A stretch of 36,589 bases of DNA from contig JAJDBE010000286.1 of the NCBI GenBank assembly GCA_029261515.1, positions 1 through 36,589 on the forward strand. The letters run 5' to 3'. Both the position numbers and the translations under genes were made by a program. This document shows positions 1 to 36,589 of the stretch, piece after piece. The notes beneath the pieces were generated by a model that made no database searches, was not told the origin of the DNA, and worked only from the letters and a program-made list of their open reading frames with translations. The stretch is from Nitrospinaceae bacterium (GTDB lineage Bacteria; Nitrospinota; Nitrospinia; Nitrospinales; VA-1). Numbering within the stretch: the stretch's first letter is position 1; each line of letters starts with the position of its first letter.

Positions 1-134
1 TATATTACCTACCTCCCCCGGGGGGGGTTTTGTATTGTGGTGGGGGGGGAGTTATTGGGTTATTGATCTCCCTCAACCTATTCTCTAATAAACTCGTCCG
101 CCTCCTTTTTATCGGTCTGCAATAACTTTATAGC

Positions 135-533
135 TTAGACACAGCATGCGTCCGCCATACTTTCATCATTTAGCGGCAATTGCTCGTGCACATAGAACAC
201 TTCCCACTCGTTTTCATCCGGGTCAGTGAACCAGACCTTGTCCTGTCTTGCGAAACAACAATTTGTCTCCATCTCCACCGAGTTTAAAATTCCTTTATTT
301 TGAAGTTTCTCTTTCCATTGCTCGAACTCTTGAGCGGAATCCACTTCAATTCCCAAATGCGAAACCCGGCTGACAGGCACTCCTGCAAGCAATGAAAAAT
401 TGAGCGGCGGTTTTTCAAGATCGAACTTGGCGTAGCTCCCGGTTTGTTTTTGTGGCTTCACGTCGAATACTTTCTTGTAAAACTCAACAGACTCTGCAAC
501 TTTTTTTACGTGGATCGAAATATGAGGACGCAT
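135..533 (-). CDS. ArsI/CadI-like glyoxalase-fold (VOC) protein
   Basis: This 132-residue protein is one vicinal-oxygen-chelate (glyoxalase/bleomycin-resistance) domain. The start HISIHV, the central SHLGIEV and the late DPDENEWEVFYV strands carry likely metal ligands (His4/His8, His59, Glu111). A vicinal cysteine pair Cys92-Cys93, in ETNCCFARQDKVW, matches the trivalent-arsenical-binding pair of the ArsI C-As lyases and CadI relatives. A second pair, Cys130-Cys131, sits at the C-terminus. ArsI enzymes cleave the carbon-arsenic bond of methylarsenite using Fe(II) and oxygen; whether this protein does so is inferred. It lies 16 nt downstream of a MerR-family gene on the same strand and has a strong AGGAGG ribosome site at 541-546, so the two are probably co-transcribed and metal(loid)-induced. 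It could instead be a cadmium- or mercury-induced binding protein. Confidence 0.85.
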   Translation of the reverse strand: MRPHISIHVKKVAESVEFYKKVFDVKPQKQTGSYAKFDLEKPPLNFSLLAGVPVSRVSHLGIEVDSAQEFEQWKEKLQNKGILNSVEMETNCCFARQDKVWFTDPDENEWEVFYVHEQLPLNDESMADACCV

Positions 534-549
534 GGCAAACCTCCTGTGG

Positions 550-972
550 TTAACATTTCCAGCCAGGCTCGAAACAATCGAGAACCCGGCATTGTTTGAG
601 TGAAATTTTTTTATCGCCGCAGGAATCGACTAACTTGATCAATGAACGCCGCATGTTTTTCAAGTCCTTGATCTTGGCCTCCACTTCGGAGAGCTTCACC
701 TCGGCGCGCTGCGTGATATTGCCGCATGTCGCCTGTTCGCGGATTTGCAGTTGCAACAGTTCCTTGATCTCTTTCAAGGTGAACCCGAGTTCCTGGGCCT
801 TTTTAATAAAGCGAATCTTTTTGGCTTCGACTTCCGGGTAATGGCGAAACGAACCCTCCTGCTTAGCAGGTCTTTTAATCAACCCCTTGCGCTCATAAAA
901 GCGGACGGTTTCCACCCCCACGCCAGATATCTTGGCCAGTTTTCCAATCGTTAATTTGAGATCGTCTTTCAT
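550..972 (-). CDS. MerR-family metal-responsive transcriptional regulator
   Basis: This 140-residue protein has an N-terminal winged helix (LTIGKLAKISGVGVETVRFY, residues 7-26), a long coiled-coil dimerisation helix (about 82-118) and a Cys-rich C-terminus. Cys83, Cys118 and Cys128 fall almost exactly where mercury-sensing MerR has its three thiol ligands (82, 117, 126 in Tn21-type MerR). Cys133 and Cys140 are extra. MerR proteins bind between the -35 and -10 of over-spaced promoters and twist the DNA when metal binds. The gene is first in a two-gene unit with the ArsI/CadI-like gene, and its own promoter carries a near-perfect mer-type operator, so autoregulation is likely. No merA, merT or merP is visible. 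The inducer could be Hg(II), As(III), Cd(II) or another thiophilic ion. The start codon lies only 6 nt from the -10 box. Confidence 0.9.
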   Translation of the reverse strand: MKDDLKLTIGKLAKISGVGVETVRFYERKGLIKRPAKQEGSFRHYPEVEAKKIRFIKKAQELGFTLKEIKELLQLQIREQATCGNITQRAEVKLSEVEAKIKDLKNMRRSLIKLVDSCGDKKISLKQCRVLDCFEPGWKC

Positions 973-978
973 GACCCT

Positions 979-1010
979 ATTATAAACTCCGTACTTTAGT
1001 ACGGAGTCAA
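979..1010 (-). promoter_or_regulatory. MerR-type promoter with mer-like operator
   Basis: On the minus strand a -35 TTGACT (1005-1010) and a -10 TATAAT (979-984) are separated by 20 bp instead of the usual 17. The spacer lies within a perfect hyphenated dyad, ACTCCGTAC and GTACGGAGT with 4 bp between (986-1007). Over-long spacing with a central dyad is the hallmark of MerR-activated promoters, and the CCGTAC/GTACGG half-sites are those of classical mer operators. Transcription would start at about position 972, the A of the regulator's ATG. Confidence 0.85.
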
Positions 1011-1043
1011 CTTATTTTTGATATTTGTTGAATTGGAAGGGGA

Positions 1044-1814
1044 TCAGTCAGGAATTTGCGGAATAATCAAACTAAGGCAGGTGACGCCGCCGTCGGCTTT
1101 TTCGAACTCGCTCATCTCAAGTTCGACGACTTCGAATTTGTGGGCGCGGATTTGGTCCGCCACACGCGGGAATCCTGCGGGCATCAAAACGAAATTTCCC
1201 AAGCCTAAGCAGTTGGCGGCGTAGCGTTCGTGCTCGTTTACTTCGATCCACTCGAACGTTTTAAAGGCAGCCGTTTCCACACTTGAAGGATCGATGACGA
1301 GGAGATTCCTGCCCAGATAGCTCACCGAGCTTTTGAGGTGCAGTCCTTTGAGGACTGGTATCGCGAGCGTGGGTTTGCCGGAAAAAGCGGCAACCGCTTC
1401 GACTCCTTTCCGGTTGGTGCGCGCGGAAATCCCGACAAACACCGTTTCGTCTGTCATCAGCACATCGCCGCCATCGAGAGTCGACGGGAGTTTCATGCTC
1501 GTTATCTTACGGTAGCGTTCCAGTTCGCGGATGATGGATGCCACTTCCCCCCGGCGGCTTTCTTCTTTCATGGATGCAATCAAGGCGCCGTGATCCAACA
1601 CCACCGCAGTATCCTCAACGAAGGGACTGTCGGGAAAATTTTCCAGAGGTTCAAGAGAGATCACTTGCGCTCCCGCGTGCTTCAAGGCTTCGCTATAAAG
1701 CTGATGCTGCCGGCAGGCGCGCTCACAGTCAATGGTATGCTTTTGCGGGTGGCCGGACAGGGCCTGGGCGAAGGCGGGACCGGGTTTTCTTACCAGAGCA
1801 GTGGGGAAAGACAT
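1044..1814 (-). CDS. Dimethylarginine dimethylaminohydrolase-like amidinohydrolase
   Basis: This 256-residue protein belongs to the amidinotransferase/DDAH superfamily, pentein fold. DDAH hydrolyses N-omega-methylated arginine to citrulline and a methylamine in the cytosol. Visible signatures are PDSPFVEDTAVV (residues 61-72, substrate-binding acidic residues), LDGGDVL (113-119), SARTN (130-134), the catalytic His159 in GLHLKS, and the nucleophile Cys246 in ADGGVTCLSL near the C-terminus. Length fits the bacterial family (about 250-260). The ATG at 1814 has no obvious ribosome site. It follows the gamma-glutamylcyclotransferase-like gene on the same strand with about 100 nt and a hairpin repeat between them. 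A role in arginine-derivative salvage is inferred. A related arginine deiminase-like specificity cannot be excluded. Confidence 0.9.
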   Translation of the reverse strand: MSFPTALVRKPGPAFAQALSGHPQKHTIDCERACRQHQLYSEALKHAGAQVISLEPLENFPDSPFVEDTAVVLDHGALIASMKEESRRGEVASIIRELERYRKITSMKLPSTLDGGDVLMTDETVFVGISARTNRKGVEAVAAFSGKPTLAIPVLKGLHLKSSVSYLGRNLLVIDPSSVETAAFKTFEWIEVNEHERYAANCLGLGNFVLMPAGFPRVADQIRAHKFEVVELEMSEFEKADGGVTCLSLIIPQIPD

Positions 1815-1835
1815 AAGATAAAGAATTTAGAATTC

Positions 1836-1891
1836 AGAATCCAGGAGTTAGAATCCGAAAAAAAACGCCGCCATTCTGACTCCTGGATTCT
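1836..1891. repeat. Imperfect palindrome (hairpin repeat)
   Basis: Two 19-nt arms (1836-1854 and 1873-1891), built on AGAATCCAGGAGT and its complement ACTCCTGGATTCT, are inverted with one mismatch around an 18-nt loop containing GCCGCC. The arms are made of short AGAATC-type units and look like a dispersed intergenic repeat. There is no clean T-tract on either side, so a terminator role for the upstream minus-strand gene is possible but weak. Confidence 0.6.
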
Positions 1892-1917
1892 ATATTCTGT
1901 CTTCAATATTCTTGTGT

Positions 1918-2391
1918 TCAATCAATCGTCGGGGTGATCATGAGCTTGGAGAAATACAGCATGGTCAGGCCTTGCTTGGCCCCCTTCAGGGTTTTCAACA
2001 TGGCTTTGCTGGGTTTCAATCCGCTCTTGGTTTTTTCCTGTCTGGCAACGTACACCAGGCCGTTGGTCATATTGAAATCGTGCTGGGTAAAACGTACGAC
2101 TTTCCGTTGATACTCCTCAGGCGCTTGATGGATTTCATCCAGTCTTGGCAGATACGTTTCATCCATTTCATAGAGGATACCAAACATCATGCCGGCGTTA
2201 TTGGGTGTCGGCTCGATATTGGCCAATCCCAGGCCGGGAGGCGCATCCGCATCGGTGGGGATTTTATTGAACACGATCCTCCAGGCTGAAAGGGTGACAG
2301 AGGATTTGGCTTTATAGTCCAGCCCCTGCTCCCGGAAATGCGCCTCGTTCATCAGTTCCCCATAGGCAAAAAATTTTATGATGTTGCTCAT
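1918..2391 (-). CDS. Gamma-glutamylcyclotransferase-like protein
   Basis: This 157-residue protein has the AIG2/gamma-glutamylcyclotransferase fold. The N-terminal FFAYGELMNEAHF (residues 7-19) corresponds to the YGSxxN substrate loop, and LPRLDEIHQAPEEYQRKVV around residues 80-98 to the segment with a conserved acidic residue and YxR strand. Enzymes of this fold form 5-oxoproline from gamma-glutamyl peptides or amines in the cytosol; the substrate here is unknown. Met1 is an ATG at 2391. The intergenic stretch upstream carries the divergent thioredoxin promoter. Assignment rests on motif pattern only. Confidence 0.8.
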   Translation of the reverse strand: MSNIIKFFAYGELMNEAHFREQGLDYKAKSSVTLSAWRIVFNKIPTDADAPPGLGLANIEPTPNNAGMMFGILYEMDETYLPRLDEIHQAPEEYQRKVVRFTQHDFNMTNGLVYVARQEKTKSGLKPSKAMLKTLKGAKQGLTMLYFSKLMITPTID

Positions 2392-2533
2392 TAATCACTC
2401 CAACGTGCAGTTTTTGTTGCGGCAATAGTGCGCCAACCCTATTTTATACAGAGGGTTAGGGTATTTAAGTTGATGATCGGGAAGGGGATATGTTAGAATG
2501 GTTGAACTTTTTCCACTCCCGATCTCGATTAAA

Positions 2534-2561
2534 TTGATCTCAATAGTAGCGCAATTATAAC
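2534..2561 (+). promoter_or_regulatory. Putative sigma70 promoter for thioredoxin gene
   Basis: A -35 TTGATC (2534-2539) and a -10 TATAAC (2556-2561) are spaced by 16 bp, about 118 bp upstream of the thioredoxin start. This is a pattern match only. The leader between it and the gene holds no obvious riboswitch. Confidence 0.4.
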
Positions 2562-2678
2562 AGGTTAAGAGCCTGTGTGATAATTGCTTTTATCAGGGTT
2601 TTCCCTTCGGTTCGAGGCTGCATGGGTGCTGCCGCCGGAATAAATCTATACGTATTAATAAAATAACAGGAGAGTGCT

Positions 2679-3020
2679 ATGTCAACCGGTAAAGTTGTTA
2701 CCGTATCCGATGCTGAGTTTGAGGCTTCCGTCCTTAAAAACGGCAAACCCGTGATTGTCGATTTCTGGGCCGAGTGGTGCCAGCCTTGCAAAATGCTCGC
2801 GCCAACGGTAGAAGAAATTGCCAATGAGTATGAAGACAAGATCGTGGTGAGCAAACTCAACGTTGACGATAATCCTGCAACTGCGACTAAATTCGGGATT
2901 CGCGGTATACCGACCTTATTGTTTTTTAAGGATGGACAAGTGGTTCAGCAAATCGTGGGCGTGAAAACCAAGGCAGAGATCAAAAAGATCATTGAGGACA
3001 ACCTGCTGCAAACCGCTTGA
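2679..3020 (+). CDS. trxA: Thioredoxin
   Basis: This 113-residue single-domain thioredoxin reduces protein disulfides in the cytosol, using electrons from thioredoxin reductase. It has the standard order: VIVDFWAEWC beta strand and active site (residues 25-37), cis-proline GIRGIPTLLFF (about 73-83) and the C-terminal helix. The active site is WCQPC (Cys34, Cys37), with Gln replacing the usual Gly; this variant is known in several lineages and may shift redox potential. The start is fixed by AGGAG (2668-2672) seven bases before ATG. It is transcribed alone, diverging from the gene at 1918-2391 and ending in a hairpin before the convergent biotin synthase gene. Possible clients in the window are MsrA and the YyaL-like protein. 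Confidence 0.95.
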   Translation: MSTGKVVTVSDAEFEASVLKNGKPVIVDFWAEWCQPCKMLAPTVEEIANEYEDKIVVSKLNVDDNPATATKFGIRGIPTLLFFKDGQVVQQIVGVKTKAEIKKIIEDNLLQTA

Positions 3021-3051
3021 ACGGACTCATCATCTTCGATCGTCAACTTCC

Positions 3052-3092
3052 GGGCTCGTACGGGCAAGTGCCCTTGCGGGCCTGAGCTTTTT
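3052..3092 (+). terminator. Rho-independent terminator after trxA
   Basis: A 14-bp GC-rich stem with one mismatch (3052-3065 with 3070-3083, loop AAGT) is followed after GAGC by TTTTT (3088-3092). It lies 31 nt after the thioredoxin stop, between convergent genes. Confidence 0.6.
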
Positions 3093-3135
3093 CCCGCCTT
3101 CATTTTTCCTGGATTGGATCGAACGTCCTGTTCGG

Positions 3136-4128
3136 CTACACCGATTCATAAACCGGTTTGAGACCCAGGCCCTCGATCATCTCGATATCCCGCTTCGGGT
3201 CCTGACCCTTGGTGGTGAGGTAGTTGCCCCCGAGAATGCCGTTGGCGCCAGCGGCGAACAATTTTTCCTGATGGCTGTTCAACACTTCCTCGCGCCCGCC
3301 ACAGACGAACAAATCCATTTGCGGCAATACCAGACGCAACAGGGCGATGGTCTTGAGCGCTTCGTAATGATCCATCAGGCCAAGATGCTCCAGGCCGGTG
3401 CCCTCGATGGGTTTTAAGAAATTGATAGGGAAAGACTGCGTTCCCAGCGCTTTGATATCGAAAGCCAGTTCCACACGCTGAGTGTGCGATTCGCCCATGC
3501 CGAAGATGCCGCCGACGCACACTTGCAGTCCGGCTTCCTTGGCGTTTTCCACGGCCCGCACTTCGTCTGCATAAGTGTGGGTGCTCACGATTTTTTCAAA
3601 GTGGCTGGCGGCGGTTTCCAGATTGTGATGGCAGCGGTCAAGGCCCGCGGCTTTCAGTTCCTTTAAATGTTCCAGGCTCATCAGCCCGACCGAACAGCAG
3701 GTTTCAAGACTGGTCTCCGCCTTGATGCGTTTGACCGCCTCAATGACTTTGTCGAGTTCTTGCCTGTCGTCAACAGCAGTGCCGGAAGCGACGATGGAAA
3801 ATTCGTTCGACCCGAACGCTTCCGCTTCCTTGGCGGCGGCGACGATTTCCTCGACGCTCATCATTTCGTATTCCGGAGAATCAGTGTCGAATTTGCTCGA
3901 CTGGGCGCAGAACGAACAATCCTCAACGCAACGGCCCGATTTGGCGTTGACGATGGAGCAGATTTTAACGTCCTTGCCTTTGAACGCCTCGCGGACTTTG
4001 TTCGTGCCTAAGAACAGATACTCCAGTTCGTCATGGGAAAAGGTTTCCAATGTCAATGCGTCGTTGCGGGAAATGCCTTCTCCTTGGAGCACCGTGTCGA
4101 TCAAGCCATCAATGAATTCTTTGCGCAT
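3136..4128 (-). CDS. bioB: Biotin synthase
   Basis: This 330-residue radical SAM enzyme inserts sulfur into dethiobiotin, the last step of biotin synthesis. The 4Fe-4S/SAM motif is GRCVEDCSFCAQSS with Cys67, Cys71 and Cys74. Downstream, ETCCSVGLM, DRCHHNLET and QVCVGGIFGMGES carry cysteines and residues typical of the second [2Fe-2S] site and the substrate pocket, and NFLKPIEGTGLE is conserved in the family. Length matches bacterial BioB. No other biotin genes are in the window. The gene stands between convergent trxA and the YyaL-like gene (84 nt upstream on the same strand). The ATG has no clear ribosome site. Confidence 0.97.
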   Translation of the reverse strand: MRKEFIDGLIDTVLQGEGISRNDALTLETFSHDELEYLFLGTNKVREAFKGKDVKICSIVNAKSGRCVEDCSFCAQSSKFDTDSPEYEMMSVEEIVAAAKEAEAFGSNEFSIVASGTAVDDRQELDKVIEAVKRIKAETSLETCCSVGLMSLEHLKELKAAGLDRCHHNLETAASHFEKIVSTHTYADEVRAVENAKEAGLQVCVGGIFGMGESHTQRVELAFDIKALGTQSFPINFLKPIEGTGLEHLGLMDHYEALKTIALLRLVLPQMDLFVCGGREEVLNSHQEKLFAAGANGILGGNYLTTKGQDPKRDIEMIEGLGLKPVYESV

Positions 4129-4211
4129 AATTTTTATGGGTCATAGGTGCCGGGTGGCCGGCCCCAAGAGCAATTGAAATGGTTTAAGATTGTAGAATAC
4201 TACCACAACTT

Positions 4212-6299
4212 TTATTCGTATTTGAGAAGATTTACCAGGTCATCCACTGAGGTCACTGGCGCCAGGCAGGTTCCCTGGCGGCAGACGTAGGCGGTGGCTT
4301 TGCCGTCGACGACCTTGCGCCGGGCAAGAAGCGGGATTTCCTTCCCGGCAGCTTCCACTTCATCCGCATAAGCAAAAGCAAACACCGCATTGGGGAAGAA
4401 ACCTTGGCGCACGGTTTTCAGCATGGCTTCAGTGGACGGGTGGTTTTTAGGGGCGACGATCGCCACTTCCTTGAGTCCGCCAAGATAAAGGTGCAAGGCT
4501 TGCATCATAAAAGAAGAGTTCAATCCGTATTCCGTCAGCTCTTCGTGAAAGGCCAGAAAGATTTTTTCCGCTTTTTGCGCCAGAGACGGGTCTGCCAGAT
4601 AGGCGGACAGTTTGAGAAAGGCTAGGCTCGCGTTGCTGTTGCCGGAAGGTTCCACCCCGTCGTAGCCGGAAATCTGCCGCACGATTAAGTTTTCCGCATC
4701 GCTGGCGGTTTCATAATACGCACCTTCTGAAGCAAATTTTTCTTCCACTTGTTGCATGAGGTCCTTGGCGTGGCGAATGTATTCCGGTTTGTAGGTTGCT
4801 TCGTAAAGTTCCAGACAGGCGGAGGCGATGGAGGTGTAATCGAACAGGTAGCCGTCGTAGCGCGCTTCTCCTTCCCGATAGCGGCGCAGCAGTTTGCCGT
4901 CCGTTCCCCGCAACTTCGTGAGAATGAAGTTCAGGGCCTGTTCCGCTTTTTCGATGCGTGCGGCGTCTTCAAGCACGCGTCCGGTTTTGGCCATCGCTAA
5001 GATCATCAACCCGTTCCACGAGGTGAGAATTTTATCGTCGAGCAAGGGACGAATGCGCTTGCTTCTTGTTTCCAGGAGCAGATGGCGCGCCTTTTCCAGT
5101 TCTTCTTTGACGATCGTTTCCTGAACCCCCAGGTGTTTCGCCACATCCGCCGTGGTATGGGACTGGGTCACGTTTAAAATATTCTTGCCTTCAAAATTGC
5201 CTTTTTCCGTCACGTTATAGTAAGAAAGGGCCACCTTGGCGGTTTTGTGCCCCAGCAGTTTTTCTATCTCCTCTTGGGTCCAGACATAAAACTTTCCTTC
5301 GACACCTTCGCTGTCGGCGTCTTCGGCGCTAAAAAACGCCCCTTCAGGCGAAGTCATGTCGCGGTCGATGTATTGCAGGACATCGTTGGCGTAGTCGGCG
5401 AACTCCGGGTTTCCGGTCACCTGATAGGTTTCGATCAAGGCCGTGACAAAAAGCGAATTGTCGTACAGCATCTTTTCAAAATGCGGCACCAGCCATTTGT
5501 AATCGGTGCTGTAGCGCGAGAGGCCGCCGCCGATCTGGTCGTAGATGCCGCCGTGCTTCATGGCTTTCAGTGTGCTGTCGGCCATTTCCAGGCTTTTGGC
5601 GTGACCCGTGCGGTGGTGATGCCTGAGCAAGAGACAAAGACCCATCGACGGAGGGAACTTATTTTGCTGCTGAAATGAAAATCCGTAATTGAGAGAATCG
5701 TAATGCCGTTCATAAAGTTCCGCGGCTTTGTCCTCGCCGTTGAAGCCTAATGTATCGAGCGATCCGGTTTTCGGCATTCTTGTGGAGGAGTTGCGGATGG
5801 ACTGAATCAAAGCCGCGCTTTGTTTTTCGACCTTGTCGTGTTCCTTTTCCCAGGTGTTGGCGAGAAAAATCAGCACGTCTTCGAACGAAGGCAGGTTGAA
5901 CCGTCGTTCCGGAGGGAAATACGTGCCGCCGTAAAACTGAATGCCATCTGGGGTGACGAACACGTTGAGCGGCCAGCCGCCCTGCTGGCCGAGGCTCTGC
6001 ACCGCCTGCATGTAGATGCTGTCCACATCCGGGCGTTCTTCGCGGTCCACCTTGATGCTGACGAACAGGCTGTTGAGCAGTTTCGCCAGTTCCGGGTCCT
6101 CGAACGATTCCCGTTCCATGACGTGGCACCAGTGGCAGGTGGCGTAGCCGATGCTCACCAGCACCGGCTGGTTTTTCTCCTTGGCAATTTTGAAGGGTTC
6201 ATCGCCCCATGGGTGCCAGTCCACCGGGTTGTGCGCGTGTTGCAAAAGGTAGGGACTTTTCTCGCCGATCAGTTTATTCGTGTAAGGGTATTTATCCAT
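4212..6299 (-). CDS. YyaL/SSP411-type thioredoxin-domain protein (DUF255)
   Basis: This 695-residue protein has an N-terminal thioredoxin-like DUF255 domain (residues 1-160; hallmark [21 protein letters not shown] and the redox motif CHWC at 55-58) fused to a long six-hairpin-type alpha/alpha barrel that resembles N-acylglucosamine epimerase or cellobiose epimerase folds. The family (bacterial YyaL, mammalian spermatogenesis-associated protein 20) is widespread but its biochemical role is not settled. [13 protein letters not shown] and GGTYFPPE are strongly conserved blocks. No signal peptide is seen, so it is probably cytosolic. The ATG follows AAAGG. It is upstream of bioB on the same strand, with no sign of functional linkage beyond redox chemistry. 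Confidence 0.93.
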
Positions 6300-6374
6300 G
6301 CAAGCCTTTGCGGATGATGAAATATGTATAAATTAAAATTATTCCCTGCAACCTGATTCAGCAGTTCTTCAGTT

Positions 6375-6394
6375 CCCCTCCTTCCAAGGAGGGG
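6375..6394. repeat. Perfect palindrome in intergenic gap
   Basis: CCCCTCCTT and AAGGAGGGG are perfectly inverted around CC. A further GAGGGGAGG lies just to the right. It looks like a dispersed polypurine/polypyrimidine hairpin repeat. Neither strand shows an adjacent T-tract, so a terminator call is not supported. Confidence 0.6.
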
Positions 6395-6453
6395 CGAGGG
6401 GAGGTCGCAAAAAATAAATTTTTAAAACACCGACGAGTTTGCTACCCGTAGGG

Positions 6454-7722
6454 TTATGAGGTCATACGTTGAAACCGGTCGAAAAAATCGGGAAAGGATT
6501 TTTCCACACAGCTCGGGTTTTTAATTTTGACTCCCGCAATTTTAAGCCCCGCCACCGCAAAGCTCATGGCCATCCGGTGGTCGTGGTAGGTTTCAATTTC
6601 CGCGCCTTCGTATTCGCCAGGCTGAATCTTTAAAAAATCGTCACCTGCGTTTACACTGGCTCCCAATCGCGTCAGTTCCGTCTCCAGCGCCTCTATGCGG
6701 TCGGTTTCCTTGATACGCAGATTGCCGATGCCGTTGATAACGGTTTCTCCCTCGGCGAACAGCGCCGTCACCGCCAGCGTTTGCACCGCATCGGGCATGC
6801 TGTTCATATTGATGGTGATTCCCTTTAAAGGGTTTCCTTTAATGCGGATTTTTTCCGCGGATGTTTGTACCTCGCACCCCATGTTTTGCAGCACATCGAG
6901 GAACCCGGCATCCCCTTGAACGCTGTCCGGGTTGAGACCCGTGAGAGTGACATCTCCCCCCGTAACCGCCGCCGCTGCAAGGAAATAGGACGCGCTGGAC
7001 CAGTCGCCTTCGACCCGGTAATTCTGTGCCCGGTAGCGTTGTCCGGCTGAAACCCGGAAGGTCTCGTAATTCTCATTTTTTACATGGACGCCGAAGGCCC
7101 TCATGATGTCGAGCGTGATGTCAGCGTAGGATTTGGATGTGAGGTCCCCTTGAATGTGGATTGTCGTGTCTTTCTCAAAATGCGGAGCCGATAACAAAAG
7201 TGAAGTGAGGTATTGACTGCTCTTGTCGCCTGCAAGGTGAACGTCGCCACCCGGCACCTTGCCGCCATGAATCTCAAGCGGCGGGCATTGGTTGTTTTTA
7301 ACGGAGACCGCCTCAACCCGCATTTCATTCAGGCATGCGAGCAAATCGCCGATGGGCCGCTCCTGCATGCGTTCGTCGCCGGTCAGCCGGGTGATGCCCT
7401 CAGCCAAAGCCGAAAAGGTCGTGAGAAAACGCATCGTCGTCCCGGCGTTGCCCACGAAAATTTCTTTTTTAGGGGCTTGCATGTGGCCGCCTTCGCCACA
7501 GACGGAAAATGCGTTTTTTTCCTTTGCCACCGGAACGCCGAACTGTCGGAGCGCTTCACTCATGTAATGCGTGTCGTCGCTGAACAGAGGACTCTCAATC
7601 CGGCTTTTACCGTCTGCCAGCGCGGCGATGAGCAGGGCGCGGTTGGTGTAGCTCTTGGAAGCCGGAATTTCCACTGTCGCGGAAATTGAAGATGCGGGCG
7701 TTATTTCAATGAATGCGGTCAC
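6454..7722 (-). CDS. aroA: 3-phosphoshikimate 1-carboxyvinyltransferase (EPSP synthase)
   Basis: This 422-residue enzyme transfers enolpyruvyl from PEP to shikimate-3-phosphate in the shikimate pathway to chorismate. Visible family blocks are the N-terminal PASKSYTNRALLIAALA (substrate Lys/Ser), LFSDDTHYM, the PEP-loop GNAGTTMRFLT, GDKSSQYLTSLLL, EGDWSSASYFLAAAAVTGG and IKETDRIEALETELTRLG near the C-terminus, ending in a DHRMAMSFAVAGL block. It is full length with two inside-out domains. It begins with a GTG codon at 7722, preceded by a weak purine stretch. It is not clustered with other aro genes here. Confidence 0.97.
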   Translation of the reverse strand: MTAFIEITPASSISATVEIPASKSYTNRALLIAALADGKSRIESPLFSDDTHYMSEALRQFGVPVAKEKNAFSVCGEGGHMQAPKKEIFVGNAGTTMRFLTTFSALAEGITRLTGDERMQERPIGDLLACLNEMRVEAVSVKNNQCPPLEIHGGKVPGGDVHLAGDKSSQYLTSLLLSAPHFEKDTTIHIQGDLTSKSYADITLDIMRAFGVHVKNENYETFRVSAGQRYRAQNYRVEGDWSSASYFLAAAAVTGGDVTLTGLNPDSVQGDAGFLDVLQNMGCEVQTSAEKIRIKGNPLKGITINMNSMPDAVQTLAVTALFAEGETVINGIGNLRIKETDRIEALETELTRLGASVNAGDDFLKIQPGEYEGAEIETYHDHRMAMSFAVAGLKIAGVKIKNPSCVEKSFPDFFDRFQRMTS

Positions 7723-7835
7723 TCTTTTCTCTATTCAAGATGGGTGGTTTTGAAAAGAGGGATAATATAGCAATAAAACCGACTGTTTTGTAGGGGAAGG
7801 GTTTTGCAATGCCGGTTTCAAAAAGACGAAAAACA

Positions 7836-8165
7836 TTATGTATTTATCCGGGGTCCAAAAAGGATGATGGTTGCTCCTGCCAGACAAATGATTGCGCCGA
7901 GCAAATCCCACCGGTCCGGGCGCTGCCCCTCGATGGCCCAGAGCCACATCAGAGAAGCAACGATGTAAACTCCGCCATACGCCGCATAAGCCCTTCCCGC
8001 ATAGGTAGAATCAATCCGGGCCAGTAAAAAAGCAAAAACCGCGAGCGATGCTAAACCCGGAAGAACCCAATAGGCGCTTCGCCCCAGTCTCAACCAGGTC
8101 CAGAAAGCAAAACACCCTCCGATTTCTGCAATGGCCGCAGCTATGTACAAAATGAAGGAACTCAT
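7836..8165 (-). CDS. YnfA-family (UPF0060) small membrane protein
   Basis: This 109-residue protein has four closely spaced hydrophobic helices (about residues 3-23, 32-51, 60-80, 88-106). The pattern [19 protein letters not shown], then [17 protein letters not shown], then [19 protein letters not shown] is typical of YnfA/UPF0060 inner-membrane proteins. These resemble small-multidrug-resistance transporters in topology, but their substrate is not established for most members. The gene is a single minus-strand unit, divergent from the gene at 8288. Confidence 0.9.
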
Positions 8166-8287
8166 AATTTATCAGGCCTGGCCGGTCTTGTTTCCCTCGG
8201 TGGATTTTGCTACCATAGCCCCTCGCCAGCATCGTTTCCAGAATAGCATTATATTCATGAATCCAAAGGAATTAACCCTGAGGCAGC

Positions 8288-8581
8288 ATGGAAGAGAAAA
8301 ATAAAGAGTCGCTCTGGTACCGCTTGTGGGACCATAAGTCCGAAAAGGAAAAACGCCGGGTCAAGTCGTTCATTCCTTTGATCCTTTATACCTTTGCTTT
8401 TGTGTACGGAGTGATCTATCTTTCCATTCTCAACACGGTGAACCGGTACACCCCGGGTTCTACCGTCAAGTCCTGGTTTGGCGGCGACCGGCCTGAAGTC
8501 GTCGAAGCCAAGCTAAGAGAAAAAAGAGAGATCGAGGAAAGTTTCAAGCATATGAGGAAACGCGTCTCTGGCGGCAGGTGA
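8288..8581 (+). CDS. Small single-TM hypothetical protein
   Basis: I do not recognise a family for this 97-residue protein. It has a highly charged N-terminus, one hydrophobic helix (about residues 27-48, FIPLILYTFAFVYGVIYLSIL) and a charged, probably helical C-terminus. The charge distribution suggests the N-terminus stays in the cytosol and the C-terminal 50 residues may face the periplasm. GAGG six bases before the ATG supports the start. It begins a co-directional run with the membrane, SUMF1 and ThyX-like genes downstream (gap 88 nt to the next). Confidence 0.65.
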   Translation: MEEKNKESLWYRLWDHKSEKEKRRVKSFIPLILYTFAFVYGVIYLSILNTVNRYTPGSTVKSWFGGDRPEVVEAKLREKREIEESFKHMRKRVSGGR

Positions 8582-8669
8582 CGCGTATTATTCCGGCGAG
8601 AATAGCGCAAACAATTTTGAGTGGTTACTTTGCGGTTTGAACCGTTAATGCACTGATAGGGAGAACACC

Positions 8670-9212
8670 CTGAAACGTCTGGTTTACACCTTTAATATGT
8701 TTTATTTGTTTTTCCTGTCCCTTTGGGTGGCGGGAATGTTTCTTTTGGGAATCCTGGTGGAGGTCATGGTGCGGGTCAACCTCAAGGACCAGCCAGAGGT
8801 GGGCAGTCTCATCATGAACAAGATCATGGACGTTTATAATGTGCACATCATTTACACCTGTATCGGGGTGATGCTGGCGGCTGAGCTGGTCAAATTTCTG
8901 GTGCGAAAATACAGTCGTGCCGGTCTGCAACAAAAAGTGGTGACCAAACGGCGCTACACCCGCGAGGTGGTGTTGGCCATCATGATCGTGCTGGCAATCT
9001 ATATGGGAAGTTTTCTGCGCCCTGAAATGCACGAGGTGGACAAGCTCAAGAAGGCCAGTCCGGCGGACCAGAAACTGCAAATCCAATTCGACCGCTTTCA
9101 TTCCAAATTCACCTGGATTTATTCGGTCAACATGATTCTCGGATTGACCTTGTTTTATATCCACGGCAAGGAGATGGTCCGGTTCAGAGAGATTTCTTAC
9201 GATGAGCCCTAG
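8670..9212 (+). CDS. Four-TM membrane protein, DUF4149/TMEM205-like
   Basis: Four hydrophobic helices are visible (around the start, residues 57-80, 100-118 and 145-166 when counted from 8670). LSLWVAGMFLLG in TM1, FLRPEMHEVDKL after TM3, and FDRFHSKFTWIYSVNMILGL in TM4 resemble the DUF4149 pattern (R-P-x-M/L-x-E and F-x-R-x-H). Function is unknown. I chose a CTG start at 8670: an AGGGAG ribosome site lies at 8658-8663, and reading from CTG adds the basic MKRL segment before the helix. The first ATG at 8697 has no ribosome site and lies inside the run leading to TM1. It probably shares a transcript with its neighbours. Confidence 0.65.
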   Translation: MKRLVYTFNMFYLFFLSLWVAGMFLLGILVEVMVRVNLKDQPEVGSLIMNKIMDVYNVHIIYTCIGVMLAAELVKFLVRKYSRAGLQQKVVTKRRYTREVVLAIMIVLAIYMGSFLRPEMHEVDKLKKASPADQKLQIQFDRFHSKFTWIYSVNMILGLTLFYIHGKEMVRFREISYDEP

Positions 9213-9258
9213 GTTTCTTCCCATCCATTCTTTCCGGTTTTTGAATTGAACCGATTTG

Positions 9259-10224
9259 ATGCCCATTCGCCTCCCGACCTTTTTCCTCATTCAACTGCTC
9301 TGTTTCCTTTTGGTGGCATCTTTGGCCATTGCCAAGCACGCCGCCGAAGACGATGCGGAAGAACCGCACGAAGAACTGCATGAAGAACCTGCCGGGGAGC
9401 TTCCTGTCTCTCCCGAAGACGATTATTCCTTCATGGTCCGGATTGAAGCGGGAAACTTTAAAAGGGGTTCCTCGTTTGATGAGATCAAGCAATACCTGGC
9501 GATGTGCCGGAAAAAAGACAAGGGCTGCGAGCTGTGGTGGTTCGAGGATGAGTTTCCCGCCAAACCGATTCACCTGGACAGTTACTGGATCGACATCTAC
9601 GAAGTGACCAATGAAAAATATCTGGAATTTGTCGAGGTCACCGGGCACCGTCCGGCGTTGGACGATTCCTGCGAGACGGAAAAATGCCGCAAGGGAAACT
9701 TGTGGCAGGGCGCTTCTTTTTCACCGCGTATCCGCAACCAACCCGTTACCCAGGTCAGCTGGTACGATGCGGATGCCTATTGCCGTTGGCGGGGAAAACG
9801 TTTACCCTCGGAAGCGGAATGGGAAAAAGCCGCGCGCGGTCCGAGCGGCAGTGTGTACCCCTGGGGGAAAAAATCGCCTAAAGGCCGTGCGGCCTATGGC
9901 AGAAAGTGGCGCGGCGTGTTCACCATGACCAATGTCGGCAGTTATCCCAACGGCGCTTCCGTTTACGGGTTGTACGATATGGCGGGCAACGTCTGGGAAT
10001 GGGTGGACGACTGGTACCACAGGAAATACTACAGTATCGGACGCAAGAAGAACCCGCGCGGCCCTGCCACAGGCGAGTTCAAAGTGGTCCGGGGCGGGTC
10101 CTGGGTCAATTACGCTGACTCTCTAAGGAGCGCCTTGAGGCGCTGGAGTCGGCCTGAGGTGCGTTTTAACGACACCGGATTCCGCTGCGCCAGGGATGCA
10201 AATGATGAAACCGAAAAGAACTGA
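9259..10224 (+). CDS. Secreted SUMF1/EgtB-type domain protein
   Basis: The N-terminal 26 residues form a signal peptide (FFLIQLLCFLLVASLAIA, cleavage near AIA-KH), followed by an acidic linker and a sulfatase-modifying-factor (C-type-lectin-like) domain from about residue 55 to the end. Hallmarks are YWIDIYEVTNEKYLEFV, PVTQVSWYDADAYCRWRGKRLPSEAEWEKAARG, YDMAGNVWEWVDDWY and VVRGGSWVN..GFRCA. The cysteine-containing active-site segment of true formylglycine-generating enzymes is replaced by NYADSLRSALRR, so I do not expect sulfatase activation. An insertion with paired cysteines (around CRKKDKGC and CETEKC) may form disulfides. The ATG at 9259 directly follows an in-frame TTG at 9256, with no strong ribosome site. 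Its 3' end overlaps the ThyX-like gene. Confidence 0.88.
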   Translation: MPIRLPTFFLIQLLCFLLVASLAIAKHAAEDDAEEPHEELHEEPAGELPVSPEDDYSFMVRIEAGNFKRGSSFDEIKQYLAMCRKKDKGCELWWFEDEFPAKPIHLDSYWIDIYEVTNEKYLEFVEVTGHRPALDDSCETEKCRKGNLWQGASFSPRIRNQPVTQVSWYDADAYCRWRGKRLPSEAEWEKAARGPSGSVYPWGKKSPKGRAAYGRKWRGVFTMTNVGSYPNGASVYGLYDMAGNVWEWVDDWYHRKYYSIGRKKNPRGPATGEFKVVRGGSWVNYADSLRSALRRWSRPEVRFNDTGFRCARDANDETEKN

Positions 10225-11866
10225 CGAACTGACCGAACGGGAAAAGGAAATCCTCTCGCCCTATGTGTCGGATGTCGACGCCAAGGTGTTTGCGATCCGC
10301 AATCTCAATCCTGAAATTATCGGCGCCGCCCTGGCCCGCTACAGCCGCGCTCCCACGGGATTAAAAGAAACGCTGGCACGCGAGTTCTTGAACCCCGACG
10401 GTTCTCCTAATGAAGTCAAGGGCACGGAGTTGATCGACCGCGTGGTGAACAAATTCGGCGATGAATCCGTCGCCGAACTTGCCGTGGCGCCGCTTTGCAT
10501 CGAAGATACATCCAACCTGATGACCAAAATCATCGAAGACTGCCGCATCGGCGGTTCGCCCATCGAAGAATCCACCCGCTACGTTTTGTACGACGAAAAG
10601 AAAAACGGTGAATGGCGCTACGTGCGCCCCAAAAGCATTATGGAGTCGGGGCTGGGTGAAAAATTCGTCGAAACCATGGAGTTTCTCTTTGCCACCTACG
10701 CGTCTCTGGTCGAGCCGATGCAGGAACTTTTCCGCAAGCGCCTGCCGGCAGAACAATTTTCCATCGAGGTGGAGCGGCAGGGAAATATCGAGAAAGCCTG
10801 TTTGGGCGATCTTCAAGATGACGGCGAACGCCGGGCGCATCGCTTCGCCTACGGCTTCACCATGCGCAGCGCCGCCTGTGACGTGATCCGCTGCATACTC
10901 CCGGCCTGCACCAAGGCGAATATGGGGCTGGTGGGCAATGGCCGGTTTTACACCGGATTGATCTCAAAACTTAAGACCCAGGGCCTGGATGAAGGTCACG
11001 TATTGGCACAAGCCATTCAGAAGGCGCTCAACACGCAGATCCCCACCTTCATCAAGCGGGCGGCCAGAAACGAGTATCCGGCGGAAAACCATTCGAACAA
11101 GAGAAAGCTGTGCGCCGAATTGTTTCAGGACGTGCCGATCGAAAAATCCCCTGAAGTGGCGCTTCTCGACGACCGGCGCGACACGGGGCAGGCGGAGCTT
11201 CTTGCCGGCATGGTGTTTCCGCACGTTCAGCACTCGACGGCGCAAATCCGTCAGGTGATCGGCGCGCTTTCCCTGGAAAAAAGGAACGAATTGTTTTCTG
11301 TCTTTATTGGCAAACGCCAAAGCAAACGCGACCGCCCAGGCCGCGCGCTGGAGGCCGGGTATCCCATCCAATTCGATATCATTGCCGGATTCGCCGAATA
11401 CCGCGACCTGCAACGTCACCGCATGCTGACGCAACAGCGCCAGGACTTGGGAGTTGCGCTTGGGTATTCGATTCCCGATGAGATCCGCGAGATCGGCCAG
11501 GAAACCATCGTGCAGGAATGTTTCGAGCGCTCGGAACATCTGCACGGCGCTCTCAAGCACGCGGGGTTGGTGGAGGAAGCCCAATACGCCACGTTGTTCA
11601 ATCATTTCATCCGCTGGAATATGGGGATGAACCTGCGCGAGCTGGGGCACTTCACCGAATTGCGCACGCAAAAGGCCGGTCACCCCAAATACCGGCGCAC
11701 GGCGCAGTTGATGGCAAAGCTTTATCTAAAGCGGTATCCCCAGATGCAGCCGGTATTGAAATTCGTGGATTACAACGATTACGACCAGAGCATCACCCGC
11801 GCTGAGCAGGAAGCCAGAACCGCACGCAAGAGTCTCGCCGCCGGCGTGTTCGACGACATGGATTAA
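10202..11866 (+). CDS. Tandem ThyX-like (FAD-dependent thymidylate synthase family) protein
   Basis: This roughly 554-residue protein contains two ThyX-like halves, where ordinary ThyX is 200-250 residues. Half 1 has DESVAEL, SPIEESTRYV (about residues 119-128) and LPACTKANMGLVGNGR. Half 2 has LQRHRMLTQQR (about 403-413), then NLRELGHFTELR and YRRTAQLMAKLY. Canonical ThyX carries RHRxxSxNExSxR as one motif. Here half 1 keeps only the S..E.S.R part and half 2 keeps only RHR, so the activity may differ or the halves may complement each other. ThyX converts dUMP to dTMP with methylene-THF, NADPH and FAD; that this protein does so is uncertain. AGGG at 10192-10195 favours the ATGs at 10202/10205 over the one at 10196. 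It overlaps the SUMF1 gene by 23 nt, suggesting coupled translation. Confidence 0.8.
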   Translation: MMKPKRTDELTEREKEILSPYVSDVDAKVFAIRNLNPEIIGAALARYSRAPTGLKETLAREFLNPDGSPNEVKGTELIDRVVNKFGDESVAELAVAPLCIEDTSNLMTKIIEDCRIGGSPIEESTRYVLYDEKKNGEWRYVRPKSIMESGLGEKFVETMEFLFATYASLVEPMQELFRKRLPAEQFSIEVERQGNIEKACLGDLQDDGERRAHRFAYGFTMRSAACDVIRCILPACTKANMGLVGNGRFYTGLISKLKTQGLDEGHVLAQAIQKALNTQIPTFIKRAARNEYPAENHSNKRKLCAELFQDVPIEKSPEVALLDDRRDTGQAELLAGMVFPHVQHSTAQIRQVIGALSLEKRNELFSVFIGKRQSKRDRPGRALEAGYPIQFDIIAGFAEYRDLQRHRMLTQQRQDLGVALGYSIPDEIREIGQETIVQECFERSEHLHGALKHAGLVEEAQYATLFNHFIRWNMGMNLRELGHFTELRTQKAGHPKYRRTAQLMAKLYLKRYPQMQPVLKFVDYNDYDQSITRAEQEARTARKSLAAGVFDDMD

Positions 11867-12418
11867 AATTCCCGCCTCAATGGCTGTCCAATTTAATTCG
11901 GATTGCCAAATTTTTTAATAAAAATTGCGGTTTTTTGCTTAAAAAATGCAACTTTTAGGTGTTTTTTTGATCAATTCAGGCATGCGAAACCAAGGCCTCG
12001 GTCCATTTTGTCTCGGGTCCATTTTTTTGGCAAAGAGCCAAGATAGAGGTATTGGAAAAATCGCAGGCTGAATAAAACCGATAGCGATGCGAACCTTCTT
12101 TTTTTCGCAATGGGCCAATGCCCAATTTGCCTGCCGCAAAATTGTCAGTCGATTTGGCTCGAAGCTCTTCGCTCTCCTTCATCCTGCCTTATAAATCTCT
12201 TTGATTAAATTCGAAAATTCGCTTGCGCCCGGTTGAGCGGAAAAATAAAAATTTTTGCAGAAAATGCGTTGGAAAAGGGGTGAAAAAAATAAATTCTATG
12301 GTAAGGTAGCCGCTTCGGATTTTCAGTCGAAGTATATTTCCCGGAGTTTTATCCGTTTTTGCTTAGGAACTTTCTGTTTATGATTCCCAATAAAGACATG
12401 TAAAGAGGGAAAAAGAAG
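11867..12418. other. AT-rich intergenic region upstream of pntA
   Basis: This 552-nt gap has several T-tracts (about 11920-11970) just after the ThyX-like gene, which may serve termination. It has no convincing gene: the short minus-strand frames at 11939-12182 lack family resemblance and ribosome sites. The transhydrogenase promoter must lie in its right half, but I cannot pick one confidently. Confidence 0.5.
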
Positions 12419-13954
12419 ATGAAGATTGGTATCCCCAAAGAAATTCATGCTGGAGAAAAGCGAGTGGCGACCACCCCCGAGGTCGCAAAAGAACTTATCA
12501 AACTGGGTTTTGAAGTCGCCATTGAGGCGGGCGCCGGTGCCGCCGCCCATTATTCAGATGCTTCTTATGTTGCAGCGGGCGTCACGGTTATAAAAAATAC
12601 CGGGGATCTCTGGAGTGGCAGCGACATCATTTTAAAAGTGCGCGGCCCCGAACCCAAAGAGGTGAATTATCTTAAAGCGGGGCAAATTTATATTTCGTTC
12701 CTTTGGCCGGCGCAAAATCCCGACCTGCTCAAAAAATTAGCCGATAAAAAAGTCACGGCCCTGGCAATGGACATGGTGCCGCGTATTTCCCGCGCGCAAA
12801 AAATGGACGCCCTCAGCTCCATGGCGAATATTGCCGGATACCGGGCCGTTGTGGAAGCCGCCCAGCATTTTGGCCGGTTCTTTACCGGGCAGATCACAGC
12901 GGCGGGAAAAGTGCCTCCGGCAAAAGTCATGGTGATTGGCGCTGGCGTTGCGGGTTTGGCCGCCATCGGCGCCGCCAAAAGCATGGGCGCCATCGTGCGG
13001 GCTTTCGATACCCGGCCGGAAGTGAAAGAACAGATCGAGAGCATGGACGCGGAGTTCCTGGAACTTGATTTTGAGGAAGAGGGTTCCGGCACTGGCGGCT
13101 ATGCGAAGGTGATGAGTAAAGAATTCATCGCGGCGGAAATGGCCCTCTTCAGGGAGCAGGCCAAGGAAGTGGATATCATCATCACGACCGCGTTGATTCC
13201 CGGCAAACCGGCTCCGGAACTGATTCTGGAAGATATGGTCACTTCCATGAAAGACGGCAGCGTGATTGTTGACCTCGCCGCGGAACAGGGCGGCAACTGC
13301 AAGCTGACCGAAGCGGGAAAAGTGATCAAGGTGCATGGGGTTTCCATTATCGGCTACACCGATTTGCCGAGCCGTCTGGCGGCAACCTCGAGCCAATTGT
13401 ATGGAACCAATTTACGCCACTTGCTGACGGACATGTGCAAGGCGAAAGACGGCAAAGTAATAGTAGATTTTGATGACGAAGTGGTTCGCGGAGCGACGGC
13501 TGTCAAGGAGGGTGAGATCACCTTCCCACCGCCTGCGCCTAAACTTTCAGCGGCGCCGGCCCAACCGGCTGAAGCCGCCAAACCGCCTGAAGCGCCCAAA
13601 AAAGAAACACCTTCCTGGGTGGGACCGGCGGTCACTTTCGGCGTCGGGGCCTTGGCCTTGTTAGGATTGGGCGCGGTTGCGCCTGCGTCCTTTATGGCCC
13701 ATTTCACGGTATTTGTTCTGGCCTGTTTTGTCGGCTATATGGTGATCTGGAATGTGACCGCGGCGTTGCACACGCCGTTAATGAGTGTGACCAACGCCAT
13801 CAGCAGTATCATTATTGTGGGCGCTATTTTGCAGATCAGTTCGGGAGAAAAACTTCTTATGGGGGTGGCGGCGTTCGCAACGTTGATCACTGCAATCAAT
13901 ATCGTGGGCGGGTTTGCGGTAACGCGCCGCATGCTTGACATGTTTCGGAAGTAG
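12419..13954 (+). CDS. pntA: Proton-translocating NAD(P) transhydrogenase subunit alpha
   Basis: This 511-residue protein combines the NAD(H)-binding domain I (residues 1 to about 375; [49 protein letters not shown] Rossmann loop, RQD-loop region, [10 protein letters not shown]) with a C-terminal membrane part of about four helices (about 400-500). A Pro/Ala-rich linker (about 363-398) joins them. With PntB it couples hydride transfer between NADH and NADP+ to proton flow across the inner membrane, chiefly supplying NADPH. The single-chain alpha subunit is the E. coli-like arrangement rather than the split PntAA/PntAB form. The start follows a purine-rich AGAGGGAAAAAGAAG. The pntB ribosome site overlaps this gene's stop codon. 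Confidence 0.96.
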
Positions 13955-13965
13955 GAGGCGATACG

Positions 13966-15354
13966 ATGAGCGAAGGTATTGTAACCGCCTCTTATGTCGG
14001 GGCGACCGTTCTTTTTATTCTGGCGTTAGGCGGTTTGAGCAATCCGGAAACCTCCCGGCGCGGCAACCTGTATGGCATGCTGGGCATGGCCATTGCCCTG
14101 ATCGCCACCATCTCAGGGGTCACCGCCAATATAGCGATTTTGATCGCAGCATTGGTAGTCGGCGGCAGTATCGGCCTGGTTCTGGCGCGCCGCGTGCAAA
14201 TGACGGAAATGCCCGAACTGGTTGCCATTCTGCATAGTTTGGTAGGGATGGCCGCGGTTCTGGTGGGTTTTGCCAATTTCATGGACCCCAATGTGCACTT
14301 CACCGGGGTGGAACTCACCATCCATGATATCGAAACCTATCTGGGAATTTTGATTGGGGCGATCACGTTTTCAGGATCCGTCATTGCATTCGGAAAACTC
14401 AGCGGAAAAATCACCGGCAACCCCATGTTACTGCCGGCCCGGCATTGGCTCAATCTGGGTTTGCTAATTGCTTCCATTTATTTTTGTGTCCTGTTTGTCG
14501 ATCAGTCCGCCGCGGGCGGCGGCATGATGCCTCTGTTGATTATGACGGGCATCGCCTTGTTGTTCGGGATTCATATGGTCATGGCCATTGGCGGGGCGGA
14601 CATGCCGGTGGTGGTTTCCATGCTGAACTCCTATTCCGGTTGGGCGGCTGCTGCAACAGGATTCATGCTCAGTAACGACTTGCTCATTGTGACGGGCGCC
14701 CTGGTCGGCAGCAGTGGTGCGATCCTCAGTTACATCATGTGCCGCGCCATGAACCGTAAGTTCCTGGCCGTCATTGCCGGAGGCTTCGGCACGACCACAG
14801 GCGGTTCCTCGGCCTCAGCCGAAGAACAGGGCGAAGTGGTGGCGTTACAGCCCGCCGAGGTGGCAAGCTTGTTGAAAGAATCGAAGCAAGTCGTGATCAT
14901 TCCGGGCTATGGCATGGCCGTCGCCCAGGCTCAGCACATCGTCTGCGAAATCACCAAATCCCTTCGCGCCAAAAAAGTGAATGTGCGCTTTGCCATACAT
15001 CCCGTTGCCGGGCGTATGCCGGGACACATGAACGTATTGCTGGCGGAAGCCAAGGTTCCCTACGACATTGTTTTTGAAATGGATGAAATCAATGACGATT
15101 TCCCGGATGTCGATGTTGCCATCGTCATTGGCGCCAACGACATTGTCAATCCCTCGGCGCAGACCGACCCGAACAGTCCCATTGCGGGAATGCCGGTATT
15201 GGAATGCTGGAAGGCTGAAACCACCATTGTGCTGAAACGCAGTATGGCGACGGGCTACGCGGGAGTGCAGAACCCGTTGTTCTTCAAAGAAAATACCCGC
15301 ATGTTGTTCGGCGATGCCCGAACCAGTCTGGACGAGGTTTTCAAAAACCTGTAA
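13966..15354 (+). CDS. pntB: Proton-translocating NAD(P) transhydrogenase subunit beta
   Basis: This 462-residue protein has a membrane domain of eight or nine helices (residues 1 to about 270; for example [70 protein letters not shown]) followed by the NADP(H)-binding domain III (about 285-462; [67 protein letters not shown]). It completes the transhydrogenase with PntA, 11 nt upstream. TAGGAGG, which includes the pntA stop codon, is its ribosome site, so translation is probably coupled. It converges with the beta-propeller gene 12 nt downstream. Confidence 0.97.
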
Positions 15355-15366
15355 GGTCAGTCAGCC

Positions 15367-16224
15367 TTACCGTTCCAGCGGAAACGTGAACACCAGGTTG
15401 CCGTCGAAGGACGGAACCAGCACTCGGTTGTTTTTGTAGTCGAAAGAAATGTCCGCCGGCGTGACCATGTTTTTCCGCAGCACCTCCACCGTGGAATATT
15501 GCTTGATCCGGTAAATCGTTCCCGATGTAAAACTGGACAACAGAATATTTCCTTCTCTATCCAGAGCAATTCCATCCAGCCCTTTAAAGTGCCGTTTGTG
15601 AATCGGCAGAATGCTGCCGTCCAGATTCACCGCGATCAACTTTCCCAGTCCCCATGTCGCCACCAGCAACCGCTTGTGCCGGGCCTCAAAGACCAGTCCA
15701 TTGGGGTTGCCAAGACGCGGCGTTTTAGCCACCAGGGTGATGAGGTAATTTCGCGCCGGATCGATTTTATAAATAGCGTTGCCAAACGTGTCCGAGGCGT
15801 ATACATTGCCCTCCGGGTCGAGCGTGAGATCGTTTAGCGACTTGACGCCGAGCAGAGCAAAGTCGGCCGTGCCGAGCAATCTGCCGGAGTCCTTATCGAA
15901 ACGGCGGACCGCATCGATATCGGCCACGAACAGATCATCACCGGAGATAGCGAGCCCCTTAGGCGCGTTCAGCGTCACGCCGTTTTTGCCGGAGCGGATG
16001 AACTCCCGGTCGATCTGTTTGCCGTCGGGACTGATCCTGACGATGTATCCCTTGTTGTCTTTTTTGCCAGCCGATCCAACCACGTTGGAAACGTAGTACA
16101 CTCCAGTGGAGGCATCGACGATGAAACTCTCCGGCGCTTGCATGTCCCGAACTTCAAACGTGTATGCCGAAGAAGAAATCAGCACCGCGAACAGGAAGGT
16201 GAAAAGAAGAGTGACAGGGCGCAT
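15367..16224 (-). CDS. Exported SMP-30/NHL-type beta-propeller protein
   Basis: This 285-residue protein has an N-terminal signal peptide (VTLLFTFLFAVLISSSAYT, cleavage about residue 22) and then repeated beta-propeller blades with the SMP-30/gluconolactonase/NHL pattern: PESFIVDASTGVYYVSNV, APKGLAISGDDLFVADI, LNDLTLDPEGNVYASDTFGNAIYKID, NPNGLVFEARHKRLLVATW, GLDGIALDREGNILLSSF. It is probably periplasmic. Members bind Ca2+ or act as lactonases, but many are only structural; I assign no reaction. It converges with pntB and is a single-gene unit. Confidence 0.85.
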   Translation of the reverse strand: MRPVTLLFTFLFAVLISSSAYTFEVRDMQAPESFIVDASTGVYYVSNVVGSAGKKDNKGYIVRISPDGKQIDREFIRSGKNGVTLNAPKGLAISGDDLFVADIDAVRRFDKDSGRLLGTADFALLGVKSLNDLTLDPEGNVYASDTFGNAIYKIDPARNYLITLVAKTPRLGNPNGLVFEARHKRLLVATWGLGKLIAVNLDGSILPIHKRHFKGLDGIALDREGNILLSSFTSGTIYRIKQYSTVEVLRKNMVTPADISFDYKNNRVLVPSFDGNLVFTFPLER

Positions 16225-16343
16225 GCCGGGGCCATCCAGAATTTGTAGTGGCAGATAAACTTTTGATGCGCACAGACTAACATAGATGAATTCCTATTTT
16301 AAAGAGAGCGGCGCGGGGATTTCCGATCCCTCTTACCAGGCTG

Positions 16344-16368
16344 TCACCCTGAGCTAGTCGAAGGGTGA
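16344..16368. repeat. Dispersed hairpin repeat (TCACCCT...AGGGTGA)
   Basis: TCACCCT (16344-16350) and AGGGTGA (16362-16368) enclose GAGCTAGTCGA, followed by GGGGCCGGGGTGAGGGGC. This CACCCTGAGC-AGTCGAAGGGTG type of imperfect palindrome recurs in intergenic regions of many unrelated bacterial genomes. Here it sits just upstream of the gene at 16405. Confidence 0.55.
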
Positions 16369-16404
16369 GGGGCCGGGGTGAGGGGCAACTCAACAGGATA
16401 TTAA

Positions 16405-16722
16405 ATGTTGAAAAGTAAAAGCAAAAACGATCTGGTGTTCGGCATACTGCTGATGGGAATTACCGGCGTGTTGATCGGCGTGGTGACCGACAGCGTGAGA
16501 CTGCTGCTCATCGCCGGAGGGTTGGGCACGATCATCGGCGGCTTTATCGGCTGGCTGGGGGGGCGGCGGTATCTCTTGATTATCTGTTTCGGCGTTCTGC
16601 TCGGGGCGTATCTCGGCTACCTGTCCGGCGACCGGGATGTTCTCATCATGGCCGCGGGCACCGGCGGCGCCATCGCAGGCTTCCTCGGCAATCAGATCGA
16701 ATTGTTTATGAAAAAAAAATAA
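16405..16722 (+). CDS. Glycine-rich small membrane protein
   Basis: This 105-residue hypothetical protein is almost wholly hydrophobic, with about four short helices (residues 10-25, 31-50, 55-70, 80-97). They carry glycine-zipper-like spacing (IAGGLGTIIGGFIGWLGG and GTGGAIAGFLGN). I know no function for it. A short basic N-terminus (MLKSKSKND) suggests it stays inside. A decayed copy of its second half is found at 18899-19045, so the sequence has been duplicated locally. It is 66 nt upstream of, and co-directional with, the larger membrane protein gene at 16789. Confidence 0.7.
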   Translation: MLKSKSKNDLVFGILLMGITGVLIGVVTDSVRLLLIAGGLGTIIGGFIGWLGGRRYLLIICFGVLLGAYLGYLSGDRDVLIMAAGTGGAIAGFLGNQIELFMKKK

Positions 16723-16788
16723 ACGATCCTCACCCTTCTTTATAAAGACTGCCTTTAAACATCTCTTCCATCAGGGAGGAAAGTTTCC

Positions 16789-18036
16789 ATGAGCCCTTTC
16801 GAGATTTTCTACATCCTTTTGATGCTGAGTTTGTTGCTGTTCTGGGTCCCCATCTTCCGATCCTCTGTTCCTTCCAACGGGCTGCTTTTCGTTCCCGCCG
16901 TATTGGGTGTCCTGGCTTGCGGTTACGAAATATACACACGTTTCATCCTGGGGCCGAAGGTGATGGGTCCGATCCGTGTGGATATCCTTTTGATCTCAGT
17001 TCTCCTGATCATCGCCTATGCATTGGGCGCGTCCGGACTCCTCCAATCCCGTCGGCAGGGAGCACCGGTCGGTGCGGTTTTTCTTGTGACCTTGATCATT
17101 CCTCTATTGGCCGTGACGGGACTCAGTGTGCAATGGTGGAAAATCGGCAAGGAGACCGCCGAGCTGACCGCCCTGATCGAGGATCAGAATAAACTCCTCT
17201 TTGAAGCCAAGTTCCGCGACGAAGAAACCATCGGCCGCTATTTTGGCAACCTGGTCTCCGCGGACAAGCCTCTGGTGGGTCATTGGCGCGCGGTTGAGGG
17301 CAGGCATCCCGGCCGCCTGGTGATTAATGATGAGGGAAAGGCCTGGGGTTTTATTCAATGTCAGGACAGCGAATGCCTGCTTGGAACCGGGGAGATGGAA
17401 GGAACGCGCCTGACACTGGCGCATCGAATGCTCCCGTCGTATCATTTTGAAGTGCGCGAGGTTTCGCCGCAAAAATTAACACTGGTGAGAATAGAAGAGA
17501 AACCGCAAACGGCGGCGAGTCCACCAAAAACCTCAACCTTCGTCAAAGAAGCGCCGCCCGTCTTTTCTACAGGAGAGCAGGTAGAAAACCTCAAGTATCT
17601 GGGGAGCTTCAGTCACCTCAAAGACCACAAACAGCATATTACGGTCACGCAACTCTGGCTGTGGCAGGGGCCAGAAGGTCCGTTGGCGGTGATGGTCCAC
17701 GATACCCCGGTAAAAGGACGCAAGGCCGAATTCATCCATGCCTGGAACCTGGGCGAAGGACGGCCAACCGGAAATCCGGGGGAGTATGCGTTCACACCGC
17801 CCGCAAGGTTTCGGCAGGTCCGGGCAGGTCTTCCAGTGAATGGCGCCATCGAACTGACGCTGGAAAAAAAATCAGATGGAACAGAAACTTTGGTTTTAGT
17901 CGAAAAGGAATATTTGTTTGACGACACGATCTTTCTAGCGCCGACGGTTTCGGTGCAGAAGTGGAAGCAATGGTTTCATGCCGTATTGACCGGGCACTTC
18001 TTTACCTGGAACGTGCCGGAAGTTTTACCGGGATAG
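16789..18036 (+). CDS. Membrane protein with large soluble C-terminal region, unknown
   Basis: I do not recognise a family for this 415-residue protein. Residues 1-115 contain four hydrophobic helices (about 3-22, 30-50, 63-84, 91-112). A helical stretch (120-155) rich in Glu/Lys follows, then two beta-rich segments: about 165-235 (LVGHWRAVEGRHPGRLVINDEG, a lipocalin-like or beta-sandwich impression) and about 265-400. The link between them is a Pro/Thr-rich spacer. The soluble part has one CxxxxxC pair (IQCQDSECL). AGGGAGGAAAG at 16773-16783 is a good ribosome site. It is probably in one transcript with the gene at 16405 and converges with the beta-barrel gene. Confidence 0.7.
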   Translation: MSPFEIFYILLMLSLLLFWVPIFRSSVPSNGLLFVPAVLGVLACGYEIYTRFILGPKVMGPIRVDILLISVLLIIAYALGASGLLQSRRQGAPVGAVFLVTLIIPLLAVTGLSVQWWKIGKETAELTALIEDQNKLLFEAKFRDEETIGRYFGNLVSADKPLVGHWRAVEGRHPGRLVINDEGKAWGFIQCQDSECLLGTGEMEGTRLTLAHRMLPSYHFEVREVSPQKLTLVRIEEKPQTAASPPKTSTFVKEAPPVFSTGEQVENLKYLGSFSHLKDHKQHITVTQLWLWQGPEGPLAVMVHDTPVKGRKAEFIHAWNLGEGRPTGNPGEYAFTPPARFRQVRAGLPVNGAIELTLEKKSDGTETLVLVEKEYLFDDTIFLAPTVSVQKWKQWFHAVLTGHFFTWNVPEVLPG

Positions 18037-18070
18037 GGTTGTGTTTCCGATAAGAGGATGAAAACGCAAT

Positions 18071-18730
18071 CTAAAAACTATAACGCAGTCCGACCGAGAC
18101 TGCGAAACTGTCATACTCAGAATCGAGATCAACAAAGGCCGCAGGCGCCGGGCCGCCAAAGCGCGTCAGTTCCGGGTCCGCCAGGGCAAAATAGCGGGCA
18201 TCGCCGATCAGAGAGATTTCTTTGGTCAGCCGGTATTCCGCGCCGATGATCGTTTGATAAGCAAACGTCGTGTCGTCATCGTCAATGAAAGCCGCGGCGT
18301 AACTGACGTCGGCATCGATATTTGCAAACCCCAGTCCCGCGCCCACAAAGGGTTTGAATCTTTTCGATAGGTTAAAGTCATAAAATAAATTCATCAAGCC
18401 CGCCAGCACCCCTTCCTCACCGCTGCCAACTCGAGGGACGCCATTGAACACGATTTCATCCACATCGTTTTCCCGGTAAGACAATTCCGCCTCGATGCGG
18501 AACCGGCCCGTACGGTCGCCGCGGAATTTATAGCCCACCTGTCCGGCAAGCAAACTGCCCGTATCGAAATCGAGTTCCACCAGGCGGTTGGGGCCCGTGC
18601 TTTCCTGATCGAACTGGAAGTTCAGCCCGGCGTTGAGTCCCGCATACCAGCCGCTGTCGGCCCTTGCCGATGCGGCCATAAAGAACATCGCCGTCACTAC
18701 AGAGAGAATGAAATACTTTTTAGTAGGCAT
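18071..18730 (-). CDS. Outer-membrane beta-barrel protein
   Basis: This 219-residue protein has a signal peptide (FILSVVTAMFFMAASARA, cleavage before DSGWYAGL) followed by alternating amphipathic strands, beginning SGWYAGLNAGLNFQF and ending SVGLRYSF. A terminal Phe is the classical BAM recognition signal. Length and pattern match the eight-stranded OMP beta-barrel family (Opa/OmpW/OmpA-barrel-like). Its ligand is unknown. The ribosome site AAGGA precedes the ATG by nine bases. It is transcribed alone, away from the AT-rich island to its right. Confidence 0.87.
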   Translation of the reverse strand: MPTKKYFILSVVTAMFFMAASARADSGWYAGLNAGLNFQFDQESTGPNRLVELDFDTGSLLAGQVGYKFRGDRTGRFRIEAELSYRENDVDEIVFNGVPRVGSGEEGVLAGLMNLFYDFNLSKRFKPFVGAGLGFANIDADVSYAAAFIDDDDTTFAYQTIIGAEYRLTKEISLIGDARYFALADPELTRFGGPAPAAFVDLDSEYDSFAVSVGLRYSF

Positions 18731-18898
18731 AGCCAGATTTCCTTATTCAGTAGTAACTTCCGTTTTTAAAAAAATCTAAGGGCTTAATTTAGAATAGTTT
18801 AAATCCGAAACAGGAAAAGGAAGAGGGCGCATGTCACACTCTACTGTGATATGGGTAACACTCAATACTCAACTTTGGTAGGTGAAGTTAAGTATAAA

Positions 18899-19045
18899 GG
18901 CGGGTTTGTCAGCTGGCTGAGGGATGGGAGATTTGTTGATTATTTGCTTCAGTGTTCTGTTGGGGGTGTATCACGGTTATCTGTCCGGCGGCCTATCGCC
19001 GGCTTCCTCGGCAACCAGATCGAGTTATTTATGAGTAAAAGATGA
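18899..19045 (+). pseudogene. Decayed partial copy of the small membrane gene at 16405
   Basis: The DNA matches the 3' half of the gene at 16405-16722 in order. GGCGGGTTTGTCAGCTGGCTG corresponds to GGCGGCTTTATCGGCTGGCTG, TTGATTATTTGCTTCAGTG to TTGATTATCTGTTTCGGCG, CACGGTTATCTGTCCGGCG to CTCGGCTACCTGTCCGGCG, and GCCGGCTTCCTCGGCAACCAGAT to GCAGGCTTCCTCGGCAATCAGAT, ending in ATGAGTAAAAGATGA. About 39 nt around the penultimate helix are missing, and a small indel shifts the frame in the middle. The later deletion restores it, so the last 14 residues (AGFLGNQIELFMSKR) are still readable. The 5' half is absent. It marks the left edge of the AT-rich island. Confidence 0.75.
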
Positions 19046-19089
19046 AGCTTTTTTGTTCCTACTTTTCTCTAAAAATAGACATATGAAAT

Positions 19090-19125
19090 AATTTCATTGA
19101 ATGAAATTTGGTAATAATCTAATAT
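19090..19125 (+). promoter_or_regulatory. Promoter with overlapping 19-bp palindromic operator
   Basis: A perfect 9-1-9 palindrome AATTTCATTGAATGAAATT (19090-19108) overlaps the -35 TTGAAT (19097-19102). A 17-bp spacer leads to the -10 TAATAT (19120-19125). This fits a repressor-controlled promoter for the two-gene cassette downstream. No HTH regulator is encoded in the cassette, so the binding protein must be elsewhere. Confidence 0.5.
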
Positions 19126-19133
19126 CCCTTAAA

Positions 19134-19162
19134 GACTCTTAATTAAATAAGAGGTCCTTTTT
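19134..19162 (+). terminator. Leader hairpin with T-tract (possible attenuator)
   Basis: GACTCTTA (19134-19141) pairs with TAAGAG-TC (19148-19156, one bulged G) around ATTAAA, and CCTTTTT follows. It starts only a few bases past the expected transcription start, so it may end read-through from the left, protect the 5' end, or act as an attenuator. Confidence 0.35.
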
Positions 19163-19197
19163 GGCTTTGTTTATTTTGGAAAACCAAATTCCCTCTT

Positions 19198-19743
19198 TTG
19201 AGAACCAAAAAATTGAGTTATGCCAGGGCACAAATTGAGAAAAAAATAGATTTAATTTGTAAACGTTTAATTAAGGGAAAGAAATCAAAAGATCAAAAAT
19301 CTGTTAAATGGTTTTATGCTCATAAATTTTTATCTATTATTTTTGTGGGAGGAGCAGGAGCACCGGCATTTTTCCCTATAGAACAAATGACCAAAGGAAT
19401 CTGGGTTGGTCTTGCTTTCTTACTTGCGTTGATTTTTGAAGTTTATAAAACATTTCAAGTCGAAAAAACTGCGATTCAAGCTTTAGCTGCGCATGAAGCT
19501 TTTTCTGCCATAGAGGTGGAATTGGAAAATGCTTTGGAGGAAGAAGATCCAATGAATTCTCTTATAAAAATTCAGGAGAAAGTTCAAGTCTTGAATCTTA
19601 ATTTTCATATGTCCCTGCCAGAGTGGAATGCTATAATGGATACTGAGTTGGGATTATTGGTAACAAGGTTAATCGACCATGGGCAAGGAAATTGGAGTCT
19701 TTCCGAAAGTATAAGTGAAGATAGGATTGAAGATGACGAATAA
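19198..19743 (+). CDS. Two-TM SLATT-like membrane protein (predicted conflict-system effector)
   Basis: This 181-residue protein has a basic helical N-terminus (residues 1-38), two adjacent TM helices (about 43-60 and 66-83, separated by PIEQMTK) and a long helical C-terminus with an acidic tail ending SISEDRIEDDE. The two-TM-plus-helical-bundle plan resembles SLATT domains, predicted pore-forming effectors in nucleotide-dependent and related bacterial conflict systems. I base this on topology and partner, not on a diagnostic motif. It uses TTG at 19198; the frame upstream is open to 19147 but has no better start, and no ribosome site is evident. Its 3' end overlaps the YEATS-like gene by 11 nt. 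Base and codon use (AAA, TTA, ATT) are much more AT-rich than flanking genes, suggesting horizontal acquisition. Confidence 0.7.
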   Translation: MRTKKLSYARAQIEKKIDLICKRLIKGKKSKDQKSVKWFYAHKFLSIIFVGGAGAPAFFPIEQMTKGIWVGLAFLLALIFEVYKTFQVEKTAIQALAAHEAFSAIEVELENALEEEDPMNSLIKIQEKVQVLNLNFHMSLPEWNAIMDTELGLLVTRLIDHGQGNWSLSESISEDRIEDDE

Positions 19744-20128
19744 AAACGATTTAAAGTTTTTTTTAGATCATGTGACGGCTCGTTTCCAGATTGGACCACA
19801 ACAGGGCCCAATTTATAAGGCTGGGAAAAAGCATAAACACTTTAAGATCTCTTTAGGTTTAGATCATCCCAACCCGGAAGTTAGTTCTGTGATCTATGAG
19901 TTGGACCCAACTTATTATGATCCGATTCGAGAAACAGATGATAGTCAATCCGGTTTTAAAACGGATATCACCAGTTATGGAGATTATACTGTAAAGGTAA
20001 AAGCCTTAAAGGGAAAAGATGTTATTGCCCACAATTTTAAGCTTTCAGATTTGCTAAAAAAAGGCCATAAAGATTCTTTGGATGATCCCACGATTAAAGA
20101 GGCTTTAGACTATATTAAGCAACATTAG
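19733..20128 (+). CDS. Prokaryotic YEATS-like domain protein
   Basis: This 131-residue protein reads as a single immunoglobulin-like beta-sandwich. Residues 36-92 fit the YEATS pattern: FKISLGLDHPNPEVSSVIYEL, then DPTYYDPIRE (compare the LHPTF..P of eukaryotic YEATS), then GFKTDITSYGDYTVKVKA (compare the GWGEF.I strand), and a C-terminal helix ALDYIKQ. Eukaryotic YEATS domains read acylated histone lysines. Prokaryotic YEATS-like domains have been described as components of predicted immune systems, probably as sensors; that role is inferred. The start is ATG at 19733, supported by AGG seven bases upstream, and lies within the end of the two-TM gene (ATGACGAATAA), so the pair is translationally coupled. 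Upstream GTG 19715 is less likely. It shares the island's AT-rich composition. Confidence 0.72.
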   Translation: MTNKNDLKFFLDHVTARFQIGPQQGPIYKAGKKHKHFKISLGLDHPNPEVSSVIYELDPTYYDPIRETDDSQSGFKTDITSYGDYTVKVKALKGKDVIAHNFKLSDLLKKGHKDSLDDPTIKEALDYIKQH

Positions 20129-20163
20129 GTTCCCACCCTCTAAACATTGAGCTGGAACTTTTT
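20127..20163 (+). terminator. Terminator hairpin at the end of the cassette
   Basis: AGGTTCC (20127-20133) pairs with GGAACTT (20154-20160), with a small inner CTC/GAG stem, followed by a T-tract (20159-20163). It begins at the YEATS-like stop codon and ends at the stop of the convergent GIY-YIG gene. Confidence 0.5.
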
Positions 20164-20446
20164 AGTCCAATTTAATTTGATATCTTGGATCTTCTAACTC
20201 TGCAATGATCCCTTCCTTCTCCGCTTTTTTCATCTTCTTAACCCCGGCTTCGGCTTTCAGCGCATCGGAGCGGGTGCCGATTTTCTGGCTGAACACCAGC
20301 TTGAGCGGGCCGCGGCCCCGCAGAAACTTCGCGCCTTTCTTGCCGCCTGCAACGTGCTCGGCGAAGCGCCGCTCCACATCCTGTGTGATGCCGGTGTAAA
20401 GATGACCTCGTTTGTCGCGGATCATGTAGAGGTGCCAGTCGGGCAT
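20162..20446 (-). CDS. GIY-YIG domain protein (UPF0213/YhbQ type)
   Basis: This 94-residue protein starts DWHLYMIRDKRGHLYTGITQDVERRFAEH, the GIY-YIG nuclease core with the two tyrosine-bearing strands (HLYMI and LYTGIT) and the following Arg-x-x-x-H helix. KLVFSQKIGTRSDALKAEAGVKKMKKAEKE completes the small stand-alone UPF0213/YhbQ-type fold with the catalytic-type Glu in the KAE segment. Such proteins are single-domain predicted endonucleases. Some act on damaged or single-stranded DNA, but most are uncharacterised. Codon use is like the chromosome, not like the AT-rich island beside it, so I treat it as a core gene bordering the island rather than part of the cassette. Confidence 0.92.
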   Translation of the reverse strand: MPDWHLYMIRDKRGHLYTGITQDVERRFAEHVAGGKKGAKFLRGRGPLKLVFSQKIGTRSDALKAEAGVKKMKKAEKEGIIAELEDPRYQIKLD

Positions 20447-20594
20447 GTCAGCGTCTTTGATTAAAGCGGGCTTGGGTGAGGGGGGTAAGTTTTTCTTCTT
20501 GATGTGGCACAGGCAGAAAAGCTAGTGCGACTACCGATTTACTTTCTCCCATCTGTGTTCATCGGTGTTTATCTGTGGTTCCAATCAATACTTA

Positions 20595-21260
20595 TTAAAA
20601 AGGCCGTTCGGACATGAGCGAGCCGTATTCCCACATGCCGCCGTGCACCTGGCCGTCGGCGATGAGGACGCCTTCGCCGTGAAACTGATCCTTGGCGAAA
20701 TGGCCCATGTAGCGGTCGCCGTTGGCAAAGTCGAATTTGCCGCGCCCGGAAAACTGGTTCTCGCGGAAGCCGCCGGTGTAGCAATCGCCGTTGGCGAACT
20801 GGAATTTCCCCTGTCCTTCCATCAGGCCGAAACGGAACTGACCCTGATAGATGTTGCCGTTGGCGAAGGTGAACAGCCCCTGACCGTGCATCTGCTGGTT
20901 GATGCCCATGCCCTCATACTTGTCGCCATTCTTCCAGGTGCGGGTGATGAACTGCGGCACCTCCTCTGAGGTCCGGTCCGCCCAGCCGCCGCCGGATGGG
21001 CCACGGTCGCCGTAATAACGCGAATAATCCGGCTGCTCTTCAGCGTAGCGCCCCTCAGACTGATTGTTGTGCCAGATTTCCAGACGCTGGAACGCCTCGG
21101 TGACTTGATGAAACATGCGCGTGGCTTTTTTCTGCAGTTTTTCATCGTCGCCGGGGAAGCGGTCCGGGTGCCACTCCATCGCCTGCTTCTTGTAGGCCTT
21201 CTTGACTTCCTGAAAGGTGGCGCCCGGTTTCAGCTTGAGAGTTTCGTAGTCGCGTTGCAT
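20595..21260 (-). CDS. DnaJ-domain/MORN-repeat fusion protein
   Basis: This 221-residue protein has an N-terminal J domain (residues 1-65: YETLKLKPGATFQEVKKAYKKQAMEWHPDRFPGD, with the essential HPD at 31-33) that would stimulate an Hsp70 ATPase. A linker (66-110) leads to four MORN repeats (about 113-210), seen as YEGMGINQQMHGQG, YQGQFRFGLMEGQG, YTGGFRENQFSGRG and YMGHFAKDQFHGEG. MORN repeats bind lipids or proteins in eukaryotes and are structurally open in bacteria. The G/F and zinc-finger regions of DnaJ are absent. It starts 5 nt after the msrA stop on the same strand, so the two form a probable operon; a link between oxidised-protein repair and chaperone targeting is inferred. It could recruit DnaK to a membrane or specific client. 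Confidence 0.88.
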   Translation of the reverse strand: MQRDYETLKLKPGATFQEVKKAYKKQAMEWHPDRFPGDDEKLQKKATRMFHQVTEAFQRLEIWHNNQSEGRYAEEQPDYSRYYGDRGPSGGGWADRTSEEVPQFITRTWKNGDKYEGMGINQQMHGQGLFTFANGNIYQGQFRFGLMEGQGKFQFANGDCYTGGFRENQFSGRGKFDFANGDRYMGHFAKDQFHGEGVLIADGQVHGGMWEYGSLMSERPF

Positions 21261-21265
21261 GCAGT

Positions 21266-21754
21266 TCAGCCGTCGTAGTTGGGAATGTGACAGCTGGCCA
21301 TGCCGCGCTTCTCAAGATACTTCTGGTGATATTCCTCCGCCCGGTAAAACGCACCGGCAGGCGCGATCTCCGTCACGATGCCGGCTTTGAATCTGCCGGA
21401 TTTTTCCTGCTGTTCTTTTGAGGTTTTGGCCGCGGTTTCCTGTTCCGTATCGTGAAAGTAGATGCCGGAGCGGTACTGCGTGCCGATGTCCGGCCCCTGC
21501 CGGTTGAGCGTTGTCGGGTCGTGAATGGCCCAGAACAATTCCAGCAGCGTGTTGTAAGAGATCTGTTCAGGATCGTATTCCACTTCCACAACTTCCGCAT
21601 GGCCTGTTTGCCCGGTGCAGACCATTTCATAGGTCGGGTTGGGCGCCGTGCCGTTGGAGTAGCCCACCGCTGTCGAAACAACACCGCTCTGCTGACTGAA
21701 AGCTAGTTCCACTCCCCAGAAACAACCTGCGCCAAAGGTGGCCTTTTTTGTCAT
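21266..21754 (-). CDS. msrA: Peptide-methionine (S)-S-oxide reductase MsrA
   Basis: This enzyme reduces the S-epimer of methionine sulfoxide in proteins, using thioredoxin. The catalytic GAGCFWGVE (Cys near residue 10), [47 protein letters not shown] and AEEYHQKYL are all present. I start it at ATG 21754 (162 residues, [11 protein letters not shown]), where GGAGT lies about six bases upstream. The longer frame from TTG 21832 would add 26 residues unlike any MsrA. No MsrB domain is attached. It lies directly upstream of the DnaJ-MORN gene and in the same window as periplasmic msrP. Confidence 0.95.
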
Positions 21755-22057
21755 TGCATCACTCCATAATAGAAGAAGAAATTTTCTTAATTTATGAAAC
21801 GTCATGGTATTCGAGTCAACCGGGAAATGCAAAATTTAGTGGCCGGAAGAAGAGTTCGGTTGCCCGCAAAGTCCCTGAAAGGATATTTGGGATGATTTTT
21901 CCAGCTCCACCTCCTTGTCTGCTTTTTGAAAACCACTGCAAAATCGTGAGATATTGACGACCGTATAACCTATTGTTTTTAATGGATTTATTTTTTTCTA
22001 TCCGGCTGATTTCTGTTTTATAATAATCTGACAACCCGAAAAAACGGAAACCTTGCT

Positions 22058-22969
22058 ATGATTTTCAAGAAGTCACAGACCAATATTGAAAAACTAAAAC
22101 AGCATATTGCCGAACTGTCCGAGAAATCCGATGCGGTGTGGCAGGAGGTGGAAGAAGCACAGAAAAAAGAAGGACAGGCGTTACAGCAGGTGGAGGAATA
22201 TAAAGCCAAGCTGACGGAGTCGCAAAGCGAAGTTCAGAAATACCAGAAAACTTATCAGGAATTGCAGAAACAGCAGGATCAGGCCTGGAATCAGGTAGAA
22301 GAATTTAAGGCCAAATTAGGCGAATCTGAAAACGAGATCGCCGGATACCGAAAAGAGATTCAGGATCTGCACAAGTCCCGCGAACAGGCCTGGCAGGAAG
22401 CCGAAGAATCTAAAAAGGAACTGGAGAAAGCTCAGGCTGGAGACCAGGAGGTTCAAGGCGTCAAAGCCGAACTGGAACAGGCGCAAAAAGAAATTTCGCA
22501 ATTAAAGCAGTATGAGACGGAATTGAATCAGACTAAAGAGGAAATCGAGAAACTCGAGGAATACAAATCCAAGGTCGGCCAGGTTCAAAGCGAGATCCAG
22601 AAGTATAAAGAATATAAAACCGAACTCGAGCAAGCCAAAAAAGACATTCAGAAGTATCAGGAGTTAGAAACCGAATTTGAACTGGCCAAGAGCAAGATCG
22701 AGGACGGCAAGGAATACAGATCCAAATGGGAACAAGCTGAAAAAGAAGCCGAGAGCGCCAAAAGCGAAATCGAGACGCTAAAGTCGCAGTTGTTAAAGAC
22801 GCAGTCCAGGATCAAGAATTTGGAAGAAAGCGGGAGCAAGGAAAGGCCGAGCCGCCCGGCTAACGTTTCCAAAGAATCAGATTATCCTTCCGTAATTGAT
22901 CTGGAGCAGATGACCAGCGAAGTCGATGAAAAAATGAAACAAGAGGAAGATAAAAAAAGTTTTCTTTGA
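22058..22969 (+). CDS. Long coiled-coil protein
   Basis: This 303-residue protein is almost entirely heptad-repeat coiled coil (about residues 5-265), rich in Glu, Lys and Gln. Internal repeats such as QEVEEAQKKEGQALQQVEEYKAK and QVEEFKAKLGESENEI suggest expansion by duplication. There are no cysteines, signal peptide or membrane helix, and a short non-coil tail ends in an acidic/basic cluster. SMC- or tropomyosin-like matches are expected but would not show function. It may be a cytoskeletal scaffold or spacer. It is a single gene with about 300 nt of sparse sequence upstream, converging with msrP. Confidence 0.75.
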   Translation: MIFKKSQTNIEKLKQHIAELSEKSDAVWQEVEEAQKKEGQALQQVEEYKAKLTESQSEVQKYQKTYQELQKQQDQAWNQVEEFKAKLGESENEIAGYRKEIQDLHKSREQAWQEAEESKKELEKAQAGDQEVQGVKAELEQAQKEISQLKQYETELNQTKEEIEKLEEYKSKVGQVQSEIQKYKEYKTELEQAKKDIQKYQELETEFELAKSKIEDGKEYRSKWEQAEKEAESAKSEIETLKSQLLKTQSRIKNLEESGSKERPSRPANVSKESDYPSVIDLEQMTSEVDEKMKQEEDKKSFL

Positions 22970-23033
22970 GTTCTTCACCCCAGAATCGCTGCCGCAGTAA
23001 AACCCACCTGTCCGTACCCAACCCATTTTTAGA

Positions 23034-23999
23034 CTAAGTATACAATTGCGCGACATATTCGCCGTAACCGTTGTAAGGCAGTGTGGGGCGGATTTCTTCG
23101 GTGCCGATCATTTTTTCCTTGGCCTGTGACCAGCGGGGATGCGGCACCTTGGGATCGACGTTGGCGGTGAACTGGTATTCCAGTCCCTGCAACGTGTTCC
23201 AGAACGTCGGCGGACGGGAATCGATCAGTTCGATTTTGACGACAGACTTGATACTTTTAAATCCGTATTTCCAGGGCACCACCAGACGGATCGGCGCGCC
23301 GTGTTGTTTCGGCAATGGGTGCCCGTAAATGCCGACCGCCATAAACGTCAATTCGTTCATGGCTTCGGCAAGAGTCAACCCTTCCGTGTAAGGCCAGGGT
23401 TGCCAGAAGGCCAGTTGCCCTTGAGCGGTGAACGGCATGTAAAAGGTGGTCATGCGCACATGCGTGGCTTTGGATATGGGTTCCACCGCATCCAGCAAGG
23501 ATTTTAGCGGAAACCCCGTCCACGGCACCGCCATCGCCCAGGCCTCGACGCAACGCAGGCGGTAGAGCCGCTCCTCAATGGGCATGGTTTTTAACAGATC
23601 GTCGATATCGAAAACTTTGGGTTTGCGCACTAGCCCTGCGACTTCCACCGTCCAGGGCCGGGTGGGCAGAGCCTGCGCGTGCACGCGGACGTCTTCTTTC
23701 ACCTCGGTGAATTCGTAAAAATTGTTGTAGCCTGCGGCGATCCGTTCCGATGTCAGTGGGCGGTCGAGTTGAAACTGTTCGTTACGATTGGCGGGATAGA
23801 GTTTTTTTTCAATTTCACTGAGCGGAGTTTCAGCGTCCGGGTCCGGCAATTTGGAAGTGCATCCCATGAGGAGGGCGGAGGTGGCCAGAGTGGTCAGCGC
23901 CGTGCCCTTTAAAAATTCGCGGCGGCGCATGTAGACCGATTCCGGCGTCGCCAGGTTTCCCGATATTTCCCATCCCTTGCTGATTTTGATTTGGCTCAT
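23034..23999 (-). CDS. msrP: Protein-methionine-sulfoxide reductase catalytic subunit MsrP (YedY)
   Basis: This 321-residue molybdopterin enzyme of the sulfite-oxidase fold repairs oxidised methionine in periplasmic proteins. A Tat motif (MRRREFLKG, residues 24-32) precedes a hydrophobic segment. The molybdenum ligand is Cys150 in YRLRCVEAWAM, and FWQPWPYTEGLTLAEAMNEL, GHPLPKQHGAPIRLVVPWKYGFKSIK and TFWNTLQGLEYQFTANVDP are family blocks. Unlike E. coli MsrP, the hydrophobic segment ends in a lipobox (LLMGC, Cys47), so the mature enzyme may be membrane-anchored. No heme partner msrQ is seen nearby. It lies 81 nt downstream of cutA on the same strand. Confidence 0.93.
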   Translation of the reverse strand: MSQIKISKGWEISGNLATPESVYMRRREFLKGTALTTLATSALLMGCTSKLPDPDAETPLSEIEKKLYPANRNEQFQLDRPLTSERIAAGYNNFYEFTEVKEDVRVHAQALPTRPWTVEVAGLVRKPKVFDIDDLLKTMPIEERLYRLRCVEAWAMAVPWTGFPLKSLLDAVEPISKATHVRMTTFYMPFTAQGQLAFWQPWPYTEGLTLAEAMNELTFMAVGIYGHPLPKQHGAPIRLVVPWKYGFKSIKSVVKIELIDSRPPTFWNTLQGLEYQFTANVDPKVPHPRWSQAKEKMIGTEEIRPTLPYNGYGEYVAQLYT

Positions 24000-24080
24000 G
24001 ACGATGGCTTTGTCCCGAAAAAAAACATCTCCCGTATATAGAGGATAATTTGTTGCGGGAAAGGGCGCAACAGAAACCGG

Positions 24081-24407
24081 TCACGGCGATGCGGGAACCC
24101 AGTTGTCGATGCTTTTAAGATAGGGTTCCGATCCTTTGACGATGGGGAGGGCGATCACTTCCGGAACGTCGTAGCTGTGATTCCGGCGCACCCAGGCTTC
24201 CAGCGCCGCGAACCGGCTCGAGCGGGTTTTGATGATGAGAAGAATTTCCTCATCGACGCAAAGTTTTCCTTCCCAATAGTAGGTGGACTGAATCGAGGGC
24301 AGGGTGTTGACGCAAAACGCCAGTTTTTCCTCGACCAGGCCCAGGCTCAGTTTCTCCGCTTCTTCTTTGGATCCCGCCGTGACAAAAACCACCATGTGCT
24401 GTTCCAT
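24081..24407 (-). CDS. cutA: CutA-type divalent-cation tolerance protein
   Basis: This 108-residue protein has the CutA ferredoxin-like trimer fold: MVVFVTAGSKEEAEKLSLGLVEEKLAFCVN (residues 5-34), STYYWEGKLCVDEEILLIIKT and SYDVPEVIALPIVKGSEPYLKSIDNWV. CutA was named for copper tolerance in E. coli, but its physiological role is uncertain. The ribosome site AAGGAGG lies six bases before the ATG. It is 15 nt downstream of the YqaA-like gene, probably in the same transcript as priA upstream and msrP downstream. Confidence 0.95.
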   Translation of the reverse strand: MEQHMVVFVTAGSKEEAEKLSLGLVEEKLAFCVNTLPSIQSTYYWEGKLCVDEEILLIIKTRSSRFAALEAWVRRNHSYDVPEVIALPIVKGSEPYLKSIDNWVPASP

Positions 24408-24422
24408 GCCTGCCTCCTTTTT

Positions 24423-25010
24423 TCAAAGCACGAACTTTAAAATATAAAATCCCAAAAACAGCAGAACGAAAAAGGCGATGCTGAAAAAACCGAAATATTT
24501 TTCGATCAACTCTTTTATGGCCGGTCCGAATTTATAGATCAGAAACCCGATGAGAAAAAACCGCGCCGCCCGGCCCAGAGTAGAAGCAAAAATAAAAATG
24601 GGCAGATCGATTTTAAACGCCCCGGCGGCGATGGTGAACAGTTTATAAGGGATCGGGGTGAACCCGGCTCCGGCAACCGCCCAGGCTTCGTATTGTTGAT
24701 AGAGCGCGCCAATTTTTTCGAACTTTGCCTGCAAATGGTAAAAGTCCAGAATTTTGTGGCCGATGACGTCCATGAATTTTAATCCAATCAGGTAACCGAA
24801 CACGCCTCCCATGACAGAAGCAAGAGTGCAAAAGAAAGCATAGCGAAACCATAGGGCAGGAACGGCAATGATCATCGCGATGAGGAGGACATCCGGAGGC
24901 ACCGGAAAAAACGAGGACTCGATAAACGAAATGGCAAACAAGGCGGGCAAGGCATAAGGCGTGGCCGCCCAGTGCAGGACCCAATCGTACAACGACCGTA
25001 GAAGTTTCAT
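24423..25010 (-). CDS. YqaA/DedA-type (SNARE-associated) membrane protein
   Basis: This 195-residue inner-membrane protein has four to five helices. ATPYALPALFAISFIESSFFPVPPDVLLIAM (about residues 16-46), MGGVFGYLIGLKFM, GAGFTPIPYKLFTIAAGAFKI and STLGRAARFFLIGFLIYKFG are typical of the short YqaA/COG1238 branch of the DedA superfamily. DedA proteins affect membrane homeostasis and undecaprenyl-phosphate or phospholipid recycling; the role of this branch is not settled. It starts 35 nt after the priA stop. Confidence 0.9.
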   Translation of the reverse strand: MKLLRSLYDWVLHWAATPYALPALFAISFIESSFFPVPPDVLLIAMIIAVPALWFRYAFFCTLASVMGGVFGYLIGLKFMDVIGHKILDFYHLQAKFEKIGALYQQYEAWAVAGAGFTPIPYKLFTIAAGAFKIDLPIFIFASTLGRAARFFLIGFLIYKFGPAIKELIEKYFGFFSIAFFVLLFLGFYILKFVL

Positions 25011-25045
25011 AATCCGCTTTCGATAAGAGTTGTCAACTTGGAACG

Positions 25046-27559
25046 TTACAAGAGGTTCACAGGGTCTACATCAATAGACCATTTGGCTTTCCCTGTAAAG
25101 GCGGTTTTCAGTTCCTGAACGTCGTTCAGCCGCTTCAGCAGGAATTGCAAGGTTTTTGCACTTTGCGCCCGCAGTAGAATGTGCCAGCGGTATTTGTTTT
25201 TGATGCGGTACAAAGCGGCGCGCGAGGGGCCGAGAACCTCGATATTGCGGGCAGGTGGCATGACGCGTGCCAGGGTGCTTTTCAGTTTCCGAGCCATCGA
25301 TTCCCCAAGCGCTTCTATTTCGCTTTCGATTTCCAAAGCGATCATACGGGTAAAGGGAGGATAATTGAGCTGTTTCCTCAAGATCAATTCCTTTTCATAG
25401 AATTTCTGGAAATCGTGTTGTTTGACAAAGTCGAACACATAATGCGCAGGATTGTGGGTCTGAATGATGACCTGGCCGGGAACGCGGCCTCTGCCGGCAC
25501 GTCCCGCCACCTGGGTGAGAAGTTGAAAGGACCGCTCGCAGGAACGAAAATCCGGGATGTTTAAAGACAAATCCGCATGCACCACGCCCACCAGAGTGAC
25601 GTTGGGAAAGTCGTGCCCCTTGGTGATCATCTGCGTGCCGATGAGAATGTCGATTTCTCCCGCTGTCATCAATTCGTGCATGGCTTCAAAAGCCGATTTG
25701 CCGCGCGTGGTGTCGCGATCGAGCCGGGTGATTTTTGCTTCCGGAAACAAACGTCGCGTTTCTTCCTCCAGTTTCTGCGTGCCGAATCCGTTGAACCGGA
25801 TCACCTCGCCCATGCAGTCGGCGCAGGTCTTCGGAGTGCGGGCGGAATAATTGCAGTAGTGACAGCGGATGACATTTTCACTGCCGTGAAACGTCAGCGT
25901 GACACTGCAATGAGGACACTGAAATACAAATCCGCATTCCTTGCAGAAAATGTAGTTGGCGGTTCCCCGGCGGTTGAGGAACAGAAACACCTGTTCCTTG
26001 CGGTTCAAGCGGGCGCGGATGGCGGATTTCAGTTCTCCTGAAAGGATGGAGAAGTTTTTATACTCGTTTTTTTCAACGCGCATGTCGGTGATGCGGACGA
26101 CGGGAAGCAGGCGGTCGAGAACCCGTTTGCCGAGCGAAAGGTAGCGGTATTTTCCAGACTCGGTGTTGGCTAACGATTCCATAGAGGGTGTGGCGGAGCC
26201 CAAAATCACCACGGCGTTTTCCGCCTGGGCGCGGACGATGGCGGTGTCGCGCGCGTGGTAGCGGGGAGTGGAATCCTGCTTATAAGAGGAGTCGTGCTCC
26301 TCATCGATGACGATGATCCCTAAGTTTTTGAGAGGCGAAAAAACAGCGGATCGTGCGCCTACGACAATGGCGACCCGGCCTTCCTGAATTTTTTTCCACT
26401 CCAGGTAGCGCTCTCTTTGCGAAAGGCCGCTGTGCATGATGGCGACGTTCGTGCCGAAGCGTTTCTGAAAACGGCTGACGGTTTGCGGCGTCAAGGAAAT
26501 TTCAGGCACCAGCATGATCGCGGTCTTTTTTTGCTCCAACGCGCGTTGAATGCAGCGGATGTAAATTTCGGTTTTCCCGCTTCCGGTGATGCCATGCAAA
26601 AGAAAGGTTTTAAACTCCGAGGCGTCCAGCGAGTGGCCAAGTTCCGCATACACTTTTTTCTGGTCGGAAGTGAAGGGCAGGGGCGCTTCGGCGCACCAGT
26701 CGGCATCCTGAGTTTCGACTTCTTCCTGACGCTGGTTTTTCACCGTCGTGATTTCAATCAGACCTTTTTCCCGCAGCTTTTTAAGCGTATCGGAGCAGGA
26801 GGGAAAATGTTGCGATAATTGCCCAAGGGTCTGTTCACCGCCACGTAAATGATCGTAAACCAACTTTTGTTTGGGACTGCGGCGCAGGAGTTTTTCCACT
26901 TCCTCTTCAGGTGGACTTTGAGATGCGATCATGGCCTGTTTCTCAAACGTGTACTTCACCGTACTGCGTTTGACTTTTAATTGTGTCTTGAGAAATCCCA
27001 ATTGTTTGCAGCGAGCCAGCGCGTAGGCACTGAACCGGTTGAGCAGCAAACCCCGCATTTGCTTTGCCGATACTTGACCGCGGTCCTGAATGGTTTTCAG
27101 GATCAACAATAACGTCTCTTTTTCATCACTCGCTTCCATGGCGGAAAGACCCTCTTCAGTCAGCGTCAGGATTTCCTGACTCTCGTCTTCCAGTCCTGCC
27201 GGCAGAGCGGCTTTCACCGCTTCCCCCCAGGAGGCGTGGTAATAGTCCGCCAGCCATCGAGTGAGAGCAAGGATTTCTCCTGATAAAACCGGGTGGGTGT
27301 CGAGAACATCTTCAATCGCTTTCAACGTTATCGCAGGATCACAGCGATCGGAGATTGCAACCACGTAACCGGTGAGCTTGCGCCTGCCAAAGGGAACAAA
27401 CACGCGCATTCCTATCTGCAAAATGGAGCGGAACTGCGGCGGAATCTCATAAGTGAACGCGTCCCGCATCGGCAGATTGACCACGACCTCGGCGAATATT
27501 TTGTTCGCCTCGGCAGGGGATGAGGAAAGTGGCGGGTCGATGGTTGTGGGAAGGTTCAT
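25046..27559 (-). CDS. priA: Primosomal protein N' (replication restart helicase)
   Basis: This 837-residue superfamily-2 DNA helicase restarts stalled replication forks. In order it has an N-terminal 3'-OH/DNA-binding domain (VVVNLPMRDAFTYEIPP, residues 26-42), a winged-helix region, Walker A HGITGSGKTEIY (around 330), DEEH Walker B (VIDEEHDSSYKQD), the eight-cysteine zinc module (CKECGFVFQCPHC then CHYCNY and CADC) and helicase motifs V/VI (GTQMITKGHDFPNVTLVGV, QLLTQVAGRAGRG). It is full length. It begins a probable minus-strand operon with the YqaA-like gene, cutA and msrP. Confidence 0.97.
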   Translation of the reverse strand: MNLPTTIDPPLSSSPAEANKIFAEVVVNLPMRDAFTYEIPPQFRSILQIGMRVFVPFGRRKLTGYVVAISDRCDPAITLKAIEDVLDTHPVLSGEILALTRWLADYYHASWGEAVKAALPAGLEDESQEILTLTEEGLSAMEASDEKETLLLILKTIQDRGQVSAKQMRGLLLNRFSAYALARCKQLGFLKTQLKVKRSTVKYTFEKQAMIASQSPPEEEVEKLLRRSPKQKLVYDHLRGGEQTLGQLSQHFPSCSDTLKKLREKGLIEITTVKNQRQEEVETQDADWCAEAPLPFTSDQKKVYAELGHSLDASEFKTFLLHGITGSGKTEIYIRCIQRALEQKKTAIMLVPEISLTPQTVSRFQKRFGTNVAIMHSGLSQRERYLEWKKIQEGRVAIVVGARSAVFSPLKNLGIIVIDEEHDSSYKQDSTPRYHARDTAIVRAQAENAVVILGSATPSMESLANTESGKYRYLSLGKRVLDRLLPVVRITDMRVEKNEYKNFSILSGELKSAIRARLNRKEQVFLFLNRRGTANYIFCKECGFVFQCPHCSVTLTFHGSENVIRCHYCNYSARTPKTCADCMGEVIRFNGFGTQKLEEETRRLFPEAKITRLDRDTTRGKSAFEAMHELMTAGEIDILIGTQMITKGHDFPNVTLVGVVHADLSLNIPDFRSCERSFQLLTQVAGRAGRGRVPGQVIIQTHNPAHYVFDFVKQHDFQKFYEKELILRKQLNYPPFTRMIALEIESEIEALGESMARKLKSTLARVMPPARNIEVLGPSRAALYRIKNKYRWHILLRAQSAKTLQFLLKRLNDVQELKTAFTGKAKWSIDVDPVNLL

Positions 27560-27647
27560 GATTCCGGGCCAGTAATGAATTTGCAGGAATTTTACCAGAG
27601 AACAGAGGAGTTAAAAACCCGTCTCTGTTTTGTTGGCCAAGAAAAAA

Positions 27648-27676
27648 TTGACTTGCAAAACGATATCCCCTAGTCT
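27648..27676 (+). promoter_or_regulatory. Putative promoter for the small basic protein gene
   Basis: TTGACT (27648-27653) and TAGTCT (27671-27676) are spaced by 17 bp, 70 nt upstream of the ATG at 27747. Confidence 0.35.
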
Positions 27677-27746
27677 TTCCTTTCCCTAATCAATTTAAAG
27701 ACCGGATGATGATACTTATCATTCATTAAGCAGAGGAAAAAAAATC

Positions 27747-27944
27747 ATGAAAATTGGAGAAAAAATTAAGTTGGATTTTGCCGGAAAGAAAAAGGATGCC
27801 GTGGTTTTCAAGGTGTTTCCCAATACGGTTTATCTCAAAGTCGATTTCGAGAAGGAAAAGGGGAAAATCGTGAAACGCAAACTCAATGCGATCGACAAAG
27901 GAAAATCCGCCAAGAAAAAGGAAAAAGCAAAAGCCAGTAAGTGA
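27747..27944 (+). CDS. Small Lys-rich protein, unknown
   Basis: This 65-residue protein has a beta-rich first half (MKIGEKIKLDFAGKKKDAVV, then FKVFPNTVYLKVDF) that could be a small SH3/KOW-like barrel. A strongly basic tail (residues 45-65, mostly Lys, Ala and Ser) may bind nucleic acid. I do not recognise a family. AGAGGA about 11 bases before the ATG and codon use like its neighbours support a real gene. It is alone between divergent priA and a convergent isomerase gene. Confidence 0.65.
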   Translation: MKIGEKIKLDFAGKKKDAVVFKVFPNTVYLKVDFEKEKGKIVKRKLNAIDKGKSAKKKEKAKASK

Positions 27945-27976
27945 TCTGCATGAATCGCCAGGGAGAAGCAAAACGT

Positions 27977-28001
27977 ATCTGCTAAGCGCTCCTTGGCAGA
28001 T
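27977..28001. terminator. Hairpin between convergent genes
   Basis: ATCTGCTAAG (27977-27986) pairs fully (one G-T) with CTTGGCAGAT (27992-28001) around CGCTC. It lies between two converging stop codons. The downstream T-tract is short (TTTT at 28009-28012). Confidence 0.5.
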
Positions 28002-28025
28002 GTCCGGATTTTGAGATTGGCCCCG

Positions 28026-29039
28026 CTAAAAATACGTTTTCAGTTTTGCCTCTTTCTTAAGAGCTTGAACGTAATCCCGCGTTGCCTGGGCAGTTTTCCT
28101 TTCCAGCAAAGTCTTTCGGATCGTTTCTTTTTCCTCAGCAAAAGTGCGGGTGGCGCCCGGCTTTTTGTCGGTGACTTTTAGGATATGCAGCCCGTGTTTG
28201 GTCTTGAATATCTCGCTCACCTCACCGACCTTCATCTTGAACGCCCGGCTGCTAAAAGCCGGGAGCATCCTTTTTTGAGTGAAAAAACCCAGGTCCCCGC
28301 CTTTGGCTGCAAGACTGTCCTGCGAGAATTTTTGCGCCAAATCTCCGAAATCCGATCCGGATTTGACCTGCTCCAGAACCGACTCCAGTTTTTTACGCGC
28401 CATCTGTTCCGCCTGTTGGCCGCTGTCCGGTTTCAATTTTATCAACATGACACTGGCCCGGACCTTATCCTCGGTCTGGAATTGATCGATATTTTTTTCG
28501 TAATGGGCCTTTAATTCTTTTTCGCTGATTTTGATTTTTGGCTCGACTTCTTTTTTGATGACCTCGTTCATGATGAGGTCGGTTCTCAGCTCTTCCTGGT
28601 ATTGATCGAGGCTCATGCCCTGGTCCGCCAGTTTGTGCTCGAACACCGCATCGGATTTAAAGGACGCCTTCACCTGGTTTAATTTTTCATTGACCATTTC
28701 CGGAGAGACGGCAACGCCAATCTCCTTGCCTTTTTGCAGCAACAGAGTGCGTCCGATTTCTTCGTCGATCAGTTTTTTGGCGGCGGTTTTTAATTGGTCG
28801 GGGCTTAAGGTCATTCCCTTGGCTTTGTAGCTGCGGATGGATTTTTGCAACTCGCGAATGATGACCTCCCGCTTGATATCGGTGTCATTGACTTTTGCGG
28901 TCACTTCCGGCAGGGCGATGGGAGGCTTGTCGTCGTGCTTATGTCCTGAATGGGCATATCCGTTTGCAGCAGTAGCTGCAACCAGAGCCAGAGCCGATAA
29001 AAAGATAGGGATTGTTTTAATAGAACCGGTGCGAAACAT
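28026..29039 (-). CDS. Periplasmic PpiC/SurA-type peptidyl-prolyl isomerase
   Basis: This 337-residue protein has a signal peptide (IPIFLSALALVAATAANGYAH, cut near residue 29). A short His-rich segment (HSGHKHDD) follows, then a SurA_N-like helical chaperone region (about 45-185), a parvulin domain (about 190-290: RASVMLIKLK, SDFGDLAQKFSQDSLAAKGGDLGFF, VGEVSEIFKTKHGLHILKV) and a C-terminal helix. Such proteins assist folding of exported proteins. The histidines right after the signal may bind metal, or may be chance. The gene is a single minus-strand unit. Confidence 0.92.
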   Translation of the reverse strand: MFRTGSIKTIPIFLSALALVAATAANGYAHSGHKHDDKPPIALPEVTAKVNDTDIKREVIIRELQKSIRSYKAKGMTLSPDQLKTAAKKLIDEEIGRTLLLQKGKEIGVAVSPEMVNEKLNQVKASFKSDAVFEHKLADQGMSLDQYQEELRTDLIMNEVIKKEVEPKIKISEKELKAHYEKNIDQFQTEDKVRASVMLIKLKPDSGQQAEQMARKKLESVLEQVKSGSDFGDLAQKFSQDSLAAKGGDLGFFTQKRMLPAFSSRAFKMKVGEVSEIFKTKHGLHILKVTDKKPGATRTFAEEKETIRKTLLERKTAQATRDYVQALKKEAKLKTYF

Positions 29040-29202
29040 GAGCTTGCCTCTTCTTAAAGGGAATGAAACCCTGTCAAATTTCTGGGGTTTGGAACCAACT
29101 CAAGGCTAATCATTCATTTTCCGGTTGTCAACCGATTTTGTCCGGCAATGGAACGCGCGTTCATTGCGATTTTAAAGGATTGAGGCTGATAAAAAAAGAA
29201 TT

Positions 29203-30429
29203 TCAGGCTGGTGTCTCAGTCATTTGCCGTCTTAGAGAACGAAACAGGAAAAGGGTGATGATCGTGATTAAAAGTAGCGAGGTGAGGGCGGCCCGGTATT
29301 TAAACGTTTCCGTCTCCTGAAAAATCCAGACGATGGACCCCCACAACAGCGGTCCCAGAATGGAGGCGGCCTTTCCCGCCAGGCCGTACACGCCGAAAAA
29401 TTCCCCCACTTTTTCCGGCGGGCAAAGTTCCACGAGATACGCGCGGCTGACCACCCAGACGCCTCCCATTCCCATGCCCGCCAGGGGACCCACCAGCCAG
29501 AACATGAGTTGACTTTGGCTGAGAATCGCAATGGCCAGCGCCGCCACCCAGAGCCACAAGACCAGCCAGTAGGACCATGCCGTTCCCTTGTGCTTGACCA
29601 GCCAGCCAATGACAAACGACCCGACCATTGCCGCCGAGGTGGAGGTGATGAGGAATGAGGTGATTTGCGCATCGGTGAAATGGATCACCTTGTTGGCATA
29701 AACGGACATGAAAGCGATCACCGTGTTGACCACGTCCAGGATCATAAAATGGATGAGAATGAATTTGAGCAGAAGCTTGTACTGAGCCGCATTGGTCAGG
29801 GTTTGTTTGAGGGTGCGAAACGCTTGCCCCAATTTGACTTTTTCAAATGGCCGGGTGTTGGGGTCTTTAACGAACAGAAAGCAGGGAATGGAAAAAATGA
29901 GAAACATCGCCGCTGTCGGAAGAAACGCGGCGGGGCGTCCATCGGACTCGACAAAGGGCCGGACCAGGATCAATCCCGCGATGGAACCCATATAACCCAA
30001 GGCAACGCCGTATCCTGAAACGAGGCCGATATGCGATCCTCTGGCCACCGAAGGCAGCATGCCATTGTAAAACACCATTGCCGATTGATAGCAGTAGTTG
30101 GCGATGGCAAACAGAAGCAGGCCGAGCCACAGGTTGTGCGTTTGCCCGATGAAGGCGGTGCCGATCACCGACAGCAAGGTCAGCAGAGTCAACGGACCGC
30201 GCCGGCGCCCGGTTTGATCGGAAATGGCGCCATAGACAGGAACGCTAAGAGCCACTGCGAGCATGGAACCAGAGAGCGCCACGCTGTATAAAATGTCCTG
30301 CCCTCCCTGATCCACCGTGACCCAAAGGGCAAAGTAGAGGGAGATGACATTCATCGAAAAGATGGTATTGGCAAAGTCATACATCGCCCAGGAGGCGATG
30401 GTCAGTTTATTGGCAGGAGAGGAGTTCAC
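29203..30429 (-). CDS. UMF1-type major facilitator superfamily transporter
   Basis: This 408-residue protein has about 12 membrane helices. The N-terminal ASWAMYDFANTIFSMNVISLYF (residues 13-34) and GAISDQTGRRRGPLTLLT (between helices 2 and 3) are typical of the UMF1/Atg22-like branch. CFLFVKDPNTRPFEKVKLGQAFRTLKQTL is the central cytosolic loop. The substrate is unknown; yeast Atg22 exports amino acids. Its ATG overlaps the last bases of the SUMF1 gene (ATGA, 30426-30429), so translation is coupled. Confidence 0.9.
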   Translation of the reverse strand: MNSSPANKLTIASWAMYDFANTIFSMNVISLYFALWVTVDQGGQDILYSVALSGSMLAVALSVPVYGAISDQTGRRRGPLTLLTLLSVIGTAFIGQTHNLWLGLLLFAIANYCYQSAMVFYNGMLPSVARGSHIGLVSGYGVALGYMGSIAGLILVRPFVESDGRPAAFLPTAAMFLIFSIPCFLFVKDPNTRPFEKVKLGQAFRTLKQTLTNAAQYKLLLKFILIHFMILDVVNTVIAFMSVYANKVIHFTDAQITSFLITSTSAAMVGSFVIGWLVKHKGTAWSYWLVLWLWVAALAIAILSQSQLMFWLVGPLAGMGMGGVWVVSRAYLVELCPPEKVGEFFGVYGLAGKAASILGPLLWGSIVWIFQETETFKYRAALTSLLLITIITLFLFRSLRRQMTETPA

Positions 30430-31226
30430 TGAACCGGTAGGACCGTCCGGAAACCGTAGATTTCGTTTTTAAGAGAGGGGAAGTTGCGGGCGCGATGCAC
30501 CACCTGGACGCCATCGAGATCGTTGATCCAGGAGCCGCCGCGCAACACCTTCATCTTGAGAGGGCCTTTGGGGCCATCGGGATTGACCTCCGGGCTGGTG
30601 CGGTAGTATTGCCTGTCGTACCAGTCCAGACACCATTCCCAGACGTTGCCGGAAGTGTTGAACAGGCCGAAGGGGCTGATGCCTGATTGATAATAATTGA
30701 CCGGGGCGGTTTGCGGGTAGTTGTCCTGATCCCCGGAGATATTGACAAAATAGAAGTAGAACCCCTGGTCCCATTTATTGCCCCAGGGCCACAGGCGTCC
30801 GTCGTTTCCCCTGGCGGCCTTTTCCCACTCGGCTTCGGTCGGCAGGCGGCGTCCCTTCCATTCCGCGTAAGCCATGGCATCGTACCAGCTGACGCCGACC
30901 ACAGGGAAATCGGGTTGGTTGAACTTTTCATCCTGCCAGTATTGGGGTTTTGCATGCCCTGTGGCTTCGACAAACGCCATGTAGTCGGCGTTGCTGACTT
31001 CGTATTTGTCGATGAAATAGGCGGACGTGTAAACGAAGTGCATGGGTTTTTCGTCGTCTCTTCCGGACGCGGTTCCCATTTGAAAATACCCTTTGGGGAC
31101 ATAAACCATTCCCGGCGGCGGTGTGGCCGGAGTTGTTTCGGGTGCCGCCATGAGTAAGGAAGAAGCAAGGAAAAGAAGGATGAGGCTTATAAGGGGTAAG
31201 AAAAGTTTTCCACGCAGGAAGTTCAT
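30426..31226 (-). CDS. Exported SUMF1/EgtB-type domain protein
   Basis: This 266-residue protein has a signal peptide (LPLISLILLFLASSLLMAAP, cut about residue 28) and then one sulfatase-modifying-factor domain: PPGMVYVPKGYFQMGT, FIDKYEVSNADYMAFVEATG, FPVVGVSWYDAMAYAEWKGRRLPTEAEWEKAARG, FGLFNTSGNVWEWCLDWYDRQYY, MKVLRGGSWIND and NEIYGFRTVLPV. The cysteines of genuine formylglycine-generating enzymes are missing from the C-terminal loop. Its role is therefore probably binding or an unrelated reaction in the periplasm. It overlaps genes at both ends by 4 nt. Confidence 0.9.
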   Translation of the reverse strand: MNFLRGKLFLPLISLILLFLASSLLMAAPETTPATPPPGMVYVPKGYFQMGTASGRDDEKPMHFVYTSAYFIDKYEVSNADYMAFVEATGHAKPQYWQDEKFNQPDFPVVGVSWYDAMAYAEWKGRRLPTEAEWEKAARGNDGRLWPWGNKWDQGFYFYFVNISGDQDNYPQTAPVNYYQSGISPFGLFNTSGNVWEWCLDWYDRQYYRTSPEVNPDGPKGPLKMKVLRGGSWINDLDGVQVVHRARNFPSLKNEIYGFRTVLPVQ

Positions 31227-31429
31227 GTGACGCTAAAAAAGCCGATGTGTGCGACCAGGTCTTCTCTGGTTTCGGCGGGGAGGTCGGCCTCGATATTTTC
31301 AATATTGATCCACTTGTAGTGCCCGTTCCAGCAGTTGAGAGTGACCACGGAATTGCCATACCAATCCAGTGTCCGATTCAGAAAAATCGGCGCCTGGCAT
31401 CTTTGGCAATATCCGCGAATTTCAATCAT
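31223..31429 (-). CDS. Small CxxC protein, first gene of a coupled operon
   Basis: This 68-residue protein starts MIEIRGYCQRCQAPIFL, a CxxC knuckle (Cys8, Cys11), with one further Cys and His in LNCWNGHYKW. That may complete a small zinc ribbon. I know no family. The ATG at 31429 has AAAGG nine bases upstream; the longer TTG start at 31447 is less likely. Its stop overlaps the SUMF1 gene by 4 nt (ATGA type), so this gene, SUMF1 and the transporter form a translationally coupled set. Confidence 0.65.
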   Translation of the reverse strand: MIEIRGYCQRCQAPIFLNRTLDWYGNSVVTLNCWNGHYKWINIENIEADLPAETREDLVAHIGFFSVT

Positions 31430-31448
31430 ATAAAAACCTTTGGACAAT

Positions 31449-31463
31449 CTCTCTTAAAGAGAG
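31449..31463. repeat. 15-bp palindrome in the operon leader
   Basis: CTCTCTT-A-AAGAGAG lies between the predicted promoter and the first start codon of the minus-strand three-gene set. It could be an operator or an mRNA hairpin. Confidence 0.4.
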
Positions 31464-31505
31464 GGATAAAAAATGGGTGGAGAAAAAAATAAAGCCGTTC
31501 ATGAA

Positions 31506-31535
31506 ATTGTAGAGTTAAAAATCAATGTTCTGCAA
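31506..31535 (-). promoter_or_regulatory. Putative promoter for the CxxC-SUMF1-MFS set
   Basis: On the minus strand TTGCAG (31530-31535) and TACAAT (31506-31511) are spaced by 18 bp, with AT-rich sequence upstream. This is a pattern match only. Confidence 0.45.
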
Positions 31536-31668
31536 GGAATATTTTAGTAAATTTAAAAAATCGTTTTTGATAAATGTTTAAATTGTCAAGTATTTTCGTG
31601 CAAACCAAGCCTGGCTCCGGTTCGGAGGGGCTTTATTGACAGGCTCATCTCGGTCAATCGATAAAATG

Positions 31669-32250
31669 CTAATGGGTAAACTCATACCCCGCCTGCTGCA
31701 GAATTTTCTTCAGAGTCTCCATCGGCAAACCCACGATATTGGAATACGAGCCGGAATAGGAAGCCACCATGAAGGCGCCTTTTCCCTGAATGGCATAGGC
31801 TCCGGCTTTATCCAGAGGTTCTCCTGTTTCCACGTATCGGATGATTTCCTCGTCGGCAACATGGTAAAAGCTCACTTCGGACACCACAGCAGTTTCCACC
31901 GGTTCGGAATTGACGACGGCGACCCCGGTGATTACCTGATGCGTTCTGCCGCTCAATCGCCGCAGGATATGATGGGCGTCATCAACATCTTTAGGTTTGC
32001 CGATGATTTCGTTATCCAGAACCACGATGGTGTCCGCGCCGATCACCCAATGGCCGGGGTATTTGCCGGCGACGTCCAGAGCTTTCTTACGGGCAATGGC
32101 AACGGCATTATCGGCGGGAGAAAGTTTTGCATCGAAAATTTCTTCTACCGAACTGGGAACGACTTTAAAGTCGGGCACGATTTCTTTTAGCAGTTCCACT
32201 CTTCGGGGAGATCGGGATGCCAGAATGAGCGGGTTTCGTGGATGCGTCAT
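31669..32250 (-). CDS. maf: Maf-family nucleoside triphosphate pyrophosphatase
   Basis: This 193-residue house-cleaning enzyme hydrolyses non-canonical or surplus NTPs (dTTP/UTP or modified pyrimidines) to NMP and pyrophosphate. Family motifs are PLILASRSPRRVELLK (residues 7-22), WVIGADTIVVLDNEIIGKPKD (68-88), RLSGRTHQVITGVAVV and KAGAYAIQGKGAFMVASYSGSYSNIVGLPM. Length is normal. The gene is minus-strand, divergent from the small parvulin gene. Confidence 0.95.
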   Translation of the reverse strand: MTHPRNPLILASRSPRRVELLKEIVPDFKVVPSSVEEIFDAKLSPADNAVAIARKKALDVAGKYPGHWVIGADTIVVLDNEIIGKPKDVDDAHHILRRLSGRTHQVITGVAVVNSEPVETAVVSEVSFYHVADEEIIRYVETGEPLDKAGAYAIQGKGAFMVASYSGSYSNIVGLPMETLKKILQQAGYEFTH

Positions 32251-32308
32251 TTGGATGGGGAAAAATAAATTCGGATAAATGCAGCTTCCCTGTTCGAGAA
32301 ACCACGAT

Positions 32309-32336
32309 CTGTCATGGATAATCAGAACAATATAAT
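32309..32336 (+). promoter_or_regulatory. Putative promoter for the small parvulin gene
   Basis: CTGTCA (32309-32314) and a perfect TATAAT (32331-32336) are spaced by 16 bp, about 90 nt before the ATG at 32427. Confidence 0.4.
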
Positions 32337-32426
32337 TTACTATAGAGAAATATTCAGGAAAGCAGAAAAATATTATTATTTGCAGGTAGAGTTTTTATCC
32401 CTGTGTTGTTCAGGAAGAAATGAAAT

Positions 32427-32819
32427 ATGGCAGGTGCATCGTTCCAAATTCAGGTAAGGCATATCCTAGTCGATAAAAAAGAAGTCGCAGAACTTTTACA
32501 AGAAACCATCAATTCCGCTAAATCGGCAACGGGCCGGGTCAAAATGCTGATGACGCTGGCCGAGAAATACAGCCTGTGTGCCTCAAAGGCGGATGGCGGT
32601 AACCTGGGCTGGCTGGAGATGGGGTGGAATATAGCCGACCCAAGGGTTCCCAGGGGAGGGTTTAAAAAACTGGAAAATGAAGAGCTGTACAATTATCTCA
32701 ACGAAGGGCTGGAGAATCGGACCCTAGAAAGTAAAGTCGCCTGTGGTCCGGTCAAAACGCATGCAGGCTACCATGTGGTCATGATCGCCAACGAATTTCG
32801 CACCAACCGGATCCTTTAA
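32427..32819 (+). CDS. Stand-alone parvulin (PpiC-type) domain protein
   Basis: This 130-residue protein has one rotamase-like domain without a signal peptide. QVRHILVDKKEVAELL (residues 9-24), LAEKYSLCASKADGGNLGWLEMG (44-66) and CGPVKTHAGYHVVMI (106-120) are the usual parvulin blocks. It is cytosolic in prediction, unlike the exported isomerase at 28026. AGGAAGA upstream supports the start. It converges on the radical SAM gene with 12 nt between. Whether it is an active isomerase is unproven, though the late GYHVV motif is intact. Confidence 0.87.
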   Translation: MAGASFQIQVRHILVDKKEVAELLQETINSAKSATGRVKMLMTLAEKYSLCASKADGGNLGWLEMGWNIADPRVPRGGFKKLENEELYNYLNEGLENRTLESKVACGPVKTHAGYHVVMIANEFRTNRIL

Positions 32820-32831
32820 ATTCCCGCCGGG

Positions 32832-33935
32832 TTAAATGAGCGATTGGACATTCTCGTTTGGGGATGATTCAACAAAGTTGTAGGCGAAGCAACCGCTGGT
32901 ACAGCGGACCATGTAATGCGGGCAGGACCGGCAGGGTTCCTTGGTTTCGGTTTTATCGAAAACGGTGCTGAGAAACTTGGAGCCCATCTTCGCCATCGAG
33001 ATCGAATTCACTTCTTTAAAGTCCTGAATGTTCCCAAGTTTCAGATTGTGAAAAGGGAAACAATTAAAGCAGTCACCCTTGCCGTCGATATCCATCGGGC
33101 TTCCATCCGCGCAGCCAAAGTATAAATCCTGAGTCTTCCATTCGCGGATGTCCGGCAGTTGTTTGCTGCCGTGAAAATAAATCCGTTCCGCAAGCTCGTA
33201 TTCGTCTTCCTCGATTTCATCGATAAAACACGGAGGAAACGAACAGTCGAAACGGAAACACAATTGTGGAAATTGCTTGAGGATGTCCAGCATCTTGCGG
33301 CCCACCTTGGGAAAATCGCGGATGGGCAGGTAGATATTTTTTTCCTCGCCGACGATGGGAAACGCAGGGCTGACACGGATTCTATAAGTTTGGTCTTTTG
33401 GCAGACCCACCTTTTGGTAAATCGAATCGATCTCCGCGCATTGCGTCATTAAGTCCTGAGCTTTGGAATACAGGTTGATGCTGAAAGTCACGCTGTAGCC
33501 ATTAGTCCGAAGCAGTTGTTCCGCCACATGATGGCAGCGTTGATGATTCTTCTCGGAGATGTTTTCCAGCGTTTGCCAGTTGAGCAAAATAGCGAAGTAG
33601 ACATTGCGCTGTACGGAGCCTTCAACGCCGGCGGTTTTAACGATCAGGTCGAGAACTTTTTCCGGCATCAAGCCGTTGGTGAAAATATTGAGCGAAGTAT
33701 AAGGATTGACCGCCGCAAGCGTCCGGTTGAAAATTTCATTGAATTCGGGATGCAGCGTCGGCTCACCTCCCATAAAGTTGATGATGGGATGGTGCTGGAT
33801 CTTGGGCAGGAGCTGGTCGAGAAAAAAGTCGAACTCCATGGATTTCCCCGGCGTCTTCACGGTGTCTTCCATGTATTCGTCTGCAAAACAGTAATTGCAC
33901 TTTAGATTGCAATAACTGTTTAAAATGATATTCAT
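32832..33935 (-). CDS. Radical SAM protein with Cys-rich SPASM-like C-terminus
   Basis: This 367-residue protein has the cluster motif CNLKCNYC (Cys9, Cys13, Cys16) at the very start, then FMGGEPTLHPEF (54-65), a partial TIM barrel and a Cys-rich tail. Cys275, Cys289, Cys292, Cys335, Cys338, Cys345 and Cys349 (CRSCPHYMVRCTSGC) resemble a SPASM-type auxiliary Fe-S region. An extra pair, Cys231 and Cys236, lies in FDCSFPPCF. SPASM enzymes often modify peptides or activate proteins; the substrate here is unknown and no obvious precursor peptide is adjacent. GGGAGG before the ATG supports the start. Confidence 0.88.
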   Translation of the reverse strand: MNIILNSYCNLKCNYCFADEYMEDTVKTPGKSMEFDFFLDQLLPKIQHHPIINFMGGEPTLHPEFNEIFNRTLAAVNPYTSLNIFTNGLMPEKVLDLIVKTAGVEGSVQRNVYFAILLNWQTLENISEKNHQRCHHVAEQLLRTNGYSVTFSINLYSKAQDLMTQCAEIDSIYQKVGLPKDQTYRIRVSPAFPIVGEEKNIYLPIRDFPKVGRKMLDILKQFPQLCFRFDCSFPPCFIDEIEEDEYELAERIYFHGSKQLPDIREWKTQDLYFGCADGSPMDIDGKGDCFNCFPFHNLKLGNIQDFKEVNSISMAKMGSKFLSTVFDKTETKEPCRSCPHYMVRCTSGCFAYNFVESSPNENVQSLI

Positions 33936-34090
33936 GCGTCGCCTCCCCGGTCAAAGGAACAGGTTCCGGGGGCTTCAAAATACCCTTTTAATTGCAACGA
34001 GTTAACGTGATATCAGAGTTTTTTTGAATGCCTGTCGGAAATTTCTTACAATGATACCACTATGGGAAGGCGGCGGGGGGTAAATTCAGT

Positions 34091-34372
34091 TCAAGGCTCG
34101 AATTTCTTCTTTCTTCGCAGAATCTGGGAAGTGCCGGCATGGGCCACCATTTTCAGTTCAAAGGGATGGGTCCGGCAGACATTGACCATGCCGGAAATGG
34201 CCTGGTCCTTTGCGTCGGTTTCATCATTGGCCTCGCATTTGATCTCCCAGGCGTTGGCGACGGTTGGAATTTTCTCGAAACCGTGTTCCTCGAGGCGCAA
34301 TAAAATCTCTTTCTGGTCCTGCTCCTGAATATCGATGAATTCAGCTACCACTAAAACGTTGAAAGCGGGCAT
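34091..34372 (-). CDS. Small hypothetical protein
   Basis: I do not recognise a family for this 93-residue protein. It reads as a small alternating alpha/beta domain (MPAFNVLVVAEFIDIQEQDQKE, EKIPTVANAWEIKCEA, then a helix and FELKMVAHAG) with a basic tail. AGGAGG nine bases before the ATG is convincing, so it is probably real. It lies upstream of the radical SAM gene on the same strand (155 nt apart). Confidence 0.7.
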   Translation of the reverse strand: MPAFNVLVVAEFIDIQEQDQKEILLRLEEHGFEKIPTVANAWEIKCEANDETDAKDQAISGMVNVCRTHPFELKMVAHAGTSQILRRKKKFEP

Positions 34373-34418
34373 GAACGCAATCCTCCTGTCGCAATGAATA
34401 AATGTGGATTATGGCTTT

Positions 34419-34433
34419 AGTGTATAATACACT
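34419..34433. promoter_or_regulatory. 15-bp palindrome overlapping a -10-like TATAAT
   Basis: AGTGTAT-A-ATACACT is a perfect 7-1-7 palindrome whose centre is TATAAT (34423-34428, plus strand). It lies between the divergent small hypothetical and flippase genes, a natural place for an operator. I find no good -35 on either strand. Confidence 0.4.
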
Positions 34434-34531
34434 CGGAAAAATGGAAACAGGCCGGTTCCTGTTTTCTGCCTCTGCTGGTTGAGTGTAAGGGAAAGTTCTC
34501 GCACTTCCGAAACTCCCGGCCAGATTAATTC

Positions 34532-36073
34532 TTGCCAACGAATCCAACGTTCCCCTTGTCTGCCCTTAGGCCCTTCATCGCCAATATTTCCTGGAACCTG
34601 ATCGGCAAAACCTGCGTTCAGCTCATTTTATTTGCCGTGTCCATTGGGGTCACCCGGTATTTGGGCAAAGATCAACTCGGTATTTACGCGACGCTTCTGG
34701 TCATTCCGGTTTTTGTCCGCCTGCTCAATCAGTTGGGGCTGGAAACGCTTATCAACAAAAAACTGCCAGAGATCAATGTTCAGGACCCCAGCGGCCAACA
34801 GGGCCGGTATCTGGTCAAACGCGTGCTGGCCGTCCGTGCTGTTTCTTCACTGGTATTCTGTTTTTTGATCTACCTTCTCCTTCCGTTTTACCTGAACTTC
34901 ATTCAAATGCCGGAACTGTTGCAGTATCGCACCGCGATCCTGTTTTATTTTCTGGCGATCACGCTGAATTCGCTGTTCAGCACCCTGTTCATGACCCTGC
35001 TGCGCTACAAAGTGATTTCCATTGTCGAAACGCTGGGCGCATTGCTGAACCTTATTTTGCTGATCGTATTTATATACTTCGACCGGGGAATTTCAGGAGT
35101 GTTGTATGCGTATATTTTTTCGTCGGCGGTCACGAACACGATTTTTCTGGCGCTGTCCCGCCACGATCTTAAAGGCCCCTCAGCGCGGCCCAAATGGGGA
35201 GAGATGCAGGGACTCGCCTGGACTTCCTATGGAATCACCTTATTCAGTTTCGGGTTGATGACGCAGAGCGATGTGTTCCTGATGAATTACTTCCAGGTGG
35301 AACCGGCGCGCATTGGTTACTACTATCTGGCGACCGGCCTTGGTGCCATGCTGGCGTTTGTGTTGACAGGCGTGGGGCCTCTGGGATTGTCTTTGCTTTC
35401 AGAAACGCATGCGCGGGAGTCGAGCGTGGGTCTCGCCCGTTCCTGGCGGGAGATTGTGAGTTTCGCGGCGTTTCTAACCACTCCCATATTCGTGTTCGCA
35501 TTTTTTAATGCAGAATCCCTGATCACTCTGATTTATGGAGCGCCTTTTGCGCCAGCGGGAATGGCCTTGTCGCTTTATATCCTGTTTTTCGGGATGAGCA
35601 CGATTCTTGGAATGGATTTTACGGTTTCCACGTTGTTTATCCTGCACCGGCGCGATGCCGCCATGCGTTCGACCATTGAAGGCAGTGTGTTGAACGTTGT
35701 GCTGAATCTGATTCTGATTCCACTCTACGGAGAAATCGGCGCGGTGGCGGCGACGGGAGCGGTCATGCTTTATATGGTGGTCCGCCAGCTGGTTGTGATA
35801 CAAAAGCAAATCGACATTCGCCCGGCGTTTGCAACTCTTGGAAAATGTTTTTTATTTTCCTTCGTCGCCGTTATGGTGAGCGAAGGTTTTGCCCGCATGG
35901 TTTTAGACCACATTATTTTGAACGCTGTGGTGTTTCTTTTATCCTTTGTTATTTTGCTCATCCGGTTGAAACCGTTTACAGAAGACCACCGGCATTTACT
36001 TGCCAGCGTCTATCCTAAGCTCGATCCATGGTTTCGTTTATTTGCCGCCGAAGGCAGAAGCGAAGCCGGATAG
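34532..36073 (+). CDS. Oligosaccharide flippase (Wzx/MOP superfamily)
   Basis: This 513-residue protein has about 12-14 membrane helices in the polysaccharide-transporter pattern: SWNLIGKTCVQLILFAVSIGVTRYLG near the start, a basic loop KLPEINVQDPSGQQGRYLVKR, and repeated helices to the C-terminus. Such flippases move undecaprenyl-linked glycans across the inner membrane. The start is a TTG at 34532 without a strong ribosome site; a start slightly downstream is possible. It is 23 nt upstream of the NeuB-type gene, suggesting a surface-glycan locus continuing off the window. Confidence 0.88.
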   Translation: MPTNPTFPLSALRPFIANISWNLIGKTCVQLILFAVSIGVTRYLGKDQLGIYATLLVIPVFVRLLNQLGLETLINKKLPEINVQDPSGQQGRYLVKRVLAVRAVSSLVFCFLIYLLLPFYLNFIQMPELLQYRTAILFYFLAITLNSLFSTLFMTLLRYKVISIVETLGALLNLILLIVFIYFDRGISGVLYAYIFSSAVTNTIFLALSRHDLKGPSARPKWGEMQGLAWTSYGITLFSFGLMTQSDVFLMNYFQVEPARIGYYYLATGLGAMLAFVLTGVGPLGLSLLSETHARESSVGLARSWREIVSFAAFLTTPIFVFAFFNAESLITLIYGAPFAPAGMALSLYILFFGMSTILGMDFTVSTLFILHRRDAAMRSTIEGSVLNVVLNLILIPLYGEIGAVAATGAVMLYMVVRQLVVIQKQIDIRPAFATLGKCFLFSFVAVMVSEGFARMVLDHIILNAVVFLLSFVILLIRLKPFTEDHRHLLASVYPKLDPWFRLFAAEGRSEAG

Positions 36074-36096
36074 CCGTAATTGTTCTTAGGAGATTT

Positions 36097-36589
36097 ATGA
36101 GTTCTCCAAAACCATTTGCATTTTGCGGCAAGACGATTGGCGAAGGGCATCCCCCTTTTATCATTGCCGAGGTGGGATTCAATCATCGCGGCGATGTGGA
36201 GCTTTGCAAGCGGATGATCGCCGCCGCCGCGCAAAACGGCGCCGATGCGGTCAAGCTGCAAACCTTCGTAGGGGAAGAACTGTATTCTAAAAAATTCATG
36301 GCGAATGATCCGGAAGATCCCGGATGCGAAATTCCTCTGTACGAATTTTTTAAGCGCTTTGAACTCACGCGTTCAGAATACGAAGAACTTTTTCAATACG
36401 CCGCCGAACTCAACATTCCACTTTTTTCGACCCCTTTTGATGAAGCCTCCCTCGACATGCTGGTGGAACTTGGAATGCCGGCGATTAAAATCGCTTCGCC
36501 CGACCTGACCCATCTGCCGTTACTCAACCGAGTGGCGGAAAAAAACCTGCCGGTGGTGTTGTCTACCGGAATGGGCGAGGAAAAGGAAA
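36097..36589 (+). CDS. NeuB/SpsE-type N-acetylneuraminate (nonulosonate) synthase, partial
   Basis: Only the first 164 codons are in the window. The start is MSSPKPFAFCGKTIGEGHPP, then FIIAEVGFNHRGDVELCKRM, NGADAVKLQTF and LFSTPFDEASLDML, then the early TIM-barrel block AIKIASPDLTHLPLLNRVA and VVLSTGMG. This is the NeuB fold, condensing PEP with an N-acetyl hexosamine to a nine-carbon acid (sialic, legionaminic or pseudaminic). TAGGAGA (36086-36092) supports ATG 36097. The antifreeze-like SAF domain expected at the C-terminus is beyond the window. Confidence 0.93.
   Translation, partial: MSSPKPFAFCGKTIGEGHPPFIIAEVGFNHRGDVELCKRMIAAAAQNGADAVKLQTFVGEELYSKKFMANDPEDPGCEIPLYEFFKRFELTRSEYEELFQYAAELNIPLFSTPFDEASLDMLVELGMPAIKIASPDLTHLPLLNRVAEKNLPVVLSTGMGEEKE

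Follow-up and report, generated by a model that had tools for sequence, protein, structure and literature searches.

How does an operator of the mercury-resistance type come to stand before an arsI gene, with its −10 element so close to the start codon of the regulator? The question is raised by one locus of the window, which is the whole of contig JAJDBE010000286.1 (36,589 nucleotides; host genome 3.25 Mb in 308 contigs). On its minus strand a dimethylargininase-like gene (1814–1044) is followed after 71 bp by merR, then by arsI and the contig end (Table 1). We consider it rather probable that merR and arsI form an arsenic-resistance operon of two genes that activates itself, with a MerR-family protein rather than the usual ArsR in control.

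Table 1. Positions of the promoter elements and genes of the merR-arsI locus within the window.
Feature	Position	Strand	Basis or remark
−35 element TTGACT	1005–1010	minus	TTGACT also in 48/56 listed arsenic-context lineage promoters
Mer-type operator dyad ACTCCGTAC-TAAA-GTACGGAGT, inside 20-bp spacer	986–1007	minus	sequence match
Spacer, 20 bp	985–1004	minus	sequence
−10 element TATAAT	979–984	minus	sequence
AGGGTC, 6 nt from −10 to ATG	973–978	minus	predicted transcription start is the A of the ATG at 972
merR, MerR-family regulator, 140 aa; C83, C118, C128, C133, C140	550–972 (ATG 970–972)	minus	ORF, Pfam, model
arsI Shine-Dalgarno (SD) AGGAGG	540–545	minus	sequence
arsI, C-As lyase of the ArsI/CadI VOC family, 132 aa	135–533	minus	NCBIfam NF041414

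A preliminary description had placed a mer-type operator with a 20-bp spacer at 979–1010. These coordinates are exact, and the minus strand there reads TTGACT-N20-TATAAT around a mer-type dyad, a spacer length within the 19–20 bp of MerR-family operators. Within the window the dyad is the sole match at up to three mismatches (shuffled windows average 0.01), and in the 3.25-Mb genome it is the single exact match, with one further site at three mismatches. An ordinary promoter with a 16–18 bp spacer was rejected for merR, a scan having given none on the minus strand near 972, and a plus-strand terminator at the dyad was rejected since the genes on either side are both encoded on the minus strand. 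The further claim that one promoter serves both the regulator and an ArsI/CadI-like gene also held up: arsI starts 16 nt past the merR stop with a strong SD in front, and its product scores 136.4 bits against the ArsI/CadI model NF041414, over the equivalog cut-off of 116. The contig stops 134 nt beyond arsI, and the operon is seen only as far as this gene. Positions 1–60 are a G-rich, low-complexity contig end and may be an assembly artefact.

The regulator belongs to the MerR family by PF13411 (MerR_1; 64.3 bits, cut-off 21.6) and PF09278 (61.5 bits, cut-off 25.4), and is the one match to PF09278 in the host genome at E ≤ 0.001. Like its relatives from mer operons, it might respond to Hg(II), or to a wider set of Hg, Cd and Pb, with the ArsI/CadI-type enzyme serving a general soft-metal response; a cadmium link of ArsI/CadI relatives is carried in the family name. 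The mer type of the operator is consistent with this, as are the three metal cysteines of the Hg site, C83, C118 and C128, all of which are kept. The best named model is the Hg-responsive MerR equivalog TIGR02051 (130.5 bits), and among solved sequences the best match is Tn501 MerR (5crl; 1.5e-26). The TIGR02051 score is however below the cut-off of 150.85, and the ZntR (TIGR02043; 115.2 bits, cut-off 167.95), CueR (99.8 bits, cut-off 147.4) and CadR-PbrR (TIGR02047; 99.1 bits, cut-off 151.45) equivalogs are likewise missed. Moreover, no mer gene is present in the operon as far as the contig end. The predicted structure of the regulator (pLDDT 87.8) matches those of CadR, PbrR, MerR and CueR, with CadR and PbrR on top; in the model C83 starts the long dimer helix, C118 follows the same helix and C133 sits on the last short helix.

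Related regulators were compared as 210 distinct MerR cores from 241 loci. Those scoring at least 165 bits, a line placed after a gap between 167 and 162 bits was visible, form a lineage of 69 distinct cores, 64 of them from the Bdellovibrionota set. In a 126-row tree, which has few columns and a bootstrap that had yet to settle, 71 rows lie on one side of a branch with support 100/99, namely the 69, the long-branched L157 and L210, whose truncated core falls below the 165-bit line and which is in the lineage by the tree; the window MerR lies inside a 30-row arsenic-context group (94/87). Its nearest relatives outside its own phylum include those from a Bdellovibrionaceae MAG (L032, 56% identity), Bacteriovorax sp. 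BSW11_IV (L037, 55%), a Deltaproteobacteria MAG (L033, 54%) and a Bdellovibrio MAG (L034, 52%), where the operons are merR-arsC-acr3 (L032, L037), merR-arsI (L033) and merR-arsC-acr3-arsH (L034). No other MerR in the 77 genomes of its own phylum exceeds 49% identity to it. With profile A2, built from the window MerR and these four relatives, 84 of 368 genomes of Bdellovibrionota (the phylum of Bacteriovorax) gave matches at E ≤ 1e-35, and some of these 84 may carry only non-lineage MerRs; this phylum was sampled as 30 loci and the next 40 ranked places. The phylum of L033 (5 genomes) has a lineage copy only in L033 itself, and no lineage member was recognised among 31 loci from viral contigs or among the best 5000 plasmid records, all below 60% identity. 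The MerR of the NT-25 plasmid (L143) is outside the lineage by the tree; genes for an arsenate reductase, a regulator and a transporter of the MFS type lie near it. A plasmid MerR match from Manganitrophus adjoins metal ATPases.

The gene neighbours argue against mercury as the signal. At least one of ArsC, ACR3, ArsI, ArsH, ArsM, ArsA and ArsD is encoded within 3.2 kb of 59 of the 69 lineage members, and at least two in 48. Downstream on the same strand we find ArsC in 51 of the 69, ACR3 in 39, ArsI in 18, an aquaporin-type channel in 10 and ArsH in 9, and more rarely ArsM (1) or ArsA and ArsD (1). These labels derive from single query sequences, and a sample of them was checked by NCBIfam and Pfam: ACR3 (399 bits, cut-off 283), ArsH (375, cut-off 292), ArsM (370, cut-off 263) and ArsD (120, cut-off 90) lay over their cut-offs; two ArsC sequences had arsC models as best match, yet reached 140 and 149 against an equivalog cut-off of 174; the sampled ArsA is a fragment (451, cut-off 650). 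ArsR-like matches occur near three lineage loci (four matches, from two query sequences). Among the 141 other cores an arsenic-type match was found in six, all to the ArsM query (25–156 bits, with L085 scoring highest); these may be general methyltransferases.

The other ten lineage members favour the mercury reading, since a MerC-like gene lies near nine of them and a metal ATPase near one (L217); the lineage is thus not purely arsenic-associated. The MerC-like label has 43.1 bits to Pfam MerC (cut-off 27.6) for L211. A single branch inside the lineage (support 93) unites nine rows of mercury or ATPase context, with L234 loosely placed beside it, so that neighbours switched between arsenic and mercury at least once. 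A predicted leaderless branch consisting of L211, L214, L216, L217, L219, L220, L224, L232 and L236 has the −35 element TTTACT instead of TTGACT; this branch adjoins a thioredoxin-like/MerC-like fusion gene, and an ATPase gene in L217.

The metal loop (columns 118 to 128) has nine residues in 69 of 69 lineage members and eight in 50 of 54 outgroup rows; nine-residue loops occur outside the lineage in 4 of the 54 and in E. coli ZntR. Cys118 is present in all 69 members. Cys133 is found in 55 of 59 arsenic-context lineage rows, compared to 4 of 10 other lineage rows and none of the 54 outgroup rows. Cys128 is replaced by Tyr or Phe in a 14-member branch (L226, L227, L229, L233, L235, L237–L239, L241, L244–L247 and L249), which keeps Cys83, Cys118 and Cys133 and still adjoins arsenic genes. 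In a branch of four (L221, L223, L228 and L231) Gly takes the place of Cys83, so that the Hg-type inter-subunit site is gone, while Cys133 is kept and the genes stand in ars operons. Two of these four, L223 and L228, have a GTG start 6–7 nt from the −10. Since both branches keep Cys133, we propose a site made of C118 and C133 together with C128 or C83 of the partner subunit. Cys133, the longer loop and the persistence of ars operons in branches without Cys83 or Cys128 all speak against sensing of Hg(II), or of Hg, Cd and Pb broadly, which we regard as unlikely. From the gene neighbours and the cysteines we infer that arsenic is the sensed metal.

With regard to the start codon, the −10 ends 6 nt ahead of the ATG, a distance from which the sequence predicts a canonical +1 on the A of that codon. 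The merR ATG and the conserved LTIGKLA have no further in-frame start codon (ATG, GTG or TTG) between them, and no SD is found at a usable distance before this ATG. A leaderless regulator mRNA had been predicted from the window, and as a prediction it stands, the spacing being kept through the MerR lineage. The dyad and the −10 were located in all 69 members; the spacer was called as 20 bp in 67 and read as 20 by eye in L240 and L248. A fixed rule, by which the dyad and −10 are found first and an in-frame start is then required 5–7 nt on, gave 63 members (ATG at 6 nt in 54, at 5 nt in 2 and at 7 nt in 5; GTG in 2). In L240 and L248 the rule picked up a shifted −10; adding these two by eye brings the count to 65 of 69 (59 of 69 with a first start-calling script). 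In L032, L033, L034 and L037 the ATG is 6 or 7 nt from the −10 in all four cases. The four exceptions, L199, L226, L227 and L235, have leaders of 17–20 nt with AGGAG or GGAG.

Among the 141 other cores the dyad was found in 83, of which 10 have a start codon at 5–7 nt; for 65/69 against 10/83 Fisher's P is 8e-27, a loose value because the sequences are related. Six of these ten have ATG, one being the truncated lineage member L210, and four have GTG or TTG. In L055, L060 and L076, which belong to other groups outside the lineage, an ATG lies 6–7 nt past the −10, and the short spacing may therefore have arisen more than once. The spacing is kept in the lineage while the bases vary, with 43 different hexamers among 52 stretches between −10 and ATG. 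The position just ahead of the ATG holds a pyrimidine in 47 of the 52 (35 T, 12 C, 5 A), as for an initiator. Of 59 short-spaced members, 4 contain an SD-like 4-mer, in every case within a TAGGAT −10; among outgroup members whose leaders are longer the figure is 64 of 85. Judged by this comparison of sequences, the promoter layout of the window merR is one case of a conserved regulatory arrangement, a design that recurs. ATGNNN is common as the 6-nt stretch (L183–L187, L191, L194, L198, L200, L202, L205, L206, L208 and L215); here an untranscribed in-frame ATG would stand two codons early, and automatic annotators may pick the wrong start.

If transcription instead began further upstream, for example by read-through from the gene at 1814–1044, the merR message would have a leader and the 6-nt spacing would be incidental. 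That gene is near and on the same strand, and no minus-strand terminator-like site lies in between, except at 1091–1076 inside the upstream coding end. Such a leader would however leave unexplained why the distance to the ATG is exactly 6 nt in 54 of 69 members and jumps to 17–20 nt with an SD in the exceptions. Together with the pyrimidine at −1 and the lack of a usable SD before the window merR, this makes a leader improbable in our view. Leaderlessness as a mere habit of these genomes was rejected because SD-like sites precede the ATG in five non-lineage MerR paralogues from three of the same Bdellovibrionota genomes (by eye), and because non-lineage Nitrospinota MerRs have leaders of 16–26 nt where the script resolved the promoter. 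A −10-like hexamer 6 nt before the ATG is nevertheless seen for 3 of 180 host genes and for 5 of 158 and 2 of 180 genes in two Bdellovibrionota genomes, so leaderless messages may exist for further genes of these genomes, and the rejection of a genome habit is only partial. In the host, 35% of 180 genes have an SD (crude gene caller). For the gene that follows merR, an SD-like site accompanies a start in 51 of the 69 lineage members; none was seen in 12, and 6 have no start within 40 nt. For the window we infer that transcription starts at the A of the merR ATG.

Whether the regulator activates this promoter or simply represses it, as CvkR does at its targets, bears on the same layout. CvkR is a MerR-type repressor translated from a leaderless mRNA (in the part of PMC9938897 available), and repressors of this kind thus exist. 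A 20-bp spacer with a centred dyad is on the other hand the layout of MerR activators (PMC4486848, available part), and it is found throughout the lineage, in 67 of 69 members by call and in the other two by eye. A plain repressor without activation at the merR promoter seems to us quite improbable.

The NCC of the window ArsI, the product of the output gene, aligns with the ACC of 5d4f, a solved ArsI-type protein, and contains the vicinal cysteine pair that we take to be arsenic-binding. At eight other arsI loci of the window's phylum, ArsR is encoded directly upstream in five, and none is seen in the available stretch of the other three. No acr3 match was found in the host genome at E ≤ 0.001, a point against the arsenic reading, since the As(III) from ArsI activity would lack that pump. 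Another host locus (L269) carries an ArsM-like methyltransferase gene near an ArsR-like gene, and the host may thus make methylated arsenic for ArsI to break down. The window ArsI is closest to ArsIs encoded beside lineage MerRs (L225, 62%; L221, 56%; L215 and L228, 54% each; L033, 52%), and at most 42.5% identical to the ArsIs compared from its own phylum. The segment 135–1010 has a GC content of 46%, against 51% for the whole window. The simplest reading is that the merR-arsI pair probably reached this Nitrospinota genome jointly, from a Bdellovibrionota-like source.

We suggest that in the absence of inducer a MerR dimer occupies the over-long promoter and holds its activity low. The thiolates of C118 and C133, joined by those of C128 and/or C83 from the partner subunit, would bind a trivalent arsenical, either As(III) or an organoarsenical, and the arsenical-bound protein would then distort the promoter, letting RNA polymerase initiate at the A of the ATG. 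As the first cistron would be leaderless, the yield of regulator would probably be low or tied to the state of translation. The second cistron, arsI, would be read from its SD at higher yield, giving an enzyme that would cleave C-As bonds. A broader proposal, which we put forward tentatively as a serious possibility, is that a distinct, unnamed MerR subfamily evolved arsenic sensing and replaced ArsR in many Bdellovibrionota, with the RNA start fixed on its own start codon. Its traits would be the nine-residue metal loop, the added Cys133 and sites that survive loss of Cys83 or Cys128. Translation would be leaderless for the regulator and SD-dependent for the effector, forming a two-level circuit in which ribosome state sets the ratio of regulator to effector.

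In the text available to us, a 2018 review of arsenic genes gives ArsR as their regulator and 'MerR' is absent (PMC6205960), and a 2015 review of sensors assigns Hg, Cu and Zn to MerR and As to ArsR (PMC4486848). In Pseudomonas pseudoalcaligenes arsI is clustered with arsR (PMC10138600, available part), and MerR-family proteins appear only in other roles in the available parts of PMC7965956, PMC5670224 and PMC11212059. A search of titles and abstract openings, whose coverage mostly leaves out subscription papers so that an earlier description is possible, found no MerR-family regulator of ars genes. CvkR is the one MerR-type protein that these sources document with a leaderless gene (PMC9938897). 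Against these sources, a MerR-type arsenic activator would, if true, be a second solution beside the ArsR-family As(III) switches and a new part for biosensors. What the comparison across relatives adds to the preliminary description is the spacing kept while bases vary and a lineage that is mostly in arsenic operons. Sister branches with arsenic or mercury neighbours are a few cysteines apart, which makes MerR metal selectivity directly testable, and the near-fixed leaderless spacing with four natural SD-leader members forms a comparative set for asking why a leaderless regulator message is kept.

Compared to known systems, the regulator shares with the MerR of mer operons (Tn501/Tn21 and Gram-positive types) the fold, the mer-type dyad between the −35 and an over-spaced −10, and equivalents of Cys83, Cys118 and Cys128. 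It differs in falling under the equivalog cut-off, in a loop of nine residues rather than eight and in Cys133, and its operon differs in having arsI as output gene and no SD leader. With ZntR, CadR and PbrR it has the fold in common, and ZntR also has nine residues between the loop cysteines; here, however, all named cut-offs are missed and no P-type exporter gene adjoins merR. CvkR is likewise the product of a MerR-family gene whose start codon is the transcription start, as predicted in the window, but according to the part of PMC9938897 available it represses a CRISPR-associated transposon from another operator and belongs to no metal-resistance operon. The ArsR-arsI operons, as at five of the eight other arsI loci of the phylum, resemble merR-arsI in having a small regulator gene before arsI in the same operon; in the window a MerR-family protein takes the place of ArsR, and the promoter is of the activator type.
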